Positions 1 to 64,000 of a DNA stretch of 64,000 nucleotides are shown here, piece after piece. The notes under the pieces are model-generated. The model made no database searches, was not told where the DNA came from, and was given only the letters and a program-made list of their open reading frames with translations. This DNA is from Bacilli bacterium. Lineage in GTDB: Bacteria > Bacillota_I > Bacilli_A > RF39 > UBA660. The stretch lies in contig JAGAIS010000006.1 in the NCBI GenBank assembly GCA_017626405.1, forward strand, positions 195,100-259,099. Reading direction: 5' to 3'. The translations under genes were made by a program, and so were the position numbers. Within the stretch, counting starts at the first letter, position 1. Each line of letters begins with the position of its first letter.

Positions 1-1
1 A

Positions 2-241
2 ATGGACAGCAGAGATAAACAGAATATTAATATGAATAAATATTTACTAATCGGATTTATTATAGGTATTATGCCCTTTATAGTAATAATACTTATAAGT
101 TCAAATATGAGTGGCAGTATTGATAACATACCAAAAATATTTAAGAATACAATTATTATATTTGGTATAGCGACGTCTTTGATAAATGCCTTCATATTTA
201 AAAAAATGATGGTAAATAAAATAAAAGAGTTTTCAAAATAA
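2..241 (+). CDS. small membrane protein of unknown function, possibly 5' truncated
   Basis: An open frame of 79 codons starts with an ATG at base 2 and ends with TAA. Two hydrophobic stretches (about residues 13-33 and 47-66) predict two membrane helices, followed by a basic tail. No family is recognised. The window begins one base before the ATG, so neither the ribosome binding site nor a longer N-terminus can be checked. It is convergent with the next gene and shares a terminator hairpin with it. Confidence 0.55.
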   Translation: MDSRDKQNINMNKYLLIGFIIGIMPFIVIILISSNMSGSIDNIPKIFKNTIIIFGIATSLINAFIFKKMMVNKIKEFSK

Positions 242-257
242 TTGAAAACTCTTTTTT
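223..257. terminator. bidirectional intrinsic terminator
   Basis: Fourteen-base arms AAAAGAGTTTTCAA and TTGAAAACTCTTTT (223-236 and 242-255) pair around a 5-base loop. T-rich runs follow on both strands, so it can stop transcription from both convergent genes. Confidence 0.85.
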
Positions 258-972
258 ATTCTTCTACTTGAATAAAGATATTTGTCGGTGATTTTTTAGT
301 AGTCCCATTTTCTCCAGCATTATGTGTGCTACTTGTTTGTTGTGAGACAAATGATGTAGCTCTGGATGTCGTCGTTCCATTTACACCAGCATTGTGAGTA
401 GCGCTCGTCTGTTGTTCAACGAAATCAGTTGTTCTCACAGTGTTCTCATCAGAGAAAATATCGTTTGAATCATAATTTTCTTCCGGTTCTCCATTTTCAC
501 AAGCCCAAGGATCTAATAGACATGTCTGACACATACTATAACCAGTCTCCTCGTCATTTAGATTAGTACTAATATTTAAAATAACATTAATAATAGATGG
601 TAAAGCAAAAACTAATATACCTATTAAAACTCTAACACCGATTATCTTGACTCCCTTTGTAACTTTATCAGAATCTCCACCCGTTACTGCCTTAGCTAGA
701 TCAAATATACCAAATCCAATTATAATAAAAGGAATTACAATCTTACCTATAAATATAAAATATCCAATTACACGAAGAGCATTTATTACATTCGGTTCTT
801 GACACACATTATCTCCAATATGTTCTTCTTCTGTTTCTGCAAGTTGTACAGTATATCCAATTATCGATGTATCTATCATTGCATAAGAATCCATACTCTT
901 TGCTTCTACTATATTTGGAACTAATATAGATAATATACTAATAAATAGAACAATAAACCTCTTAAATTTCAT
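256..972 (-). CDS. VirB2/TrbC-like two-helix membrane protein with C-terminal repeats
   Basis: The 238-residue protein opens with a signal peptide (about residues 1-24). It has two long hydrophobic helices (about 68-92 and 105-130) split by a short basic loop, which is the layout of VirB2/TrbC-type pilin subunits. It then carries a long, Asn/Thr/Ser-rich outer tail. The tail has two copies of a roughly 22-residue repeat (copies share QQTS.THNAG.NGTT), and there are Cys pairs near residues 147-158. The start has a good site (GAGGAAGTG). No other conjugation gene is adjacent, although TadA/B/C-like genes occur at the far end of the window. The pilin assignment rests on topology only. Confidence 0.6.
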   Translation of the reverse strand: MKFKRFIVLFISILSILVPNIVEAKSMDSYAMIDTSIIGYTVQLAETEEEHIGDNVCQEPNVINALRVIGYFIFIGKIVIPFIIIGFGIFDLAKAVTGGDSDKVTKGVKIIGVRVLIGILVFALPSIINVILNISTNLNDEETGYSMCQTCLLDPWACENGEPEENYDSNDIFSDENTVRTTDFVEQQTSATHNAGVNGTTTSRATSFVSQQTSSTHNAGENGTTKKSPTNIFIQVEE

Positions 973-1055
973 TTTTTCACTTCCTCATAGTATTATTATA
1001 ACATCAATATCATTTATTTAATATCACTTATTATTATCTTTACAATATTCAAATA

Positions 1056-1337
1056 TTAAATATATTCACTAATAATATTAACTATTTCATCATCGAGCAA
1101 ACTCTCTATCTTCTTGCGCTTTTCGTATAACTTAAGAGCACTTTCATACTCAATTAACTTTTCCTTAACTTCTATCAAAGTCTTTGAAATAGCATTTTTA
1201 GACACATTGTTATTTTCTGCAATCTCTTCCATAGTTAAATTATCAAAGTAATAATCTTCAAAATATGATTTTTGCTTTTCAGTAAAGAGATTTGAATAGT
1301 AATCATAAAGTTCTGTCAAATATAATACATTTTCCAT
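1056..1337 (-). CDS. ylxM: YlxM family DNA-binding protein (SRP-associated)
   Basis: This 93-residue protein has an N-terminal helix-turn-helix of the sigma-70 region 4 type (LTMEEIAENNNVSKNAISKT, about residues 34-53) and a coiled C-terminus, as in YlxM/p13 proteins. In Bacillus and Streptococcus ylxM lies with ffh and ftsY. Here its ATG directly follows the ftsY stop codon, so the two are translationally coupled. Ffh is not in the window on this side. Its exact role in the SRP pathway is not settled. Family assignment is firm from sequence plus neighbour. Confidence 0.88.
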   Translation of the reverse strand: MENVLYLTELYDYYSNLFTEKQKSYFEDYYFDNLTMEEIAENNNVSKNAISKTLIEVKEKLIEYESALKLYEKRKKIESLLDDEIVNIISEYI

Positions 1338-2477
1338 CTACATCATATCCTTAAATAATCCATAGATATAATCTTCTATATCAAATGGTTTTAAATCGTC
1401 TACACCTTCGCCTAACCCGATAAACTTAACAGGTATGCCAACATTATCCTTAATTGCTAAGACTATTCCGCCTTTAGCAGTGCCATCTAGTTTTGTTAAA
1501 ACAATTCCCGTAATGTTAGTTATACTTTTAAAGCTCTCAGCTTGACTAATACCATTTTGTCCAGTCGTTGCATCGATTATTAAAAGAGTCTCATGAGGAG
1601 CACCAGGAATATGTCTTTCAATAACTTTATTTATCTTATCTAGTTCATTCATTAAATTAACTTTGTTTTGTAATCTACCGGCTGTATCAATCAATACAAT
1701 ATCCGCCTGTTCTTCCTTAGCTTTGACTAATCCATCAAATATTACACTAGCAGGATCCGTATTTTCACTTCCAAAAAATAGAGAATCGGTTCTCTTAGCC
1801 CATTCTTCTAATTGAGGAACAGCTCCAGCTCTAAAAGTATCTCCAGCAATAAGCATTACCTTTTTTCCCTCGTTTTTATATTTGTTTGCAAGTTTGCCAA
1901 TCGTCGTCGTCTTACCTACTCCATTAACTCCAACCATGAGAATAACAGTTGGTCCAGATTCTGCCATATTAATTTTATCAGTTAAACTCTCTCCTTCGAC
2001 ATAAATCATGAATAATTCATCGACAATTACTTCATTCAAATATTCAAGATCAGTAATATTCTCAGACTTTACACGCGATCTCAATCTATCGATAAAATCT
2101 ACTACAGTACGAACACCAATATCTGCTTTTATTAAGATATTTTCTAATTCATCATAATAATCATCAGTTACCTTAGTAAACTTTTTACCAAGTAAAGTAA
2201 GTTCAGATACAAATTCTTTCCTCGTCTTTTCAAGACCTTTATCATAAGTTACAATAGTTTGTTCTTCTTCAGTTAATTTAGTATCTTTTGCTTCCTTTTT
2301 CGCATTTTTCTTTGCTTCTTTTAAAGGTAATTCAGTTTCACTTTCTATCGTTTGTTCGGAAACTACATCTACGGAAGTTTCTTCTAAAACATTATCTTCC
2401 AAAGATTCTTCTAAAACACTTTCAATTTTCTCTTTTTTAGGAATAAATTTTTCTTTAAACTTTGCAAATAGACCCAT
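1338..2477 (-). CDS. ftsY: signal recognition particle receptor FtsY
   Basis: FtsY docks ribosome-SRP complexes at the membrane and activates the GTPases of both partners. The 379-residue protein has an acidic/basic A domain (1-80), an N helical bundle (about 85-165) and a G domain. The P-loop GVNGVGKTTT lies at about 183-192, DTFRAGA near 213, DTAGR near 265 and TKLDGTAKGG near 329. The ATG overlaps the stop of the LtaS-like gene (TAATG), and a TAGGAGGG site precedes it. It is followed without a gap by ylxM. Length and motifs are typical. Confidence 0.97.
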   Translation of the reverse strand: MGLFAKFKEKFIPKKEKIESVLEESLEDNVLEETSVDVVSEQTIESETELPLKEAKKNAKKEAKDTKLTEEEQTIVTYDKGLEKTRKEFVSELTLLGKKFTKVTDDYYDELENILIKADIGVRTVVDFIDRLRSRVKSENITDLEYLNEVIVDELFMIYVEGESLTDKINMAESGPTVILMVGVNGVGKTTTIGKLANKYKNEGKKVMLIAGDTFRAGAVPQLEEWAKRTDSLFFGSENTDPASVIFDGLVKAKEEQADIVLIDTAGRLQNKVNLMNELDKINKVIERHIPGAPHETLLIIDATTGQNGISQAESFKSITNITGIVLTKLDGTAKGGIVLAIKDNVGIPVKFIGLGEGVDDLKPFDIEDYIYGLFKDMM

Positions 2478-4402
2478 TATAACCCTCCTAATTTGCGATA
2501 ATAATCATTCGTTATTATCAATTTACTCATCTTAAATTTATTATCGACTATTTTATTTATTTTATCAATATATTCTTGATCGTATTCACCATCAAAACTT
2601 TCATATTTTTTCTTTAAATAATCATATCTACCCTTATCAGTAATCCATGATTTATTATTGAATATTACTAGATCACTAGTATCGCTAAATATATCTCTTC
2701 CCATTAGAAGTCTAGAATCATATTCAACTCCAAACATATTTAAAATTGTTGGTAAAATATCTAAACTAGACGTGTATTTAGATACCTTAGTTGTCTTAAC
2801 TTCTGAATTATAGATAATTAGATTATTCTTATATAAATCGAAGTTTGGATTCTTAACCCAATCGACATAAGATGAAATATCATCATTAGATAAACCATAA
2901 GGATAATGATCTGCTGTTAAAACAATTACTGTATCATTTAAAATATTATCCTCTTCTAAATTAGCAAGTAACAATTCTAAACTTTTATCCAATTCTATTT
3001 GACTAGCAATATAAGCTTTAATAGAATCTCTAGCATTTAAATTTTTAACCGCTTCTTTATTTCTAATAGACATGGCATTTCCTCCAGTAAAGTTATAAGG
3101 CAAATGTCCTGATATCGTCATATAATATGCCATAAATGGGCTGCTCTTGCTGATAATTGGATAAGAGGACTTAATTACATCTACATCACTTGTAGGCCAT
3201 GAATCTTTTATTCCTGATAAAGCAAACTGATAACCTTTTTTATATCGATCATATCCATAATACTCATACCCTAAATTAGGCATCGTTATATCTCTTCTAT
3301 AATAAGAATATGTCCATCCATGAATACCATAAGTACGATAATTATATTTATCCATAATATTACCCAAAGAATAAGGTAAATATACTCCTTCTGTCGCCTT
3401 CATAGAACAAGTTCTTACTCCCGGTAGCAAAGATAATTGACTGATAAATTCCCCATCAGAAGTAGAACAATTATATATAGGTTGATAGTAATTTTCAAAG
3501 ACAAATGAAGAATTTACTAATTTATATAGAGTTGGAGTCAAATTTTCATCTACAGCTATTGGAGAAAAACCTTCAGCAACAATAAATATCAAATTTTTTC
3601 CCTTAAATATCCCAGTATATTCATTTTTATTACTCGGATTTTCATTTTTAAAATATTGGTGCATATTCTTTACTGTCGAATCTTTCTCGCCTTCAATCAA
3701 ACTATCAAAATCTATTTCTAGCATATTGAACCCTTCTTCTTCTCCCCTAGTTTCTTCAGGTTGATCCAATATTTCAATCTTCTCAGAAAAACCAAGATTA
3801 GATTTGATAGCATCAGTTACAACTCCAGTTATAACACCAAACATATTAGTACTTTGCATAATATCATTAGTTTCATACATGAGTTTATTTGCCTGATTAT
3901 TATTAATAATACTAATTTCGAGTACTCCAATATTTAAATTAAAAGTTGAGATTAATAGAACAAATGCAATTTTAAAATACATTTTATAATTAGTCTTAAA
4001 ATTAATAATAATTACTAATGAAAAGAAAATAATAGATAGAATAATAATTAAAGAATTATCGATAATATGTTCAAATATTGAAGTATAGTAATCCATTACT
4101 TGACCACCATAAGATAATCCACCTACACCACATATTGTCTTATAAAAACTATAATATATAGTTTCAGCACCAAATAGTAAAACTAATAAGACATAGATTA
4201 TTACACTTACTATTCTATTTATTATTCTATTATTAAACAAAGACATTATAAAAGTTAATAGAGAAGATACGAAAAGACTAGATACCAAAATATAGAAAAC
4301 ACCAACATCGAATGTTTTCATTACAAAAAATTTAAATAACAACTCAAGTATTACAATAAAAAAATAGTTTAATAAGAATAACTTAGAATAATTTTGTTTC
4401 AT
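2477..4402 (-). CDS. LtaS-type sulfatase-family membrane enzyme (lipoteichoic acid synthase-like)
   Basis: LtaS enzymes polymerise glycerol phosphate onto a lipid anchor from phosphatidylglycerol, outside the membrane. The protein has about five N-terminal membrane helices, then an extracellular alkaline-phosphatase/sulfatase fold. Seen motifs: AEGFSP (metal-binding Glu near residue 277), NCSTSDGEF (nucleophile Thr near 314), SGHLPYN and TADHYPYG (metal/substrate residues). These match the LtaS plan. The frame is open upstream to 4474, but ATG at 4402 is preceded by AGGGGTGAG and gives a proper membrane N-terminus, so I chose it. The end overlaps ftsY by one base. A phosphoglycerol or phosphoethanolamine transferase with another acceptor remains possible. 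Confidence 0.85.
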   Translation of the reverse strand: MKQNYSKLFLLNYFFIVILELLFKFFVMKTFDVGVFYILVSSLFVSSLLTFIMSLFNNRIINRIVSVIIYVLLVLLFGAETIYYSFYKTICGVGGLSYGGQVMDYYTSIFEHIIDNSLIIILSIIFFSLVIIINFKTNYKMYFKIAFVLLISTFNLNIGVLEISIINNNQANKLMYETNDIMQSTNMFGVITGVVTDAIKSNLGFSEKIEILDQPEETRGEEEGFNMLEIDFDSLIEGEKDSTVKNMHQYFKNENPSNKNEYTGIFKGKNLIFIVAEGFSPIAVDENLTPTLYKLVNSSFVFENYYQPIYNCSTSDGEFISQLSLLPGVRTCSMKATEGVYLPYSLGNIMDKYNYRTYGIHGWTYSYYRRDITMPNLGYEYYGYDRYKKGYQFALSGIKDSWPTSDVDVIKSSYPIISKSSPFMAYYMTISGHLPYNFTGGNAMSIRNKEAVKNLNARDSIKAYIASQIELDKSLELLLANLEEDNILNDTVIVLTADHYPYGLSNDDISSYVDWVKNPNFDLYKNNLIIYNSEVKTTKVSKYTSSLDILPTILNMFGVEYDSRLLMGRDIFSDTSDLVIFNNKSWITDKGRYDYLKKKYESFDGEYDQEYIDKINKIVDNKFKMSKLIITNDYYRKLGGL

Positions 4403-4457
4403 AATCTCACCCCTTTTTATATTATATAATAAACTATGAGAAAAATAAATGATGGAT

Positions 4458-5009
4458 TTATTCACATCCATCAAGTAATTTTACTGTATAATCTTCAGTA
4501 ACATAGTAAGTATCGTTTTGCACTTTTTTACCCTTAATACCCACTTTAATTTTACAAGATGCAGGAACATGGCAATTTGTATCCCTAGCTACTACACTTG
4601 TCTTAACTACTGTGCCTTCTTTATATTCAACTGTCTCTCCTGCATATTGGCAATTTTTATCATAATATCCGCCTTTTACTAGATCATATGCCGTAATAGT
4701 AAGTCCATTATTTTCAATTATATATACTTTAGCATCATATTTAGTCATGAGCATTCCCTTAGTATAAGTCTTACCATTAATATCTGTAGGTGTATTACCT
4801 GGATATGTAAACTCTTTTTCTCCTAAATCGATATCTGTAATATAATACTTTGCAGCATCAATTAGACTATCTCTATTGTATTCATCCAAAGTATTCTTAG
4901 ATTTTCCAAGTACATCTAAGACTGCAGGTATAGCAAGTACAACTATAATACTCAATATACTAATAACAGCAAGTAACTCTACTAATGTAAAACCATTTTT
5001 ATTCTTCAT
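4458..5009 (-). CDS. type IV prepilin-like protein (ComGC/pseudopilin type)
   Basis: The N-terminus MKNKNG/FTLVELLAVISIL is a canonical class III prepilin signal: a short basic leader, cleavage after Gly, Phe+1, Glu+5 and a hydrophobic helix. The mature domain (about 170 residues) contains four to five Cys and is not a close ComGC match. AGGAGG stands 7 bases before the ATG at 5009. A second ATG at 5012 is less well spaced. The start overlaps the end of queH by 11 bases. No prepilin peptidase or assembly ATPase is adjacent; the Tad-like genes at 61-64 kb are a different subclass. Confidence 0.85.
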   Translation of the reverse strand: MKNKNGFTLVELLAVISILSIIVVLAIPAVLDVLGKSKNTLDEYNRDSLIDAAKYYITDIDLGEKEFTYPGNTPTDINGKTYTKGMLMTKYDAKVYIIENNGLTITAYDLVKGGYYDKNCQYAGETVEYKEGTVVKTSVVARDTNCHVPASCKIKVGIKGKKVQNDTYYVTEDYTVKLLDGCE

Positions 5010-5601
5010 CATTTTTCCTCCTACTATATAGACAACCACAATAATTTTGTCTGTATAAATCATAATTAGAAGCAAGTTCAATACTTCTTTTATATCCTTC
5101 ATTCTTTTTAAAATCAGATGGCAAATATTTTATTCCCAAAATATCACCAATTTTAATACCTATTCTATTAATAATTTGACTATCTTTATGAGGAGATACC
5201 GTAAGTGTTGTAGTAAACATATCAAAGTTATTATCGCGAGCCATACGAGCTGTATATTTTAGTCTTATTCCAAAACATACACTGCATCTCTTGCCGCCTT
5301 CTTTTTCTTTACTTAAACACTTCGTTTTCTCTCTAAACTCTTCATTGTCATAATCACAATCTAAATATGGAATACCCAAATACCCAAGATATCTAAGTTG
5401 TTCACTCTTTCTTTTTTCATACTCTTCTCTTGGTTCAATATTTGGATTATAGTAAATTACTGTAACATCGAAATAATCTTTAAGTCTTTCTATACAAGTT
5501 GTAGAACACGGACCACAACAACTATGTAGCAACAATTTCTTTCTACCATCTATCTTACTAATTTCTTCCATCATCATTTTATCATAATTTATTCTTTCCA
5601 T
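4999..5601 (-). CDS. queH: epoxyqueuosine reductase QueH
   Basis: QueH (DUF208) reduces epoxyqueuosine to queuosine, the last step of tRNA wobble-base modification, using an iron-sulfur cluster. The 200-residue protein shows the family cysteines: HSCCGPC (near residue 27), RCSVCFG (near 106) and YCGC near the C-terminus, plus the downstream TTTLTVSPHK segment typical of QueH. A GGGGGAT site precedes the ATG. It sits between divIB and the prepilin gene in a tightly packed minus-strand run. Confidence 0.95.
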   Translation of the reverse strand: MERINYDKMMMEEISKIDGRKKLLLHSCCGPCSTTCIERLKDYFDVTVIYYNPNIEPREEYEKRKSEQLRYLGYLGIPYLDCDYDNEEFREKTKCLSKEKEGGKRCSVCFGIRLKYTARMARDNNFDMFTTTLTVSPHKDSQIINRIGIKIGDILGIKYLPSDFKKNEGYKRSIELASNYDLYRQNYCGCLYSRRKNDEE

Positions 5602-5613
5602 AAATCCCCCAAA

Positions 5614-6327
5614 TTATGAACCGAACTCTTTAAATAAATTTCCCGGTCCATCTCCATCCAAATATAATATACCATTTGTATTTATTTTCCTAGTAGCAAT
5701 TATATCTAAGTAATCATTTAACTTTTCTGCTTTGTGACTAGTTATATAAACTAAGTTATTATCATTCATAGATAATAGAAATCTATTTTCATCAATTATT
5801 TTATTATCCTTATTATAACTTGGTTTGTATTCTATTTCACTAATAGAAGATAGAATTCCCTCATCAACACTAGCTAAATTAATAGCAAAATCTTCAAGTA
5901 TATCTTTCGGCGTACTATTGAGAAGAGTCGGAATTCCAATTATATTTTCATTTGAATCTATCTTTTCTCCCGATGCTAAGCATATCTTATTTTCAAGTTT
6001 TAGATACATAACCGGGGTATTCTCCGTTATCTCAATTATAATTTTAAAATTTAATCCATATTTAACATTAGCTTTTCTAACAAGTTTATTCTGTTCTAGT
6101 TTATTCTTTAATTTTCTTGGATTAATTGATATATATGATGGATAGTTTTCTAAATGTAAATACTCAATTATCTCCATATCTGATAGTACATGATTTCCCT
6201 TTATCTCATAATGTCTTACTGGTTCTTTATATATATAAATGGCTCCACATACGATAATATAAATTATCAGGATTAAAACGAGAACACGAGCAATATTAAG
6301 TTTTCTAACTTTCACTTTTTTCTTCAT
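5614..6327 (-). CDS. divIB: cell division protein DivIB/FtsQ
   Basis: DivIB/FtsQ is a bitopic divisome protein that links FtsL/DivIC to septal wall synthesis. The 237-residue protein has a basic cytoplasmic start, one membrane helix (about 13-30) and a POTRA domain (HYEIKGNHVLSDMEIIEYL, from about residue 38). The FtsQ beta domain follows. RBS AAGGAAGGG precedes the ATG. It is downstream of murG, as in dcw clusters, although the rest of the cluster (ftsW, murC, ftsA, ftsZ) is absent here. Confidence 0.9.
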   Translation of the reverse strand: MKKKVKVRKLNIARVLVLILIIYIIVCGAIYIYKEPVRHYEIKGNHVLSDMEIIEYLHLENYPSYISINPRKLKNKLEQNKLVRKANVKYGLNFKIIIEITENTPVMYLKLENKICLASGEKIDSNENIIGIPTLLNSTPKDILEDFAINLASVDEGILSSISEIEYKPSYNKDNKIIDENRFLLSMNDNNLVYITSHKAEKLNDYLDIIATRKINTNGILYLDGDGPGNLFKEFGS

Positions 6328-6344
6328 TTTAACCCTTCCTTTTA

Positions 6345-7424
6345 CTATATCATTTTCTTTATTTCTTCATAAATAATTTTTGCTGAATTAGGTATTTCTA
6401 ATTTGCCTAAATTACTTTTAACTTCATTTGCCAATTTGTCATCATTCAATATTTTTTCAATTTTTTCACATAAAACTTGTTTAGTTAAATCCTTTTCTTC
6501 AATCATAAATCCAGCGCCCTCTTTAACGACAGATTCTGCATTATAGAATTGATGATTGTTTGCTACATATGGACTTGGAATAAAGATTGCAGGTATTCTT
6601 ATACTCGTAATTTCTGCTACACTCGAAGCCCCCGAACGACATACGATTAAATCAAAATCCTTCATCAAACCACTTAGATTATCGACATAAGGTTCTATAA
6701 ATACATTTTTAGGAAATTTATTCTCCTTAAACTTTTCATAGTAACTTTTACCAGTAATATAAAGTATTTCATAATCATACTTGTCGGCATCAGATAGATA
6801 TTCAATCATTTTTTCATTAATTACACTGCTACCCAATGAACCATTAAATATTAATACTGCTTTTTTTCCATTAGTTAATCCATATTTAGTTTTCGATATT
6901 TTTTCAATTTTTTGAGCAGATTCACTTACCGGATTTCCCGTCATAATCACGTTCTTATGTTTGATATACTTAATGGAATCTTCAAAACTTACACCAACTA
7001 GATCAGTATATTTTAGCAATCCCTTATTTGCTTTTCCCGGAATGCTATTTTGCTCGTGAATAAATGTCTTTATTCCACATTTATGAGCTGCTTTAATAAC
7101 TGGATAAGTGACATATCCACCAACTCCAATTACGACATCAGGTTTAAACTCTTTAATCAATTTAACACATTTTTTAATTGCCTTTTCAATTAGAAATATA
7201 TTTTTAATATTTCTACCCATATACTTTATACTAGTTGAAAGTCCATATATTTCAATTGGAATATACTTTATTCCCCTTTTAGGCACAATATCTTTCTCCA
7301 TACGATTATGAGTTCCAATATATAAAAACTCACTTTCAGGTTCCATTTTTTTTATTTCATCAAGTATAGCTAGAGCAGGATATATATGTCCTCCCGTTCC
7401 TCCAGCAGTTATAATAACACGCAT
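6345..7424 (-). CDS. murG: UDP-GlcNAc transferase MurG (lipid II synthesis)
   Basis: MurG transfers GlcNAc from UDP-GlcNAc to lipid I on the inner face of the membrane, making lipid II. The 359-residue GT-B enzyme shows the N-terminal glycine loop TAGGTGGHIYPALA (7-20) and a second G-rich motif (VIGVGGYVT, near 100). The C-terminal donor-site region includes CRSGASSVAEI (near 263), with the family spacing. RBS AGAGGTGA precedes the ATG. It leads the murG-divIB-queH run. A TATAAT at 7443-7448 may be its promoter -10 element. Confidence 0.97.
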   Translation of the reverse strand: MRVIITAGGTGGHIYPALAILDEIKKMEPESEFLYIGTHNRMEKDIVPKRGIKYIPIEIYGLSTSIKYMGRNIKNIFLIEKAIKKCVKLIKEFKPDVVIGVGGYVTYPVIKAAHKCGIKTFIHEQNSIPGKANKGLLKYTDLVGVSFEDSIKYIKHKNVIMTGNPVSESAQKIEKISKTKYGLTNGKKAVLIFNGSLGSSVINEKMIEYLSDADKYDYEILYITGKSYYEKFKENKFPKNVFIEPYVDNLSGLMKDFDLIVCRSGASSVAEITSIRIPAIFIPSPYVANNHQFYNAESVVKEGAGFMIEEKDLTKQVLCEKIEKILNDDKLANEVKSNLGKLEIPNSAKIIYEEIKKMI

Positions 7425-7442
7425 AATTTCACCTCTAATACA

Positions 7443-7473
7443 ATTATATAATAAAAGTTAAGTTTATTTAACT
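7443..7473 (-). promoter_or_regulatory. possible murG promoter region with an 18-base inverted repeat
   Basis: A TATAAT (7443-7448, minus strand) lies 19 bases upstream of the murG start. Next to it an inverted repeat AGTTAA-6-TTAACT (7456-7473) covers where a -35 element would be. No good -35 hexamer is visible. Whether the palindrome binds a regulator is unknown. Confidence 0.35.
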
Positions 7474-7502
7474 AAATTAGATAAATAATATGTAAAGAGA
7501 TA

Positions 7503-7528
7503 ATAAAAAAGGTGATATTACTCACCTT
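7503..7528 (-). terminator. intrinsic terminator after the transglutaminase-like gene
   Basis: On the minus strand AAGGTGA and TCACCTT arms close a 6-base loop and are followed by a T run. The hairpin overlaps the last codons of the gene ending at 7518. Confidence 0.7.
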
Positions 7529-8396
7529 CTAAAGATAATGTTCTAACATCTTCCGTTTCATTATTTTTATTGCACTCAGCTATATAATCACTTATAAATT
7601 GTTCATATTCAAGTAAACTAGCTATTTCATACTCCGAAAAGAAATCAGCATACTCTTTTATAGCTTCTCTTTTAACAAAGAGTTCATCAGCAATCCATCC
7701 ACAATCATCATATACATTTTCTGTACTCATATAAAATGATCTATTATAATAACCAGCATCTTTATCATAGACCCAGTCAGGTTTAAATAATAAATATTCC
7801 TTATCAATTGAACGATAAACTAATCCATCTTTCAAGAAAATAGTTCTATTAGCTGGATCAATTAAAATAGTATGTCCATCAAGTTTTGCATAGCATAGAC
7901 AATGATTAACTTCATCAGTTTTTTCTCCTTCGATATATAGAGAACCATTTATTAAATATACTTCATATCCTAAAGATTTAGCTACATTCATAAAGTTATT
8001 TGTTTGATTTCTACTTTGTGCACTTCCCGTTGCAACATTTATTCCATAATTGTCTTCAATTTCAAAATCAACTATCTCATGTTTAAAATCATCACCTAGG
8101 GAAATAAGTCCATTTTCCTCTAAATACTCATATACTGCAAATACATCAGTTATACTTCCATCCCTGCCAACTTGTTTAATTTCACTTGCAATTCTATCGA
8201 CATATTCTTGATAATTATCAATCAATTCAGAATGCAATTCAGATTCATATTCTTCCTCTAATCTTTTTGAATTATCATGATTAAAAATGTTTGACCATTT
8301 AATAAGGCCTTTTTTACTTGCAACTACAATTATAGTAACTGCTAATCCGGCAATCATAACTCCTAGTATCTTGTTTAGTTTTTTTATCAAATTCAT
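7518..8396 (-). CDS. membrane-anchored transglutaminase-like protein lacking the catalytic Cys
   Basis: The 292-residue protein has one N-terminal membrane helix (about 10-27) and an outer domain. Its core reads like a transglutaminase fold: a helix ATGSAQSRNQTNNFMNVAKS where the family has G.C..YA, then NHCLCYAKLDGHTILIDPAN with the His and Asp of the usual Cys-His-Asp triad. The Cys position is Ala (GSAQ). The fold call is mine, from pattern and spacing. If correct, it may bind peptides or wall material without cleaving, or use another nucleophile. A strong promoter and an SD-overlapping hairpin lie just upstream. It neighbours a VanY-type peptidase. Confidence 0.6.
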   Translation of the reverse strand: MNLIKKLNKILGVMIAGLAVTIIVVASKKGLIKWSNIFNHDNSKRLEEEYESELHSELIDNYQEYVDRIASEIKQVGRDGSITDVFAVYEYLEENGLISLGDDFKHEIVDFEIEDNYGINVATGSAQSRNQTNNFMNVAKSLGYEVYLINGSLYIEGEKTDEVNHCLCYAKLDGHTILIDPANRTIFLKDGLVYRSIDKEYLLFKPDWVYDKDAGYYNRSFYMSTENVYDDCGWIADELFVKREAIKEYADFFSEYEIASLLEYEQFISDYIAECNKNNETEDVRTLSLEGE

Positions 8397-8398
8397 AT

Positions 8399-8422
8399 AA
8401 AAACCCCCATTACTTGGGAGTT
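8399..8422 (-). terminator. hairpin between vanY-like and transglutaminase-like genes, overlapping a start site
   Basis: On the minus strand CTCCC and GGGGG pair around AAGTAAT, and GTTTTTAT follows, so this is a short terminator for the upstream VanY-like gene. Its GGGGG half is also the only ribosome binding site of the gene that starts at 8396. Confidence 0.5.
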
Positions 8423-8451
8423 ATTATACTAAAAATTGTATGTTTAGTCAA
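8423..8451 (-). promoter_or_regulatory. sigma-A-type promoter TTGACT-17-TATAAT
   Basis: A near-consensus promoter on the minus strand (-35 at 8446-8451, -10 at 8423-8428, 17-base spacer) overlaps the end of the VanY-like gene and drives the transglutaminase-like gene. The leader would be only about 20 bases. Confidence 0.75.
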
Positions 8452-8452
8452 A

Positions 8453-9454
8453 TTACTTATCTAAATAGAAAGCATAGTACTCATCATAAGTTATTCCCTC
8501 TTCATATACTTTAGTTGCAAGATCGACACCTAAATAACGATAGTGCCATGATTCATAATTATATCCTGTAATTTTTTCTTTTCCTTTAGGATATCTTAAG
8601 ATAAAGCCATACTTATGAGCATTAGCTATTAACCAAGCATAAGTTTTTGTATCCTTAAACGTCGATGCACTAACACATTCTTTAGAATATATATCTAGGG
8701 ATAATCCCGTTTGATGTTCAGAAAATCCAGGTCTTGCAGCAATGGAATCGGCATACTTAGTACCATGCTTATTTTCATATTCACGATATACACTATCTTG
8801 TTTTTCATATTCTCGATAAGCAGAATCGACAAGTAAATATATTCCTTCCATTTTTGCATCATTCCACATATTAATAAATGCTTCAACTACTTCTTTTCTA
8901 GCATACTTATAATCTTTTGGACCACCCAAACGATAATCCCATCCAATTGAAACTAAATCTTCAGGGACATAAGTAGATGATAGATAATAAAATTTATTTA
9001 CTAATATTGCATAGTCCTTATTCATATCAGTTGGTTTAGTATTCTCATAGTATTTAAAAATAGAACCAACATTAGTTAAAGCAACAATATTGTCATAATC
9101 ATATCCTTCTGTACCATGATATTTAAAAAAGTCATCTTCTTGAGTAATTACCTGCGATAAATACCCATTCAAATTTTTATACATAAAATATTTACAGTTT
9201 ACAAATTCCGGAATAAACTCATTAAATTCCATCGCTAAAAGTTCATTTAATTCTGAATCATTTAATTTACTTATAAATAACTTAATATTCTCACTAGAAT
9301 AGCCCAATTGAGCAAATTTATACTCATAGGTCTGTGTATACATATAATCATTAAGTTTTTTTATCCCAAAAATTAATAAACATATCGCCAATATAAAGAT
9401 AAGTATAAATATTTTTACGCTTTTCTTTAATCTATAAACTTTTTTCTTTTTCAT
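8453..9454 (-). CDS. VanY-type D-Ala-D-Ala carboxypeptidase (peptidase M15B)
   Basis: M15B enzymes are zinc peptidases that trim the terminal D-Ala of peptidoglycan stem peptides. The protein has one N-terminal membrane helix and a helical linker. The M15 core sits in the C-terminal 130 residues: SAYREYEKQ, then SEHQTGLSLDI (zinc His and Asp), then ESWHYRYLG (catalytic Glu/His and third zinc ligand). ATG at 9454 lies 9 bases after TAGGTAG. The in-frame ATG at 9460 abuts that site and is less likely. A wall remodelling role fits better than glycopeptide resistance, as no van genes are present. Confidence 0.9.
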   Translation of the reverse strand: MKKKKVYRLKKSVKIFILIFILAICLLIFGIKKLNDYMYTQTYEYKFAQLGYSSENIKLFISKLNDSELNELLAMEFNEFIPEFVNCKYFMYKNLNGYLSQVITQEDDFFKYHGTEGYDYDNIVALTNVGSIFKYYENTKPTDMNKDYAILVNKFYYLSSTYVPEDLVSIGWDYRLGGPKDYKYARKEVVEAFINMWNDAKMEGIYLLVDSAYREYEKQDSVYREYENKHGTKYADSIAARPGFSEHQTGLSLDIYSKECVSASTFKDTKTYAWLIANAHKYGFILRYPKGKEKITGYNYESWHYRYLGVDLATKVYEEGITYDEYYAFYLDK

Positions 9455-9484
9455 AAGCATCTACCTAAAGAAATTATACAATAA

Positions 9485-9515
9485 TTAAAAAAAGAACTCA
9501 ACAATTGAGTTCTTT
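9485..9515 (-). terminator. intrinsic terminator of the HU gene
   Basis: On the minus strand an 11-base stem AAAGAACTCAA/TTGAGTTCTTT (9491-9501 and 9505-9515) with a 3-base loop is followed by TTTTAATT. It lies just after the HU stop codon. Confidence 0.85.
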
Positions 9516-9524
9516 AGTTGCATA

Positions 9525-9797
9525 TTAGTTAACAGCGTCTTTAAGTTTGCTTCCAGCTTTGAATGAAACAACAGTCTTAGCAGGAATAGTCATAGGTGCT
9601 TTAGTTAATGGATTAATTCCACTTCTTCCAGGTCTAACCTTAGCTGAGAATGTACCAAATCCAACTAATGCAACTTTCTTATCTTTTTTAAGACCAGATG
9701 TAATTCCTTTCATCATAGCGTCTACTGCTTTAGCAGCATCAGTTTTAGTTAAACCAGCTTCTGCAGCAACAAATTCTACTAATTCATTTTTTGACAT
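9525..9797 (-). CDS. hup: DNA-binding protein HU
   Basis: HU compacts and bends DNA as a dimer. The 90-residue protein matches the family end to end: MSKNELVEFVAAEAGLTK, the GFGTFSAKVRPGRSGINP beta arm (about 46-63) with the conserved Arg/Pro tip, and the final KLKDAVN. GGGAGGTAATTG precedes the ATG. It is monocistronic, with its own terminator. The 5' leader holds a small stem-loop. The same-length ORF on the opposite strand is a shadow. Confidence 0.98.
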   Translation of the reverse strand: MSKNELVEFVAAEAGLTKTDAAKAVDAMMKGITSGLKKDKKVALVGFGTFSAKVRPGRSGINPLTKAPMTIPAKTVVSFKAGSKLKDAVN

Positions 9798-9825
9798 AAC
9801 AATTACCTCCCATAATTAATTTCTA

Positions 9826-9842
9826 GTAGGCGTTTACCCTAC
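9826..9842 (-). other. stem-loop in the HU mRNA leader
   Basis: GTAGG and CCTAC arms with a 7-base loop lie about 30 bases upstream of the HU start. This could stabilise the mRNA or regulate it; no known motif is recognised. Confidence 0.35.
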
Positions 9843-9930
9843 ATATAAAATGTACCAAAACATTTAGGAAATTGCAACAGAAATCTTAAAAAAACCCTCG
9901 AAAATAGGCAAATTTTATAAATATTTAACT

Positions 9931-9965
9931 AAAAAAAGAAGTAATTTTTCATAAACTACTTCTTA
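9931..9965 (-). terminator. intrinsic terminator of the polysaccharide control module
   Basis: On the minus strand AGAAGTA and TACTTCT arms (9937-9943 and 9957-9963) are followed by seven T. The hairpin overlaps the end of the Wzz-like gene. Confidence 0.75.
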
Positions 9966-10963
9966 TTTGTCGTCTTCGCTGTCTTATAATAAGATTTTTT
10001 ATTATTATTTGAAACTCGAGAGTTCGTTGTCTTACGATTAGAGTTCTCATTTTCTAAAGCTTCTATTTTAATTTTTGTCAAATCATCTTTAATAGCAGAT
10101 TCAACCTTTTTATTTGAATCTAAATCTAGACTATTATCATGCTTAGAAACAACTTTAGATCCAAGTTCGCTATCTGATGTTTCTATTGGATTTATTGCCT
10201 CTACTTCTCTAATCTTTCTTTCAATTGGAACAATATTTTGATTCTTATGATGTTTTGCTAAATCATCATAATATTTACGATGTTGACTATATTTAATTTT
10301 TTCCCTACTAGCAGGAACCATTCCAATAACTGGAAGTCCCGTAATTCTTTCAATATCTTCTTCATTTTTCAAAGTAGTATCAAAATAGAATAAAATGAAG
10401 ATAATGGCAATGCTTATGAATGCTCCAGCAACAGTAGAAACACCAATAATCTTTATAGTTGACGTACTAGATGCTATTAAACTAGGCTCAGCCTTATCAA
10501 TAGTACTAATATTCTTGATATTATAGATTGTTACTATTTCCTGTGAGAACACATCAGCAATCGTATTGGCAATTTCAGCAGCTAATGTGGAATCTGTATC
10601 AGTTACACTTATCTTAATAATAGATGTATCTCCAACTTCCCCAACATTTATCTTTCCGACCAAATCATAATAAGTATAATCAAGTGATAATTTATCAATT
10701 ACTTGATTTAAAATTTTCTTACTTTTAATAATTTCATTATATGTAGAAATTAATTTCCTATTTAAGTCTACTTGAGTAGCATTTATTTGCTCAGAATCAT
10801 TTGCTTGGTTTAAAAGTACAGTAGTAAAGCTAGTATATTCAGGCACTCTAAATTTATTTACATAGATACATGCTAAACAAAAAGAGATAGCCATCGCGAA
10901 TATAATATAAATAATCTTTGATTTAAAGTAACTTAATAATTGATTAATATCGATTTCTTCCAT
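9956..10963 (-). CDS. Wzz/CpsC-type polysaccharide co-polymerase (BY-kinase modulator)
   Basis: This family sets chain length and activates the partner tyrosine kinase in Gram-positive capsule or exopolysaccharide systems. The protein has helices at about 18-36 and 175-195 flanking an extracellular Wzz domain (YTSFTTVLLNQ near the start, FYFDTTLKNEEDIERITGLPVIG after the second helix). A long polar Lys/Asn-rich cytoplasmic tail of about 120 residues follows, longer than usual. ATG at 10963 follows GAGGGGTGAG. The GTG at 10972 lies inside that site, so I rejected it. It follows the kinase gene directly. Confidence 0.85.
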   Translation of the reverse strand: MEEIDINQLLSYFKSKIIYIIFAMAISFCLACIYVNKFRVPEYTSFTTVLLNQANDSEQINATQVDLNRKLISTYNEIIKSKKILNQVIDKLSLDYTYYDLVGKINVGEVGDTSIIKISVTDTDSTLAAEIANTIADVFSQEIVTIYNIKNISTIDKAEPSLIASSTSTIKIIGVSTVAGAFISIAIIFILFYFDTTLKNEEDIERITGLPVIGMVPASREKIKYSQHRKYYDDLAKHHKNQNIVPIERKIREVEAINPIETSDSELGSKVVSKHDNSLDLDSNKKVESAIKDDLTKIKIEALENENSNRKTTNSRVSNNNKKSYYKTAKTTNKK

Positions 10964-10968
10964 ATAGC

Positions 10969-11649
10969 TCACCCCTCATAATAACTGTCGTAATACTTAT
11001 TGTAATATCCATTATTATTTGATGGAACCTTATTAAATATTACACCTGCAATACGCGCATTAACAGCTTCCAAAGATTTAACAGTTTTCTTTAACATTTC
11101 TCTTGGTGTAGTCTTATATGCAGCAACAATAACTGTCGTATCAACATATTTAGTTACAATTAAAGAGTCCGATAGACCAATAACTGGTGGGCAATCAAAA
11201 AGTAAAATGTCATAATCTTCTTCCAACATTTCAATAACTAATTGCATCTTTTGACTTTCTAGTAGTTCACTAGGATTTGGAGGTACAGTTCCTCCAGGAA
11301 GTAAATAAACCCCTTTAATCTTAGTTTTAATTGTTTCAATCTTAACACCTTCAAGATCACTAATTAAGACATTAGAAAGCCCTTTACTATTGGAAATACC
11401 AAATATTTCATATTGTCTTCCTCTACGTAAATCACAGTCTATTATTAATACTTTCTTTCCTAAAGCCGCATAACTTTGCGCTAAACAAGCAGTAATAAAG
11501 CTTTTTCCCTCAGCAGGTACCGTACTTGTTAGCATAATTTTCTTGTTTCCGTGATCAGCAGATGAAAACTCCAAATTTGTTCTAATTGTTTTAACTGCTT
11601 CGGCAACTCGGGATTTAGGATTAGATAAAAGTTCTAACTCTTCAATCAT
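10969..11649 (-). CDS. CpsD/YwqD-type bacterial tyrosine kinase
   Basis: BY-kinases autophosphorylate on a C-terminal tyrosine cluster and control polysaccharide assembly. Seen: Walker A-like TVPAEGKSF, Walker A' LLIDCDLRRG, Walker B ILLFDCPP, and a Tyr-rich tail with seven Tyr in the last 13 residues (GYYNKYYDSYYEG). ATG at 11649 has AAGGAG 9 bases upstream. In-frame ATGs at 11658 and 11682 are less well placed. The stop overlaps the RBS region of the Wzz-like gene, so the two are probably co-translated. Confidence 0.93.
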   Translation of the reverse strand: MIEELELLSNPKSRVAEAVKTIRTNLEFSSADHGNKKIMLTSTVPAEGKSFITACLAQSYAALGKKVLIIDCDLRRGRQYEIFGISNSKGLSNVLISDLEGVKIETIKTKIKGVYLLPGGTVPPNPSELLESQKMQLVIEMLEEDYDILLFDCPPVIGLSDSLIVTKYVDTTVIVAAYKTTPREMLKKTVKSLEAVNARIAGVIFNKVPSNNNGYYNKYYDSYYEG

Positions 11650-11737
11650 AAATTGCATCTCCTTTTTATTTTTTAAAATCAATATAATTATATCATGTTA
11701 TATTATAATGTAAACTATAAAGTTCTATTACTTAACA

Positions 11738-12457
11738 TCATATCTCTTCATCGTAAATAACTTTGGCGAAGTTGTTTTCTGTTATGGCAATGAACTCATC
11801 TTCATCAACTAGTTTTTTAATTATCCTCATTGCTTTTTTTGCATTGATGTATTTATCATCATGAGGTGTATGAATATCACTTCCAACGAAATCAATTAAA
11901 TTTAATTTTAAAAGTTTCTTGGCCATCTTCTTTGCTTTAGAGCCATAAGCTCCAAGTAATGACGCATAATTAATCTGCAATAGTACTCCCATATTCTTAA
12001 GGTCATAGAAAAAATCAAAATCTTTATAATACGATACATATCTTTCTGGATGAGCAAGAATTGGAATGATACCATTGCTAGTAAGATCAAAGATAATAGA
12101 TTTTAAATTGTTCAATTTATTACACATTGGTATTTCAAACAACATATATCTACTATCATTTAAAGTACTAATTTCGCGATTTTTATATAGAGACATCATC
12201 TCTTCTGTTATAAATACTTCGTTTCCTAAGAAAACATTAATATTATATTGTTCTTTGGCAAACTTTATTATCGGTTTGATTATTTCCAAATTACTTGCCT
12301 TATTTGATACAAATCTACTATCAGATATATAGTGTGGAGTGAACATTATATCTGTTATTCCACTCTCATAAGCTTGACGCAATAATTCTTTTGTTTGTTC
12401 GATTGATTTAGATCCATCATCAACCCCATACAATAAATGACAATGTAAATCTCTCAT
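11738..12457 (-). CDS. CpsB/YwqE-type protein tyrosine phosphatase (PHP domain)
   Basis: This metal-dependent phosphatase dephosphorylates the BY-kinase. The 239-residue PHP protein shows MRDLHCHLLYGVDDGS (metal His/His and Asp), FTPHYISD (near 40), LAHPERY (near 136) and GSDIHTPH (near 195), all CpsB hallmarks. Its ATG abuts the TAG of the upstream Thr-rich gene. An 88-base gap separates it from the kinase. Confidence 0.93.
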   Translation of the reverse strand: MRDLHCHLLYGVDDGSKSIEQTKELLRQAYESGITDIMFTPHYISDSRFVSNKASNLEIIKPIIKFAKEQYNINVFLGNEVFITEEMMSLYKNREISTLNDSRYMLFEIPMCNKLNNLKSIIFDLTSNGIIPILAHPERYVSYYKDFDFFYDLKNMGVLLQINYASLLGAYGSKAKKMAKKLLKLNLIDFVGSDIHTPHDDKYINAKKAMRIIKKLVDEDEFIAITENNFAKVIYDEEI

Positions 12458-13033
12458 CTAGTTCTCTCCTACCTCATCACGGTTTTCAGAATCCTCATTA
12501 TCGTCAACATCTTCAGTTGATTCTGTCGTCGGTTCTGTTACATCTGTAGAAGTTGTAGTTGTCGTTGTTGTTGTTGAACTTGTTGTAGTAGATTTCGTAG
12601 TCTTTATTTGAACATCATTAGTCCTATCAGGCACCTTCGTACTTGGCGAATTAGTCTTATTACCTACAAATATAGTATGAGTGGCTGCCGTTGGAACCGT
12701 AGATGGCCTAACATATTCGACAGAATTATTTGTTTTCGTTGTTGTTGAAATAAATTGATAATTAAAGTTTTGTGTCGTTGTATTTTTGTTCAAACTATCG
12801 ATACTCTTTTCACAAAAATGAACAAGTAATAAAACACCAGCAACAACGATAATAACCATTATTACATAAGTAATAATTGTCTTATAGTCGAGTCTCATTT
12901 TAACATTCTCTTGATTCTCTTTCATATGTTCTTCTAAAGATTTGGAAACATCAAAATCTTCAACTTTAGGTTTTTGAACAACCACTTCTTTTTTAGTGGA
13001 AACAGTAACTACTTTTTTATTTTTATCATTCAT
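12458..13033 (-). CDS. single-pass membrane protein with Thr-rich outer tail
   Basis: The family is not recognised. The 191-residue protein has a charged cytoplasmic N-terminus (1-50, Lys/Glu/Val-rich), one membrane helix (about 54-73) and a low-complexity outer part. The outer part includes a run of Thr/Ser near 145-165 and an acidic end (EDVDDNEDSE). The low-complexity tail looks like a wall-spanning or glycosylated stalk. It abuts the phosphatase gene and likely heads the operon. It may be a membrane partner or substrate of the tyrosine kinase, which is inference from position only. Confidence 0.7.
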   Translation of the reverse strand: MNDKNKKVVTVSTKKEVVVQKPKVEDFDVSKSLEEHMKENQENVKMRLDYKTIITYVIMVIIVVAGVLLLVHFCEKSIDSLNKNTTTQNFNYQFISTTTKTNNSVEYVRPSTVPTAATHTIFVGNKTNSPSTKVPDRTNDVQIKTTKSTTTSSTTTTTTTTSTDVTEPTTESTEDVDDNEDSENRDEVGEN

Positions 13034-13151
13034 GTCTATACCCCATATTCTAAAATAATTTTATAATATAAGACCTATTTTTGCAATAGAAAAGAACACT
13101 TTTATGTCCTTACTTGATATCAAATTATCCCCTATCAATAATAGAAATAAA

Positions 13152-13178
13152 AAATCCCAGATTAATCTGAGGTTATCT
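13152..13178 (-). terminator. intrinsic terminator of the small membrane protein gene
   Basis: A short GC-containing hairpin around CAGATTAATCTG with flanking CC/GG is followed by ATTTTTTA on the minus strand, overlapping the gene end at 13173. Confidence 0.65.
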
Positions 13179-13445
13179 TTTTCTAAAAAATCTCTTCTTA
13201 GGCTTCTTCGTATCCTCATCATATAAGAATACTGCACTAGCTATATTAAATAAAGCTCCAACTAAAGCAAAACAAGGTGTAGTCACAACCAAGAAATCTA
13301 AATAAGTAAGTGTACAAGTTGGAGAATAACTAGTTACTAAAAAATCTAAAAAAAATGAAGATAATAAAGAGACGATTGCTCCATTCATTGCACCAAGAAT
13401 TACAAAGAAAGAAAAACTAACATTGATACGCGTAGTAAATTTCAT
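13173..13445 (-). CDS. small two- to three-helix membrane protein, unknown
   Basis: Ninety residues from ATG at 13445, which follows AGGAAGTGG. An upstream in-frame ATG at 13478 lacks a site. Hydrophobic segments fall at about 9-33 and 53-76, with a basic end (KKPKKRFFRKR). It is a single gene with its own terminator, between the polysaccharide module and spoIVA. No family is recognised. Confidence 0.65.
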   Translation of the reverse strand: MKFTTRINVSFSFFVILGAMNGAIVSLLSSFFLDFLVTSYSPTCTLTYLDFLVVTTPCFALVGALFNIASAVFLYDEDTKKPKKRFFRKR

Positions 13446-13536
13446 AAAACCACTTCCTAATCTAATTATAATATCCATAAGATTAAAAATAAAATAACTT
13501 ATAGTTATTTTACAAGTTATTTACTTTGAATTTAAC

Positions 13537-13562
13537 AAAAAAAGATTGATATATCAATCTTT
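13537..13562 (-). terminator. intrinsic terminator of spoIVA
   Basis: AAAGATTGAT and ATCAATCTTT arms form a hairpin followed by T residues on the minus strand, next to the spoIVA stop codon. Confidence 0.8.
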
Positions 13563-15034
13563 TAAATAACAATAGCGATTAACTTATCTGTACCTTTATT
13601 AACTATTTTTGAGACTGTTGAAGATAGTTTATATCTTGTAGAATCTTTCATCATTGATAGTTTTGCCTGTATTCCTTCTCTAACTATAGTTTCTAAACTT
13701 CGACCAAATATTTCACTTTTCCATATACTTTCAGGATCATTTTCATAATCTTTCATTATGTAACTAATCAGTTCCTTTGATTGAATTTCCGATCCAATAA
13801 TTGGTTCAAATGTCGATTCAACATCAACTTTAATCATATGAATACTACTTGCCTTAGCCTTTAATCTAACCCCATATCTACTTCCACTCTTAATTATTTC
13901 TGGATTCTCTAATTTCATATCTTTTAAAGTTGGATAACTAATTCCATAACCAGTTTTCTTACACATATTTAGAGCACTTTCAAAAGTTACAGTCTCTTCT
14001 TTACTCTCTTGATAGTCTCTAAATACTTTCAATATACTAGCCTTGCTAACACTCATGCCACCAACAGTACTCTTCAATACCTCATTATATAACTCATCAC
14101 TACTTTCAAGGTTTAATGTAACTACTCCCGTACCAGTATTCAAGTCACTTATATATGCTCTTGTTATATACGGACTATCTGTATAATAATTAATTATATT
14201 ATTTACATCCCCCATTTTATTGACATTGATAATACTCTCTTTAATCTTAGTTAAATAATGACTCTTAACTTCATTTTTATTAGATAATACATGAACCCAT
14301 TCTGGTAATTTAACATTGACATCAACTACCGGAAATTCATCTATTGCTCTTCTTAAAATATCATTTACTTCTTTCTTACCCATATTTTCAATATCCATAG
14401 TCATTACATCAATTGAATACTTTTCTTCAATTTCTTTTTGGATATTAATAGTTTTCATATCATCAGGAGTTGATGTATTTAGAATAACAATAAATGGTTT
14501 ATTAATAGTTTTTAATTCAGTTATTACTTTTTCCTCAGCTTCTAAATAATCATTTCTTTTAAAATCACCAAATGAACCATCAGAAGTTATAACAATACCA
14601 ATAGTTGCATGATCTCTAATTACTTTTTCAGTTCCAATTTCAGCTGCTTCCATAAATGGAATTGCCTCTCCATACCAAGGAGTATTTACTAATCTCGGAT
14701 TACCTTCACTATCTTCATAACCAATAGAGTTATCAATTACAAATCCAACACAGTCAATTAATTTAACATTAGTAGTAAAATCATCTATTTTTATCTTTGC
14801 TCCACTTGATGGAACAAATTTTGGCTCAGTTGTCATTATTTGCTTTCCACTACTAGATTGAGGGATTTCATCTAAACATTTCTTTTTTTCATATTCGTCT
14901 TCAATATTAGGAACAACTAAGTTTTCAATTACTTTTTTTATAAATGTCGACTTACCTGTTCTAACGGAACCAACAACACCAAAATAAACAGATCCGTTAC
15001 CTCTTATTGAAATACTTTCTAAGTTTTCTTTCAT
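13562..15034 (-). CDS. spoIVA: stage IV sporulation protein A (spore coat morphogenetic ATPase)
   Basis: SpoIVA polymerises around the forespore by ATP hydrolysis and is the base layer of the spore coat. The 490 residues match the family length (about 492). Seen: P-loop GVVGSVRTGKSTF (19-31), TTEPKFVPSSG, LIDCVGFVIDNSIGYEDSEG, TDGS-like ITSDGSFGDF and NTSTPDD. The C-terminal region is typical of the family. A sigma-E-like promoter lies just upstream. Its presence is strong evidence that the host makes, or recently made, endospores. Confidence 0.97.
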   Translation of the reverse strand: MKENLESISIRGNGSVYFGVVGSVRTGKSTFIKKVIENLVVPNIEDEYEKKKCLDEIPQSSSGKQIMTTEPKFVPSSGAKIKIDDFTTNVKLIDCVGFVIDNSIGYEDSEGNPRLVNTPWYGEAIPFMEAAEIGTEKVIRDHATIGIVITSDGSFGDFKRNDYLEAEEKVITELKTINKPFIVILNTSTPDDMKTINIQKEIEEKYSIDVMTMDIENMGKKEVNDILRRAIDEFPVVDVNVKLPEWVHVLSNKNEVKSHYLTKIKESIINVNKMGDVNNIINYYTDSPYITRAYISDLNTGTGVVTLNLESSDELYNEVLKSTVGGMSVSKASILKVFRDYQESKEETVTFESALNMCKKTGYGISYPTLKDMKLENPEIIKSGSRYGVRLKAKASSIHMIKVDVESTFEPIIGSEIQSKELISYIMKDYENDPESIWKSEIFGRSLETIVREGIQAKLSMMKDSTRYKLSSTVSKIVNKGTDKLIAIVI

Positions 15035-15055
15035 CAGCTTTCTTCCTTTCTCTAA

Positions 15056-15084
15056 AATGTATGATTATCTAGTATTAATTATTC
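15056..15084 (-). promoter_or_regulatory. sigma-E-like sporulation promoter of spoIVA
   Basis: On the minus strand CATACATT (15056-15063) matches the Bacillus sigma-E -10 consensus. GAATAAT (15078-15084), 14 bases upstream, is close to the -35 element. It sits 22 bases before the spoIVA ATG. The match to mother-cell control is inferred from the Bacillus consensus. Confidence 0.65.
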
Positions 15085-15089
15085 ACAAA

Positions 15090-15115
15090 AATAAAAGGCT
15101 TTAAAAGCCTTTTGT
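15090..15115 (-). terminator. intrinsic terminator of the ABC exporter operon
   Basis: AAAAGGCTTT/AAAGCCTTTT arms on the minus strand are followed by ATTTTTG. It lies just after the second permease gene. Confidence 0.8.
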
Positions 15116-15133
15116 AATAAGAAAAGTATCTAC

Positions 15134-15943
15134 TTAATTAAATAAAAATAAATATAATAGATAAGATATAATAGTTGCAAATATAAAACTTACTAAATAT
15201 AGAGATAATATATTAATAAATTGATCTTTATTAATTCTTCTTCTATCATATCCAAGTGATTTATAAACTCCAATCTTATATTTTTGATCGTGTATAATAT
15301 TCACAACTACAATTATATTTACAATAACAAAAACAGTTAAAATAATTTTAATAAAGATATTTATTTCATATATGATAATATCATAATCAACCTCAAGATT
15401 AAACACAGGCATCGCACTTACAGTTATATCACTATTTTCAGATAATTTGTTCATTATGTCTTTTCTCTTATACCAATTATTTACATAAATAATATATCCA
15501 TAATTTTTATAATAATCACAAAGTTCATTATATTTTTCCCTACTTACATAAACAAAAAATGTATTTTTACTATCATATTTATCTTTTACTATAAATTCAA
15601 ACTTCTCACGATAAATATAAATATCACCAATTTTTTCTTCTTCATAATTAGGAATAATTATTTCATTACTAGTTAGATTGTCATCAACTTTTACTTGAAC
15701 TGTCCAAGAAATACCTTCACAATATTCTCTAAAGTTTTTATCTTTTTTTATATTTTCAATTATATTTTTATCAACTTCTTTTTTAGAATATAAAAATACA
15801 TAAGAATACTCATTAGCAATGTTTTCCATCTTTATTATTTTATTCTTATATAAAAACATAGACATTATTGCAATTATTGTAATTGTAATAATAATTAGAT
15901 ATACTTTAGTACTCTTTTTATGATAAAAACTTTTTAAAATCAT
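15134..15943 (-). CDS. FtsX-like ABC permease subunit, short
   Basis: The protein has an N-terminal helix (about 14-33), an outer domain of about 150 residues and an FtsX-type pair of helices with the cytoplasmic signature KYKIGVYKSLGYDRRRIN between them. MacB/FtsX permeases end with three helices. Here only two follow the outer domain and the protein stops at YLLYLFLFN, so the last helix seems missing. ATG at 15943 follows GGGAAG by 8 bases; GTG at 15952 is the alternative. It overlaps the regulatory end of the first permease gene and probably pairs with it. Confidence 0.75.
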   Translation of the reverse strand: MILKSFYHKKSTKVYLIIITITIIAIMSMFLYKNKIIKMENIANEYSYVFLYSKKEVDKNIIENIKKDKNFREYCEGISWTVQVKVDDNLTSNEIIIPNYEEEKIGDIYIYREKFEFIVKDKYDSKNTFFVYVSREKYNELCDYYKNYGYIIYVNNWYKRKDIMNKLSENSDITVSAMPVFNLEVDYDIIIYEINIFIKIILTVFVIVNIIVVVNIIHDQKYKIGVYKSLGYDRRRINKDQFINILSLYLVSFIFATIISYLLYLFLFN

Positions 15944-15948
15944 ACATT

Positions 15949-17151
15949 TCACTTCCCATTAAATATTTCTGATGAACTTAACTTCAACCTACTTTTCATA
16001 GCTAATCTATTAATTGAAATAATAAACATTAAATAGATTAAAGTCATGATAATAAATAGAACAATTGGTATTTCTATCATATAATTCATAAAGAATAATT
16101 CTGATAAAAATTTATGAGATACATAAATATATAAAGGTATATACATTGTCATTGAAATAATAAAGCCAATAATTGATATTATTACTAATTCATCTCTTTC
16201 CAATTTAGTTATTATAGCATCATCATAACCAATAGATTTAAGCATTCCAAAATATTCCAAACTACTTATTATTTTTTTCTTAACATAATAATAAATAATA
16301 AAGACCGACAGAATTAATACAAAAGTTAATATAAAGAAAGAATAAGCAAATATCGTTCTAATCTCATCAAACGATATAGTTACACTATAGTCTGTTGCTA
16401 TTTTTTTATTTTCTAGTTCTTTCCTAACATTTTCTACATATTTTTCTTCATCAACGACTAACAAATAATCATCAATTTTTTGATAATCACAGATTTCTAC
16501 ACCATTAATATCTTCATAGCATCCATTTTCTTCTATATCACTAGCAAATAAATCAAAATCTTCAACACTTACATAGCAATAATTCATTTCATCTAGAACA
16601 TTATTTTTAAAAGAACCGACAATATTAAAATTATATATTTTATTATCTAAACTACTTTTTAAAGATAAAGATTTACCTATTAGTTTTTTTCCGTTTATTA
16701 AATCCGATTTATTATAGTTATTATCAGTAGAACCGTATGGATAAAATTTAATTGGGCATATCATATCTTTTCTATTTTCAAGTTGTTTTCCCATAACAAT
16801 TTTAGCATATTTTTTATTTAATAAAGGTCGAATTGTAAAATCAGTTTCATTACTTGATTTACCGAAAGCATCAGTTTCTAAAGATACGAAATCATACTTC
16901 TTATTAACAAATATATCTATATGTTCCATATTGTCTATTATTTTAATATCATCTATCGAAGGATTGTATACTATTAAAGTTCTTGTTTCTTTATAGTCTT
17001 TTATGTCTTCCATATACTGAATTACAAAATTTAATATTGTAATACATATAAAGACAATAAGTAGAATAAATGATAATACTAACATTAATAAAAAGTTGTC
17101 TTTTTTTAATAGTTTATTCTTAATAATAAAAAGTTGATCACTTAGTTTCAT
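15949..17151 (-). CDS. FtsX-like ABC permease subunit, full length
   Basis: The 400-residue protein has one N-terminal helix (about 20-45), an outer MacB-like domain of about 220 residues and three C-terminal helices (about 268-292, 312-335, 355-378). The segment [23 protein letters not shown] is the typical coupling loop. It overlaps the ATPase gene by 14 bases and the second permease follows at once. The set looks like an export or peptide-resistance transporter of the LolCDE/MacB class. The substrate is unknown. Confidence 0.85.
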
Positions 17152-17815
17152 TATTCTTTACCAACTTTCCACCCTTTAAATATATTACTTCATCAGCATA
17201 TTTTTTTATTTCGTTACTATGTGAAACAACAACAACACATTTACCTTTTTTACTTAAATCAGATAACATTTTAAATATAGTCTCTTCATTATCCTCATCT
17301 AAATTACCGGTAGGTTCATCGCAAAGAATAATATTAGGATCATTAGCCAAACATCTAGCTATAGCAACTCTTTGCTGTTCTCCTCCTGATAATTCTTTAG
17401 GATAATGATTTATTCGTTTGTCTAATCCAACAAATTTTAAAAGATATTCTGCTTTCTTTTTTCTATCAGATCTACTTATATTATCGTTAATAATCATTGG
17501 TAAAATAACATTATCAATGGCTTTTAAATCAATGTCTAAATAGTAGTCTTGAAATACAAAACCAATATTATTCATACGAATGTCAGCTAATTCTTTCTCA
17601 CTTAAATCATTAACTACTTTATCATCAATAATTATCTTACCTTCATCGCATGTATCCATCAATCCCATTATCTTAATTAATGTCGATTTTCCCGATCCAG
17701 AATGGCCCATTATTGCAATTAATTTACCATCATCAAATTTATAAGAAAAATCTTTTAATGCTTCTACTTTTTCTTTCTTTGTATGATACACCTTAGATAT
17801 ATTTTTAAGTTCCAT
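17138..17815 (-). CDS. ABC transporter ATPase (LolD/MacB type)
   Basis: It energises the two FtsX-like permeases encoded just downstream. Seen: Walker [11 protein letters not shown]-loop VFQDYYL, signature [13 protein letters not shown], Walker [13 protein letters not shown] and switch His in VVSHS. The length (225 residues) is normal. ATG at 17815 has AGGTGGG 7 bases upstream. GTG at 17827 falls inside that site and was rejected. It is the first gene of the operon. Confidence 0.95.
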
Positions 17816-17881
17816 ATTATCGCCCACCTATGATATAAGTATAGCATAAAATTTATTGTATATAAATAATAAAAATAGAGG

Positions 17882-17887
17882 TATAAT
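17882..17887 (+). promoter_or_regulatory. -10 element before the secreted protein gene
   Basis: TATAAT lies 40 bases before the TTG start at 17922. No convincing -35 hexamer is seen at 17 bases, so this is tentative. Confidence 0.4.
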
Positions 17888-17921
17888 TAAAATGTAAAAA
17901 TAATAGAAAGGAGGTAAAAGG

Positions 17922-18332
17922 TTGAAAAAAACTATTAGTTACTTTTCTTTGGCAATATTAGTGTCAATAATGTTTTCAAGTTTAGTCTTTGCCTTAACTA
18001 TCGGTGAATCGGTGCCTTTTGTTCTGTATGAAGGACAGTACTTAGATAAAAAAGAAAGTCTATCAAAAGGATATGTCGGAACAACTGCAGAATTTTTTGA
18101 AACTAAAGACACAACTGCAGGAATTTCAATATCAAAAGACAGAGTTTTACTTGGAAAAAAACTTTTAAAAAGATGTAATGTTGATGTTAAAGTAAATCAC
18201 ATATACACATGCAAATATACAAAAGAGCAATCAAGTGGGATGTATATCGGAACAGTAGTTAGAAATTCAGGAAACGACAACTCTGGAGAAATCAAAGGAC
18301 ATTTTTATTTGAGATCAGATAAAACGGCATAG
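17922..18332 (+). CDS. secreted protein of unknown function, TTG start
   Basis: The frame begins with TTG, preceded by an excellent AAAGGAGG site, so the rare start codon is well supported. A signal peptide (1-24, MKKTISYFSLA then a hydrophobic core, ending VFA) leads to a 112-residue mature domain. That domain has two Cys (RCNV and YTCKY), which may form a disulfide bond, and many polar residues. No family is recognised. It is monocistronic and followed by a terminator. Confidence 0.75.
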   Translation: MKKTISYFSLAILVSIMFSSLVFALTIGESVPFVLYEGQYLDKKESLSKGYVGTTAEFFETKDTTAGISISKDRVLLGKKLLKRCNVDVKVNHIYTCKYTKEQSSGMYIGTVVRNSGNDNSGEIKGHFYLRSDKTA

Positions 18333-18352
18333 TTTAAAACTATACCGTTTTT
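18321..18352. terminator. intrinsic terminator between convergent genes
   Basis: AAAACGG/CCGTTTT and ATAGTTT/AAACTAT form one long hairpin with a single mismatch, followed by T-rich sequence on the plus strand. It may also stop the Nudix gene ending at 18351. Confidence 0.8.
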
Positions 18353-18851
18353 ACTTTAATAAATAATCAATACAAACTTTGGCCGTTAAAACTAGTTCAT
18401 CTCGGTCATAATCACCCATAAATTTTCTTTCAAATCCCAAGCATCTTTCAGGCTCTGTATTAATGAAATCTCCACTTTTTAAAGTACCCATATAAGATAG
18501 AATTATCCAATCATTAAAAGATCCCGAATTCTTATCGAATCCCTTTTTATGAATAGCACCAATGAATTTATCAATTTGAACTACTGCTTCAGTTCCACCT
18601 TCTTCTCTTATTTCTCTTAAAAGAGATTCGCGGAAATTATTATCACTCATATTAGCAGACCCACCAATCGCGCATAATTTATCGACATCATCTCTAGCAC
18701 CTTTGCCTCTTCTTTGTAAAATAAGTTTTCCTTCATTATCAAACACAAAACATACAACTGCAACTTTAATTCCATCTTCAATATCAATATTTAATTCTTC
18801 TATTTTTTCTAATAATTCTTGAACATTAGTTACTTCTTCAGTAAATAACAT
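18351..18851 (-). CDS. Nudix hydrolase family protein
   Basis: The 166-residue protein has a Nudix fold with box GGSANMSDNNFRES then LLREIREEGG (about 63-86). The REIREE core with metal-binding Glu is intact. The first Glu of the box is Asp or Asn and the spacing is one residue longer than the consensus, so activity may differ. The long N-terminal helix (VQELLEKIEELNIDIEDGIK) suggests an IPP-isomerase-like layout, but I cannot set the substrate. It stands alone, before spoVIF. Confidence 0.8.
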   Translation of the reverse strand: MLFTEEVTNVQELLEKIEELNIDIEDGIKVAVVCFVFDNEGKLILQRRGKGARDDVDKLCAIGGSANMSDNNFRESLLREIREEGGTEAVVQIDKFIGAIHKKGFDKNSGSFNDWIILSYMGTLKSGDFINTEPERCLGFERKFMGDYDRDELVLTAKVCIDYLLK

Positions 18852-18887
18852 AATTCCACTTCCTATTCTAGAAATATTTTAACATAA

Positions 18888-19130
18888 TTAAAACATTTTA
18901 TCTACATTGCTTGGCACCTTGTCATTTAAAATTAAATCAATTATTTTATTTTCTTGACTCTCAGATACACTTTTACCAGTAAGATTAGATAATTCACGTA
19001 TAACTCCACTGAGTGTTTCTCGGTCTTTCATATTGCCCTCATTCAAACGCGAAGCAATATTCAAAATAGCTTCTTTATTTACATGTGTTTTCTTTTCAAC
19101 CTTCTTAAATAAATCATCATTTAATTCCAT
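18888..19130 (-). CDS. spoVIF: stage VI sporulation protein F
   Basis: SpoVIF is a small mother-cell protein needed for late coat assembly and spore resistance in Bacillus. The 80 residues align along the family: FKKVEKKTHVNKEAILNIA, MKDRETLSGVIRELSNLTGK, SESQENKIIDLILNDKVP. TGGAGG precedes the ATG. A sigma-K-like -10 element sits upstream, which fits the known late mother-cell expression of this gene in Bacillus subtilis. Confidence 0.9.
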   Translation of the reverse strand: MELNDDLFKKVEKKTHVNKEAILNIASRLNEGNMKDRETLSGVIRELSNLTGKSVSESQENKIIDLILNDKVPSNVDKMF

Positions 19131-19149
19131 AGTAAACCTCCACTTACTA

Positions 19150-19158
19150 TAGAATATG
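19150..19158 (-). promoter_or_regulatory. sigma-K-like -10 element of spoVIF
   Basis: CATATTCTA on the minus strand fits the sigma-K -10 consensus CATANNNTA exactly. AACA lies 15 bases upstream as a possible -35. The leader to the ATG would be only about 13-20 bases. The -35 region overlaps the terminator of the upstream gene. Confidence 0.55.
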
Positions 19159-19189
19159 AAAAAAACATATAAATGTTACTTTATATGTT
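19157..19189 (-). terminator. intrinsic terminator of the DUF5305-like gene
   Basis: ACATATAAA and TTTATATGT arms with a 6-base loop precede seven T on the minus strand. It separates this gene from spoVIF. Confidence 0.75.
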
Positions 19190-20150
19190 GTCTATTTATT
19201 TTATATACATAAGCTACATGTTTATTAAATACGACAAATATTGAAGCTTTATTCTTAATTACCTCAGTATAATTAATTACTTGATCAAGATTATAAGAAG
19301 CATCTACTAAATCTTTAAAATCCGATACAAATAAAACATCCATTTTAGCAAGATCTGGAATACTCTTTAATTTAACTATTTGTTTTTCATACTTTTTTAA
19401 TATATGGTCAATAGTCATCTGATACGGATCATTTTCTTTATTTATAGTTCTTAAAATCAATAGAATTAATAGAATAAACATGATAATTGCGCCCATGAAC
19501 TCTAAAGTAATTACTAAATATAATTCATTGTCGTCATCTTTAGTTTCACTGAACACTATTTTCTTATTACTAACTTTATCACTTGTTTTAATTGTCGTTT
19601 CATTCATATTTGGAATAGTAATATTTAGAGAATCACTCTTAACAAAACTTCTACCTAAATAGTCATTAAATAGAGAATAATTTATTTTAACAACATATTT
19701 TAAATTTGAAGCCCCGACTATATTGGTTGGAATGTCTTTTATATCAAATGAAGAACTTAAGTTAATTATATGACCTGTTACTTCATATTGATAATTATTA
19801 CTTTTATATATTTCAACATCTTCTCCATTTACTTCCCTATAGCCAACTATGTTATAACTATAACTACCTGTTACTTCTTCACTAAAAGTTATGGAATAGT
19901 TAAAATATGTATTAATCGTATCAATATCTGATAAGTTATAAGTATCTTTATTGTGAGTAAATACCTCTTTGCCCTTTTCTTTAACACTAAAGTTCATTTC
20001 ACTATTCTCTACTACACTTACATCTTGCATTCTTAAATCTTCATCTATTAGATTATAAAAATAAGCTAGAAAAAATGAAGAAATACCAATCAAAATAATA
20101 AGTATAAATATTAAATTATAATATAGAATAGTTCTATTCTTCTTATTCAT
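19176..20150 (-). CDS. DUF5305-like membrane protein
   Basis: The 324-residue protein has an N-terminal helix (about 9-30), an outer beta-rich domain (about 35-210), a second helix (about 218-238) and a cytoplasmic domain. That last domain ends with the segment VSDFKDLVDASYNLDQVINY and FVVFNKHVAYVYKI. This layout and the C-terminal segment resemble DUF5305, a family often linked to SipW-type signal peptidases and TasA-like proteins. ATG at 20150 fits; the upstream TTG at 20159 was rejected. It follows a TasA-like gene by 26 bases. Confidence 0.7.
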   Translation of the reverse strand: MNKKNRTILYYNLIFILIILIGISSFFLAYFYNLIDEDLRMQDVSVVENSEMNFSVKEKGKEVFTHNKDTYNLSDIDTINTYFNYSITFSEEVTGSYSYNIVGYREVNGEDVEIYKSNNYQYEVTGHIINLSSSFDIKDIPTNIVGASNLKYVVKINYSLFNDYLGRSFVKSDSLNITIPNMNETTIKTSDKVSNKKIVFSETKDDDNELYLVITLEFMGAIIMFILLILLILRTINKENDPYQMTIDHILKKYEKQIVKLKSIPDLAKMDVLFVSDFKDLVDASYNLDQVINYTEVIKNKASIFVVFNKHVAYVYKINRQHIK

Positions 20151-20176
20151 GAACACCAATCCCTTATTTATTTTAT

Positions 20177-20776
20177 CTACATTTCATTAAATGATGCATC
20201 TAAATATAAAGTTGCACCAATATTATTACTACTCAAATAATAATCTAATGCTTCACTATACTCAGCATCGAGTTCTCTAGACCCCTTTAACCTAACTTTA
20301 ACCACTACTTGATTAGCAGTATTGCTTTTTATTTCATCTTTGATTCCTAAATCGGCATCTACATGTACATTATTATCTTTATTATTTACTGCATAATAGA
20401 CATTATAAAATACAAAATCTTTCAAATAATAATCTTTTCCATTATAAGAAAATAGATAATCTTCTAACTTACTCTTTGTTATATTTCTGATATAAGCATC
20501 TATATTTCCCTTATTTTCTATATCGAAAATAAAAGTATTAATATTATTTTCCCTATTTAAATTAATATTAAACATAATATTATTTTTTCTTAAACTTATA
20601 TCATTTAAATTCATAGTATTACTATTCAAATTATTAAATTCTATATTAAATTCTTTTGAATCTCTCGAATAATCAATGGCAAAAGAACAAGTTATCGTTA
20701 AAAAAGCCATTGAAACTAAAAATATAGCTGCTAATAAAAAAGTAACTGCAAATTTATAATTCATCTTTGATTCCAT
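20177..20776 (-). CDS. TasA/camelysin-like secreted protein
   Basis: A long signal segment (about residues 5-34) runs into a beta-rich domain of 165 residues. The phrase FIDIENKGNIDAYIRNIT resembles the core of TasA/camelysin-type fibre proteins, whose signal peptides are cut by SipW. ATG at 20776 lies 9 bases after AGGGTAAGG. An in-frame ATG at 20785 touches that site. It pairs with the DUF5305-like gene. No SipW gene is seen nearby. Family match is moderate. Confidence 0.6.
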   Translation of the reverse strand: MESKMNYKFAVTFLLAAIFLVSMAFLTITCSFAIDYSRDSKEFNIEFNNLNSNTMNLNDISLRKNNIMFNINLNRENNINTFIFDIENKGNIDAYIRNITKSKLEDYLFSYNGKDYYLKDFVFYNVYYAVNNKDNNVHVDADLGIKDEIKSNTANQVVVKVRLKGSRELDAEYSEALDYYLSSNNIGATLYLDASFNEM

Positions 20777-20829
20777 ACTACACATCCTTACCCTATATAA
20801 ATTATATAATCTTTTTTCTATTTAGTAAA

Positions 20830-20854
20830 TAAAAAAAGACTAATTAATTAGTCT
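20830..20854 (-). terminator. intrinsic terminator of miaA
   Basis: AGACTAATTAATTAGTCT is fully palindromic and is followed by seven T on the minus strand, overlapping the gene end. Confidence 0.8.
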
Positions 20855-21710
20855 CGATATAATTTATAACATCATCAATTGTGTTTTGAAAATTATCAAA
20901 GTCGACATTGAACCATTTAACATCCATTTGATTATTAAACCAAGTATATTGTCTTTTAGCATAATTACGACTATTTTGTTTGCATTCATCTACTACTTCG
21001 ACAAAAGTCTTTTTATCATCAAAGAATTCATAAAGTTCTTTATATCCAATAGCCGTATTCAAAGCTTTTGAACGAATACCTTTTTTATAAAAACTCTTTA
21101 CTTCATCTACTAGAGGGATTAGCATTTTTTCAAATCTATCATCAATTCTTTTATAAAGAACATCTCTATCTGTTGTAAGGCCAATGAAATATACATCGTC
21201 ATATAGTAAATTATCTTTATCTTTTATCTGACTGTCATCACTTAAATTATTTTTAATCGCACTAATAAGTCTTCTTCGATTATTAGTATCGATCACACTT
21301 TTATCATCATTACTCAATTTATCTAATAATTCTTGCGTTTCTAATTCATCAATATAATCTAAATTATCAGTATTTACAAAATCATAGTTATATAATGCAG
21401 CTTTGATATAAAGACCAGTTCCACCGACTAAAATTGGAATGTGCCCTTTAGCCTTAATTTCATCAATTTTTTCACGAGCATCTTTCTGATAGTCATAGAC
21501 AGTATACATTTCCGTAACATCTTTAATATCTAAAAGATGATGTTTAACGCCATTCATCTCATCCTTCGTAACTTTTGCTGTACCAATGTCCATTCCCCTA
21601 TATACTTGAGTACTATCGGCATTGATTATTTCTCCATTGTAAATTTTCGCCAGTTCTACACTCATTTTAGTCTTTCCAACAGCCGTCGGTCCACATACAA
21701 CGATAATCAT
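20844..21710 (-). CDS. miaA: tRNA dimethylallyltransferase MiaA
   Basis: MiaA adds a dimethylallyl group to A37 of tRNAs that read codons starting with U. The 288-residue enzyme shows the P-loop VCGPTAVGKTKMS (5-17), INADSTQVYRGMDIGTAK (33-50), LVGGTGLYIKA (near 98) and the C-terminal RQYTWFN motif. All are diagnostic. It is divergent from def. MtaB nearby acts at the same tRNA position on other tRNAs. Confidence 0.97.
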   Translation of the reverse strand: MIIVVCGPTAVGKTKMSVELAKIYNGEIINADSTQVYRGMDIGTAKVTKDEMNGVKHHLLDIKDVTEMYTVYDYQKDAREKIDEIKAKGHIPILVGGTGLYIKAALYNYDFVNTDNLDYIDELETQELLDKLSNDDKSVIDTNNRRRLISAIKNNLSDDSQIKDKDNLLYDDVYFIGLTTDRDVLYKRIDDRFEKMLIPLVDEVKSFYKKGIRSKALNTAIGYKELYEFFDDKKTFVEVVDECKQNSRNYAKRQYTWFNNQMDVKWFNVDFDNFQNTIDDVINYIETN

Positions 21711-21807
21711 ATAATCACTTCCAACATTATTATAACAAATTTATTAGTAATACTTTATTTTTTTTTAAATATTTGATAAAATACCCATTAGTTGAGGGGT
21801 GTGTAGT

Positions 21808-22359
21808 ATGAAATTACCTGATATAAAAATATTAGATGAAAAAGATCCTAGACTTCATCAAGTCTCTAAAGAGGTTACTTTTCCACTAGATGATGAGACT
21901 AAGCAAAAAATTGAAGATTGTTTAGTATATCTAGAGATGAGTCAAAATGAAGAATATGCTAAAAAGTATGATCTACGTGCTGGTATGGGATTATCTTTCT
22001 GTCAAATCGGTGACATGAGAAGAATATTCGTCGTATCGGAAGATTATGGTAATGGCGAATTTGGTCGCTATGTAATAATAAATCCTAAAATAATCAGTCA
22101 CTCAGAAGAATTAATATATGTTGGCGAAGGTGAAGGATGTCTATCAGTCAATCGTGAAACTATCGGAATTGTTCCGAGATATGCTAGATTAAAAGTACGT
22201 GCCTATGATGAAAATGGTGAAGAATTTGAAATGCGAGTAAGAGAAGATATAGCAATAGCATTTCAACATGAGATGGATCATTTAGATGGAATTCTATTTA
22301 CTGACAAAATCGATTCTAAAAATCCTTTTAAAGACAAAGAAAAAATGCGAGAAATCTAA
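21808..22359 (+). CDS. def: peptide deformylase
   Basis: Removes the formyl group from new polypeptides, using a bound metal ion. The three family motifs are present: GMGLSFCQIG (motif 1, usually GxGLAAxQ), EGCLS (motif 2, metal Cys) and QHEMDHLDG (motif 3, metal His and catalytic Glu). Length (183 residues) and motif 2 EGCLS are of the Gram-positive type 2 form. ATG at 21808 has GAGGGG 8 bases upstream. GTG at 21799 overlaps that site. Motif 1 deviates (SFC for AAP). Confidence 0.96.
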   Translation: MKLPDIKILDEKDPRLHQVSKEVTFPLDDETKQKIEDCLVYLEMSQNEEYAKKYDLRAGMGLSFCQIGDMRRIFVVSEDYGNGEFGRYVIINPKIISHSEELIYVGEGEGCLSVNRETIGIVPRYARLKVRAYDENGEEFEMRVREDIAIAFQHEMDHLDGILFTDKIDSKNPFKDKEKMREI

Positions 22360-22374
22360 TCGCATTTTTATTTT
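22342..22374 (+). terminator. intrinsic terminator of def
   Basis: AAAATGCGA and TCGCATTTT arms with a 9-base loop are followed by TATTTTT. It also overlaps the end of the convergent gene. Confidence 0.85.
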
Positions 22375-22892
22375 TCCCTAATACTTAATTTTAATCCAAG
22401 ATAATCGCCAAAGTCCGACTCTTCTATGTATTCTTTAGATATCCAAATTCTAACATCAATCGTATCTTCGCTATGAGCACCTATTCTAAAACTCTGAATA
22501 GTTCCGTCATTAAGAGAAGCCAAACTATTATAAGACTCATTGTTAACGGAAACATATATCTTATGTAAATCATCTATTTCATTTAAACTAGTTGTATTTA
22601 TTACTAAATCATATTTTACAGTTTCATCTGAATTGTTATACACTTTAACCAAGTTAATCGGAGCATATCTAGAACCTACTTCATTACTAATTGGATATTC
22701 ACTGACGTCTAATACATCACTGCCACTAACATATTTAACTAACAATTTACTATTTACATGACTAGCAATATTTTCATCTCCTACATCGCTTAAAGAAAGC
22801 GAATATGTTGCCATACTTACGCTTAGCAAAACAAAGAACAGCGAAATTATAAAAAAATATATCTTCTTTCGGAAATAATCACTTAACTTCAT
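22368..22892 (-). CDS. TasA/camelysin-like secreted protein, second copy
   Basis: The 174-residue protein has a strong hydrophobic signal segment (about 9-31). A beta-rich domain follows, with SRYAPINLVKVYNNSDETVKYDLVI and a repeated polar pattern, like SipW-dependent fibre proteins. It is related in style, not closely, to the protein at 20177-20776. ATG at 22892 follows AGGTGG; GTG at 22901 was rejected. It is a single gene between def and mtaB. The function is inferred from layout. Confidence 0.55.
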   Translation of the reverse strand: MKLSDYFRKKIYFFIISLFFVLLSVSMATYSLSLSDVGDENIASHVNSKLLVKYVSGSDVLDVSEYPISNEVGSRYAPINLVKVYNNSDETVKYDLVINTTSLNEIDDLHKIYVSVNNESYNSLASLNDGTIQSFRIGAHSEDTIDVRIWISKEYIEESDFGDYLGLKLSIREK

Positions 22893-22950
22893 ATATACCA
22901 CCTAAGTAATTTAATTATAATTGTTATTTTTAGTTTACACAACAATTCAC

Positions 22951-22998
22951 AAAAAAATACACATTAATTTACATTATAAATTTGTAAACTAATGTGTA
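22951..22998 (-). terminator. intrinsic terminator of mtaB
   Basis: On the minus strand a 15-base imperfect stem (ACACATTAGTTTACA against TGTAAATTAATGTGT) is followed by a T run (22951-22957). Confidence 0.8.
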
Positions 22999-23001
22999 AT
23001 A

Positions 23002-24261
23002 TTACATAATGTTGCCATATACGTTTTTTCCATCTATCTTTGTTATTTTAACAAATACAAACGTATTTGGTTCAACAATCTCGTCAAAATGAACTTTTAT
23101 ATAGTTACCTGTAAATCCCTCTTGTCCATTTTCCGATAATACTAGAACTACTTCTCCCAGATACTTTTCATAAAATTGATTTTCTAATTTATCGCTTAAT
23201 TCTAGAACAATATCACATCTTTTTCTCTTAACTGTATCATTAATAGGTTTCATAGTTGCAGCCTTTGTACCTTCTCTTTTTGAAAAAGGAAATGTATGAA
23301 TTTTGCTAAAACCAATAGACTTCAGATTTTCTAAAGTTATAGCAAAGTCTTCATCGGTTTCATTTGGAAATCCAACTACTAAATCAGTAGTTATATTGGC
23401 ATCCTTTCTAATGGACCTCAATTGTTCTATTTTCTTCTTATATTCCTCTATATTATATTTTCTATTCATAAGTTTTAATATGTGATCAGATCCACTTTGA
23501 ATTGGTACATGAAAGTGACTTACTATTTTTTCATTCACTTTTAATTCTTCCATAAATTCATCATCTAACTCAGTTATTTCAATAGATGATATTCTTATCC
23601 TCTTTAATTTGTCTATTGTACTTATTCTTTTTATTAAAGTTGTTAAGTTATAATCTAGTCCAGCACCATAAGAACCAGTATGAATACCCGTTAAAACGAT
23701 TTCCTGATATCCTGAATCAACTAAACATTTTACTTCATCAAAAGCAACATTGATATCTTTACTTCTTATATTTCCCCTCGTAAAAGGAATAACACAATAC
23801 GAGCAATAATTATTGCATCCATCTTGAATCTTGACAAATCCCCTAGTATGTCCCTCGAAATTATTAATTGACATATCTTCAAAATCGACATTTCTCAAAT
23901 CATACATCTTTACTATATTAGTCATATTGTTCCTATAATCATTAATAAGTGGAACTATCTTCGATTTGTCTTTATTGCCAATAATAATATCAGCATCAAT
24001 GTCGCTTAAATCTCCACTATGATATTCAACCATACAACCAACTATTACTAATATTGCATCTCTATTAACTTTTCTTGCATGTCTAACCATCTTCCTCGAT
24101 TTGCTATCTGCTTGATTTGTTACTGTACAAGTATTAATAATAATTACATCAGCTTCCTCTTCTGATGATTCAACATAATTATTATTAATCATTTGTTCTT
24201 TTATATATTCCGATTCATAACTATTAACTTTACAACCTAAAGTTTCAACATAAAATTTCAT
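23002..24261 (-). CDS. mtaB: tRNA methylthiotransferase MtaB (t6A37)
   Basis: MtaB converts t6A37 to ms2t6A37 in tRNAs reading ANN codons, using two iron-sulfur clusters. Seen: the three N-terminal cluster cysteines (LGCKVNSYES, INTCTV, VGCMVEY), the radical SAM motif CNNYCSYC (near 150) and the family segment FVKIQDGC. A C-terminal TRAM domain ends GFTGNYIKVHFD. The KVNSYES motif marks MtaB rather than MiaB. ATG at 24261 follows GGGTG; the GTG at 24273 overlaps the site. Confidence 0.95.
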   Translation of the reverse strand: MKFYVETLGCKVNSYESEYIKEQMINNNYVESSEEEADVIIINTCTVTNQADSKSRKMVRHARKVNRDAILVIVGCMVEYHSGDLSDIDADIIIGNKDKSKIVPLINDYRNNMTNIVKMYDLRNVDFEDMSINNFEGHTRGFVKIQDGCNNYCSYCVIPFTRGNIRSKDINVAFDEVKCLVDSGYQEIVLTGIHTGSYGAGLDYNLTTLIKRISTIDKLKRIRISSIEITELDDEFMEELKVNEKIVSHFHVPIQSGSDHILKLMNRKYNIEEYKKKIEQLRSIRKDANITTDLVVGFPNETDEDFAITLENLKSIGFSKIHTFPFSKREGTKAATMKPINDTVKRKRCDIVLELSDKLENQFYEKYLGEVVLVLSENGQEGFTGNYIKVHFDEIVEPNTFVFVKITKIDGKNVYGNIM

Positions 24262-24289
24262 ATTATCACCCATTCACACGTATTATAAC

Positions 24290-24320
24290 ATAAAAAAAGA
24301 TTGTTATATTCAATCTTTTA
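24290..24320 (-). terminator. intrinsic terminator
   Basis: AAAAGATTG and CAATCTTTT arms with a 7-base loop and a T run on the minus strand overlap the end of the gene at 24318. Confidence 0.8.
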
Positions 24321-24806
24321 TCTTGCTAAATCATTTTGTAATTGTCTAAGAGCTTTTAAAAAAGCTTCCTCTTTTTCATAACTCATTAAACTTACTTCAA
24401 TCTTAGTCTGTGGCATTGCATCACCCATTTTATTAGATAGATTTACCTTTTTAATATCGATATCAGAAGAATTATGAAATTCATTATCATAATTAACTCC
24501 ATCTTTGCCTCTAGCTTTTAACAATTCATCATAACTAATAATTGCATTATTTTCTTGTTCTTGCTCATAACTAGTTAATTCGATAATAGCTGGCTTATAA
24601 TTAGTTTCAATATTTTTAGTAATTGCTTCCAAATCAATCATATCTTTTTTAGACTTTAAACGTGCACTCATACTTCTCTCCTTATTCTTTATAAAATTTA
24701 AAATAATTATCGAAATAAGAAGCATCCATACGATCACGGTAATAAACAATAAATCGTCTATTGTCATGAAACCACATACTTTCTTTTTCCGATTATTATA
24801 TACCAT
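24318..24806 (-). CDS. membrane-anchored protein of unknown function
   Basis: One membrane helix (about 20-41 from the first ATG) is followed by a charged cytoplasmic or outer region with coiled-coil character (SYEQEQENNAIISYDELLKARGKDG, KEEAFLKALRQLQNDL). Two starts are possible: ATG at 24806, with no clear site but next to the upstream stop, and ATG at 24767 with a weak GTGG. The second would start directly before the helix. It follows the CPBP gene by two bases, so is probably co-transcribed. No family is recognised. Confidence 0.6.
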   Translation of the reverse strand: MVYNNRKKKVCGFMTIDDLLFITVIVWMLLISIIILNFIKNKERSMSARLKSKKDMIDLEAITKNIETNYKPAIIELTSYEQEQENNAIISYDELLKARGKDGVNYDNEFHNSSDIDIKKVNLSNKMGDAMPQTKIEVSLMSYEKEEAFLKALRQLQNDLAR

Positions 24807-24808
24807 TT

Positions 24809-25678
24809 TTACATTATTAACAATACACTAACAAAATTATTAAATCCATGTACAAAAATCGTATATAAAATATTTTCATCTTCAGTATATAATTTAGCTA
24901 AATATATGCCCATTGTAATATAAACAATGCTTCCAATAACTTCAACTAAATCTAAACTCTTAATTTTTACAATTAGATTTCCAAATTCAGACATATATAC
25001 TGAAGTAAACAGCATTAGTATTAGAACTGATGCTATAACTGATAGCATAATTTTTGTGCTTTTCTTGATTTTTTCATCACTTAAAATGCGATTTAATACT
25101 ATTCCTATCAATAATATTTCCATAAAAAGCACAACGCTACCAGTTACATGCATTAGTCCAAAGATTAAACCACTTACAGCTATAAATACCCTTTTATTCT
25201 TTACTACGTCACTAATACCTGCACGGAAAATAAGTTCTTCCGTAATAGGAGCAAGTATTGAAACAGAGATCATCATTACAAGTGGTGCACTTACGAGCAT
25301 CTTTTCAACTAATTCTTGGTTTTCAACTGATGTAGAATCAAGTCCTAACAATACAGTTAATATAGATATTACAATACCAGCACCAATTTTAACGACAAAG
25401 AGCATTAAACCACTTATAATTACTTTCTTTATAAAATTTTCTCCACCCATTGTTTTTATTTTTTTAGTAGCATCCTTTATCTTATCAAAATACAGAATAA
25501 ATACGATAATAACTAAGATGACCGAATGAATTGTATCAACAAGTATTAGATCATTATAATCACTGCCATTCAATGTCATTCCAAGTATCTCTCTTAAAAA
25601 CAATACAATTGGAATTGAAATAAACATAAAACAACAAAATGAGAAAAAGAAACGTATAATTTTTAAACTATCTTTCAT
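24809..25678 (-). CDS. CPBP-family intramembrane metalloprotease
   Basis: This polytopic protein (about eight helices, 289 residues) shows the Abi/CAAX protease motifs: EELIFRAGI (EExxxR, near 165), FGLMH (near 195) and the late HGFNNFVSVL. In Gram-positive bacteria such proteins act in bacteriocin immunity or in processing membrane substrates. ATG at 25678 follows AGGTGA; GTG at 25687 was rejected. It follows a degenerate relative, suggesting a tandem duplication. Confidence 0.9.
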   Translation of the reverse strand: MKDSLKIIRFFFSFCCFMFISIPIVLFLREILGMTLNGSDYNDLILVDTIHSVILVIIVFILYFDKIKDATKKIKTMGGENFIKKVIISGLMLFVVKIGAGIVISILTVLLGLDSTSVENQELVEKMLVSAPLVMMISVSILAPITEELIFRAGISDVVKNKRVFIAVSGLIFGLMHVTGSVVLFMEILLIGIVLNRILSDEKIKKSTKIMLSVIASVLILMLFTSVYMSEFGNLIVKIKSLDLVEVIGSIVYITMGIYLAKLYTEDENILYTIFVHGFNNFVSVLLIM

Positions 25679-25687
25679 ATAATTCAC

Positions 25688-26377
25688 CTATATTATATAA
25701 TTTATGGCAAAAATACCAAATAATACATAACAAATATATGTTATGATAACCGACCAAATATTTTGGTTAGTCTTATACAGATATGTAAGTAATGCCACTA
25801 ATAAAGCAGGTGTAAGGGAATAAAAAATCGCCCTCTCAAAACTTGTATGTAACATAACTCCGTATATAATTCCATAAGTTAGTCCTGATACAAGTGATGC
25901 AGTACCGGATTTTTTTATTATGTTAGAAAATCCTAGTGGAAAAATTATACATAATAGGAATGGCATGAAAATACATTCAATCACCAAGTTAAGTGCAAAA
26001 CTAAGTGTAAATTTGTTATCAAAGTAATTCGTAAACTTATATCCAATACTAATACCTCGAGGATTTCCAATATAATTTAGAAAATCGTGAAGTATTATCG
26101 TTACTAAAACGAGAAATACAAAACAAGCAACACAGTAAATTACACTGTTTATCCAAGTTCTGCCAAATTTAGTCTTACCCGCTTTTATATTCTTGTAATA
26201 AATAACGAATATTACTAGCGTTATAAGTAAATACTTAATCATATTTGCTATCTCATACGCTAATCCTTTAAAGTGTAGACCAAATAACCCAAGCACTTTA
26301 AAGAAGTATGAGTCAACTAATATGTACAGTAATATACTTATGACTAGTTGAATAACAGCCATCACTTTACTTTTCAT
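25688..26377 (-). CDS. degenerate CPBP-like membrane protein
   Basis: The 229-residue protein has about seven helices, arranged like CPBP proteases. Where the motifs should be it has IECIFMPFLLC and GIIYGVMLH. The EExxxR pair is lost (only one Glu, no Arg), although a His remains. This is likely an inactive relative or paralogue of the protein encoded directly downstream (10-base gap). A consensus promoter stands upstream. The family call is inferred. Confidence 0.6.
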   Translation of the reverse strand: MKSKVMAVIQLVISILLYILVDSYFFKVLGLFGLHFKGLAYEIANMIKYLLITLVIFVIYYKNIKAGKTKFGRTWINSVIYCVACFVFLVLVTIILHDFLNYIGNPRGISIGYKFTNYFDNKFTLSFALNLVIECIFMPFLLCIIFPLGFSNIIKKSGTASLVSGLTYGIIYGVMLHTSFERAIFYSLTPALLVALLTYLYKTNQNIWSVIITYICYVLFGIFAINYII

Positions 26378-26395
26378 ACTATCACCTATAATAAA

Positions 26396-26424
26396 ATTAT
26401 AAATTGATATTTTTTTTACATCAA
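26396..26424 (-). promoter_or_regulatory. sigma-A-type promoter TTGATG-17-TATAAT
   Basis: On the minus strand, 19 bases before the start of the gene ending at 25688; -35 at 26419-26424 and -10 at 26396-26401. It should drive the two CPBP-like genes and the gene ending at 24318. Confidence 0.75.
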
Positions 26425-26513
26425 CACTTTTTGTAAATTAACTTTGTATTGACAAATCATTTTACACATAGTAATTGTTAATATTTTGCAAATATAGGGA
26501 ATTATAATTATAT

Positions 26514-26545
26514 ATAAAAAATGACTCGATTAAACAAGTCATTTA
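26514..26545 (-). terminator. intrinsic terminator of the kinase-like gene
   Basis: AAATGACT and AGTCATTT arms with a 10-base loop, then TTTTTT on the minus strand. The 26425-26513 stretch before it holds no gene that I can see. Confidence 0.7.
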
Positions 26546-26588
26546 AAAATATAATTTAAAAATCAACACCATCAAAAATTATTTATTC

Positions 26589-27242
26589 TTAACATCTATT
26601 ATTCTTAATATAATCTAAAGGAGTTTTATATAGTTTTAACTCTTTTGCTAAATATTCGACTGGGTCATTATCTTTATACGAAAACATTAGACTAGGCATA
26701 ACAAGTCTATTATAGTTAAAAAAATAAGATAAAACCAAGTATTTAAATTGGCCTCTATTAAAATCTTTTAAATTACTAGATGTTCCAATATAATCATAAA
26801 AATCAGGATCTATTAGTACAATTCTATCAGATAAAACTATAGTATTTACTTCACTAGCATCATGAATTTTTATACCTAACTCACTGAGAATATCAAATAG
26901 AGATAACAATTCTCTCAATTGTTCAATACAAAACTCTGTATCTCTTTCTAAAAAATTAAAAGTTTCCCCTTCTATTTCATGATAAGTGTATGCTTCCACC
27001 ATATCACTTGTCTTAGGTACTCGGTGATACTTTTCAACTAAATCGATAAAGTTTCTATGCTTTACTTTTTTTATTATATCGAAGTTTTCTTCACTTATGA
27101 CTGAAGATGATTTATTATTAACAAGTTGAAAAACCTTTACCATTAGACCATCATTTCTAAATATCTCAGAACTTCCACCACGATAAATAGGCTTCACATT
27201 ATCATCTAAGATAATTGTATCATTATTACCCTTTAATTCCAC
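26589..27242 (-). CDS. small protein-kinase-like protein
   Basis: The 217-residue sequence has a kinase-like order of motifs: RGGSSEIF (glycine loop, about 21-28), LMVKVF (ATP-binding Lys), EENFDIIKKVKH (helix C Glu), GIKIHDASEVNTIVL (an HD....N catalytic loop, about 124-138) and VLIDPDFYD (DPD in place of DFG). The C-lobe is very short. I infer a minimal eukaryotic-like kinase or an antibiotic/sugar kinase relative. Its own extended -10 promoter and AGGAG site precede it. It lies just downstream of the nrtR terminator, so a tie to NAD control is only positional. Confidence 0.6.
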   Translation of the reverse strand: MELKGNNDTIILDDNVKPIYRGGSSEIFRNDGLMVKVFQLVNNKSSSVISEENFDIIKKVKHRNFIDLVEKYHRVPKTSDMVEAYTYHEIEGETFNFLERDTEFCIEQLRELLSLFDILSELGIKIHDASEVNTIVLSDRIVLIDPDFYDYIGTSSNLKDFNRGQFKYLVLSYFFNYNRLVMPSLMFSYKDNDPVEYLAKELKLYKTPLDYIKNNRC

Positions 27243-27265
27243 ATAACCACTCCTTTTGAAGATAT

Positions 27266-27274
27266 ATTATAACA
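27266..27274 (-). promoter_or_regulatory. extended -10 promoter of the kinase-like gene
   Basis: TGTTATAAT on the minus strand, 24 bases upstream of the ATG at 27242. No -35 hexamer is evident, as usual for extended -10 promoters. Confidence 0.6.
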
Positions 27275-27281
27275 CGACACA

Positions 27282-27313
27282 TAAAAAAGAGTAGAATTTA
27301 TTAATTTCTACCC
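27282..27313 (-). terminator. intrinsic terminator at the end of the NAD cluster
   Basis: GGGTAGAA and TTCTACTC arms (one G-T pair), then TTTTTT on the minus strand. It overlaps the nrtR stop codon. Confidence 0.75.
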
Positions 27314-28122
27314 TTATATTTAAATAACTTACTTGGTCTATGTCCTTCTCCGGTTTTTATTTTTTCCGTCTTTACAACTTTTGGTTCAATAATTCTTCTA
27401 AATGCTGGATCCAATAATTTTTTATTTAAAATTACTTCATATACTTGTTGTAATTCGCCCAAAGTAAAATATTCAGGCATCATATTAAATACAATATCAG
27501 TATATTCACATTTATTCTTTAATCTTTCTAATCCCAATAGAATAACCTTCGCATGATCGAATGCCAAAGAATCATTTTTTACAATATTAAATGAATACCT
27601 ATCAGTTGTCTCTTCTCTCAATGTCTTCTCAATTTGGAAACTGATTGTCGTCTCACCTGAATCGAGAACGATATCAACGACATTATTCTTCTCTTCATAT
27701 AAAGTTATATCAAACCATTTAGCACGTTCACCAAGTTTATCTTGTAATCTATCTTTATCGACAAGTGCCATATAAGATACTGATACAACTCGCATACGAG
27801 GATCGCGATCAACAGAACCAAATGTATATAATTGTTCTAAATATATATGATCAAGATTTGTCTCTCTTTTTAAAATTCTTCTTGGAGCATCTTCTAAATC
27901 TTCATCGATATTTAAGAATCCTCCAGGCAAACACCACTTATCTTTATATGGATAGTTTTCTCTATTAACTAGTAAGATACTCATCTTCTTAGCATCATTT
28001 TTTCGATAATTAACCTTTTCTTGATTAGATACGCTGAATATTAATATATCAGCTGTAATCGATAACAAATCAAAGTCAGACTTGTTATAGGCTGCTAAAA
28101 ATTCTTCTTCACTAGCAAACAT
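27301..28122 (-). CDS. nrtR: NrtR-type Nudix transcriptional regulator of NAD metabolism
   Basis: NrtR proteins sense ADP-ribose or related NAD products and repress NAD synthesis genes. The 273-residue protein has an N-terminal Nudix domain (about 18-150) and a C-terminal winged helix (YFTLGELQQVYEVILNKKLLDPAFRR, about 215-240). The Nudix box GGFLNIDEDLEDAPRR then ILKRETN lacks the REUxEE glutamates, as in regulators that lost hydrolysis. SGETTISFQ and the Arg-rich DNA-binding wing are typical. RBS AGAGGTGG. It is the last gene of the NAD run. Confidence 0.93.
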   Translation of the reverse strand: MFASEEEFLAAYNKSDFDLLSITADILIFSVSNQEKVNYRKNDAKKMSILLVNRENYPYKDKWCLPGGFLNIDEDLEDAPRRILKRETNLDHIYLEQLYTFGSVDRDPRMRVVSVSYMALVDKDRLQDKLGERAKWFDITLYEEKNNVVDIVLDSGETTISFQIEKTLREETTDRYSFNIVKNDSLAFDHAKVILLGLERLKNKCEYTDIVFNMMPEYFTLGELQQVYEVILNKKLLDPAFRRIIEPKVVKTEKIKTGEGHRPSKLFKYKGRN

Positions 28123-28153
28123 ACTACCACCTCTATTTCAATTATATCACATA

Positions 28154-28957
28154 TTATCTTTCCAATATTTTATTATTTATTACTTTTATAAAATGAAAAT
28201 CATTCATTCTAAGGCACTTAATTGTCTTAGCTCCAATCTTAGATTCTACTTTAATAGCATCTTTAATCGTGTGATTAACTCCATCTACAGATAAGAATAA
28301 ATCATCATATTCTTTTTCGGGTACTAAAGAAATTACTTTATCTCCCGGAATAATAACTGAATTATTTAAAGTTCTAAAACATTTATTGTTCAAAGGAGCT
28401 ATAGGTGTAATCTGTAATGTTTTTAAAGTATTATAGACAATAGATCCACCAAAACTCATATTGTAAGCGGTTGATCCTGTAGAAGTACTTATGAGTATTC
28501 CATCTCCGGTAAACCTTTCTAAGAGTTCGCCTTCGACATATACGGGAAGTTTTAAAGTATTAAACTCAATATTTCTCAAGACAACTTCATTTAAAGATTC
28601 ATATATCTTAACATCGTTTTCAGTGATTACTTTAGTCTCTTGAATTCCCAATTCTTCTATCTTAAATTTATTGCTATTTAATCTTTTAACAAAATCTAAG
28701 GTTGTATTAAGATCTATCTCTTGAAGAAATCCTAAAGTTCCACAATTAATACCTATATAATATATTTTATCATTAAAGTTATTATCTTTTATCATTCTCA
28801 AAAAAGATCCATCGCCACCAATAGATATTGCCAAATCATAGTTCTTTTTAACAATCTTAAAACCATACTTAACAAGTTCTAACTCTAAATCTTTAGCTAC
28901 TACGCATGACTTTTCATTATCATTTACAAACAGTTTAATCTTATTAATTCTTCTCAT
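28154..28957 (-). CDS. nadK: NAD kinase
   Basis: Phosphorylates NAD to NADP. The 267-residue protein has ISIGGDGSFLRMI (GGDG motif, near 46), INCGTLGFL, TGDGILISTSTGSTAYNMSFGG (near 146) and SVDG. These are diagnostic for NadK. It overlaps the PncC gene by 14 bases. The N-terminus starts with MRRINKIKLFVN. It lies in the NAD gene run. Confidence 0.97.
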   Translation of the reverse strand: MRRINKIKLFVNDNEKSCVVAKDLELELVKYGFKIVKKNYDLAISIGGDGSFLRMIKDNNFNDKIYYIGINCGTLGFLQEIDLNTTLDFVKRLNSNKFKIEELGIQETKVITENDVKIYESLNEVVLRNIEFNTLKLPVYVEGELLERFTGDGILISTSTGSTAYNMSFGGSIVYNTLKTLQITPIAPLNNKCFRTLNNSVIIPGDKVISLVPEKEYDDLFLSVDGVNHTIKDAIKVESKIGAKTIKCLRMNDFHFIKVINNKILER

Positions 28958-29423
28958 TTACAACACGCCCTAACTCGTCAATTATTGCATCTATTACTAA
29001 ATCTTTATTCTCTCTTCGAGATTTTTTATCTACTTTAAGTGATAAATCTACATATTCACCATCATGATAAATACTTATAAATACTTCATTATCAGCACCA
29101 AAGTTATTTGCCTCATCAGCACGATTTAATTTTCCCGTTATACCTATTCCATAAGTAGAATTTGCAAAATCACTTATATTCTTAGCCATTTCATGAGCGG
29201 TTTCTATACTATACACTGAATATTTATCAATAATATTAGAATCTACTCCCATTTTAATTTTGTATTCATTCGAATATGTAACTGCACTAAATTTTAAGAC
29301 ATTTGAAGCCCCTTCTATGTTAGTTATTGCATTTGCAACTCCGCCTCCAGTGCATGACTCCATCGTAGCTATCGTTTCATTATTCTTAGATAATATTTCA
29401 ATTATCTCCTTAAAATCCTTCAT
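28944..29423 (-). CDS. pncC: nicotinamide-nucleotide amidase (CinA C-terminal family)
   Basis: Stand-alone CinA C-terminal domain proteins hydrolyse NMN to nicotinic acid mononucleotide and so recycle NMN released by ligase and other NAD-using reactions. The 159 residues contain ATMESCTGGGVANAITN (catalytic Ser in ES.TGG, about 18-34), FSAVTYSNEYKI and GIGITGKL. The usual GP in GITGPAG is replaced (GKLNRADE), a small variation. It overlaps nadK and sits 10 bases after nadD. Confidence 0.92.
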   Translation of the reverse strand: MKDFKEIIEILSKNNETIATMESCTGGGVANAITNIEGASNVLKFSAVTYSNEYKIKMGVDSNIIDKYSVYSIETAHEMAKNISDFANSTYGIGITGKLNRADEANNFGADNEVFISIYHDGEYVDLSLKVDKKSRRENKDLVIDAIIDELGRVVNEKN

Positions 29424-29432
29424 TATATCCCT

Positions 29433-30005
29433 CTATTCATAAAAGTGATTATCTTTAATGTACTTAAATACATCTTCATCTAAAAAATCTTCATAAGAAT
29501 CTATATTTTCTCTAATCATTGTCGACGAAATGCTCGAAATTCCAATGTTAGCAACAATAATATTATCCCTATAATCACTGAATCTTTCTAATATCTTATC
29601 GATATTATCCGTTTCTCTTTTTATTACTAATACTTTATAATTACTTAAAATACAATAACCATATTTCCATCTATCCATATAAGTAAGATTATCTGTTCCA
29701 CATATAAAATAGATATCATCTTTAGGATATTCATTCTTGAAGTAATCAAGAGTTTCAATAGTATATGTATCATTAGTAACCATCTCATGATTATCGACAC
29801 TTAGATTATCATATTTACGAGTAATAAGACGCACCATTTCAAATCGGTTACTACTCGATAGCATATTACTCTTATACTTATATTTATCTCCCGTTGGAAC
29901 AAATATAACTCTATCTACATATTTATCTTCAATTAGTTTTACGGCAATGTTTTCATGCATTTTATGGGGAGGATTAAATGAACCACCAAATATCCCAATT
30001 TTCAT
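29433..30005 (-). CDS. nadD: nicotinate-nucleotide adenylyltransferase
   Basis: Converts nicotinic acid mononucleotide to deamido-NAD. Seen: GIFGGSFNPPHKMH (nucleotidyltransferase HxGH-type loop, about 4-17), PTGDKYKYK, ICGTDNLTYMDRW and the C-terminal SISSTMIREN. Length 190 is normal. The signature His-x-x-His reads HKMH. ATG at 30005 follows AGGTGAGG; GTG at 30014 overlaps it. Confidence 0.96.
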   Translation of the reverse strand: MKIGIFGGSFNPPHKMHENIAVKLIEDKYVDRVIFVPTGDKYKYKSNMLSSSNRFEMVRLITRKYDNLSVDNHEMVTNDTYTIETLDYFKNEYPKDDIYFICGTDNLTYMDRWKYGYCILSNYKVLVIKRETDNIDKILERFSDYRDNIIVANIGISSISSTMIRENIDSYEDFLDEDVFKYIKDNHFYE

Positions 30006-30023
30006 TTTCCTCACCTTCTTATC

Positions 30024-31118
30024 TTATCTATTTTCTTTTAATTGTAATAATTTTTGATATGTTTCATTACCATCATGATGTAATGGTTCTAGAGATTCTC
30101 CATTATTTAAACGACTTACTATTTGTGCAATTTTCTCGCTGCAATCAACATCTACATACCATTCTCTATCTTTAATATATCTTGGCACATAAGTTATATT
30201 TGTCGAATAAACTTTGTCAATTAAACCTTTATTATAAGCTTCATCAAACGCATCTATTCCTTCAGAGAACAAAGCAAATGTTGCACATATTAACACCTTC
30301 TTTGCGCCCTTTTCTTTAGCTTTCTCGGCTATATCTAAAACACTTCCTCCGCTCGCTATCATATCATCGACAATAATTATATTCATGCCTTCCATACTAT
30401 CTCCTAAATAGTCATGTGCAACTATTGGATTTTTACCATTTACTAAGACTGAATAATCTCTTCTCTTATTGAAAAATCCAACTTTACATTTAATCAAATC
30501 AGCATAATATCTTGCTCTTTCAACGGCTCCTGCATCAGGTGCAATAACAAGTACATTATTAAGTGAATCAGCATCATTTATATACATTGATTCTAGAACA
30601 CTGCTAGTTGCATAAAAATTATCAAAGGCCATTCTTGGAACAGCATTTGCAACACTAGGATCATGAGCATCAAAAGTAACAAACGATCTAATTCGATAAT
30701 ATTCAAGTTCTTGCAAACCCATTGCACAATCTAGAGATTCTCTTCCTTTTCTCTTATGTTGACGAGATTCATATAGAAGAGGCATTACAACTGATACTCT
30801 TCTAGCATGATTAGAAGTTGCTGCAATCACTCTTTTAACATCTGCAAAATGTTCATCAGGTCCAAGAATATGATCTACTCCACGATACTTTCTCGTAATA
30901 GAATAATTACCTACATCACTTAATATATAAACATCTTTTTCTCTAATAGATTCACAAATTTCTAACTTTCCTTCACCATTTGCAAACCTCGATTCCTTAA
31001 TTGGAACTATATAACTAGTATCACTATTTCTTAGTACTTTTAAATGATTATCTACTAGTTCACCTAATTCTTTCGCATTTTCAAGTACGATTAGTTTTAA
31101 ATCGTCAATTTTTGTCAT
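30024..31118 (-). CDS. prs: ribose-phosphate pyrophosphokinase (PRPP synthetase)
   Basis: Makes PRPP, the co-substrate of PncB and of nucleotide synthesis. Seen: VMPLLYESRQHKRKGRES (catalytic flexible loop, RQ.R type), FDAHDPSVANAV, and the PRPP-binding motif IIIVDDMIASGGSV. ATG at 31118 gives a normal N-terminus (MTKIDDLKLI) and has GGGTGG about 9 bases upstream. The frame stays open to 31169, but that ATG lies only 7 bases from the -10 element. The 364-residue length is longer than most Prs (about 315), with insertions. A promoter of its own suggests a separate or extra transcript. Confidence 0.93.
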   Translation of the reverse strand: MTKIDDLKLIVLENAKELGELVDNHLKVLRNSDTSYIVPIKESRFANGEGKLEICESIREKDVYILSDVGNYSITRKYRGVDHILGPDEHFADVKRVIAATSNHARRVSVVMPLLYESRQHKRKGRESLDCAMGLQELEYYRIRSFVTFDAHDPSVANAVPRMAFDNFYATSSVLESMYINDADSLNNVLVIAPDAGAVERARYYADLIKCKVGFFNKRRDYSVLVNGKNPIVAHDYLGDSMEGMNIIIVDDMIASGGSVLDIAEKAKEKGAKKVLICATFALFSEGIDAFDEAYNKGLIDKVYSTNITYVPRYIKDREWYVDVDCSEKIAQIVSRLNNGESLEPLHHDGNETYQKLLQLKENR

Positions 31119-31144
31119 TACCCAATACCACCCATCTATATTCT

Positions 31145-31166
31145 GAGAATGCATCCATACATTCTC
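31145..31166 (-). other. stem-loop in the prs mRNA leader
   Basis: GAGAATG and CATTCTC arms enclose an 8-base loop about 30 bases upstream of the prs start. Its role is unknown. Confidence 0.4.
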
Positions 31167-31175
31167 CATAGTTAA

Positions 31176-31184
31176 ATTATAACA
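31176..31184 (-). promoter_or_regulatory. extended -10 promoter of prs
   Basis: TGTTATAAT on the minus strand (TATAAT at 31176-31181). The region 31185-31294 before it is AT-rich and shows no gene. Confidence 0.6.
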
Positions 31185-31294
31185 TCTTTATGATTAAAAA
31201 GGGATGCCTAAAATATATCTTTTTAATATTTTATATCACCAAATATTTTTCTACTGTCATCAATCATTTAATCCCTATATATTCACATTATTTG

Positions 31295-33232
31295 CTATTC
31301 CATATTATTTAGTTCTATAATCCAATCGTTAACAGACGCATCACTCGGCATTCTTAAATCTCCTCTAGGAGAAACAGATATTGTACCAACTTTAGGTCCA
31401 TCAGGTAGGCAACTGCGTTTAAATTGTTGACTGAAGAATCTCTTGATAAATACTATCAACCATTTTTTTATTTCTTCACTCTTAGTATCAGTAAAAGTAT
31501 TCTTGGCGAGATAATAAATCTTAGTAGGCTCAGCTCCATATCTCAAGAAGTGATATAGGAAGAAATCGTGTAATGCATAAGGTCCAATTGTATTTTCCGT
31601 CAATTGTAATATTTCTCCCGATTCACTAGGAGGCAAAAGTTCTGGCGATACCGGAGTATTGACAATGTCCATAATTATATTTGATTTATCCTTGTCCTCT
31701 TCTATTTCAGCAAAGTATGTTACTAAATATCTAACTAAAGTCTTTGGTATCGATACATTGACAGCATACATACTCATATGATCTCCATTATAAGTACACC
31801 AACCTAACGCAAGTTCCGATAGATCCCCAGTACCAATGACTAACCCTCCTACTTTATTTGCATAGTCCATTAATATTTGCGTTCTCTCACGAGCTTGAAC
31901 ATTTTCATAAGTTACATCCAACTTTGCAGGATCGTGATCGATATCTTTAAAATGTTGTAGACAAGCATCTTTAATATTTATCTCTTTTAAAGTAGCTCCA
32001 TATAATTCAACAAATTTACAAGCATTGTTATATGTTCTATTAGTTGTACCAAATCCCGGCATCGTTATACCAATTATATCCTTTTTATCAAGTCCTAAAA
32101 TATCATAAGCTTTATTTATTACTAAAAATGCTAAAGTTGAATCAAGGCCACCAGAAATTCCAATAACACATTTCTTTATTCCCGTAGCATCTAATCTTTT
32201 AGCTAGTGCATAAGCTTGAATATTTAGTATTTCTTCACATCTTTTTGATCGGCTTACAGAATCTTTTGGAACAAAAGGATAAGCTTCATAAGATCTCGCT
32301 AGCTCACTACCTGCATCATATCCTTTAAAATCAATGATATCATATACTTTATCTCGATCTTTAATAACTCCCATATAAGAAATATCTCTAAACCTCATAT
32401 TTTCTAATCGCGCTAAATCAACATCACTAAAAATTAAATTGGATTCGAAATTAAAACGATCATTCTTTGCTAGACATTTACCATTTTCATAGATAAATGA
32501 AGAACCTCCAAATACCAAATCAGTAGTTGATTCATTAATACCACTAGAAGCATAGCAATAAGCACTTATTGTCTTCTCCGATTGACTCTTAACTAAACTC
32601 TTGCGATATTCAGCTTTGCCAATAATTTCATTGGAAGCGGATAAATTAAAAATCACTTTTGCACCATGAATAGTAAGTTCATTAGAAGGAGGATAAGTAC
32701 ACCAAAGATCTTCACATATCTCGATTCCAAACATTCTCATATTATCTTTATTTTCACGGAATAAAATATTAGTTTTAAAAGGAACTTCTTCATCATCGAT
32801 GATAATTGAATCACTTATTCTCCTATTATCCTCACTGAACCAACGCTTCTCATAGAATTCTCCATAATTAGGGATATAAGTTTTCGGAACAATTCCTAAA
32901 ATATGTCCACTCTCTAATACTGCGGCACAGTTAAACAATTGATTATCACACTTTACTGGCAATCCAACAATAAAGACTCCTTTTACATTTTTGGTATAAT
33001 TTTTTAATTCAATTAATCCTTCCATTGCTCGATTAATCAAATGTTCATTTAGAAATAAATCTGCGCATGTATAACCTACCAAAGATAATTCTTGGAAAGC
33101 TGTCACTTCAACATTCTTGCTACTCGCTTCATCCATTACTTTTTTAATACTCTCGACATTGAATTCAACATCACTTATTTTAATTTTAGAAACAGCAGCT
33201 CCCACTCTCATAAATCCGTATTTTTTACTCAT
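31295..33232 (-). CDS. nadE: glutamine-dependent NAD synthetase
   Basis: Amidates deamido-NAD to NAD with ammonia from glutamine. The 645-residue protein fuses an N-terminal nitrilase-type glutaminase (Glu48, Lys117, Cys173 in FQELSL, VPKTY and EICEDLW) to the C-terminal synthetase (GISGGLDSTLAF loop near 360, VIGTGDLSE, and YNGDHMSMYAVN). All catalytic motifs are present. It lies 20 bases after the ADP-ribose Nudix gene. Confidence 0.97.
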   Translation of the reverse strand: MSKKYGFMRVGAAVSKIKISDVEFNVESIKKVMDEASSKNVEVTAFQELSLVGYTCADLFLNEHLINRAMEGLIELKNYTKNVKGVFIVGLPVKCDNQLFNCAAVLESGHILGIVPKTYIPNYGEFYEKRWFSEDNRRISDSIIIDDEEVPFKTNILFRENKDNMRMFGIEICEDLWCTYPPSNELTIHGAKVIFNLSASNEIIGKAEYRKSLVKSQSEKTISAYCYASSGINESTTDLVFGGSSFIYENGKCLAKNDRFNFESNLIFSDVDLARLENMRFRDISYMGVIKDRDKVYDIIDFKGYDAGSELARSYEAYPFVPKDSVSRSKRCEEILNIQAYALAKRLDATGIKKCVIGISGGLDSTLAFLVINKAYDILGLDKKDIIGITMPGFGTTNRTYNNACKFVELYGATLKEINIKDACLQHFKDIDHDPAKLDVTYENVQARERTQILMDYANKVGGLVIGTGDLSELALGWCTYNGDHMSMYAVNVSIPKTLVRYLVTYFAEIEEDKDKSNIIMDIVNTPVSPELLPPSESGEILQLTENTIGPYALHDFFLYHFLRYGAEPTKIYYLAKNTFTDTKSEEIKKWLIVFIKRFFSQQFKRSCLPDGPKVGTISVSPRGDLRMPSDASVNDWIIELNNME

Positions 33233-33251
33233 AATTACATCACTTTCTTTT

Positions 33252-33854
33252 CTAATTTTTTCTCTTTAAGGTTTTCCTAGCTTCCTCTATAGCTATTATA
33301 CCATTAGCATCGTTAATAATACCAGTATCTAAAAGATAATATAGATCGTCTAATGAGCACTTCATATATTTTATATATTCATCGCAATCAAGTTTTTGCG
33401 GATACTTTTCAATACATCCAAGCGCTAAAAAGCAAGTGTTATAAGCTGCACTTATTCCCTGATCCTGATAATAGGACTTTAAAGGAATAAGTTCTTGAGA
33501 CTCGCATCCTATCTCTTCTCTTAACTCTCTTTTTGCGGCCATCATTGGAGTTTCCCCGGGATCGATATAACCCGCAGGGATTTCAACTCCAATTCCATTT
33601 TTTGTAAACACTCGAGGTTGTACAATGACAAAAGTTTCATTCTCTAGAGTTACGGGAACTATTACGACAGCACTTCCATCTCGATTATTTTTAGTTAGCT
33701 TTTCGCGATTAAATGTTTTACCATTTGCAAGAGTTACTTGATGAGTCTCTATATCCAAAAACTTATGTCCCGCATTGGGAGTCTGATCCATATCTACGAC
33801 ATTTAATTCTTCTTTTAACTTTTCTAAATCTTCAATAATCTTTCTCGTTTTCAT
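33252..33854 (-). CDS. ADP-ribose pyrophosphatase-type Nudix hydrolase
   Basis: The 200-residue protein has a perfect Nudix box: GYIDPGETPMMAAKRELREE then IG (about 98-120). An N-terminal segment of ADP-ribose pyrophosphatase type precedes it (GKTFNREKLTKNNRDGSAVVIVPV). It probably splits ADP-ribose to ribose-5-phosphate and AMP, recycling NAD breakdown products, and may lower the NrtR ligand. The genomic place between pncB and nadE supports this. Substrate is inferred from domain layout and context. Confidence 0.9.
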   Translation of the reverse strand: MKTRKIIEDLEKLKEELNVVDMDQTPNAGHKFLDIETHQVTLANGKTFNREKLTKNNRDGSAVVIVPVTLENETFVIVQPRVFTKNGIGVEIPAGYIDPGETPMMAAKRELREEIGCESQELIPLKSYYQDQGISAAYNTCFLALGCIEKYPQKLDCDEYIKYMKCSLDDLYYLLDTGIINDANGIIAIEEARKTLKRKN

Positions 33855-33861
33855 ATTCCAC

Positions 33862-35331
33862 CTATTTCAATGCTAGAGATTTATGTTCTTCTATCAAATT
33901 ATTTTTGAACTCTACATATTCAGGTGTTGCACTAACATGATATACTGAAGGCATATTTGCTCTTTTTACTTCCGGATAAAGGGTTGCCATTTGAGCTTCA
34001 CAATAAGCCTTGACTGTATCTAAATCCGGATCATCAAATACTAGTTTTCCATTATCAAAAATTGTTTGTTGTAATGGTACAATTTCAAAATCAGTAATTC
34101 TTTGCTTCTTTAGATAATCTGTTGGACTTACAATAATTAGATCATCACTTTCGATCTGTTCATTTTCTCGAGTCATAATATCTGCTACTGCATAACCTGT
34201 ATTTTTATCATAGGCACGATATAGATTTTTAATATCAGGATTAACTATTTTGATAGTATCTTCACTTAATTTAATCTTAGGAACCCAAGTGCTACCATCC
34301 TTTAATGCAACTTCTTTATATACGCATCCCATTCTTCCTTCCGGTTTACTGATATTATCCCCAACACCCAATGAATCAAATTCAGCTCCTTGATTAATCA
34401 ATGTCTCAATTGTCTCTGCAGTTAAACCATTACTCAAACATATTTTAGTTTGTGGAAATCCAGCCTCAATAAACATTTTTCTCGCTTCCTTAGATAGATA
34501 AGCCAAATCTCCTGAATCAATTCGAATACCAATATGATCTGTGCTTATTCCGTTTTCTCTCATCCATTCAAAAGTTTTAATGGCATTAGGTATACCGCTC
34601 CTTAGAGTATCAAATGTATCTACTAGTAAAATGCAATTATTTGGATAATTCCTAGCAAATTCCTTAAATGCTTCAAGTTCATTATCGAAACTCTCAATCC
34701 AACTATGCGCCATTGTTCCAAGTCCAACTTTATTAACCATATCTGCAGCTTCGTCATTACTCGTTCCAATACATCCAGCCATCATGCCATATAAAGATGC
34801 ATCAATAGCTGCCTCAGTACCATCCGCACGGCGTGCACCAAATTCCATGACTCCTACCCCTTTAGGTGTTGCTTCTATAATTCGCCTTGCTCCCGTAGCA
34901 TGTTCCATAGCTCCATTTACTAAAGATAGAATAGCTGTCTCAAGAATCTGAGCTTCCATTACTTTTGCAACTACTGTTATAAGTGGTTCATTTGGAAATA
35001 CTGGTGTACCATCAGGCATAGCTTTTATCGTACCAGTAAATTTAAAATTTCTCAAATATTCAACATATTCATCACTAAAACCTGCTCTTTTAAAATAATC
35101 TAATTCCTTTTCGCCAAAGTGCAAATGTTCAATATAGGATATAACCTTATCAACACCAGCCATAATAGCATATCCACCATTATTTGGAACTTTTCTAAAA
35201 AATACATCAAATGCTGCTAAAGTATCTTTCTTTCCTGAAGCTAAATATCCTTGAGCCATCTTATGCTCATAATTGTCAGTCAACAAACTATAATTTCTTC
35301 CCAATCTTTCATAACCATTAAATATTTTCAT
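33862..35331 (-). CDS. pncB: nicotinate phosphoribosyltransferase
   Basis: Joins nicotinic acid and PRPP to nicotinic acid mononucleotide, the first committed step of salvage. The 489-residue sequence shows LLTDNYEHKMAQGYL (N-terminus), EFGARRADG (near 175), GTMAHSWIESF, IRIDSGDLAYL and GVGDNIS. These are the family signatures, including the catalytic phospho-acceptor His in MAHSW. It is second in the run, 27 bases after pncA-like. Confidence 0.97.
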   Translation of the reverse strand: MKIFNGYERLGRNYSLLTDNYEHKMAQGYLASGKKDTLAAFDVFFRKVPNNGGYAIMAGVDKVISYIEHLHFGEKELDYFKRAGFSDEYVEYLRNFKFTGTIKAMPDGTPVFPNEPLITVVAKVMEAQILETAILSLVNGAMEHATGARRIIEATPKGVGVMEFGARRADGTEAAIDASLYGMMAGCIGTSNDEAADMVNKVGLGTMAHSWIESFDNELEAFKEFARNYPNNCILLVDTFDTLRSGIPNAIKTFEWMRENGISTDHIGIRIDSGDLAYLSKEARKMFIEAGFPQTKICLSNGLTAETIETLINQGAEFDSLGVGDNISKPEGRMGCVYKEVALKDGSTWVPKIKLSEDTIKIVNPDIKNLYRAYDKNTGYAVADIMTRENEQIESDDLIIVSPTDYLKKQRITDFEIVPLQQTIFDNGKLVFDDPDLDTVKAYCEAQMATLYPEVKRANMPSVYHVSATPEYVEFKNNLIEEHKSLALK

Positions 35332-35358
35332 AATATTACCTCCAACTTGTTAATTGTA

Positions 35359-36153
35359 TTAAGCTCTAAGCTTAAGTTCTTTTTCTCTTTCATATAAATG
35401 CTCAAAGTTTTCAACCACTTCTATTCCTGATTTTCTCATTACTTCAAAAGCAAATTCTGTTTCACAAGTTCGATCATGTCCAGGAGCATCAAAAGTACTT
35501 ACTGCACTTGCAACAACAAAAATATGCACTTTATGATTTATTTCGTCTAATAGTTTTGCAATTGTTTTAGCAAAGTCAAGTACACATAAATCTGTACATA
35601 CTCCAGCAATTACTATTTCTTTTAAATCGCGTAAATCTTCTAAGTCAATTTGCAAATCTAAATTAAGTCCTCCATTAATTGAATTCTTATAGTAGATATT
35701 TGTATTATCCTTATACTCTTCTTCAATAAATTCTGGTATTAAATCAGCTTCAGGAGTACCAATAATACAGTGAGATGGATAAGTTAAGAACTCAACAGCA
35801 TCTTCAATGTGACCCTCCATTATGAAGTTAACTAGCTCTCCTTCTTGTCTAAATTTTTCAATTAACCTTTTTTGCTCAGGCACTAGCGCATTATAATCTT
35901 TATTATGCATGTCTCCAAAATTTACAAATCCATTATTCATATCAACTATAAATAAAGCTTTAGTAAATTGCTTTTTTGTAACATCTTTCTCTTTAGCTAA
36001 TTCCTTTAAATTTCTAACATCCTGAAGTAACTCTTCAAAAATTCTCTTTTGTTCTGGATTCATCTCTCTTATTAATCTTAAGTATTCACGATAATCTCTA
36101 TTATTGTTATACTTATTTGCTCTAATAGTTCTCTTATTATCTTTTCTTTCCAT
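35359..36153 (-). CDS. pncA: isochorismatase-family nicotinamidase-like enzyme
   Basis: Likely deamidates nicotinamide to nicotinic acid. The fold motifs are present: FIVDMNNGF (catalytic Asp, near 70), EGHIEDAVEF with SHCIIGTPEADL (metal-site region), YYKNSINGG (Lys) and AGVCTDLCVLD (nucleophile Cys near 196). An extra 60-residue N-terminal helix makes it 264 residues, longer than usual PncA (about 200). The metal motif reads EGH in place of DxH, so the exact substrate is inferred from its place as first gene before pncB. Confidence 0.88.
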   Translation of the reverse strand: MERKDNKRTIRANKYNNNRDYREYLRLIREMNPEQKRIFEELLQDVRNLKELAKEKDVTKKQFTKALFIVDMNNGFVNFGDMHNKDYNALVPEQKRLIEKFRQEGELVNFIMEGHIEDAVEFLTYPSHCIIGTPEADLIPEFIEEEYKDNTNIYYKNSINGGLNLDLQIDLEDLRDLKEIVIAGVCTDLCVLDFAKTIAKLLDEINHKVHIFVVASAVSTFDAPGHDRTCETEFAFEVMRKSGIEVVENFEHLYEREKELKLRA

Positions 36154-36172
36154 TTTCTTTCCTCTTTCTTTT

Positions 36173-36199
36173 TTGTTATTAACTTTTTATTAATAACAA
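36173..36199. promoter_or_regulatory. 27-base inverted repeat, candidate NrtR operator 2
   Basis: Perfect 10-base arms TTGTTATTAA and TTAATAACAA flank 7 bases. The inner core TTATTAA-7-TTAATAA equals that of the second repeat at 36234-36254, whose centre is 58 bases away. It lies in the leader of the NAD operon, downstream of the promoter. Confidence 0.65.
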
Positions 36200-36213
36200 T
36201 TCTTATAATAATT

Positions 36214-36233
36214 CAAGAACATTTTTGTTCTTG
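36214..36233. promoter_or_regulatory. 20-base inverted repeat, third palindrome of the NAD promoter
   Basis: CAAGAAC-6-GTTCTTG sits between the two AT-rich operators. It has a different core, so it may bind another factor or be an RNA hairpin in the leader. Confidence 0.5.
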
Positions 36234-36254
36234 TTATTAACATTATATTAATAA
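36234..36254. promoter_or_regulatory. candidate NrtR operator 1 over the -10 element
   Basis: TTATTAA-7-TTAATAA. The -10 TATAAT of the NAD operon promoter lies inside the 7-base centre (36242-36247), so binding would block RNA polymerase. The assignment to NrtR is inferred from the nrtR gene in the cluster. Confidence 0.65.
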
Positions 36255-36270
36255 GATATTATTTTGTCAA
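36242..36270 (-). promoter_or_regulatory. consensus promoter TTGACA-17-TATAAT of the NAD operon
   Basis: -35 at 36265-36270, -10 at 36242-36247, on the minus strand; both hexamers are perfect. The leader of about 82 bases carries two further palindromes before the first gene at 36153. Confidence 0.9.
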
Positions 36271-36319
36271 CACTCTTTTTAACATTTTTTTAAAAAGATA
36301 TAAATTCACCTATTCAAAT

Positions 36320-36348
36320 TCGACAATGATTAATAAATTTGCTATAAT
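36320..36348 (+). promoter_or_regulatory. promoter TCGACA-17-TATAAT, divergent to the NAD operon
   Basis: -35 at 36320-36325 and -10 at 36343-36348, plus strand, 27 bases before the methyltransferase-like gene. It is about 50 bases from the NAD operon promoter on the other strand. Confidence 0.75.
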
Positions 36349-36374
36349 ACATACTATGTTTTAAGGGGATTTAT

Positions 36375-37280
36375 ATGGGAATAAATATGGAAATAGTAAA
36401 AAGTGAATTGAAAAGACTTGGTGAACTAGAAAGTAATTTTGGTGAATACAGTAAAGTATATCTCAATACTACAGAAAACATAAGTGGTATTATGTCCAAT
36501 ATGGATATAAAAGATAAAAGTGTATTAACCGTTGCCGGTTCTGGAGATCAAGCAATCAACGCCTATCTAAACGGTGCTAAAAGTGTTAGTATATTCGACG
36601 TTAATCCCCTATCTTTTATCATGACTGATTTAAAAATAACGGGGGCTAGAAAACTAAGTCACAGCGAGTTTTGTGATTACTTCATTCCCGTATGTGGGCG
36701 TTTGTTAGATTATCATATATTCAATAAATTGAGTAATTATCTATGTGAAGATACAGCTATCTACTTCGACTATCTATATCATACCTACACAATTCAAGAG
36801 ATATTTAATAAGACAATGTATCGCTTCTATACTAATGTATCTAAACTACACGATATGAATGACTATTTAAAAAGAGATAATTTTGAAAAATTACCAGCAA
36901 TACTAGAGGGAAAAAGTCCAACACCAATAAAGGCAAATCTAACTGAACTTAAAGATAAGTTAGAAGGAACATACGATGCTATATTACTTTCCAACATAAG
37001 CGATTCAATTGATAATATTTGGGATACTAATACGCTTAGATGTTACAAGAGATTTATTCATACTTTAAGTAAAAGACTAAATAATGGTGGAATAATCCAA
37101 TGTGGATATATTTATTCGAAATATAGCACTCAAGCGCAAACACCAATAATCGTCAATAGAGAAAAACGCGAAAAGATATTTACTAAAGATGAATTTAGAG
37201 AATGTAATGTTGAAACTTTTGTCAATGCATCTCCATACGACGATACAGTTATTTACTACGAAAAGAAAAGAAGAAATTAA
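36375..37280 (+). CDS. SAM-dependent methyltransferase-like protein (DUF3419-like)
   Basis: The 301-residue protein has a Rossmann-like start: KSVLTVAGSGDQAINAYLNGAKSVSIFDVNP, shown here by its motif I (VAGSGDQ) and the acidic strand end (FDVNP), near 56-80. The YDAILLSNISDSID region fits motif III and NGGIIQCGYIY fits a later strand. It resembles DUF3419/BtaA-type enzymes that transfer an aminocarboxypropyl or methyl group. AAGGGGA site. The reaction and substrate are not known. It is divergent to the NAD operon and shares its upstream region. Confidence 0.7.
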   Translation: MGINMEIVKSELKRLGELESNFGEYSKVYLNTTENISGIMSNMDIKDKSVLTVAGSGDQAINAYLNGAKSVSIFDVNPLSFIMTDLKITGARKLSHSEFCDYFIPVCGRLLDYHIFNKLSNYLCEDTAIYFDYLYHTYTIQEIFNKTMYRFYTNVSKLHDMNDYLKRDNFEKLPAILEGKSPTPIKANLTELKDKLEGTYDAILLSNISDSIDNIWDTNTLRCYKRFIHTLSKRLNNGGIIQCGYIYSKYSTQAQTPIIVNREKREKIFTKDEFRECNVETFVNASPYDDTVIYYEKKRRN

Positions 37281-37299
37281 CGTTTCTTCTTATTTTTTT
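37266..37299 (+). terminator. intrinsic terminator
   Basis: AAGAAGAAA and TTTCTTCTT arms with a 6-base loop, then ATTTTTTT. It overlaps the stop of the convergent YetF gene. Confidence 0.85.
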
Positions 37300-37916
37300 A
37301 TTACATATAATACCTTTTTATTATAAAACGCATATAGAACATCTTTTAATTTCATATGTTGATTATCTAAACATTCCATCAACCATGATTCACTTTTATT
37401 AATACTCACAAGTACATCTATATTAATTATCCCATCTATTATTATCGGAAGTGGAGTATCGATCTTATCATCTTTTTTAAATATTGATAGTTTTCCATTA
37501 TTTTCTAAAATAGCATAGTTTACATCTTTAATATTAGAAATACTATTTTGTCTAAGTTGCAATAACAAATCATCTAAAGTATATCTTTGTCTCAGCATTT
37601 CTTTTACATTTAATTTTCCTTTATTTATTATTAAACTAGGTTTGCCATCCATAAGTGTCCTAACACCATTACATTTTAGTCCTATATAGGAAGATAGTAT
37701 TTCAAAGAAAACGAGCACTAGTATAGGTAAGACAGTAAGTATCATCTTCTCATCGCGATTTTCAATGCTAATTGCAACCAATTCAGCTATAAGTATCGAA
37801 ATAGTAAGATCACTTATCTGTAACTGACCAATCTCTCTCTTCCCCATTATACGATAACAAAAAAGGATTAAAAAATAGAAAAGAATTGTTCTCAATATTA
37901 CAATATATATATCCAT
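37290..37916 (-). CDS. YetF/DUF421 family membrane protein
   Basis: The 208-residue protein has three N-terminal helices (first MDIYIVILRTILFYFLILF) with the family motif FCYRIMGKREIGQLQISDL. A cytoplasmic domain follows, with GVRTLMDGKPSLIINKGKL and QRYTLDDLLLQLRQ. These are diagnostic of YetF-type proteins, linked to spore and stress roles in Bacillus. ATG at 37916 follows AGGTGATA. Confidence 0.9.
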   Translation of the reverse strand: MDIYIVILRTILFYFLILFCYRIMGKREIGQLQISDLTISILIAELVAISIENRDEKMILTVLPILVLVFFEILSSYIGLKCNGVRTLMDGKPSLIINKGKLNVKEMLRQRYTLDDLLLQLRQNSISNIKDVNYAILENNGKLSIFKKDDKIDTPLPIIIDGIINIDVLVSINKSESWLMECLDNQHMKLKDVLYAFYNKKVLYVIKK

Positions 37917-37961
37917 AGTATCACCTACTATATAAATGGGCAATATTAATTTTTTTTATTC

Positions 37962-37993
37962 AAAAAAAATAGATACTTTTAAAATATCTATTC
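37962..37993 (-). terminator. intrinsic terminator
   Basis: AATAGATA and TATCTATT arms (37968-37975 and 37985-37992) with a T run on the minus strand, next to the stop at 37988. Confidence 0.7.
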
Positions 37994-39037
37994 TATTTCT
38001 CCAATAATATTGTTGTAGTAGCTCAAACAAGATTCTTTTGTTTCAGGAATATATGTTACACGATAAAGAATTAAATTTTTATTCTTTACTGTCGCATTAT
38101 AAATAACTTCTTTAGTATTTTCAACGATTGTTATACGATACCAATTATTTTTTCCGTCTACTTGAGTTATATTATTATTTAATTCATGATAGTACTTTGC
38201 TAATCCTTTAATAAATGATTTAGCATTAGTATTATAGTCGAGAACATTAACTTCCATCTTACACTTTGGAACTATTTCATTTTCGCCATATAAATAAGCT
38301 ATATTATTACTTTTACTAATATTATTAAAATCAACGAGATTTGGAAAACTTACTATTTCACTGATAGCAACATCTCTAACTTTCAATACTCCATCATATT
38401 TAAATGTATCGATAATAATTTCCGTATCGTTAACTTTAGGTTTCTCATCAGGAACCAAAATATATTTATTTATGTATTCCATAGATACATCATAAAGGCA
38501 AAAGAAAGTTAATATAGCAGATACTATGCCCACAACTGAAGACACTAGTATGTCAGTTCCACCCTTTCTAATGAGTATATCTTTTAAATTGTTCTTGTCC
38601 TTTGAACGATATTCGACGATTTTGGCACCTACATAATTGACATAACTTTGATTAGCTACAAATCCACAAATAATATGAGATATAAGAATGACTGCTAGAG
38701 TAATAAATATGTGAACATTTAGTAGAGGTAGAAGAATTAAGAATATTAAATTGATAACTGTCCAAGCAGCTCCAAGTACATAACACTTGCGATATAAAAG
38801 ATAAATTCCGCAAAGAAAAAATGCTGCATAGTTAAATCTTTTTTGTGTTATCAATTCATAATTGCTACCAATAAACAATCTAAAATACTTTTCATCTTTA
38901 ACATCTAAAAAGTAAGGATTATCATAAACTGTCTCTTGATGTTCTTCTTCAACTTCTTGAACTTCCTCTAACTTATTATCATCAGGAACTAACAAATTAT
39001 CGACAATAAACTTATTTTGATCATTATTACTACTCAT
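37988..39037 (-). CDS. DUF2628-like membrane protein
   Basis: A soluble acidic N-terminus (1-55) is followed by KRFNYAAFFLCGIYLLYRKCYVLGAAW, given here as its key segment FNYAAFF..GIYLLYRK, typical of DUF2628. Four to five helices lie between 70 and 175. The C-terminal 160 residues form a likely outer domain with no recognised family. ATG at 39037 follows AGGTGA. It is a single gene ending in a terminator, upstream of YetF. Confidence 0.7.
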   Translation of the reverse strand: MSSNNDQNKFIVDNLLVPDDNKLEEVQEVEEEHQETVYDNPYFLDVKDEKYFRLFIGSNYELITQKRFNYAAFFLCGIYLLYRKCYVLGAAWTVINLIFLILLPLLNVHIFITLAVILISHIICGFVANQSYVNYVGAKIVEYRSKDKNNLKDILIRKGGTDILVSSVVGIVSAILTFFCLYDVSMEYINKYILVPDEKPKVNDTEIIIDTFKYDGVLKVRDVAISEIVSFPNLVDFNNISKSNNIAYLYGENEIVPKCKMEVNVLDYNTNAKSFIKGLAKYYHELNNNITQVDGKNNWYRITIVENTKEVIYNATVKNKNLILYRVTYIPETKESCLSYYNNIIGEIE

Positions 39038-39091
39038 ACTATTCACCTAATACAATTTTAATATATTTTTTTATAATCAGATTTAATTATT

Positions 39092-39120
39092 AAAAAAAGA
39101 TGTGTAAATTAACACATCTC
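39092..39120 (-). terminator. intrinsic terminator of thrS
   Basis: AGATGTGT and ACACATCT arms with a 6-base loop, followed by TTTTTTT on the minus strand. Confidence 0.85.
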
Positions 39121-40875
39121 TAAATCGCGATTATCACGTTTATTAACGATAAATTCAATAAATTCATCAAGACTCATCGTAACTTTTTCTTCACTTCCAT
39201 AGAATCTTAATGTAACAGATTCATTATCTCTTTCATCATTACCTAATACAAGGGAAACAGGTACTTTCTTCATTTGGTTCTCTCTCATGCGATATCCAAG
39301 TTTCTCTTCACTTGCATTTAATTCAACACGAATATTCTTTTCATTCAATATACTTTCAACTTTTTTAGCATATTCTAAATGATATTCATTATTTACAGGT
39401 AAAATACTAACTTGTACTGGACTTAACCACAATGGAAGTGCTCCTTTTCTCTCTTCTAAGTAATAAGCAAAGAAACGATCAATACTGCCAAATACAGCAC
39501 GGTGAATTACGACTGGACATTTCTTTTCCCCATTCTTATCAACATAAGTTAGATTAAATTTAGATGGTAAACAGAAGTCAAGTTGGCAAGTAGACAAAGT
39601 ATATTCATTACCTACGGCAGGTTTAACTTGAACATCAAGTTTAGGTCCATAGAATGCAGCTTCACCAATTTTTTCAATGTAAGGCATGCCGATTGAATCA
39701 AGAACACTTCTTAATTTATCTTCGGCCATATTCCACATTTCATCATCAGGATGATACTTCTTAGTATTATTTGGATCTCTTAAAGATAACTCAAAGTGGA
39801 AATCTTTTATACCAAGTTCCTTATAGCAATCAAGTATTAGATTGACAACAATCTTAAACTCCGATTCAATTTGTTCAGGAGTTACAAATAGATGGGCATC
39901 GTTTTGACAGAAAGCTCTAACGCGCTCAATTCCCTTTAAAGCACCACTAGCCTCATATCTGCAATCTCTTGCGATCTCTCCAATACGAAGTGGTAAATCG
40001 CGATAAGAATGGATATCATTAGCATAGATCATCATGTGATGTGGACAGTTCATTGGACGAAGTACAAACTCTTCTCCATCAACTTCCATCTTAGGAAACA
40101 TACTATCTTGATAGTGATCCCAGTGACCCGAAGTCTTATATAGTTCAACATTTCCTAATGGTGGAGTTAAAACATGCTTATATCCTAACTTTTTCTCTTT
40201 TCCCTTAATATAGTTTTCTAATTCTTCCCAAACTATATAGCCATTAGGTAAATACATTGGCAACCCCTTACCTACTAAATCATTCATCATAAAAAGTCCT
40301 AAATCTTTTCCAAGTTTTCTATGATCTCTTAATTTGGCATCTTCTAGATCTTGTAAGTATGCATTTAATTCTTCTTCTGTTGGGAAACAAACACCATAAA
40401 TTCTCTGTAAGACTTTATTGTTTGAATCTCCTTTCCAGTAAGCTCCACTAAATTTAATTAATTTAAAATATTTACATTCCTTAACTGTATCGACATGAGG
40501 TCCTCTACAAAGATCAGTAAAATCACCTTGTGAATAAGTAGATATTATTGTATCTTCTTCATCCATTCTTTCGATTAAATCAATCTTATATGGATCGTCC
40601 TTAAATTGCTCTAGAGCTTCTTCTTTACTTATTTCATTTCTGATGATTCTCTTTCCATCCTTAGCAATTTTTTTCATTTCTCGCTCAATATTGGCAATGT
40701 CTTCATCATTGATAACTCTATCTCCCAAATCCATATCGTAGTAGAACCCCGTTTCAATAACTGGGCCAACCCAAAATTTAGCATCGGGCATTAAATGCTT
40801 TACAGCTTGTGCCATCATATGAGCACAACTATGATTCAATTTGTTTAAATATTCATCCTCTTTAAAATTAACCAT
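39109..40875 (-). CDS. thrS: threonine-tRNA ligase
   Basis: Charges tRNA-Thr. The 588-residue protein starts at the editing domain (SCAHMMAQAVKHLMPD with the H..AH motif). The class II core has FVLRPMNCPHHM (near 272), RIGEIARDCRYEASG and FCLPSKFN, and the anticodon domain is C-terminal. The usual N-terminal TGS domain (about 60 residues) is absent, as in a subset of compact or archaeal-like forms. A T-box leader for threonine lies upstream. RBS AGAGGAG. Confidence 0.96.
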   Translation of the reverse strand: MVNFKEDEYLNKLNHSCAHMMAQAVKHLMPDAKFWVGPVIETGFYYDMDLGDRVINDEDIANIEREMKKIAKDGKRIIRNEISKEEALEQFKDDPYKIDLIERMDEEDTIISTYSQGDFTDLCRGPHVDTVKECKYFKLIKFSGAYWKGDSNNKVLQRIYGVCFPTEEELNAYLQDLEDAKLRDHRKLGKDLGLFMMNDLVGKGLPMYLPNGYIVWEELENYIKGKEKKLGYKHVLTPPLGNVELYKTSGHWDHYQDSMFPKMEVDGEEFVLRPMNCPHHMMIYANDIHSYRDLPLRIGEIARDCRYEASGALKGIERVRAFCQNDAHLFVTPEQIESEFKIVVNLILDCYKELGIKDFHFELSLRDPNNTKKYHPDDEMWNMAEDKLRSVLDSIGMPYIEKIGEAAFYGPKLDVQVKPAVGNEYTLSTCQLDFCLPSKFNLTYVDKNGEKKCPVVIHRAVFGSIDRFFAYYLEERKGALPLWLSPVQVSILPVNNEYHLEYAKKVESILNEKNIRVELNASEEKLGYRMRENQMKKVPVSLVLGNDERDNESVTLRFYGSEEKVTMSLDEFIEFIVNKRDNRDLEMC

Positions 40876-40904
40876 TTTATCTCCTCTTTCTAAATATTAT
40901 TAAA

Positions 40905-41100
40905 ATAAAAAAAGAATGATACTTAGGAGTGCATAAAGCACGGTACCATCCTCTATTTAACTTAATTTTGATAACGGAATTATCCGGAGTTTATTAACTC
41001 TCTCAAAAGGTAGTAATTATTAATTTCATTTATCTACTTGCACCATCCGTAGACTCTCTTTAAAAATCCATTAATAATCATGTCCTTTATCAGCGATTTC
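40905..41100 (-). promoter_or_regulatory. T-box riboswitch (threonine) upstream of thrS
   Basis: On the minus strand the leader contains a stem I region with AGAGAGTC, then an ACTACC specifier region (ACC at 41009-41011, a Thr codon), and the T-box core AGGATGGTACCGTGC (40938-40952). A terminator hairpin with TTTTTTT (40906-40913) follows. Uncharged tRNA-Thr would favour the antiterminator. The 334 bases between thrS and srtB otherwise hold only the short srtB leader. Confidence 0.92.
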
Positions 41101-41209
41101 ATCCATATAATAACACTTTTAATATATGATGTCAATTGAGATAATCAAATAAGATAGTAATAGAATTAATTGACTTAATATGTTATTATTAAAATAAGGA
41201 GTGAGTGTC

Positions 41210-42832
41210 ATGAATAGTAACATAGTATTTAAATTATCACAAAATACAATATCTATCTCAGAGATAAAAAAAGAAGTGGATTATAAAAGTTTAAATAACA
41301 CTAATGTTATTAATGTGAAAGAATTAAAATTCTCGATCGAATATATTCGTGAAAACTTTGAACTAGTTTCGTCTTTTCTAAATGTAATTATAATAAAAAA
41401 AGATATCAAAACAGCAATTATCAATAATATGGATATTGCTCTCATAAGCATCGATTTAATTAATTCTTTAGAACACATCGAATCAGTTATATTTAAACCT
41501 GATAAGAAAGTAAGTTATGACTTATTCTTAAAACTATTAGATAGTAGATTTTTAAAATCCGTTGAATGCTTCGATATGTCTCACTTTCTTATTGAAAGAT
41601 TAGATGTAAACAAAAGACTAATAGTAAAAACGAGAAATAAGATTAGTAATCCTACTCCATTCTCGATTATTAATAATTTAGATAGTTATTCAGACATCTA
41701 TTATAAAAAAGTTTTAGTAATACAAAAGAGTTTTACTAAAGATGAATTAGATGAATTGAAAGCTTTCATTTCAATGAATAATCGTTTGAAAGTTATAAAA
41801 CTAGTAAAATACTCCAATGAGATACTAACAACTATTATTAATGAATTAAAAGATAATAATAAAAGAAATATCCTTATTCAAATATATGAAAAGGACAATG
41901 ACTTAAATACAATATTTAATTCAGTAAATTATATTAAGAAAAAAGAAAAGAATTACTTAGAGAAAAACAATATTAGATTTAAATTAGATTATTCAAAAGA
42001 ATATAAGAGTAAAAACTTCTTTAAGCAAATAAATTTTAAAATGTTTGCTACATTAGTTGGAATGTCTATTATATTGAGTTTATTAATTGTTGGATTAAAT
42101 TATTATCAAATGCAACTAGATCGTGAAAAGATAAACGATACAATTGATGAAATCGACGATATTTTAGAAAGTGCTATTACAACAACTACTAAAACTACTA
42201 AGAATGACATCCAAGAAAACACTACTACTACATCAAAACCACTCGATCCTGTATATCTTGCCAACTATGAACAAGTATTCGACTCTCTATTAAAAATAAA
42301 TAAAGATACTGTTGCTTGGATCTATGTAAAAAATACTAAGATTAATTATCCTGTAGTTCAAAGTACGAGAAATAACTATTATCTATGGCGAGACTTCAAT
42401 AAGAAGCGAAATAACTACGGATGGATATTTATGGATTATCGAAACGATCCAAATGATTTAGATCAGAACACAATAATATATGGTCATAATGTTAAAGAAG
42501 GTATCATGTTCGGAACAATGCGTACAATGATGAATCCTAGTTGGTATAATAAAGAGGATAATAGATTGATAACTTTCAATACTATAGATAAAAAAATGCA
42601 ATGGCTAATGTTTTCAACTTATCGCATATCAGCTACTGAAGATTATCTAAGGACAAACTTTAACAGTGAAGAAGAATTTATGGAATTCATCAATTTAATA
42701 AAATCGCGAAGCAAAAAAGATTTTAAAGTCGATATCAAACCTACTGATAAAATCTTAACAATGCAAACATGTTCGTCTAATAATACGAGAAATGTCGTAC
42801 ATGCTGTATTAGTTAGCGTCGAAGAAAATTAA
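41210..42832 (+). CDS. class B-type sortase fused to a large N-terminal cytoplasmic domain
   Basis: The C-terminal 240 residues are a sortase: NKDTVAWIYVKNTKINYPVVQ, YGHNVKEG (catalytic His), MQTCSSNNTRNVVHAVL (Cys and Arg). It resembles class B by its long N-terminal helix region. In front lie a membrane helix (about 281-300) and 275 residues with no signal peptide and no recognised domain. That part is rich in Ile/Leu/Asn with loosely repeating blocks. ATG at 41210 has AGGAG 8 bases upstream; GTG at 41201 is inside the site. The cytoplasmic location of the extra domain is inferred from topology. A neighbouring adhesin is the likely client of this or the other sortase. Confidence 0.88.
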   Translation: MNSNIVFKLSQNTISISEIKKEVDYKSLNNTNVINVKELKFSIEYIRENFELVSSFLNVIIIKKDIKTAIINNMDIALISIDLINSLEHIESVIFKPDKKVSYDLFLKLLDSRFLKSVECFDMSHFLIERLDVNKRLIVKTRNKISNPTPFSIINNLDSYSDIYYKKVLVIQKSFTKDELDELKAFISMNNRLKVIKLVKYSNEILTTIINELKDNNKRNILIQIYEKDNDLNTIFNSVNYIKKKEKNYLEKNNIRFKLDYSKEYKSKNFFKQINFKMFATLVGMSIILSLLIVGLNYYQMQLDREKINDTIDEIDDILESAITTTTKTTKNDIQENTTTTSKPLDPVYLANYEQVFDSLLKINKDTVAWIYVKNTKINYPVVQSTRNNYYLWRDFNKKRNNYGWIFMDYRNDPNDLDQNTIIYGHNVKEGIMFGTMRTMMNPSWYNKEDNRLITFNTIDKKMQWLMFSTYRISATEDYLRTNFNSEEEFMEFINLIKSRSKKDFKVDIKPTDKILTMQTCSSNNTRNVVHAVLVSVEEN

Positions 42833-42866
42833 AAAAAGAACTTAACTTCAACTAAGTTCTTTTTAT
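42833..42866. terminator. bidirectional intrinsic terminator between sortase operons
   Basis: AAAGAACTTA and TAAGTTCTTT arms with an 8-base loop; A/T runs flank both sides and serve both convergent units. Confidence 0.85.
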
Positions 42867-43543
42867 ATTTGTTTTAATTTAGGAAGTTCCAATTCATTAT
42901 CATTATTAATAACTTCTTTTTTGCTTGGTAATGTTACTGTAACTAATTGCTCTTTTTCTTCTACTTCTGTTTGATTGATTCCCGCAATTATTATCTTATC
43001 AATTTTATATACTGATAATCCAACAATCCATGTAACGAATAATCCCATCGCAAGTTCATACAAACTCATCAATATTGGATTAGTGAATACTGAGAACTCA
43101 TCAAAAGGTATATTATTTGTATTTATATATTCGATTATGCATAGAAATAAGAATGATATAGTAATTGGGAATGCTGAATTAATTAATTTTAATAACCAAT
43201 GACTCTTCTTATTAATTAAAGTAATAGCCATAATAATTAATGATATTATCATAACTCCCATAAATTCTAATGTCGTTGGAAAATAAATCAATTCAATAAA
43301 TCTAGTAGAAACATTATTTATAAATGTAATAACTGTTTCTGAATAATTACTAATATAAAAACCAAATACTATCAAACTTGCAATTGCACTAGTTCTATTA
43401 ACTATTCTTTTATCCATTAATCTTCTAAAGATAAATGAAATAATCAATATTGCAAGTTCAAGAATTAATAGTATAAATACTTTTGATTGCATTAGAGAAT
43501 CAAAGGCATATTTTATTATTTCTAATATACTTAATTCTGGCAT
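42863..43543 (-). CDS. polytopic membrane protein linked to sortase genes
   Basis: The 226-residue protein has about six membrane helices and a polar C-terminal tail (EVEEKEQLVTVTLPSKKE). No family is recognised. It lies two bases after the sortase gene and ends in the shared terminator, so it belongs to the adhesin-sortase operon. It may help wall anchoring or export, by position only. Confidence 0.65.
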   Translation of the reverse strand: MPELSILEIIKYAFDSLMQSKVFILLILELAILIISFIFRRLMDKRIVNRTSAIASLIVFGFYISNYSETVITFINNVSTRFIELIYFPTTLEFMGVMIISLIIMAITLINKKSHWLLKLINSAFPITISFLFLCIIEYINTNNIPFDEFSVFTNPILMSLYELAMGLFVTWIVGLSVYKIDKIIIAGINQTEVEEKEQLVTVTLPSKKEVINNDNELELPKLKQI

Positions 43544-43545
43544 TT

Positions 43546-44196
43546 CTATTCCTCCCTACTAACACTTACTAATTCATAATTGAATATTTTCTGTGTCTTT
43601 TTATCTGTCTTATTACAAGTTATCAATGTTAAACAACTTGCATCGGCATTTCTTTTTATTGTTAACATGCCATCTTTAGGTTCATCATAAGTATTTTTAA
43701 GTTCATACTTATAAACTCTATTATTATAGGTTACATAGGCATAAGAACCAATACTCACATTAAGTAGTTTATCAAAAAATGATACTGAACTATTTCCACG
43801 ATGAGCAGCTAATATCAAATTGCCCTTTTCTACATCAGGCATTGTTGAACCTTCTATTAACATAACATTATATTTAACTGAATTGTATTTTGAATCCAAG
43901 GATACAAATCCACGCTTTATATTAGCATCGGGAACACTTAAATATCCAATATAGTTATCTAATTTATCATCTTCTACTTTCGTAGTAGTTGGTTCTTCAT
44001 TCACTATATCGGGAACAATAATCTCTTCTAACTCTTCTTCTATTCTTATCTGTTGCTCCATTAATCTAATATTCTGATAATTAAATACATTGTGTTTAAT
44101 TGATTCAAAATAATTAAATAATATGAGACCAACACCTAATAGAATTAAAAGAATACTAAGGGTTATCTTAGCATTCTTTGATAGTCTTTTTAACAC
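43546..44196 (-). CDS. sortase, housekeeping or class D-like
   Basis: The 216-residue protein has one N-terminal helix (about 10-28) and a sortase barrel: YIGYLSVPDANIKRGFV, LAAHRGNSSV (catalytic His) and LTLITCNKTDKKTQKIF (Cys in TLITC). The Arg expected after the Cys (about ten residues on) is Lys here (TQKIF). It overlaps the adhesin gene by 29 bases, a strong sign that it anchors this adhesin. RBS lies inside the adhesin gene. Confidence 0.88.
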   Translation of the reverse strand: MLKRLSKNAKITLSILLILLGVGLILFNYFESIKHNVFNYQNIRLMEQQIRIEEELEEIIVPDIVNEEPTTTKVEDDKLDNYIGYLSVPDANIKRGFVSLDSKYNSVKYNVMLIEGSTMPDVEKGNLILAAHRGNSSVSFFDKLLNVSIGSYAYVTYNNRVYKYELKNTYDEPKDGMLTIKRNADASCLTLITCNKTDKKTQKIFNYELVSVSREE

Positions 44197-45739
44197 AAGC
44201 TATACCACCAATTAATAGTGCGGCACCTGATAATATTAAGAATGTTGCTGATGATCCAGTTGCAGGAACTGGTACTTCTTTCTTATCTTCTGGTGTATTA
44301 TAGAAAACTATAATGGCACTATCTGCATATTCCCCTGAATTATTATTCTTTACTCTTAATGTTCCATCAGTTAATATTTCAAAATTAATAACTTCATTAC
44401 TTAAAATATATCCTGTTGGAGCTTCAACTTCACTTAACGTATATTTACCAACATTTAATTGATATTGATAAACTGAATCTTTTGATATAAATTCGTGAAC
44501 TACATTTCCCTTTTCATCTTTAATTACCATTTTAGCATTTGCTAAATATGCATCAGTCTTACTATCCTTCTTAGCAAAACTTACAACATCTAGTAATTCA
44601 TTAATCATAACTACTCTATCAACTAATACATAGTTATTTTTGTCATTTTTAACATAAACTTTTCCATCTTCATCAACTTTAAATCTAATAGTTGTTGATG
44701 ATAATCTATAACCTTTTGGAGCTATTGTTTCATTTAATGAATACTCTCCAACACTCAAAGTTAACTTGTTTGGTTTATCAGTAGATACCCAAGTAGATAC
44801 TAAATTACCATTACTATCTTTAACAGTTAATGTAGCTCCAGGTACTTCCTTAGATTGAGTTACATCAGTTTTACTAATTTGAACTTCATAATCGTCAGGA
44901 TAGTTTCTAATAATCATATTTACTGAATCTTGAATTGTTATTGTTCTGTCTAAAGCATCTTGGAATAAGATCTTTTGATATTTACTACTATGATAATAGT
45001 AATATGCTTCTTGTTTATTATAAGTTCCTGTTACATTAAGAGATAACTTTAATTGTTTTCCTTCATCAATTTTATCTACAGGTACTTTTACTTTAACTCC
45101 ATTACCACTCTTAACTACTAAAGATCCTTTAGGAGCATTAGTTAAAGAGTATTTTAAATTACCAGTTAAATTTCTTGTAGTTACAGGTATAACTGATGAT
45201 ACAAAATAACCATCTTTCTCTGTAAAAGATATATTTTCTTTACCTAATGATAAGCCACCAGTTTGTTGTACATAAGTTTGAGCTCCATTAAGTAATTCAA
45301 TAATTTTTTTACAAACATCATTTGTATCTTTATGCGCTACAATGTATTTTTTTACTGCTGTTTCTAGATTATTATTATTTTGATTTAAATAATCTTCATA
45401 ATACCAAACCGCCATTTGAGTAATATAGAAATCCTTATCTTTATCCCCAGTATTTGGTTTGTTATTTAAAATATAGATAAATCCTGGATTAACAGTACTT
45501 TGTTTTGTAAATGTTACTCCCTTATCATATGTTGCTTCCATATTTATACAATAAATATAGTATTTTCCATTGTCTGCAGTCTTAACTATAACTCTAAAAT
45601 TATCCAAATATTCGATAATTTTATAATTATCAGATGTAAATGCATCAGGAATACTAGTACTAGCGCTTACACCAGTAATTCCAGCAAATAGCATTGTTGC
45701 AATAATAGCAATAAATGCAAATAATTTGAACTTCTTCAT
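44168..45739 (-). CDS. wall-anchored adhesin with thioester and SpaA-type domains
   Basis: Domain order: signal peptide (1-26), thioester domain (Cys64 in YIYCINME and Gln108 in YITQMAVW), middle region with SpaA-like beta folds, a SpaA domain (about 285-385: ISKTD, NETIAPKGY), another (about 387-490: FAKKD, SEVEAPTGY) and a C-terminal sorting signal VPATGS with a helix and KKTIKEC. Thioester domains of this type can bind host surfaces covalently, and the K/E pairs form isopeptide bonds. The anchor box is VPATG, not LPxTG. The operon continues with the sortase. Promoter at 45767-45795. Confidence 0.9.
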   Translation of the reverse strand: MKKFKLFAFIAIIATMLFAGITGVSASTSIPDAFTSDNYKIIEYLDNFRVIVKTADNGKYYIYCINMEATYDKGVTFTKQSTVNPGFIYILNNKPNTGDKDKDFYITQMAVWYYEDYLNQNNNNLETAVKKYIVAHKDTNDVCKKIIELLNGAQTYVQQTGGLSLGKENISFTEKDGYFVSSVIPVTTRNLTGNLKYSLTNAPKGSLVVKSGNGVKVKVPVDKIDEGKQLKLSLNVTGTYNKQEAYYYYHSSKYQKILFQDALDRTITIQDSVNMIIRNYPDDYEVQISKTDVTQSKEVPGATLTVKDSNGNLVSTWVSTDKPNKLTLSVGEYSLNETIAPKGYRLSSTTIRFKVDEDGKVYVKNDKNNYVLVDRVVMINELLDVVSFAKKDSKTDAYLANAKMVIKDEKGNVVHEFISKDSVYQYQLNVGKYTLSEVEAPTGYILSNEVINFEILTDGTLRVKNNNSGEYADSAIIVFYNTPEDKKEVPVPATGSSATFLILSGAALLIGGIACVKKTIKEC

Positions 45740-45766
45740 AATTCATTCCCCCTTGAATTGCCGTAT

Positions 45767-45795
45767 ATAATAACATAAATAGAGAAATAATGCAA
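45767..45795 (-). promoter_or_regulatory. promoter TTGCAT-17-TATTAT with TG extension
   Basis: -35 at 45790-45795 and -10 at 45767-45772, preceded by TGT, on the minus strand. It drives the adhesin-sortase operon. 45796-45886 holds no recognised element. Confidence 0.7.
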
Positions 45796-45886
45796 ATTTT
45801 TAAGGCTTTTTCTCTAATTTTTTCAAGATTATTGATATTTTAGCCAAAATAAACATAGATATTTATTAATAATTTTAAAAAAGTTA

Positions 45887-45915
45887 TTGCATGGCAACCC
45901 AATTTATGGTATATT
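45887..45915 (+). promoter_or_regulatory. tRNA operon promoter TTGCAT-17-TATATT
   Basis: -35 at 45887-45892 and -10 at 45910-45915, with TG at 45907-45908. It is 17 bases before the first tRNA. Confidence 0.7.
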
Positions 45916-45931
45916 TATTTAGCAAGTGCAT

Positions 45932-46008
45932 GGATCTTTAGCTCAGTTGGTTAGAGCATCCGGCTCATAACCGGGCGGTCGTAGGTTCGAGTCCTACAAG
46001 ATCCACCA
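45932..46008 (+). tRNA. tRNA with CAT anticodon (Met elongator or lysidine-type Ile2)
   Basis: 77 bases including encoded CCA. Acceptor arms GGATCTT/AAGATCC pair, the D-arm is GCTCAGTTGGTTAGAGC, the anticodon loop CTCATAA, and the T-arm GTAGGTTCGAGTCCTAC. It is not an initiator (no three G-C pairs in the anticodon stem). A CAT anticodon is shared by elongator Met and Ile2 tRNAs; from sequence alone I cannot separate them. The overall sequence resembles Firmicutes tRNA-Ile2 as much as Met. Confidence 0.95.
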
Positions 46009-46015
46009 TTAATAT

Positions 46016-46100
46016 GCAGGTATGGCGGAATTGGCAGACGCGCTAGACTTAGGATCTAGTGGAGTGATTCGTGCAGGTTCAAGTCCTGTTACCTGCACCA
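46016..46100 (+). tRNA. tRNA-Leu (TAG anticodon)
   Basis: 85 bases with CCA. Acceptor GCAGGTA/TACCTGC, long variable arm, anticodon loop CTTAGGA with anticodon TAG, T-arm with GGTTCAAGTCC. It is 8 bases after the first tRNA and shares its transcript. A spurious ORF (46022 on) reads through it. Confidence 0.96.
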
Positions 46101-46107
46101 TAAATGC

Positions 46108-46142
46108 AAAAATGCTCGAACAGATAGTGTTCGAGTTTTATT
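46108..46142 (+). terminator. intrinsic terminator of the tRNA operon
   Basis: CTCGAACA and TGTTCGAG arms (46115-46122 and 46128-46135) with a 5-base loop, then TTTTATT. Confidence 0.85.
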
Positions 46143-46197
46143 ATGCATTGAAAAATATCCTCAGATTTAGTAATATAACTGCTAGGAGGTCGATACT

Positions 46198-46953
46198 ATG
46201 GAAATTCACTATTCAAGATTACAAATAGAAGTAACACGAGCATGCAATCAAATATGTCAATTTTGCTGTCGAGGTAAATCGCAAAATATAAATCAGAGTA
46301 TCGACAATATAGACTGCCTTTTTGATAATAATGATATAAGGAGTATTTACACCCTATTATTCTCCGGCGGAGAGCCAACTCTAAATGGGAAAATAATAGA
46401 CTACATAGCCGATAAAATAATACAAAAAGGAATATATGTCGATCAATTTATAATGAGTATCAATGGTATTACCTACAGTGAAGAGTTAGTACATGGGCTT
46501 AACAAATTAAGAGATTACATCGTAAGTATAAGTGATTATGAGAGACTTTGTCCTGGAATTCTCATGATTACTCAAGATCAATTTCATCGCGATGCTAATC
46601 CTGAAGTTGTTGAGAAGCTAAAATGTCTATCCTACTTTTCTCCAATATTAAAAATAGAAATTCCAAAAGACGATATATTACCTTATGGATATGCAGCAAT
46701 AAACCATCTAACTGATGAAGTACCGGATTTAAGCGATCTAACGGATTATCAAAAAAAATATAAAATAATAAAAGAAGATGGAAAAACTTATCTATATATC
46801 GATTATCAATATATTTCATCAAATGGAAATATTGTCAATGATGGATGTCAAAGTTATGATTTAATGGATGAATATTCCTTGGGTAATATCAAAGATAAAA
46901 GAATACAAGACATTTACTTATCTGATGAAGAAAAGAAATTATACTTACATTAA
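46198..46953 (+). CDS. orphan radical SAM protein
   Basis: The 251-residue protein carries CNQICQFCC (CxxxCxxC at residues 16-23) in the expected place near the N-terminus, and FSGGEPTL, the SAM-binding GGE. The C-terminal half has only one other Cys pair candidate (GCQSYDL), so a full SPASM/auxiliary cluster is not visible. An AGGAGG site precedes the ATG by 8 bases. It directly follows the tRNA terminator. No precursor peptide gene is visible nearby. The function is unknown. Confidence 0.85.
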   Translation: MEIHYSRLQIEVTRACNQICQFCCRGKSQNINQSIDNIDCLFDNNDIRSIYTLLFSGGEPTLNGKIIDYIADKIIQKGIYVDQFIMSINGITYSEELVHGLNKLRDYIVSISDYERLCPGILMITQDQFHRDANPEVVEKLKCLSYFSPILKIEIPKDDILPYGYAAINHLTDEVPDLSDLTDYQKKYKIIKEDGKTYLYIDYQYISSNGNIVNDGCQSYDLMDEYSLGNIKDKRIQDIYLSDEEKKLYLH

Positions 46954-46987
46954 AAAAGTTAGCAACTAATAGAAGCTAACTTTTTTT
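46952..46987. terminator. bidirectional intrinsic terminator
   Basis: AAGTTAGC and GCTAACTT arms with an 11-base loop, T/A runs on both sides; serves the radical SAM gene and the convergent gene ending at 46959. Confidence 0.85.
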
Positions 46988-47303
46988 CGTCTCTAAAATA
47001 ATTATCATTTTTAATCTCTATTAAAGATTTTAGTAATGCTACATATATTTGATATACTTCTTCTAAACATCCAAAACTATTTGGATCATCTAGACAATCA
47101 CTAACCATATTCGCTAATTCATCAAGTGTCTCTTTACTTTCAAAATAACACTTATTTAAAAGATGAGACATTTCTCTATTGATTGAAGAATAAATACTTT
47201 GAACAAGTTCTAACTTGTCATAGTTAATATAAATTCCCTTACACAAAGCCTCGATTACCGTTATATGTTCAAACACTGTTCTTTTACTAACCATCTTCTC
47301 CAT
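46959..47303 (-). CDS. small helical protein of unknown function
   Basis: The 114-residue protein looks all-helical (VFEHITVIEALCKGIYI, LANMVSDCLDDPNSF, VYQIYVALLKSLIEI) with four or five Cys. No family is recognised. It follows the papain/transglutaminase-like gene by 6 bases and is probably its operon partner. ATG at 47303 is used; the second ATG at 47294 is possible. Confidence 0.6.
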   Translation of the reverse strand: MEKMVSKRTVFEHITVIEALCKGIYINYDKLELVQSIYSSINREMSHLLNKCYFESKETLDELANMVSDCLDDPNSFGCLEEVYQIYVALLKSLIEIKNDNYFRDEKKLASISC

Positions 47304-47309
47304 AATACT

Positions 47310-48116
47310 TTATTTCTCCATTTCTTTATTAAGCGCTATTATTAATGCTTTTGGCTTAATTACTGAATCATCAAAACGATGAGTATTTATTGCGGCTTCA
47401 TATTCTGAATCAGCATCTTCTTTACTAACAACAGAAACATTTTCAGGTAAATAAATACCATTATAGTTTGTATAGTTTGTTGTAATTCCTGAAGCGGGAT
47501 CTATAATAATACCATTTTGTTCTAAATATGTATGATAATATTGAGCTTTAAACCCAGATTTTAGTAATGAAGTAACTAAGTTAACTTTATCAAGATATGA
47601 CATTAATTCCCAACTTACATTATGACAATTTTTGGATAATTCATATTTTTTTAAAAATCTATTAATATCAACATCATCATCAAAATATTCAAATATTGAT
47701 TTAAACAAAATTGTACCATAGTCACTTTCAATATGTACTACACCATAATTATCATAACATGCACCAATAATTGGAGATGAACATGCGTATGCAATTGCAT
47801 TATCTCGTTCACTTTCTTTAATTGAGCTTCCAATTAATCTACAAAAGAATTGTATTTCTGTACGCATATCATAGTCAGTTGATTTTAGCATATCATAGAA
47901 TACCTCTAGATATTTTCTTTGGATATTATTTAAATAATATCTAATAAAATTGAATTGTGTTAAATAATCATCAGCATTAATTCCATAAACAGGAAATACA
48001 TTATCAAAATTAATACCAATTTCCCTATAGAAACTATCCAAAAAATCTTTTGTTGCTCTTTCTTCTTTTGGAATAAACTTTTCTTCTTTTTCATAATAAA
48101 TTTCATTCACACTCAT
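47310..48116 (-). CDS. papain/transglutaminase-like protein with Cys-His-Asp pattern
   Basis: The 268-residue protein has no signal peptide or membrane helix. Its core shows NCHNVSWELMSYLDKVN then YYHTYLEQNGIIIDPASG: a Cys at the start of a helix, a His about 40 residues later and an Asp 12 residues after that. This spacing is that of transglutaminase/papain-type enzymes and suggests an active cysteine hydrolase. The call rests on pattern only. A hairpin over the RBS (48123-48137) and an AGATATCA box upstream hint at tight control. The small gene at 46959 follows. Confidence 0.6.
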   Translation of the reverse strand: MSVNEIYYEKEEKFIPKEERATKDFLDSFYREIGINFDNVFPVYGINADDYLTQFNFIRYYLNNIQRKYLEVFYDMLKSTDYDMRTEIQFFCRLIGSSIKESERDNAIAYACSSPIIGACYDNYGVVHIESDYGTILFKSIFEYFDDDVDINRFLKKYELSKNCHNVSWELMSYLDKVNLVTSLLKSGFKAQYYHTYLEQNGIIIDPASGITTNYTNYNGIYLPENVSVVSKEDADSEYEAAINTHRFDDSVIKPKALIIALNKEMEK

Positions 48117-48122
48117 ACAAAC

Positions 48123-48137
48123 ACCTCTTTACGAGGT
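48123..48137 (-). promoter_or_regulatory. ribosome-binding-site hairpin
   Basis: On the minus strand ACCTC and GAGGT pair around 5 bases. The GAGGT half is the SD of the gene at 48116, so folding would hide the ribosome binding site. Confidence 0.5.
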
Positions 48138-48141
48138 ATAT

Positions 48142-48170
48142 ATTCTACATTAAAACTATGAATTTGTCAA
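48142..48170 (-). promoter_or_regulatory. promoter TTGACA-17-TAGAAT
   Basis: -35 at 48165-48170 and -10 at 48142-48147, minus strand. An AGATATCA box (48184-48191) lies about 14 bases upstream of the -35. Confidence 0.75.
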
Positions 48171-48192
48171 AAATAGACTCAATAGATATCAT

Positions 48193-48723
48193 TTAACTCA
48201 ATTTTATAATCGAAAAAAATATATCACATAAAAAGATAAAACATAGAATAATAGTAATCAGAGGATTTATTTTTTTAATTAACCTATCACTATACTTTTT
48301 TACTACAAATAAATAAAAAAATGACATGATAACCCATAATAAAGAAGTTGGTATAGATACATATCTACCTATATGAAACGGAAAATTAGTATAAGACCAC
48401 ATTACTTTATTAAATAATTTTAGTAATAACAATCCACCAATATATTCCAATAAGGAGAGTATTATAAATAGACTCAAGAAAAGAACGATTATTCTTTTCT
48501 TTTTATTTTTTATCTTCTTTGATAAATATTTATAAACAAGAATATCAATTACTACTCCAGTTCCATAAAATGGAGTCCAAAATAGATACATAAAGCCACT
48601 TTTATTGGTAACTTTCAAGATTTTATAAATAACAGTTTCAAACGCATGGCCAAATATTGAAAACGCTAAAAAGTTGTTTGCATAATACATATAAACCACC
48701 ATTATTAGTATGGAAAAAAACAT
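48193..48723 (-). CDS. CmpB-type putative ABC-transporter membrane protein
   Basis: The 176-residue protein has about five helices. The phrases MYLFWTPFYGTGVVIDILV, LEYIGGLLLLKLFNKVMWSY and NFPFHIGRYVSIPTSLLW match the pattern of the family annotated as putative ABC transporter type IV (CmpB). In that family substrates are unknown. It is a single minus-strand gene, divergent from degV. Confidence 0.8.
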   Translation of the reverse strand: MFFSILIMVVYMYYANNFLAFSIFGHAFETVIYKILKVTNKSGFMYLFWTPFYGTGVVIDILVYKYLSKKIKNKKKRIIVLFLSLFIILSLLEYIGGLLLLKLFNKVMWSYTNFPFHIGRYVSIPTSLLWVIMSFFYLFVVKKYSDRLIKKINPLITIILCFIFLCDIFFSIIKLS

Positions 48724-48747
48724 GACAAAATATACAAATTAATGACA

Positions 48748-48776
48748 TTGACTATAGAAATATGTTTTGTTATCAT
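48748..48776 (+). promoter_or_regulatory. degV promoter TTGACT-17-TATCAT
   Basis: -35 at 48748-48753, -10 at 48771-48776 with TG before it. It ends 20 bases before the ATG at 48797. Confidence 0.75.
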
Positions 48777-48796
48777 AAAATCTAGGTGATGAAAAT

Positions 48797-49684
48797 ATGA
48801 GCAAAATAGTTATTACAACTGATAGCGGTATCGATCCAACAAATATAGAAAATATGATCCCTGCATCAATAATTGAAAATGGAAATATTAGTTATCGCGA
48901 TATGGTGGACATTACACCAATAGAAATTTTAGAAAAGGCTAAAAAAGGAAGCACATTTAAAACTTCTTCACCAATACTAACCGATTATGAAAATAAGTTT
49001 AGAGAATTATTAGAAGAATATGATGAAATCATTCATCTTTCTATGAGTAGTGGTATCAGTGAGGGAAGTGTCAATTCGTCAAGATTGATAGCAGATGATA
49101 TCAATTCTGAATATGGGGATAAGGTACATGTAATAGATACTCTAACGGGAGCTACGGGCGGAACTCTACTTAGTGAAATCGCCAATAATCTAGTATCTCA
49201 AGGATTAAATAGTGAAGATATTATAAATACATTAAATGATATAAAATCGAGAATATATACAAGTTTCTATGTGCCAAATCCCGAAGGATTTATTAGAAGT
49301 GGTAGAAACAAGTCAGAACTATGTTTAAAAGACAAAGCTTTACTTATAGGTATTAAAGCCTCACTAATGGCTGGTATAAAATTTAGAGTTGATTTCAATC
49401 AAGAAGGAAATCTATATACTAAAGGAATTATTAGAAAAAAAACTAGTCAAGGAATGATAAAAATAGTAAAAGATGTCGTAAATAATGAAAATAAACATCT
49501 ATATGATAATCAATATGCAGTAATTGGAACTATAAATGAAGAACAAGTTAATATGAATGACATTATTGAATACTTAGAAAGTTTAAAACACTTTAATCAA
49601 ATCATTAGAAGAGATATAAATGGTATTGTTGCATGTTATGGTAGCAGCGATCTATGCGGCATCAGTTTAGTAAGAAAACAATAA
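48797..49684 (+). CDS. DegV family fatty-acid-binding protein
   Basis: DegV proteins bind a fatty acid and, as FakB-type subunits, present it to a kinase. The 295 residues show KIVITTDSGIDPT (N-terminal), TSSPILTDYENKFRELL, LSMSSGISEGSVNS and the VIDT.TGATGG segment. The family layout is complete. RBS AGGTGATG. It is monocistronic. Whether it acts with a FakA homologue elsewhere is not visible here. Confidence 0.92.
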   Translation: MSKIVITTDSGIDPTNIENMIPASIIENGNISYRDMVDITPIEILEKAKKGSTFKTSSPILTDYENKFRELLEEYDEIIHLSMSSGISEGSVNSSRLIADDINSEYGDKVHVIDTLTGATGGTLLSEIANNLVSQGLNSEDIINTLNDIKSRIYTSFYVPNPEGFIRSGRNKSELCLKDKALLIGIKASLMAGIKFRVDFNQEGNLYTKGIIRKKTSQGMIKIVKDVVNNENKHLYDNQYAVIGTINEEQVNMNDIIEYLESLKHFNQIIRRDINGIVACYGSSDLCGISLVRKQ

Positions 49685-49716
49685 AAAATGAGAGAATCAC
49701 TTCTCTCTATTTTATC
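49683..49716. terminator. bidirectional intrinsic terminator
   Basis: GAGAGAA and TTCTCTC arms with a 4-base loop, followed by TATTTTATC; A-rich flank lets it serve the convergent gene at 49722 too. Confidence 0.8.
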
Positions 49717-49721
49717 TTTAA

Positions 49722-50138
49722 TTATTTATCCATTGCTGAAAATAGATTAATCATAAATTTATCTTTTTCCGAATTAGCTTTGGAAATCATAACACCTTTA
49801 TAAGTAGTTAATTCAGCTACATGTCCTTCAAGTAATATATCTGTTGGCATAATAGTTTCTAGCATAACTACGTTTTGTTCTTTATAAACTATATATCTTA
49901 ACTTAACTTCACCATGTACTTGAGTGAATAGATGGTCACTAGGTAGTTTTAATTCATATGTCTCTGTATTATTAGCTTTATCAGAACTCATTAACTCACC
50001 TAAAAACTCACCACTTCTAAGTGCAGGATAATACTCGAAGTTTAATTTTTTAAAAGCTAACATATTATATTTTTTTAATGCTCTCTCTAACTTCTTGTAT
50101 TCATTTTCGTTAATATAATCAAGAATAAATCCTTTCAT
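49722..50138 (-). CDS. soluble protein of unknown function with repeated operator-like boxes upstream
   Basis: The 138-residue protein has no signal peptide, helix-turn-helix or catalytic motif that I recognise. It looks mixed alpha-beta: a helical start (NENEYKKLERALKKYNML) and a beta-rich second half (VKLRYIVYKEQNVVMLET). AGGGGGAA site. It is a single gene with a consensus promoter and three AGATATCA boxes upstream. Confidence 0.65.
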   Translation of the reverse strand: MKGFILDYINENEYKKLERALKKYNMLAFKKLNFEYYPALRSGEFLGELMSSDKANNTETYELKLPSDHLFTQVHGEVKLRYIVYKEQNVVMLETIMPTDILLEGHVAELTTYKGVMISKANSEKDKFMINLFSAMDK

Positions 50139-50171
50139 TAGTATTCCCCCTTATTCCTTAATTACATATTA

Positions 50172-50201
50172 ATTATACCATTTGATATCTCTTATTGTCA
50201 A
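50172..50201 (-). promoter_or_regulatory. promoter TTGACA-18-TATAAT with an operator-like box in the spacer
   Basis: -35 at 50196-50201, -10 at 50172-50177, minus strand. AGATATCA lies in the spacer (50183-50190). Confidence 0.8.
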
Positions 50202-50265
50202 TTTAGAGTAAATGATATCTCTTTATGTGACGTTTAGTTTACCACAATTGATATCTATTTGTCAA
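50183..50265 (-). repeat. three AGATATCA boxes in the promoter region
   Basis: Minus-strand boxes at 50183-50190, 50213-50220 and 50249-50256 share AGATATCA with A/T-rich tails. The first and third are each preceded by TTGACA (50196-50201 and 50260-50265). A fourth box in the same 8 bases stands at 48184-48191. The spacing (30 and 36 bases) is close to three and three and a half helical turns. Confidence 0.6.
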
Positions 50266-50271
50266 ATCAGA

Positions 50272-50301
50272 TTACAGACTGTAGATAGTTAATATTATAA
50301 T
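50272..50301 (+). promoter_or_regulatory. possible promoter TTACAG-18-TATAAT
   Basis: -35 at 50272-50277 and -10 at 50296-50301, plus strand, 22 bases before the ATG at 50323. Confidence 0.45.
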
Positions 50302-50322
50302 TAAGAATCATAATATTAGTAT

Positions 50323-50664
50323 ATGAGTGAAGATCGAGTAAAAACATTGAGTATTGAAAATTTAGTTTGGATTATTTACGCAATATTTGCTATTGGTGGA
50401 ATATATGCCAATAACCTTGAAATTGAAGATATAGAAAATAGAAGTCAAAAGAATAAGAAAAAATATAAAATGATAAATGTTATCATTCTTATTATTGCTG
50501 GAATAATCAATTTATACTTTTTAAATTTAATCTATAATAGATATAAAAAGTTAAAAAACAAAACCAATTTTTTAACACTTTTAGCATCACTTATGATTTT
50601 TATTGCTGGAATAACTCTTTTATATGTTGAAATTACAGGAGATGAAATTGTGCCAAATGAATAA
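50323..50664 (+). CDS. small membrane protein, unknown
   Basis: 113 residues with three hydrophobic segments (about 13-30, 50-70, 83-102) and charged loops (QKNKKKYK). No ribosome binding site is clear, so the start is uncertain. It is divergent to the gene at 49722. No family is recognised. Confidence 0.55.
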   Translation: MSEDRVKTLSIENLVWIIYAIFAIGGIYANNLEIEDIENRSQKNKKKYKMINVIILIIAGIINLYFLNLIYNRYKKLKNKTNFLTLLASLMIFIAGITLLYVEITGDEIVPNE

Positions 50665-50695
50665 AAAAAGATATTGAATTAATCAATATCTTTTT
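50663..50695. terminator. bidirectional intrinsic terminator
   Basis: AAAGATATTGA and TCAATATCTTT arms with a short AT loop; shared by the convergent genes. Confidence 0.85.
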
Positions 50696-51227
50696 GAGTT
50701 CTATTTAATGTTTTTTCTTCACTATTAATCTTATTTTCTCCTAAATATTTTGCTAACTCTTCTTTCGCAATTCTCAATAGGTATTGTTGTAAATAAATAC
50801 TTATTATATTAGCATATATTTGTTCTTTACTATCAGCTGTTACATGACGCATAAAGTTTTCTTCAGGAGAAAATTCAACAGGTTCTGACTTTTTTTCTTT
50901 CTCTTCTTTAATAAGTTTTTCTAAATCAATGCCATCTATTAAGAAGATACCTTTTTTAGCATATTTTATAATTGTTTTTCTATGTAAAGAATAACCCATC
51001 TTCGTATATGATTCTAGTACATCACCCAAAAGAGTATAAGATTCATCTACATAAGAAACAACTTCAGTAACTTCTTCGTCATTAAGTTTAGTAGCATGTT
51101 CATTTAGTAATTCTCTTACTTCAAGTATAACTCTTTCAATTATTTCTTTATCATCCCACTTTTCTATAGCCATTATGCCATATCGTAAAACTGCGGGAAT
51201 TCCATATAGAGGTTCCATTGCGCTCAT
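50679..51227 (-). CDS. helical soluble protein of unknown function
   Basis: The 182-residue protein is rich in Glu/Lys/Leu and appears helical (RVILEVRELLNEHATKLN, ISIYLQQYLLRIAKEELAKYL). An acidic/Lys linker lies in the middle. No family is recognised. ATG at 51227 with GAAGTG five bases away; a second ATG at 51218. It is downstream of ftsK, with a terminator in between. Confidence 0.6.
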   Translation of the reverse strand: MSAMEPLYGIPAVLRYGIMAIEKWDDKEIIERVILEVRELLNEHATKLNDEEVTEVVSYVDESYTLLGDVLESYTKMGYSLHRKTIIKYAKKGIFLIDGIDLEKLIKEEKEKKSEPVEFSPEENFMRHVTADSKEQIYANIISIYLQQYLLRIAKEELAKYLGENKINSEEKTLNRTQKDID

Positions 51228-51285
51228 TAAAACACTTCTTTCTTTTATCGATATATATCATATCATACCAAAATTTTGTTTTCAA

Positions 51286-51308
51286 TAAAAAAGAGGATTA
51301 ATCCTCTT
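51286..51308 (-). terminator. intrinsic terminator of ftsK
   Basis: AAGAGGAT and ATCCTCTT arms, T run on the minus strand, overlapping the end of ftsK. Confidence 0.75.
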
Positions 51309-53520
51309 CTATATTTGCTCCACCATCTATTTTCACTAGAACTTCTCTTGGCTTCGAACCATTAGCAGGTCCAATTATGCCACGTTCTTCAAGCAAATCA
51401 ACTATACGTGCGGCACGATTATATCCAAGTCTAAATCTTCTCTGTAATAAAGATGCCGATACTTTACCCGACTCAATACAGAAATCGACAATTTCATTAT
51501 ATAATGGGTCATCATCATCATTTTCATAACCGGAAGATCCTTCACCAGAACTTCCACTAGATGCATTTGCTTTAGTTAGAGATTCATCATATTGAGCTAC
51601 TTGTTCTTTTGAAACATATGAAATTACTCTTTCAATTTCATCATCACTTATGAAGTTACCTTGAATACGAATTGGAACATTTTCACCCATCGGTTTATAT
51701 AACATATCACCTTTACCTAGAAGTTTTTCTGCTCCACCCATATCGAGAATTGTTCTCGAATCAATTTGCGATGCAACTGCAAATGATATACGTGATGGAA
51801 TATTAGCTTTAACAACACCAGTAATGACATCTGTTGATGGTCTTTGTGTTGCAACAATCAAGTGAATTCCGGCAGCTCTTGCCATTTGTGTAATACGCAT
51901 GATTGAATCTTCTACTTCCTTACTTGCAACAAGCATTAAATCAGCAAGTTCATCGATTATAACAACGATATAAGGCATTAATCTCAATGTATTATCTTCA
52001 GGATTTCTCTTTATTAAATCCGACATTTTTTCATTATATCCACCAATATTTTTTACTTTTTCGTCGGCAAACATATCATAACGTTTTTCCATCTCTTTAA
52101 CGATATTTTGTAAAGCTATACTTGCCTTCTTTGGATCAGTTACTACAGGGCACAATAGATGTGGTACTCCATTATAGTTTGATAACTCAACCTTCTTTGG
52201 ATCAACTAAAACTAATTTTACTTCATCAGGTCTCTTATTGATTAAAATACTAGAAATAAATGAGTTAACACACACTGATTTACCAGAACCAGTAGAACCT
52301 GCAACTAACAAGTGTGGCGTCTTAGATAAGTCAGCAACAAAATTATTGCCCATGATATCTTTCCCCAAAGAAACCGGGATTTTCATTCCTGACATCTCTT
52401 TTTGCTTAGTTTCTAGTACTTCTCTTATTGGTACTCCTACCGTTATCTTATTAGGAATTTCAATACCTACTGTTGTCTTACCTGGTATTGGGGCTTGAAT
52501 ACGGACATCCTTAGCAGCAAGCGATAATGCTATTTCTTTAGATAATCCAGTAATCTTACTTACTTTAGTACCATTTTTAATTGCCACTTCAAATTGGGTA
52601 ACTGTTGGTCCTTCATGACAAGCAACTACTTTTCCAACAATTTGGAAATCGGCCAATACATTTTGTAAAGCAATAGTTGTCTGTTTAATAAATTCATCAG
52701 TATCGTGTTTCTTATTCTTCTTTAATGGATCTAATACATCATCTAGTCTTGGTAGACGATAATTGGAATTAATCGAAATTAAAGGAACTTCCGATACTGG
52801 AGTCTGAGGAACTCTTTCCTCTTCTTCTACATTATGATACTTCTTTAATTCTTCAGCAGAATGAACGATAATCTTATCATCATCTTCGTCATTCTCTTCA
52901 TCATCATCATCTTCATCATCACGAACTTTAGGTTTCTTTTCCCTCTTAGGTCTATTCTTGAAGAAAGTTTGAACTTTATCAAGTAAATCGCCAAAAGATA
53001 TATTAATTAACATAATAAATCCAAATAAAACAAGAACAGAAACAATTATATAAGTTCCAATATTATCGAGTAATGAAACAAAGATAAAACTAAAGAAAAG
53101 TCCAATAATACCTCCACCAGTTTGACTTAATCCATCATAACTACTAGAAATTACTCTCAAGAATACATCGATAGAATTATTAACAGCCGTCCCTAAAGAC
53201 ACTCCCGTATCGACATAATTCATATGCGCCATTGTAAGTAATGATATGACTAATAGATAAAAACCAATTAATCTTCCCGTAAAAAAATTAGGCATCTTTC
53301 TCTTTAATAACATATACATACCAATAATTAGAATAAGAACAACTAAAACATTATACCAAGCTCCAAATAGGAATATAGCAAAATCTTTAATTATCTTTCC
53401 TACAGGTCCAAACTTACCCAATCCAATAATCGCAATTAGAATAAGTATTAATCCAAGTATCTCAACTGAAAATTTAAAATTGTTTGTCGTTGCTTCTTTT
53501 TTCCTTTTACGCTTTGCCAT
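51298..53520 (-). CDS. ftsK: DNA translocase FtsK/SpoIIIE
   Basis: Pumps chromosomal DNA through the division or sporulation septum. 740 residues: four N-terminal helices (about 15-175), an acidic linker (EDDDDEENDEDDD), the motor domain with Walker A AGSTGSGKSVCVN and Walker B YIVVIIDELADLM, and the C-terminal winged gamma domain (LLQRRFRLGYNRAARIVDLL). ATG at 53520 follows AAGGTGG; an upstream ATG at 53559 was rejected. In a spore former the SpoIIIE role is expected. No XerC/D or KOPS data are visible here. Confidence 0.96.
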   Translation of the reverse strand: MAKRKRKKEATTNNFKFSVEILGLILILIAIIGLGKFGPVGKIIKDFAIFLFGAWYNVLVVLILIIGMYMLLKRKMPNFFTGRLIGFYLLVISLLTMAHMNYVDTGVSLGTAVNNSIDVFLRVISSSYDGLSQTGGGIIGLFFSFIFVSLLDNIGTYIIVSVLVLFGFIMLINISFGDLLDKVQTFFKNRPKREKKPKVRDDEDDDDEENDEDDDKIIVHSAEELKKYHNVEEEERVPQTPVSEVPLISINSNYRLPRLDDVLDPLKKNKKHDTDEFIKQTTIALQNVLADFQIVGKVVACHEGPTVTQFEVAIKNGTKVSKITGLSKEIALSLAAKDVRIQAPIPGKTTVGIEIPNKITVGVPIREVLETKQKEMSGMKIPVSLGKDIMGNNFVADLSKTPHLLVAGSTGSGKSVCVNSFISSILINKRPDEVKLVLVDPKKVELSNYNGVPHLLCPVVTDPKKASIALQNIVKEMEKRYDMFADEKVKNIGGYNEKMSDLIKRNPEDNTLRLMPYIVVIIDELADLMLVASKEVEDSIMRITQMARAAGIHLIVATQRPSTDVITGVVKANIPSRISFAVASQIDSRTILDMGGAEKLLGKGDMLYKPMGENVPIRIQGNFISDDEIERVISYVSKEQVAQYDESLTKANASSGSSGEGSSGYENDDDDPLYNEIVDFCIESGKVSASLLQRRFRLGYNRAARIVDLLEERGIIGPANGSKPREVLVKIDGGANIEED

Positions 53521-53599
53521 CCTAACCACCTTAATATAATTATACCCTAAATTAGACATTTAGGAAAACTTAATTGTCATTTTTATGTAAAATAAATCA

Positions 53600-53635
53600 A
53601 AAAAATATTAATTATATATTTAATTAATATTTTTC
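53600..53635 (-). terminator. intrinsic terminator
   Basis: AAAAATATTAAT and ATTAATATTTTT arms, with a TTTTT tail on the minus strand, overlapping the end of the gene at 53620. Confidence 0.65.
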
Positions 53636-54060
53636 TTTTTCGTTAATTCTATTTGAATATTCTTTATCTCTTCATAAACTTTATCTATTTCACTATCAAT
53701 ACTTCTTCGAATATTTAGAGGTAATGGTTCTAATACAACTTCTAGAGAAGCATGATAGTCACTCTTGTTCTTTTTATTTAATTCATTCCAATTAATTCCC
53801 TTAAAGTATTCCAAGATACTATCATTTAAACTTAATTTACCTTGCAACATCAATACGGCAATTACTGGATATCCAATATAATTTTGCCAATAAGTTGAAT
53901 TATCATTGGAATAATATAGATTATTATTCCATTTTATTAAATATTCTTTTTCTAATGTACTAGATTTAACAATAGCATAGTTATCAAATATTTCTACTCT
54001 TTTATCGATAATTGCTGTATAAGCTTCCGGAATTTTCTCTATTGGAGGTAATTTTTCCAT
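53620..54060 (-). CDS. soluble protein of unknown function, downstream of serS
   Basis: 146 residues, predicted mixed fold with Trp/Tyr-rich centre (YLIKWNNNLYYSN, STYWQNYIGYPVIAVLMLQGKLSL) and a helical C-terminus. It is 14 bases after serS, so it is likely in the same operon. No family is recognised. It may have a role linked to translation, by position only. Confidence 0.6.
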   Translation of the reverse strand: MEKLPPIEKIPEAYTAIIDKRVEIFDNYAIVKSSTLEKEYLIKWNNNLYYSNDNSTYWQNYIGYPVIAVLMLQGKLSLNDSILEYFKGINWNELNKKNKSDYHASLEVVLEPLPLNIRRSIDSEIDKVYEEIKNIQIELTKKKNIN

Positions 54061-54074
54061 AATACTATATTTTC

Positions 54075-55361
54075 CTACTTCTTTGGTTCAATTTTTTTCT
54101 TTCCACCCATATATGGTTGTAAAGAAACTGGTATCAATATTGAACCATCTTCCTGATAATTGTTTTCAAGTAAAGCAATTAAGCCTCTAGGAGTAGCAAC
54201 TACTGTATTATTTAAAGTATGTAAGTAATATGTTCCATTTTCTCCCTTAGCACGAATTCCAAGTCTTCTTGCTTGAGCATCTCCTAAATTAGAACAACTT
54301 CCAACTTCGAAATACGTTTGTTGTCTTGGACTCCAAGCTTCAATATCACATGATTTAACTTTTAAATCTGCTAAATCTCCACTACAACACTCTAATTGTC
54401 TAACAGGTATATCCATATTTCTAAAGATTTCAACAGTAAGTTTCCACATCTTATTATACCAATCCATTGACTCTTCAGGTTCACATATTACAATCATCTC
54501 TTGTTTTTCAAATTGATGAACGCGGTAAAGACCTCTTTCCTCTAAACCATGAGATCCACCCTCTTTTCTGAAACAAGGTGAATAAGAAGTCATATTTATA
54601 GGTAGTTCTTCACGTTTTATTATTTGATCTTTAAACTTGCCAATCATTGAATGTTCACTTGTACCAATTAGATATAAATCTTCCCCTTCAATTTTGTACA
54701 TCATTGCTTCCATTTCTGGGAATGACATTACACCAGTAACGACATCACTATGAATCATGAATGGAGGAATAGCATAAGTAAATCCATTATCAATCATATA
54801 GTCTCTTGCATATGCTATCATTGCTTCATGAAGTCTTGCAATATCACCTAATAGATAATAGAAACCTTCTCCACTAGTTCTACCAGCAGCCTCTTTATCC
54901 ATTCCATTTAATCTATTTATTATATCAGCATGATATGGAATTTCATATGATGGAACTATAGGTTCTCCAAATCTTTCAACTTCGACATTCTCTGTATCAT
55001 CTTTTCCAATTGGAACAGAAGAATCAATTATTTGAGGAATAACCATCATCCGTTCTTTAATTTCTCTTTCAAGTAGAACTTGCTCTTTATCTAGTTCATC
55101 AATTTTTTCCTTTAATCCAGCAATTTCTTCTTTAATTTTATTAGCTTCCTCTTTTTTGCCTTCTTTCATTAAAGTCCCAATTTTGTTACTTAAATTCTTT
55201 TGTTCATTTATAAATCCATCTTTCTTGCCTTGAGCATCTCTTCTCTTTATGTCTAGTTCATATACTTCATCAACTAAAGGCAACTTTTCATCTTGAAATT
55301 TTTTCTTTATATTTTCTTTAACTAAATCTCTATTTTCACGAATTATTTTAATATCTATCAT
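54075..55361 (-). CDS. serS: serine-tRNA ligase
   Basis: Charges tRNA-Ser (and tRNA-Sec where present). The 428-residue protein has the N-terminal coiled-coil arm (about 30-105, NKIGTLMKEGKKEEANK) and class II motifs: LIGTSEHSMIG, CFRKEGGSHGLEERGLYRVHQF (motif 2 region, cited by its start CFRKEGG) and GLIALLENN (motif 3). All are typical. It follows proS by 11 bases. Confidence 0.97.
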   Translation of the reverse strand: MIDIKIIRENRDLVKENIKKKFQDEKLPLVDEVYELDIKRRDAQGKKDGFINEQKNLSNKIGTLMKEGKKEEANKIKEEIAGLKEKIDELDKEQVLLEREIKERMMVIPQIIDSSVPIGKDDTENVEVERFGEPIVPSYEIPYHADIINRLNGMDKEAAGRTSGEGFYYLLGDIARLHEAMIAYARDYMIDNGFTYAIPPFMIHSDVVTGVMSFPEMEAMMYKIEGEDLYLIGTSEHSMIGKFKDQIIKREELPINMTSYSPCFRKEGGSHGLEERGLYRVHQFEKQEMIVICEPEESMDWYNKMWKLTVEIFRNMDIPVRQLECCSGDLADLKVKSCDIEAWSPRQQTYFEVGSCSNLGDAQARRLGIRAKGENGTYYLHTLNNTVVATPRGLIALLENNYQEDGSILIPVSLQPYMGGKKKIEPKK

Positions 55362-55372
55362 AAATTATCCTC

Positions 55373-56794
55373 CTAATATTGTTTACCAAAATAGATTTTT
55401 GTTATTGCATCTTCTCCACAACAAATACACTTGCCATCAGGTTCATGATTTTCAAATGGTATACAGCGCGATTTTAATCCTAAGTCATCTTTAATCTTAT
55501 TTTCACATTCAGCCTTACCACACCAGTTAACATAAGCAAATCCACCAGTTTTTTCAGACATTTCTCTAAATTCTTCATAAGTATTTAAATTATAAATCAT
55601 TTCATCTCTTCTCTTAAGGGCACGATTGTATAGATTAGTTTGAATATCTTCAAGAAGTGATTTAATTTTATCCACTACTTCTAAAGTAGATACCATAATT
55701 TTTTCTAAAGTATCTCTTCTTACTAATGTAACTTGATTATTTTCTAAATCTCTTGGTCCAATTTCAATTCTAATTGGATATCCTTTAACTTCCGCCTCAG
55801 CGAATTTATAACCAGCTGACTTTTCTGAATTATCAACCATATAAGTTATATTGGATTGATCAAGTTCATCCTTTAGCTTATCAATCTCAGCATTCACTGA
55901 ATCAGTAACTTTAATTGGTATAATTGCTATTTTTATTGGCGCAATCTTTGGTGGAAGAACAAGACCTAAATCATCTGAATGAGTCATTATAAGTCCACCT
56001 ATCATACGTGTAGTAACTCCCCAAGAAGTTTGATAAGGAGTTTCTAACTTATTATCTTTATTTAAAAATTTAATACCAAAAGCATCGGCAAATCCTTGTC
56101 CGAAATAATGACTTGTTCCATTTTGCAAAGCAACTCCATCATACATCATAGCTTCAATTGTATATGTTTCAACAGCTCCTGCAAATTTTTCTTTATCAGT
56201 TTTCTTTCCTACTATTACTGGCATAGCTAAGTATTCTCTTTGAAAATTTTCATATACACGCAACATTTGCAAAGTTTCTTTTCTTGCTTCCTCTTCTGTT
56301 GCATGTAGAGTGTGTCCTTCTTGCCATAGTATCTCACGGCTTCTCAAAAATGGACGAGTCGTTTTTTCCCATCTTACTATCGTACACCATTGATTGTATA
56401 AAATTGGCAAATCGCGATATGATTTAACGATCTTTTTAAAATGATCACAGAATAGAGTTTCACTCGTTGGTCTTACACACATTTTCTCTTCAAGCTTAGT
56501 GTTTCCACCATGAGTAACCCAGGCAACTTCAGGAGCAAATCCCTCAACGTGATCTTTCTCAACATTAAGTAAAGATTCAGGAATAAACATAGGCATTTGA
56601 ACATTTTGATGTCCAAGTCTTTTAAATTCCCTGTCTAATACATTTACCATTTCCTCCCAAATAGCATATCCGTAAGGACGTATAATCATACTTCCCTTTA
56701 TTGATGAATAATCCACTAAATCAGCAGATTTACAAATATCAGTATACCAAGCAGCAAAATCTTCATCTCTCTTTGTTATCTTTTCATTATTCAT
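55373..56794 (-). CDS. proS: proline-tRNA ligase, archaeal/eukaryotic type
   Basis: Charges tRNA-Pro. The 473-residue protein lacks the internal editing insertion of the common bacterial form and has a C-terminal Cys-containing extension (NWCGKAEC and CICCGED, likely a zinc site). It ends with the Tyr typical of the archaeal/eukaryotic form (KQY). Motifs: RPTSETLFCDHF, CTIVRWEKTTRPFLRSREILW. It overlaps the upstream Nudix gene by 8 bases and is under a T-box. Confidence 0.96.
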   Translation of the reverse strand: MNNEKITKRDEDFAAWYTDICKSADLVDYSSIKGSMIIRPYGYAIWEEMVNVLDREFKRLGHQNVQMPMFIPESLLNVEKDHVEGFAPEVAWVTHGGNTKLEEKMCVRPTSETLFCDHFKKIVKSYRDLPILYNQWCTIVRWEKTTRPFLRSREILWQEGHTLHATEEEARKETLQMLRVYENFQREYLAMPVIVGKKTDKEKFAGAVETYTIEAMMYDGVALQNGTSHYFGQGFADAFGIKFLNKDNKLETPYQTSWGVTTRMIGGLIMTHSDDLGLVLPPKIAPIKIAIIPIKVTDSVNAEIDKLKDELDQSNITYMVDNSEKSAGYKFAEAEVKGYPIRIEIGPRDLENNQVTLVRRDTLEKIMVSTLEVVDKIKSLLEDIQTNLYNRALKRRDEMIYNLNTYEEFREMSEKTGGFAYVNWCGKAECENKIKDDLGLKSRCIPFENHEPDGKCICCGEDAITKIYFGKQY

Positions 56795-57218
56795 AGTTTT
56801 TTATCCTCTCTTTATAAATTTCTATAGTTTTTCTACTAGGTGAATAAATGTTTTCTGGCAAATCATCAATTCTAAAGAATTTCCATTCATCTATCTTATC
56901 ACCTTCCATCACAGAAACATCACCCGATGATGTAATTGCAATAGTGTGTATAGTAATAAAATGCTTATTCGGGACTATATCATCACTAGCGCCAAAAATT
57001 TTTATATCTTTGATGTCTAAATTAGTTTCTTCTTTAACTTCGCGAATTGCACATTCTTCAATTGTTTCATTATATTCTTGTTTACCACCCGGAAGTGTCC
57101 AAGAATCAGGTTCATATATTCCTCCAGTATCTTGATAGTTATTTACCCTATGACCCATAAGAATACATCCATCTTTTAAAATTATGACTCCAACGCCAAC
57201 TTTTATTACATTTTCCAT
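56787..57218 (-). CDS. Nudix hydrolase in an aminoacyl-tRNA synthetase operon
   Basis: A 143-residue Nudix protein with box GGKQEYNETIEECAIREVKEETN (about 44-66): GX5E and REVKEE are intact, so it is likely active. The start at 57218 (MENVIKVGVG) has AGGAGAG six bases upstream; the open frame reaches 57353 through the T-box terminator and is not translated there. It heads the Nudix-proS-serS operon. Substrate is unknown; a house-cleaning nucleotide role is inferred. Confidence 0.88.
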   Translation of the reverse strand: MENVIKVGVGVIILKDGCILMGHRVNNYQDTGGIYEPDSWTLPGGKQEYNETIEECAIREVKEETNLDIKDIKIFGASDDIVPNKHFITIHTIAITSSGDVSVMEGDKIDEWKFFRIDDLPENIYSPSRKTIEIYKERIKNYE

Positions 57219-57232
57219 TAAGACTCTCCTTA

Positions 57233-57440
57233 ACAAAAAAAGGATGATACCTATAAGGAGTGCATAAATGCACGGTACCATCCTTTGATTTTTCTTTATT
57301 CTTTTAACGAGTATTCCCCGGTTGCTATTAACAACACTAGTAGGTAGATTCATAATATTAATTATATTTGTTTCCCAGCAATCACAAACTCTCTTTAATA
57401 ATCAATAATATTACTATTCCCACATCATCGCTTTGATAAA
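57233..57440 (-). promoter_or_regulatory. T-box riboswitch (proline) upstream of Nudix-proS-serS
   Basis: On the minus strand: stem I with AGAGAGTTT, a specifier region with CCT (57342-57344, a Pro codon), the T-box core AGGATGGTACCGTGC (57270-57284) and a terminator stem followed by TTTTTTT (57233-57241). The core is identical to the thrS one. It makes synthesis of the operon respond to uncharged tRNA-Pro. Confidence 0.9.
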
Positions 57441-57473
57441 TTAATTCTATATTATAATACTCAATTTGTCAAT

Positions 57474-57827
57474 TTATAAAATCGAATTTTTCGAAATTTT
57501 AAATCCGCCCCATAAAGCATCATAGACAAATAATACACTACATATTTTACCATCTTCAATAGTAACATTCACTTCATGTTCTCTTCGACACCATATTTTA
57601 TATTTAATAGTATGAACTCCATTAGGTAAAGTTATCTTAAAATCTCTTCCAGCTCCTAATTCATAATTGGTATTTCCAATGGTAACATGTAACTGTACCG
57701 CACATCCCATAACTTTATTTGGTCTTGAAATAATTAAATTATAATTATTATTAGAAGTGATAGTACCACAACTACCACAATACTTTTCATCATTTTCTAT
57801 TTTTTTTCCACAATTACTACAATACAT
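57474..57827 (-). CDS. zinc-ribbon protein, unknown function
   Basis: The N-terminus MYCSNCGKKIENDEKYCGSCG is a zinc ribbon with two CxxC pairs. A beta-rich domain of about 90 residues follows, resembling a carbohydrate- or ligand-binding beta-sandwich tail (LPNGVHTIKYKIWCRREHEVNVTI). No enzyme motif is seen. It follows sufU by 16 bases and may be in the SUF operon; a link to iron-sulfur proteins is only positional. Confidence 0.75.
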   Translation of the reverse strand: MYCSNCGKKIENDEKYCGSCGTITSNNNYNLIISRPNKVMGCAVQLHVTIGNTNYELGAGRDFKITLPNGVHTIKYKIWCRREHEVNVTIEDGKICSVLFVYDALWGGFKISKNSIL

Positions 57828-57843
57828 CTTCGCACCTAAAACT

Positions 57844-58269
57844 TCATTTTTTATATGATTCCAAAACTTTTTTTATTCCAGTATAAGGTAGTGTTACACA
57901 AGTTTTCCTATTGCCCTGTTTATATGTTTCATCGAATACAATAGCTTCGTTTAAATTAGTATCATCATATTCTCTCTCATTTAACATATTATCAAAATTT
58001 TCAATCATCGACATAGCTTCATCGATAGTAGATCCAATCATATTTTTTATCATAATCGAAGTAGACGCCGTCGATATCGCACAAGCTTCTCCATCAAATT
58101 TAATATCTTTAATTATATTATCCTCAATTTTTATGTAAAGATCTATGTTATCAATGCAAGATTCACTATTGGAATTTACTTTGATATAACCTTCCGTACC
58201 GTCACTTGTTTTGTTTGTTGGATGAGAGTAATTATCCAAAATAATCTCTCTTTTCATGTTATTATCCAT
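57844..58269 (-). CDS. sufU: SufU, sulfur-transfer/zinc scaffold-type protein
   Basis: SufU accepts sulfur from SufS. The 141-residue protein has the three IscU-family cysteines: ESCIDNID, GEACAISTAST and RKTCVTLP. It has the SufU-type insertion region and lies directly after sufS. GAGAG site. In the Firmicute SUF system it acts as sulfur acceptor, not as a scaffold. Confidence 0.92.
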   Translation of the reverse strand: MDNNMKREIILDNYSHPTNKTSDGTEGYIKVNSNSESCIDNIDLYIKIEDNIIKDIKFDGEACAISTASTSIMIKNMIGSTIDEAMSMIENFDNMLNEREYDDTNLNEAIVFDETYKQGNRKTCVTLPYTGIKKVLESYKK

Positions 58270-59463
58270 CTAAATCATCTCTCTTATTATTCTTTCTTTA
58301 TCACTTAATAGACTAACTAATTTATCTATCTCTTCTTTAGTATTATAAAAATATAAACTTATTCTAACAGTATTCTTAACGCCGATTTCATTCTTTAATA
58401 TTTTAGCGCAATGATTGCCAGCTCTGACGCAAATATGATATTTATTCAAATAATATGCCACATCTTGAGCAAATACATCATCGACAGTGAATGCAACTAT
58501 TCCACTTTCCCCATAAGGATTAACAATATTTACATGGTCAATTCTCTCAAGTTTACTAACCAAATAATTCTTAAGTTCTACTTCACGAGCATGAATATTA
58601 TCGATACCTATACTATTCAAATAATCAATTGCTGATGATGCTCCAATAACACCGGCAATATTTTGCGTTCCTGCTTCTAATCTTAAAGGCAATTCCTTTA
58701 AGACTACTTCATCTATAGAATCAAATGATTCGTTCATTCCTCCACCTAAATTTGTCGGGATTAAAGATTCAAGCAATTCTTTTTTTCCATAAAGGACACC
58801 AACTCCCGTAGGTCCACACATTTTATGAAGAGAAAATGCTAAAAAATCACAATCGAGGTATTTTACATCAGTCTTCATATGAGGAACACTCTGGGCTCCA
58901 TCGACTACTAGAAATGCATCGTTAGCATGAACAAACTTAGCAATTTCCTTTATTGGTCTAACATCTCCTACGACATTTGTCGCATGAGCTAAACTAACTA
59001 CTTTAGTTCTATTCGTGAATGAAGATAATAGAGATTCCATGGTTACTTCATAATGGTCATTAAGTTCAATATATTTAATAATTATTCCATTAGTCTTAGC
59101 AAGTCTAAACCAAGGAAGAACATTACTCGCATGTTCTGAACGAGTAATTAATACCTCATCTCCCGGTTCCAATAAATTTGCAAAGAATCCACTTACAATC
59201 ATATTGAGAGATTCTGTAGTTCCACTAGTAAATACAACTTCTTCCCTATCGGCATTAATAAATTCAGCAACATTCTTTCTTGCATTCTCATAAGCCACAT
59301 CGACCTTATAGCTAATATCATAATCTCCCCTATGAGCATTAGCTGAATAATTTGTATAATAATCACTCATTGCATCTATTACACATTTAGGCTTTAAAGT
59401 TGTAGCTCCATTATCAAAATAGATAATATTCTGATTCAACATCGGAAAATCATTTCTATTCAT
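58270..59463 (-). CDS. sufS: cysteine desulfurase SufS
   Basis: PLP enzyme that moves sulfur from Cys to the SUF system. The 397 residues show the PLP-binding AFSLHKMCGPTGVGVLYG (Lys, near 224), THATNVVGD with the substrate His, and the C-terminal RAGNHCAKIL (catalytic Cys). Group II SufS type. It is 16 bases after the short SufD-like gene. Confidence 0.96.
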   Translation of the reverse strand: MNRNDFPMLNQNIIYFDNGATTLKPKCVIDAMSDYYTNYSANAHRGDYDISYKVDVAYENARKNVAEFINADREEVVFTSGTTESLNMIVSGFFANLLEPGDEVLITRSEHASNVLPWFRLAKTNGIIIKYIELNDHYEVTMESLLSSFTNRTKVVSLAHATNVVGDVRPIKEIAKFVHANDAFLVVDGAQSVPHMKTDVKYLDCDFLAFSLHKMCGPTGVGVLYGKKELLESLIPTNLGGGMNESFDSIDEVVLKELPLRLEAGTQNIAGVIGASSAIDYLNSIGIDNIHAREVELKNYLVSKLERIDHVNIVNPYGESGIVAFTVDDVFAQDVAYYLNKYHICVRAGNHCAKILKNEIGVKNTVRISLYFYNTKEEIDKLVSLLSDKERIIREMI

Positions 59464-59479
59464 CTTTTCACCTCCACTT

Positions 59480-60106
59480 CTATTTAATCATATTTTTAAA
59501 TTCTTCATTATCTTTAAATGGTCCATATAGATAACTATATTCTATTAATCTAATAGCATTTTCTTCACTTATTCCCTTAGATTCTAAATAAAACAAAGCG
59601 GATTTATCGATATTAGAAATGGAATTGCCATGATTTGCTATGACATTTTTCGTGCGAACTTGAAGTATTGGTGAACAAATTACCTTTCCTCCACGCGTTA
59701 AGACTTTGATTCTTTCATCCAATTCATTATCATTAGTAGAATCATCTATATCACCATCGATATTCAATTTAACCAATCCACGAGAAACTCCCTTAATTAA
59801 GACATCGCTAATATTATTATCACCAATAATCTTATTTTTAAAATTAAATGAATAATCGTCTTTAATATCAAATGTATGTATTACCTTTAGACTAGTATTA
59901 TTTTTACTTGTTATATTAATGCTATTTTCTCTACTATTATTAGTAAATATATACATTTCTAAATTGGCATTATCATTAAGTACAATAGATAAATTATAAT
60001 TATTGATATTTGGCAATATATATATTTTTGAATTACCATTGACTTCACAAAAACAATCTTGACTACTCAGAATAAATACTTCACCATCCACTAATATTTT
60101 ATTCAT
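59480..60106 (-). CDS. sufD: short SufB/SufD-family protein
   Basis: Scaffold-type SufBD core in only 208 residues, about half of SufB or SufD. The C-terminal segment VRTKNVIANHGNSISNIDKSALFYLESKGIS is clear SufBD homology (given here by its ends). The conserved Cys/Glu before the His (KC.H in SufB/D) is Asn (ANHG), and no Cys lies in the scaffold region except two near the start (DCFCEVN) and ICSPIL. The N-terminal part is truncated. It overlaps sufC by 8 bases. It probably pairs with SufC, but its sulfur ligands look unusual. Confidence 0.85.
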   Translation of the reverse strand: MNKILVDGEVFILSSQDCFCEVNGNSKIYILPNINNYNLSIVLNDNANLEMYIFTNNSRENSINITSKNNTSLKVIHTFDIKDDYSFNFKNKIIGDNNISDVLIKGVSRGLVKLNIDGDIDDSTNDNELDERIKVLTRGGKVICSPILQVRTKNVIANHGNSISNIDKSALFYLESKGISEENAIRLIEYSYLYGPFKDNEEFKNMIK

Positions 60107-60848
60107 GATTATCTTTTTCTCCTACATCAATAGTACTAAATCCGTTATCTTCAATATAGTTGGCAAGTGTTCTATCTCCCGATTTAATAATATGTCCATC
60201 CTTAATAATACTAACTTTATCAGGTACTAAATATTCTAATATTGATTTATGATGAGTAATTATTAAAATGGAAACCGTTTCATCGGCATATTCCTTTATC
60301 GCTTCTGCAAGTATTTTTAAACTATCTACATCGAGTCCACTATCAAGTTCATCTAACATAATAAATTTTGGTTTTAATACTAGAAGATGTAATAGTTCAT
60401 TTTTTTTCTTTTCTCCACCACTCATAGATTCATTTATTCCACGATGGATGAAAGAGACTGGTAAATCCAACTTTTCACAAATAGTAGTTATTAATTTATT
60501 GAATTCAAAGAAATTAGTATGTTTCCCCGTTCTCTCTTCAAGGGACGCTCTCAACATATCGGCATTGGTAACTCCTTCAATTTCCATTGGATTTTGACTT
60601 ACTAAATATATCCCTTTCTTGCTTCTCTCACTTACACTTAAACTTAAGATATCTTCCCCATTATAAAGAATTGAGCCATTTGTTACTTCATAGTTACTAT
60701 CTCCCATAATAACTTTACAAATTGTACTCTTTCCAATTCCATTTGGCCCCATAAGAGCAACAATTTCTCCATCATTAATATCTAAAGAGAAATCCTTCAA
60801 AATTTCTTTATCATTTATTTTAACTGTTAAATTATTAATACTTAACAT
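60099..60848 (-). CDS. sufC: SUF system ATPase SufC
   Basis: Cytosolic ABC ATPase that drives SUF assembly. 249 residues: Walker A GPNGIGKST, Q-loop VSQNPMEIEGV, signature MSGGEKKKNE, Walker B FIMLDELDSGLDVD and ITHH. The match to SufC is strong. ATG at 60848 has GGTGAT before it; the upstream ATG at 60884 was rejected. It heads the SUF operon. Confidence 0.96.
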   Translation of the reverse strand: MLSINNLTVKINDKEILKDFSLDINDGEIVALMGPNGIGKSTICKVIMGDSNYEVTNGSILYNGEDILSLSVSERSKKGIYLVSQNPMEIEGVTNADMLRASLEERTGKHTNFFEFNKLITTICEKLDLPVSFIHRGINESMSGGEKKKNELLHLLVLKPKFIMLDELDSGLDVDSLKILAEAIKEYADETVSILIITHHKSILEYLVPDKVSIIKDGHIIKSGDRTLANYIEDNGFSTIDVGEKDNHE

Positions 60849-60864
60849 AAAAATCACCAAGATT

Positions 60865-60873
60865 ATTATATCA
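60865..60873 (-). promoter_or_regulatory. extended -10 promoter of the SUF operon
   Basis: TGATATAAT on the minus strand; TATAAT at 60865-60870. No -35 hexamer is evident. Leader about 10-15 bases. Confidence 0.6.
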
Positions 60874-60883
60874 TAAACATGCA

Positions 60884-60915
60884 CAAAAAAAACATAGATT
60901 ATAGCCTATGTTTTT
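60884..60915 (-). terminator. intrinsic terminator of the Tad-like operon
   Basis: AAAAACATAG and CTATGTTTTT arms with an 8-base loop and a T run on the minus strand; lies just after the TadC-like gene. Confidence 0.8.
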
Positions 60916-61699
60916 AACTAAAATTTTGTAAAATTGATAGAATAAGTAAAATCATTACACCAATACCTGTACATACAAGCATTTGCATTGTTTTACTTTC
61001 CATCTTATCAAGACGTGACTTATATCTTGCTTCACGAGCCTTTTGTTGTAATGCTGAAACTGTTCTTGAGAACGTCAATAATTGTTCTTGTTTCCTCTCT
61101 TGTTTACCTAATCCTAGACGATAAAGAAGTCGCATCATACGCATACTATCTCTAACTGGATATTCTTTAGCAAATTCCATATAAGGATTTATTGAAGAAT
61201 CACCAGCATTGATCTTTTCAATCATATCGCGTAGACCATCTTTGAAGATATCAGGAGCATCTCCAATAGATTTACCTAAAGCAACCGGAACTGTATAATG
61301 TTGAATTAAAATTTCCAAATTCTTTAAATAATATGGCAACTGAGTATCTATTAAGTGTAAGTGACCCTTATAATAGTTCTTAAGCTGTACATAAGGCAAC
61401 TTAAACATACCAAGGAAAACAGCAAATAGTATAAGTAATACTGTTCCAGAAAATTGAGAAATAAAGACAAATGACATTACTAGTGTTACTAGTAGAGCAT
61501 TTCTAAATCTCGAATTAAATAGTTTATCAATATCAATAGCATCACCATATTTAGCTTTAGCATAAAATTCAAAATCATCTTCCTGTAATCTCTTAAAATA
61601 ACCGGCGTTATCATCGACGAATTTATTGATACTAAATCCGCCAACATATTGCATAACATAGATTATAATTATTGCAAGTATTCCTAATTCAATATACAT
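60914..61699 (-). CDS. TadC-like type II secretion F-domain protein
   Basis: The 261-residue protein has helices at the N-terminus, near 65-100, and at the C-terminus, with a cytoplasmic GspF-like domain (LPYYLKNLEILIQHYTVPVAL, RMMRLLYRLGLGKQERKQEQLLTF). This is the TadC layout. It is the second F-type platform component after the TadB-like gene (2-base gap). The assembled system could be a flp/Tad pilus or a related secretion system. Confidence 0.85.
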   Translation of the reverse strand: MYIELGILAIIIIYVMQYVGGFSINKFVDDNAGYFKRLQEDDFEFYAKAKYGDAIDIDKLFNSRFRNALLVTLVMSFVFISQFSGTVLLILFAVFLGMFKLPYVQLKNYYKGHLHLIDTQLPYYLKNLEILIQHYTVPVALGKSIGDAPDIFKDGLRDMIEKINAGDSSINPYMEFAKEYPVRDSMRMMRLLYRLGLGKQERKQEQLLTFSRTVSALQQKAREARYKSRLDKMESKTMQMLVCTGIGVMILLILSILQNFS

Positions 61700-61701
61700 A
61701 A

Positions 61702-62595
61702 CTACTCACCACCTGTATCTTCATGATAGAATTTTTCACCAGAAATGATGAAATATGAATTTATCCATATTACAGCATGAAGCAAAATTTGAACATAAGG
61801 AAGTGCAAGCATTGCTTTATAATTATCTTTATTAAGTAGGAATTGAATAAGCATAACTAAGAAATATAATGCAATACCGAACATTAAGAATTTCTTATGA
61901 CTTACTTCACGATCCATCTTATCTCGATAGACACCTTCAACTAAAAGGTCGATGTCAAGCATCATGTTTTCTAGAGATTCACCAGAATCTTTGGCACCTT
62001 CTTTAGTAATTTGTAAGAAAAGTTGATGCATATTTTTAACCATATAATATGGATACTTTTGATTGAACATTTCAACAGCTTCATCGATCGTACCATTTTG
62101 ATATGACATATCAATCATCAAGCGAACATCGGATAAAACTGGATCTTCCAAAATTCCCGAGTCTCTTACTCCTTCAAGCGATTTAACAAAAGATTGAGTT
62201 GTATTAAATTCGTTGATGACGTTCGATGTATAAACTTGAATTTGCTCAAATATAAACTCTGAATACGTTTTCTTATTTCGCAAGAATGCTAAATATGGAA
62301 TAAACATAACAGCTGCAACACAATAGAGAATTGCCATTGCTATACTATAAAAGTACATATAACCAATAACGGCAAATAATCCACCAATAAGAATAACTTG
62401 AGTTCCATATTCTTTTGGCCCATACTCCATTCCTAGTTCTTTACTTTTTCTGCGAACTTCTTCATAACTATATGGAGCATATTTATTATATATTGTCTTT
62501 ATGCTATTAGTTATAAATTGATAGACGTTTTCACCATTTTGCTGTCTATAAGATAAGACAAATACGGCAATAACTAACATTAATATCAATTCCAT
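61702..62595 (-). CDS. TadB-like type II secretion F-domain protein
   Basis: 297 residues with helices near the N-terminus (1-16, 67-105) and at the C-terminus (about 238-285), and a GspF-like cytoplasmic region (QVYTSNVINEFNTTQSFVKSLEGVRD and SLENMMLDIDLLVEGVYRD). It matches TadB-like platform proteins. It sits between the ATPase and the TadC-like gene. Confidence 0.85.
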   Translation of the reverse strand: MELILMLVIAVFVLSYRQQNGENVYQFITNSIKTIYNKYAPYSYEEVRRKSKELGMEYGPKEYGTQVILIGGLFAVIGYMYFYSIAMAILYCVAAVMFIPYLAFLRNKKTYSEFIFEQIQVYTSNVINEFNTTQSFVKSLEGVRDSGILEDPVLSDVRLMIDMSYQNGTIDEAVEMFNQKYPYYMVKNMHQLFLQITKEGAKDSGESLENMMLDIDLLVEGVYRDKMDREVSHKKFLMFGIALYFLVMLIQFLLNKDNYKAMLALPYVQILLHAVIWINSYFIISGEKFYHEDTGGE

Positions 62596-62617
62596 AATAA
62601 CACTCCTTTCATATATA

Positions 62618-64000
62618 TCAATTAATTGGATTTACATTTGTAGTACCTTGAGGCACTTGTTGAACAGGCACTTGATTAACAACTTGATTCATCGCTGTAG
62701 GTTGAACTATTGGCGTATTAACTACAGCCGGATTTACTTGTCGAGGGACCTGTTGCAAAGCCTGTTGTGGTACTTGTTGAACTTGTTTTGGCGCTTGTTG
62801 GACTTGTTGTGGCATCTGTTGTGGTACTTGTTGTTTTGGTATCTGAACACTTTGCTGTACCTGACTCATTTGAGAAGTTCCTTGAACAACTGGTCTATTA
62901 ACAACACTTTGCTCAGGTTGTTGTTGAAGAGTTGTTTGAGGTGCCTGAGCTGAACTAGAAGCATTCATACTATTAATATCATTAATAGCTTTATTTACTT
63001 CTTCTATTTTATCATTAGTAGGTCCATTAAGATTAAAAGGATCTTCAGTATTAGTTGGAACCTTTTTCTTTTCTTCCTCTAATGAAACTTTATTTGTATC
63101 ATCAAATCCTTCTCCACTAGGTCCTAGTCCAAACGTATCTTCAGGTAAATTGACATTGCCAATTGCCAAATAATCAATTAAGTTTTTAGTTGGATTGTGA
63201 AGTATAACTGTACCATCTAAGTGTTTTTGATATAGTAGATTACTCTTAGGTACTTGTGTATCAGGATCAACATAGAATTCACAAACTTCAAGTATCTCAC
63301 GTTGAAATCTACCTAATCTTTTTGAATAATAACCTTTAACATATATACCAATTTGAACATATCTATGGATTGAACCTAAGAATTGTTGAGTATCTTGACT
63401 CGATTCAAGAAGTGAATACATACGCATTGGTATACTCGATGCCTTATCGGCATGGATAGTCGATAAAATGTGGTGACCTGATGAAATCGAGTTACGAACA
63501 GCTAAAACGGCTTCTGCTGAACGAACCTCAGATAGTAATATCCAAATTGGATTCTGTCTCATACAAGCTACCAAGGATTCTGTATATGACGCTATATTGT
63601 TTGTCTTCATAGCAACAATATCTCGAGTTGGGAAAATCTTATCTAAGTGAAGTTCTAGAGTATCTTCAATCGTGATAATCTTTTCATCTTCTTTTGTCTT
63701 ACTTGCCAAATACTTAACTAGTTCTGTTTTACCTGAACCAGTTTCTCCGGCAACCATTATATTACAATGTCCTTCAACACACTTAATTAAAAAGTCATGT
63801 ATTTGTTCAGTAACATATTGTTCACTTAGTAATTTTTCTTTATTTAATCTTATCTTTGCTGGTGTCTTACGAATAAGACAAGCAATACCATTTGTTGCAA
63901 TTGAGTCATGAACGAAATTCATACGAAGTTCAGCCGACTCAGCGTCTAGAAATGGATGAGCCATATTAAATGTCTTACCCATAACGTTAGAACATTGGAA
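62618..64000 (-). CDS. TadA/CpaF-like secretion ATPase with Gln/Pro-rich tail, 5' end outside window
   Basis: The visible part is a type II/IV secretion ATPase: Walker A AGETGSGKTELVK, Walker B/Asp box NPIWILLSEVRSAEAV, His box STIHADKASSIPMRM, as in TadA/VirB11. The frame stays open to base 64000, so the N-terminal domain is cut off; the ATG at 63982 is probably internal. After residue 290 or so the tail is unusual: 110 residues of Gln, Pro, Val and Asn with repeated QQVPQQ-type blocks. It drives assembly with the TadB/C-like proteins. Confidence 0.9.
   Translation of the reverse strand, partial: FQCSNVMGKTFNMAHPFLDAESAELRMNFVHDSIATNGIACLIRKTPAKIRLNKEKLLSEQYVTEQIHDFLIKCVEGHCNIMVAGETGSGKTELVKYLASKTKEDEKIITIEDTLELHLDKIFPTRDIVAMKTNNIASYTESLVACMRQNPIWILLSEVRSAEAVLAVRNSISSGHHILSTIHADKASSIPMRMYSLLESSQDTQQFLGSIHRYVQIGIYVKGYYSKRLGRFQREILEVCEFYVDPDTQVPKSNLLYQKHLDGTVILHNPTKNLIDYLAIGNVNLPEDTFGLGPSGEGFDDTNKVSLEEEKKKVPTNTEDPFNLNGPTNDKIEEVNKAINDINSMNASSSAQAPQTTLQQQPEQSVVNRPVVQGTSQMSQVQQSVQIPKQQVPQQMPQQVQQAPKQVQQVPQQALQQVPRQVNPAVVNTPIVQPTAMNQVVNQVPVQQVPQGTTNVNPIN

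Follow-up and report, generated by a model that had tools for sequence, protein, structure and literature searches.

A candidate NrtR operator array and a probable 5′-terminal RNA hairpin at the promoter of a nine-gene NAD cluster in uncultured Bacilli

The closest described systems are the NrtR regulons of Shewanella, Synechocystis, Mycobacterium and Streptococcus. The locus analysed here shares with them a regulator with a Nudix-like domain, a degenerate Nudix box and a C-terminal winged helix, the location of its gene with NAD genes, probable autoregulation and an operator built as an inverted repeat around a 7-bp spacer. The NrtR site of M. smegmatis, tested by gel shift, is GTTTTCGA-N7-TCGAAAAC, and the streptococcal site is ATA-N-TTTA-N3-TAAAA-N2-ATA (PMC6800001). 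NrtR-family motifs are highly variable between lineages (PMC4666351), and thus a lineage-specific core is expected. Several NrtRs are released by ADP-ribose, and one, C. glutamicum NdnR, reportedly by NAD (PMC4666351). AraR of Bacteroides (arabinose) belongs to the same protein family and has an operator of about 22 bp, whereas its ligand and target genes differ; tandem AraR sites have been reported upstream of araM orthologues (PMC4666351). In many Firmicutes, the NAD genes are controlled by NiaR, the 3H-domain niacin repressor. In the case of the mRNA-stabilising stem-loops of ompA, papA and the aprE leader, a hairpin is located within a few nucleotides of the 5′ end, as predicted for this locus. 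RppH of B. subtilis requires a minimum of two unpaired nucleotides at the 5′ end, with a preference for three or more (PMC3997798).

The window, which is the whole stretch of 64,000 nucleotides analysed, has a GC content of 28.8% and comes from a 1.245-Mb draft genome that is about 89% complete. The nearest named loci, according to NrtR, belong to uncultured Bacilli of the gut, among them Candidatus Onthousia and Candidatus Coprovivens. Nine genes are arranged on the minus strand in the order pncA-pncB-nudix-nadE-prs-nadD-pncC-nadK-nrtR. The first gene (35359–36153) encodes a pncA-like protein of the isochorismatase family with an N-terminal extension; only the Isochorismatase domain is recognized, and the gene context points to a nicotinamidase. 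It is followed by pncB for nicotinate phosphoribosyltransferase (33862–35331), a Nudix hydrolase gene (33252–33854), nadE for glutamine-dependent NAD synthetase (31295–33232), a prs-like gene for ribose-phosphate diphosphokinase (30024–31169), nadD (29433–30014; TIGR00482 above cut-off), pncC for a CinA-type NMN amidohydrolase (28944–29423; TIGR00199 above cut-off) and nadK (28154–28957). The Nudix hydrolase is probably an ADP-ribose pyrophosphatase. As its Nudix box, read from the sequence, is intact and it carries no DNA-binding domain, it was rejected as a candidate regulator. No match to NadA was found in the genome, and NAD is therefore presumably made by salvage. In contrast to the described NrtR regulons, the whole salvage-to-NADP pathway is present in one cluster.

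The last gene, nrtR (27301–28122, minus strand), encodes a Nudix-related repressor with a C-terminal winged helix. The first-pass annotation had placed an NrtR regulator in the cluster, and the product is indeed a true NrtR. It matches the Pfam models NUDIX (N-terminal, 1e-12) and NrtR_WHD (C-terminal, 1e-15) above cut-off. The best PDB match is AraR (5bs6), and S. oneidensis NrtR (3gz5/3gz6) is also matched. At the positions of RE, EE and G, the Nudix box GGFLNIDEDLEDAPRRILKRETNL does not match the catalytic signature GX5EX7REUXEEXGU. Against NCBIfam NF050029, the protein scores 172 bits (E 1e-50), below the curated equivalog cut-off of 400; this model appears to describe a narrow NrtR subgroup, whereas the family-level Pfam models pass. 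The position of nrtR ties it to the NAD metabolism genes, and the tie is conserved in relatives, among which the NrtR identities are about 57 to 76%.

The promoter of the cluster consists of the −35 element TTGACA (36265–36270) and the −10 element TATAAT (36242–36247) on the minus strand. As annotated previously, it is perfect, matching 12 of 12 consensus bases, and the 17-bp spacing is kept in nearly all related promoters. According to the promoter geometry, transcription is predicted to start at A36235, 7 nt past the −10 element. The nine genes would be co-transcribed from this promoter (36242–36270).

Exact copies of TTATTAA-N7-TTAATAA are located over the −10 element (36234–36254) and in the leader (36176–36196). 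Both copies had been noticed in the first-pass annotation; the first was placed correctly, whereas the leader copy had been given as 36179–36193. The larger perfect 27-base repeat described around the leader copy was confirmed at 36173–36199. The copy over the −10 element forms the candidate NrtR operator O2, CTTATTAA-TATAATG-TTAATAAC (36233–36255, minus strand), which contains the −10 element, mostly in its N7 spacer. The leader candidate, O3, is the perfect 27-bp palindrome TTGTTATTAA-N7-TTAATAACAA on the same strand, with 10-bp arms and a core at 36175–36197, located 58 bp downstream of O2. A weak third candidate, O1, had been missed. This N7 palindrome lies upstream of the −35 element and 42 bp upstream of O2 (about 36274–36298, minus strand), and it can be read with 9-bp arms (TCTTTTTAA-N7-TTAAAAAGA, 36274–36298) or 8-bp arms (CTTTTTAA-N7-TTAAAAAG, 36275–36297). 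In the whole 1.245-Mb genome, the exact 21-mer is found at just two places, both of them in this promoter, and about 0.45 copies per genome are expected from the trinucleotide composition. In the window, 19 N7 palindromes with 7-bp arms are found, and thus palindromy alone is weak evidence. Genome-wide scans with degenerate 21-mers (2–3 mismatches) gave matches no commoner than the reversed control, and so they are uninformative on further targets in this genome.

Both the core and the spacing of the motif had been proposed to be new. The core differs from the published sites compared, being ATTAA/TTAAT here and TTCGA/TCGAA in M. smegmatis. The spacing is not new, as the 8-N7-8 layout and the GTT...AAC ends are also those of the mycobacterial site (PMC6800001).

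Conservation of the sites was analysed in two sets of relatives. In the first set, 98 related genomes were searched for NrtR orthologues (E below 1e-30). They are present in 22 genomes of the same family, that of the window included, and also in some members of the class outside it. nrtR is present in all 21 same-family genomes with a pncA match. The pncA upstream regions of the nrtR-bearing family genomes contain 2 to 4 copies of the motif, the exceptions being a contig end, a pncA match that is too distant or a divergent NrtR. In eight genomes that lack nrtR (L062, L063, L071, L073–L075, L077 and L079), no site was found at the inspected pncA loci. The second set consists of 80 named loci fetched by NrtR, whose organisms partly overlap the first set. 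A site is located upstream of pncA in 37 of 40 nrtR loci, with at least two sites in 30, whereas the reversed-pattern control gave none in 40. The prs upstream region has a site in 18 of 33 cases, and relatives often carry a second operator-bearing promoter there. Over 1.26 Mb of nrtR loci, 136 sites were counted against 11 for the reversed control. Of 76 strong sites (15 or 16 of 16), 69 are found no more than 700 bp upstream of an NAD gene; the remainder include sites upstream of a short form of nadE (L206, L212), which was not picked up by the query. In 83 promoters, measured from O2, O1 is found at −40 to −42 bp, and most O3 sites are at +53 to +57 bp. O1 passes the score cut-off in 38 of these 83, and it is weak in the window too. 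As the related genomes share ancestry, these counts are not independent. Compared with the described NrtR regulons, the locus is distinguished by two to four operators at fixed spacing, together with a conserved 5′ hairpin in the leader.

The scan of the genome and its relatives, which the first-pass annotation had proposed, found the exact motif confined to this promoter within the genome and the site conserved at the NAD genes of nrtR-bearing relatives. Neither random occurrence nor a different motif in relatives was seen, save for a few deeper-branching NrtRs, which seem to recognise related motifs or different ones. Sequence and conservation together document the sites, their spacing and their tie to the NAD genes and nrtR. 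The NrtR operator is thus, very probably, the 23-bp palindrome GTTATTAA-N7-TTAATAAC, and we infer that NrtR is the protein that binds O1–O3.

Several further observations were made in relatives. In genome G024 (L061/L137), NrtR is divergent (45–50% identity), and pncA is preceded by no GTTATTAA-type site. Instead, three copies of an AT-rich repeat, about AGTATCATTNTAGTAATATGT, are present, suggesting that the operator specificity has switched. In other families of the class (L040:1433, L041:1452, L042:2337 and L043:2404), the site adjacent to nrtR roughly retains the outer GTTATTA...TAATAAC and not the inner bases, and the recognition helix differs too (KANFRRK versus DPAFRRI). In genome G003, a site of the NrtR type precedes a nadR-like NMN adenylyltransferase/ribosylnicotinamide kinase gene (L131:2-991), which extends the regulon to riboside salvage. 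One site near gyrA in genome G006 (L130) was rejected as a chance match, because no NAD gene is present and a TTTCACGTGAAA cluster is found instead. About nine TTTCACGTGAAA sites lie between gyrA and a tadA-like gene (L130:4320-5300), and this cluster resembles parS sites near an origin.

Between O2 and O3, the palindrome CAAGAAC-N6-GTTCTTG is present exactly as first described (36214–36233, minus strand). As RNA it would fold into a hairpin with an 8-bp stem and a loop of 4, CAAGAACA-AAAA-UGUUCUUG (−8.5 kcal/mol). With the predicted start at A36235, the stem begins at +3 and leaves two unpaired 5′ nucleotides. In relatives, arms at the same place include CAAGAG/CTCTTG, ACAAGT/ACTTGT, ACAAAGA/TCTTTGT, ACAGAT/ATCTGT and ACAGAA/TTCTGT, among others. 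At +5 to +10, the pair types vary among A-U, G-C, U-A and C-G while the pairing stays, which is the mark of an RNA stem. Among 78 non-redundant promoters, a stem (score at least 12) is present in 67%, compared with 12% of dinucleotide shuffles, 22% of arm-swapped species chimeras (maximum 33% in 200 trials) and 4% further downstream; in roughly one promoter out of three, no hairpin is evident. At 35 other TTGACN-(16–18)-TATAAT promoters of the same loci, the stem is found in 14%, versus 61% for promoters with NrtR sites (Fisher p = 1e-5). The first bases of the hairpin overlap the outer bases of O2, and part of the stem is therefore explained by the operator. The co-variation makes it very likely that the middle palindrome functions as a hairpin in the RNA.

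The 5′-terminal position and the need of RppH for unpaired nucleotides make a stabilising hairpin the most likely role, and we give about an even chance to stabilisation of the mRNA. In the literature searched, no earlier report of a 5′ hairpin at an NrtR-controlled NAD operon was found. Compared with the stem-loops of ompA, papA and aprE, the putative stabiliser here is tied to NrtR-site promoters and overlaps the operator edge. It is highly improbable that the hairpin, beyond stabilising, also couples the fate of the mRNA to NAD status, for example through control of a 5′ NAD cap at the initiating A or through binding of a metabolite or protein; the operon would then have a second NAD sensor, at the RNA level, which overlaps the NrtR operator.

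Alternatively, the hairpin, or an RNA hairpin formed by O3, might serve in attenuation or as a small riboswitch. The leader has a favourable fold (z about −6), and one terminator-like match occurs at the hairpin in this species. However, the hairpin is followed by AATTATTATA here and by AAAAATT-like sequences in relatives, without a U-run, and no Rfam match lies in the leader, the matches in the window being two tRNAs only. The O3 sequence is common to O1 and O2, which are not transcribed, and its changes in relatives often break the pairing, which fits a DNA site. The hairpin is also at the extreme 5′ end, and no competing structure was seen. We thus regard attenuation or a riboswitch as unlikely.

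Slightly less likely still is that the TTATTAA palindromes bind another regulator accompanying the NAD genes, NiaR-like or otherwise, and that NrtR binds elsewhere or nowhere. In favour of this reading, NrtR-family motifs are varied (PMC4666351). However, the genome of the window, which is about 89% complete, encodes no NiaR (3H domain), although the controls were detected; another NAD regulator could sit in the missing part. NiaR gave one sub-threshold match in the same family, and matches above cut-off are restricted to other families of the class. The motif and nrtR co-occur across the family, and pncA lacks the motif in genomes without nrtR. The 23-bp 8-N7-8 layout is also that of the gel-shift-tested NrtR site. 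We retain NrtR as the probable binding protein.

For the middle palindrome, the first-pass annotation had offered a second regulator or an RNA element. The palindrome is perfect in the window, as an operator of a second DNA-binding regulator might be. In relatives, however, the arms change together (AAGAG/CTCTT, AAGT/ACTT, AAAG/CTTT, AGAT/ATCT, AGAA/TTCT), whereas the position and the pairing stay constant. A DNA-binding factor would conserve the sequence and not the pairing, and so a second operator is improbable; the RNA element stands, and the second regulator does not. The Bacillus LexA box has a spacing of 4. A LexA-like GAAC...GTTC reading was rejected, because the spacing here is 6 and the arms co-vary. 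Chance formation of AT-rich, low-complexity palindromes, which the low GC content, the 19 N7 palindromes in the window and the control-level degenerate matches might suggest, has a negligible probability and is already refuted by conservation, the decisive evidence: the exact copies are confined to this promoter, and the sites are conserved at matching places in dozens of species.

Taken together, we consider it likely that the locus is an NrtR-repressed nine-gene cluster for NAD salvage and recycling with three operators and a 5′ mRNA hairpin. The promoter at 36242–36270 would drive the cluster, which ends in the gene of its own repressor. NrtR dimers would bind the 23-bp palindrome at O1, O2 and O3. 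At O2, NrtR would cover the −10 element and exclude RNA polymerase. O1, beside the −35 element, and O3 flank O2 at distances that would permit several dimers to cooperate, and cooperativity between the operators may be presumed from this spacing. By the precedent of other NrtRs, the repressor would be released by ADP-ribose, which arises when NAD is broken down, and NAD would be rebuilt; the ligand could be NAD instead, as for C. glutamicum NdnR. The Nudix hydrolase of the cluster would then destroy ADP-ribose to AMP and ribose-5-phosphate, and the switch would be reset. The ribose-5-phosphate could feed Prs and PncB and close a feedback loop, as the enzyme families suggest. The hairpin, about 2 nt from the 5′ end, would most likely shield the transcript from 5′-end-dependent decay.

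To a known kind of control, the window adds an NAD operon, probably under NrtR control, in which the operator is lineage-specific and the arrangement multi-site. It provides a model of the NrtR operator that can be applied across a large group of uncultured small-genome gut Bacilli, and the co-varying 5′ hairpin is an unexpected second layer at these promoters. The motif already draws prs, the nadR-like gene and an unknown small protein into the regulon. The small proteins, of about 120–143 aa, are often encoded by the first gene after the NrtR operator in the NAD clusters of relatives (L155:2355-2717, L158:7383-7781, L172:5009-5425, L175:1479-1910, L180:5101-5505, L183:4217-4627, L195:2017-2421, L203:2825-3238, L220:1015-1437 and L222:8862-9263). 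They align to the first member with 17–33% identity, the four scanned have no Pfam match, and no match was found in the genome of the window. This family is a candidate new member of the NAD regulon.

A protein of about 155 aa is encoded directly before nrtR, behind its own NrtR operator, in two loci (L169:9490-9954 and L153:9466-9942). It has no Pfam match and resembles a phosphoribosyltransferase, with the motif FLDDSFWSGKT. In the window, a divergent gene with a DUF3419 domain (36375–37280) has its own TCGACA-17-TATAAT promoter, and in some relatives the DUF3419 gene is also located near nadK.
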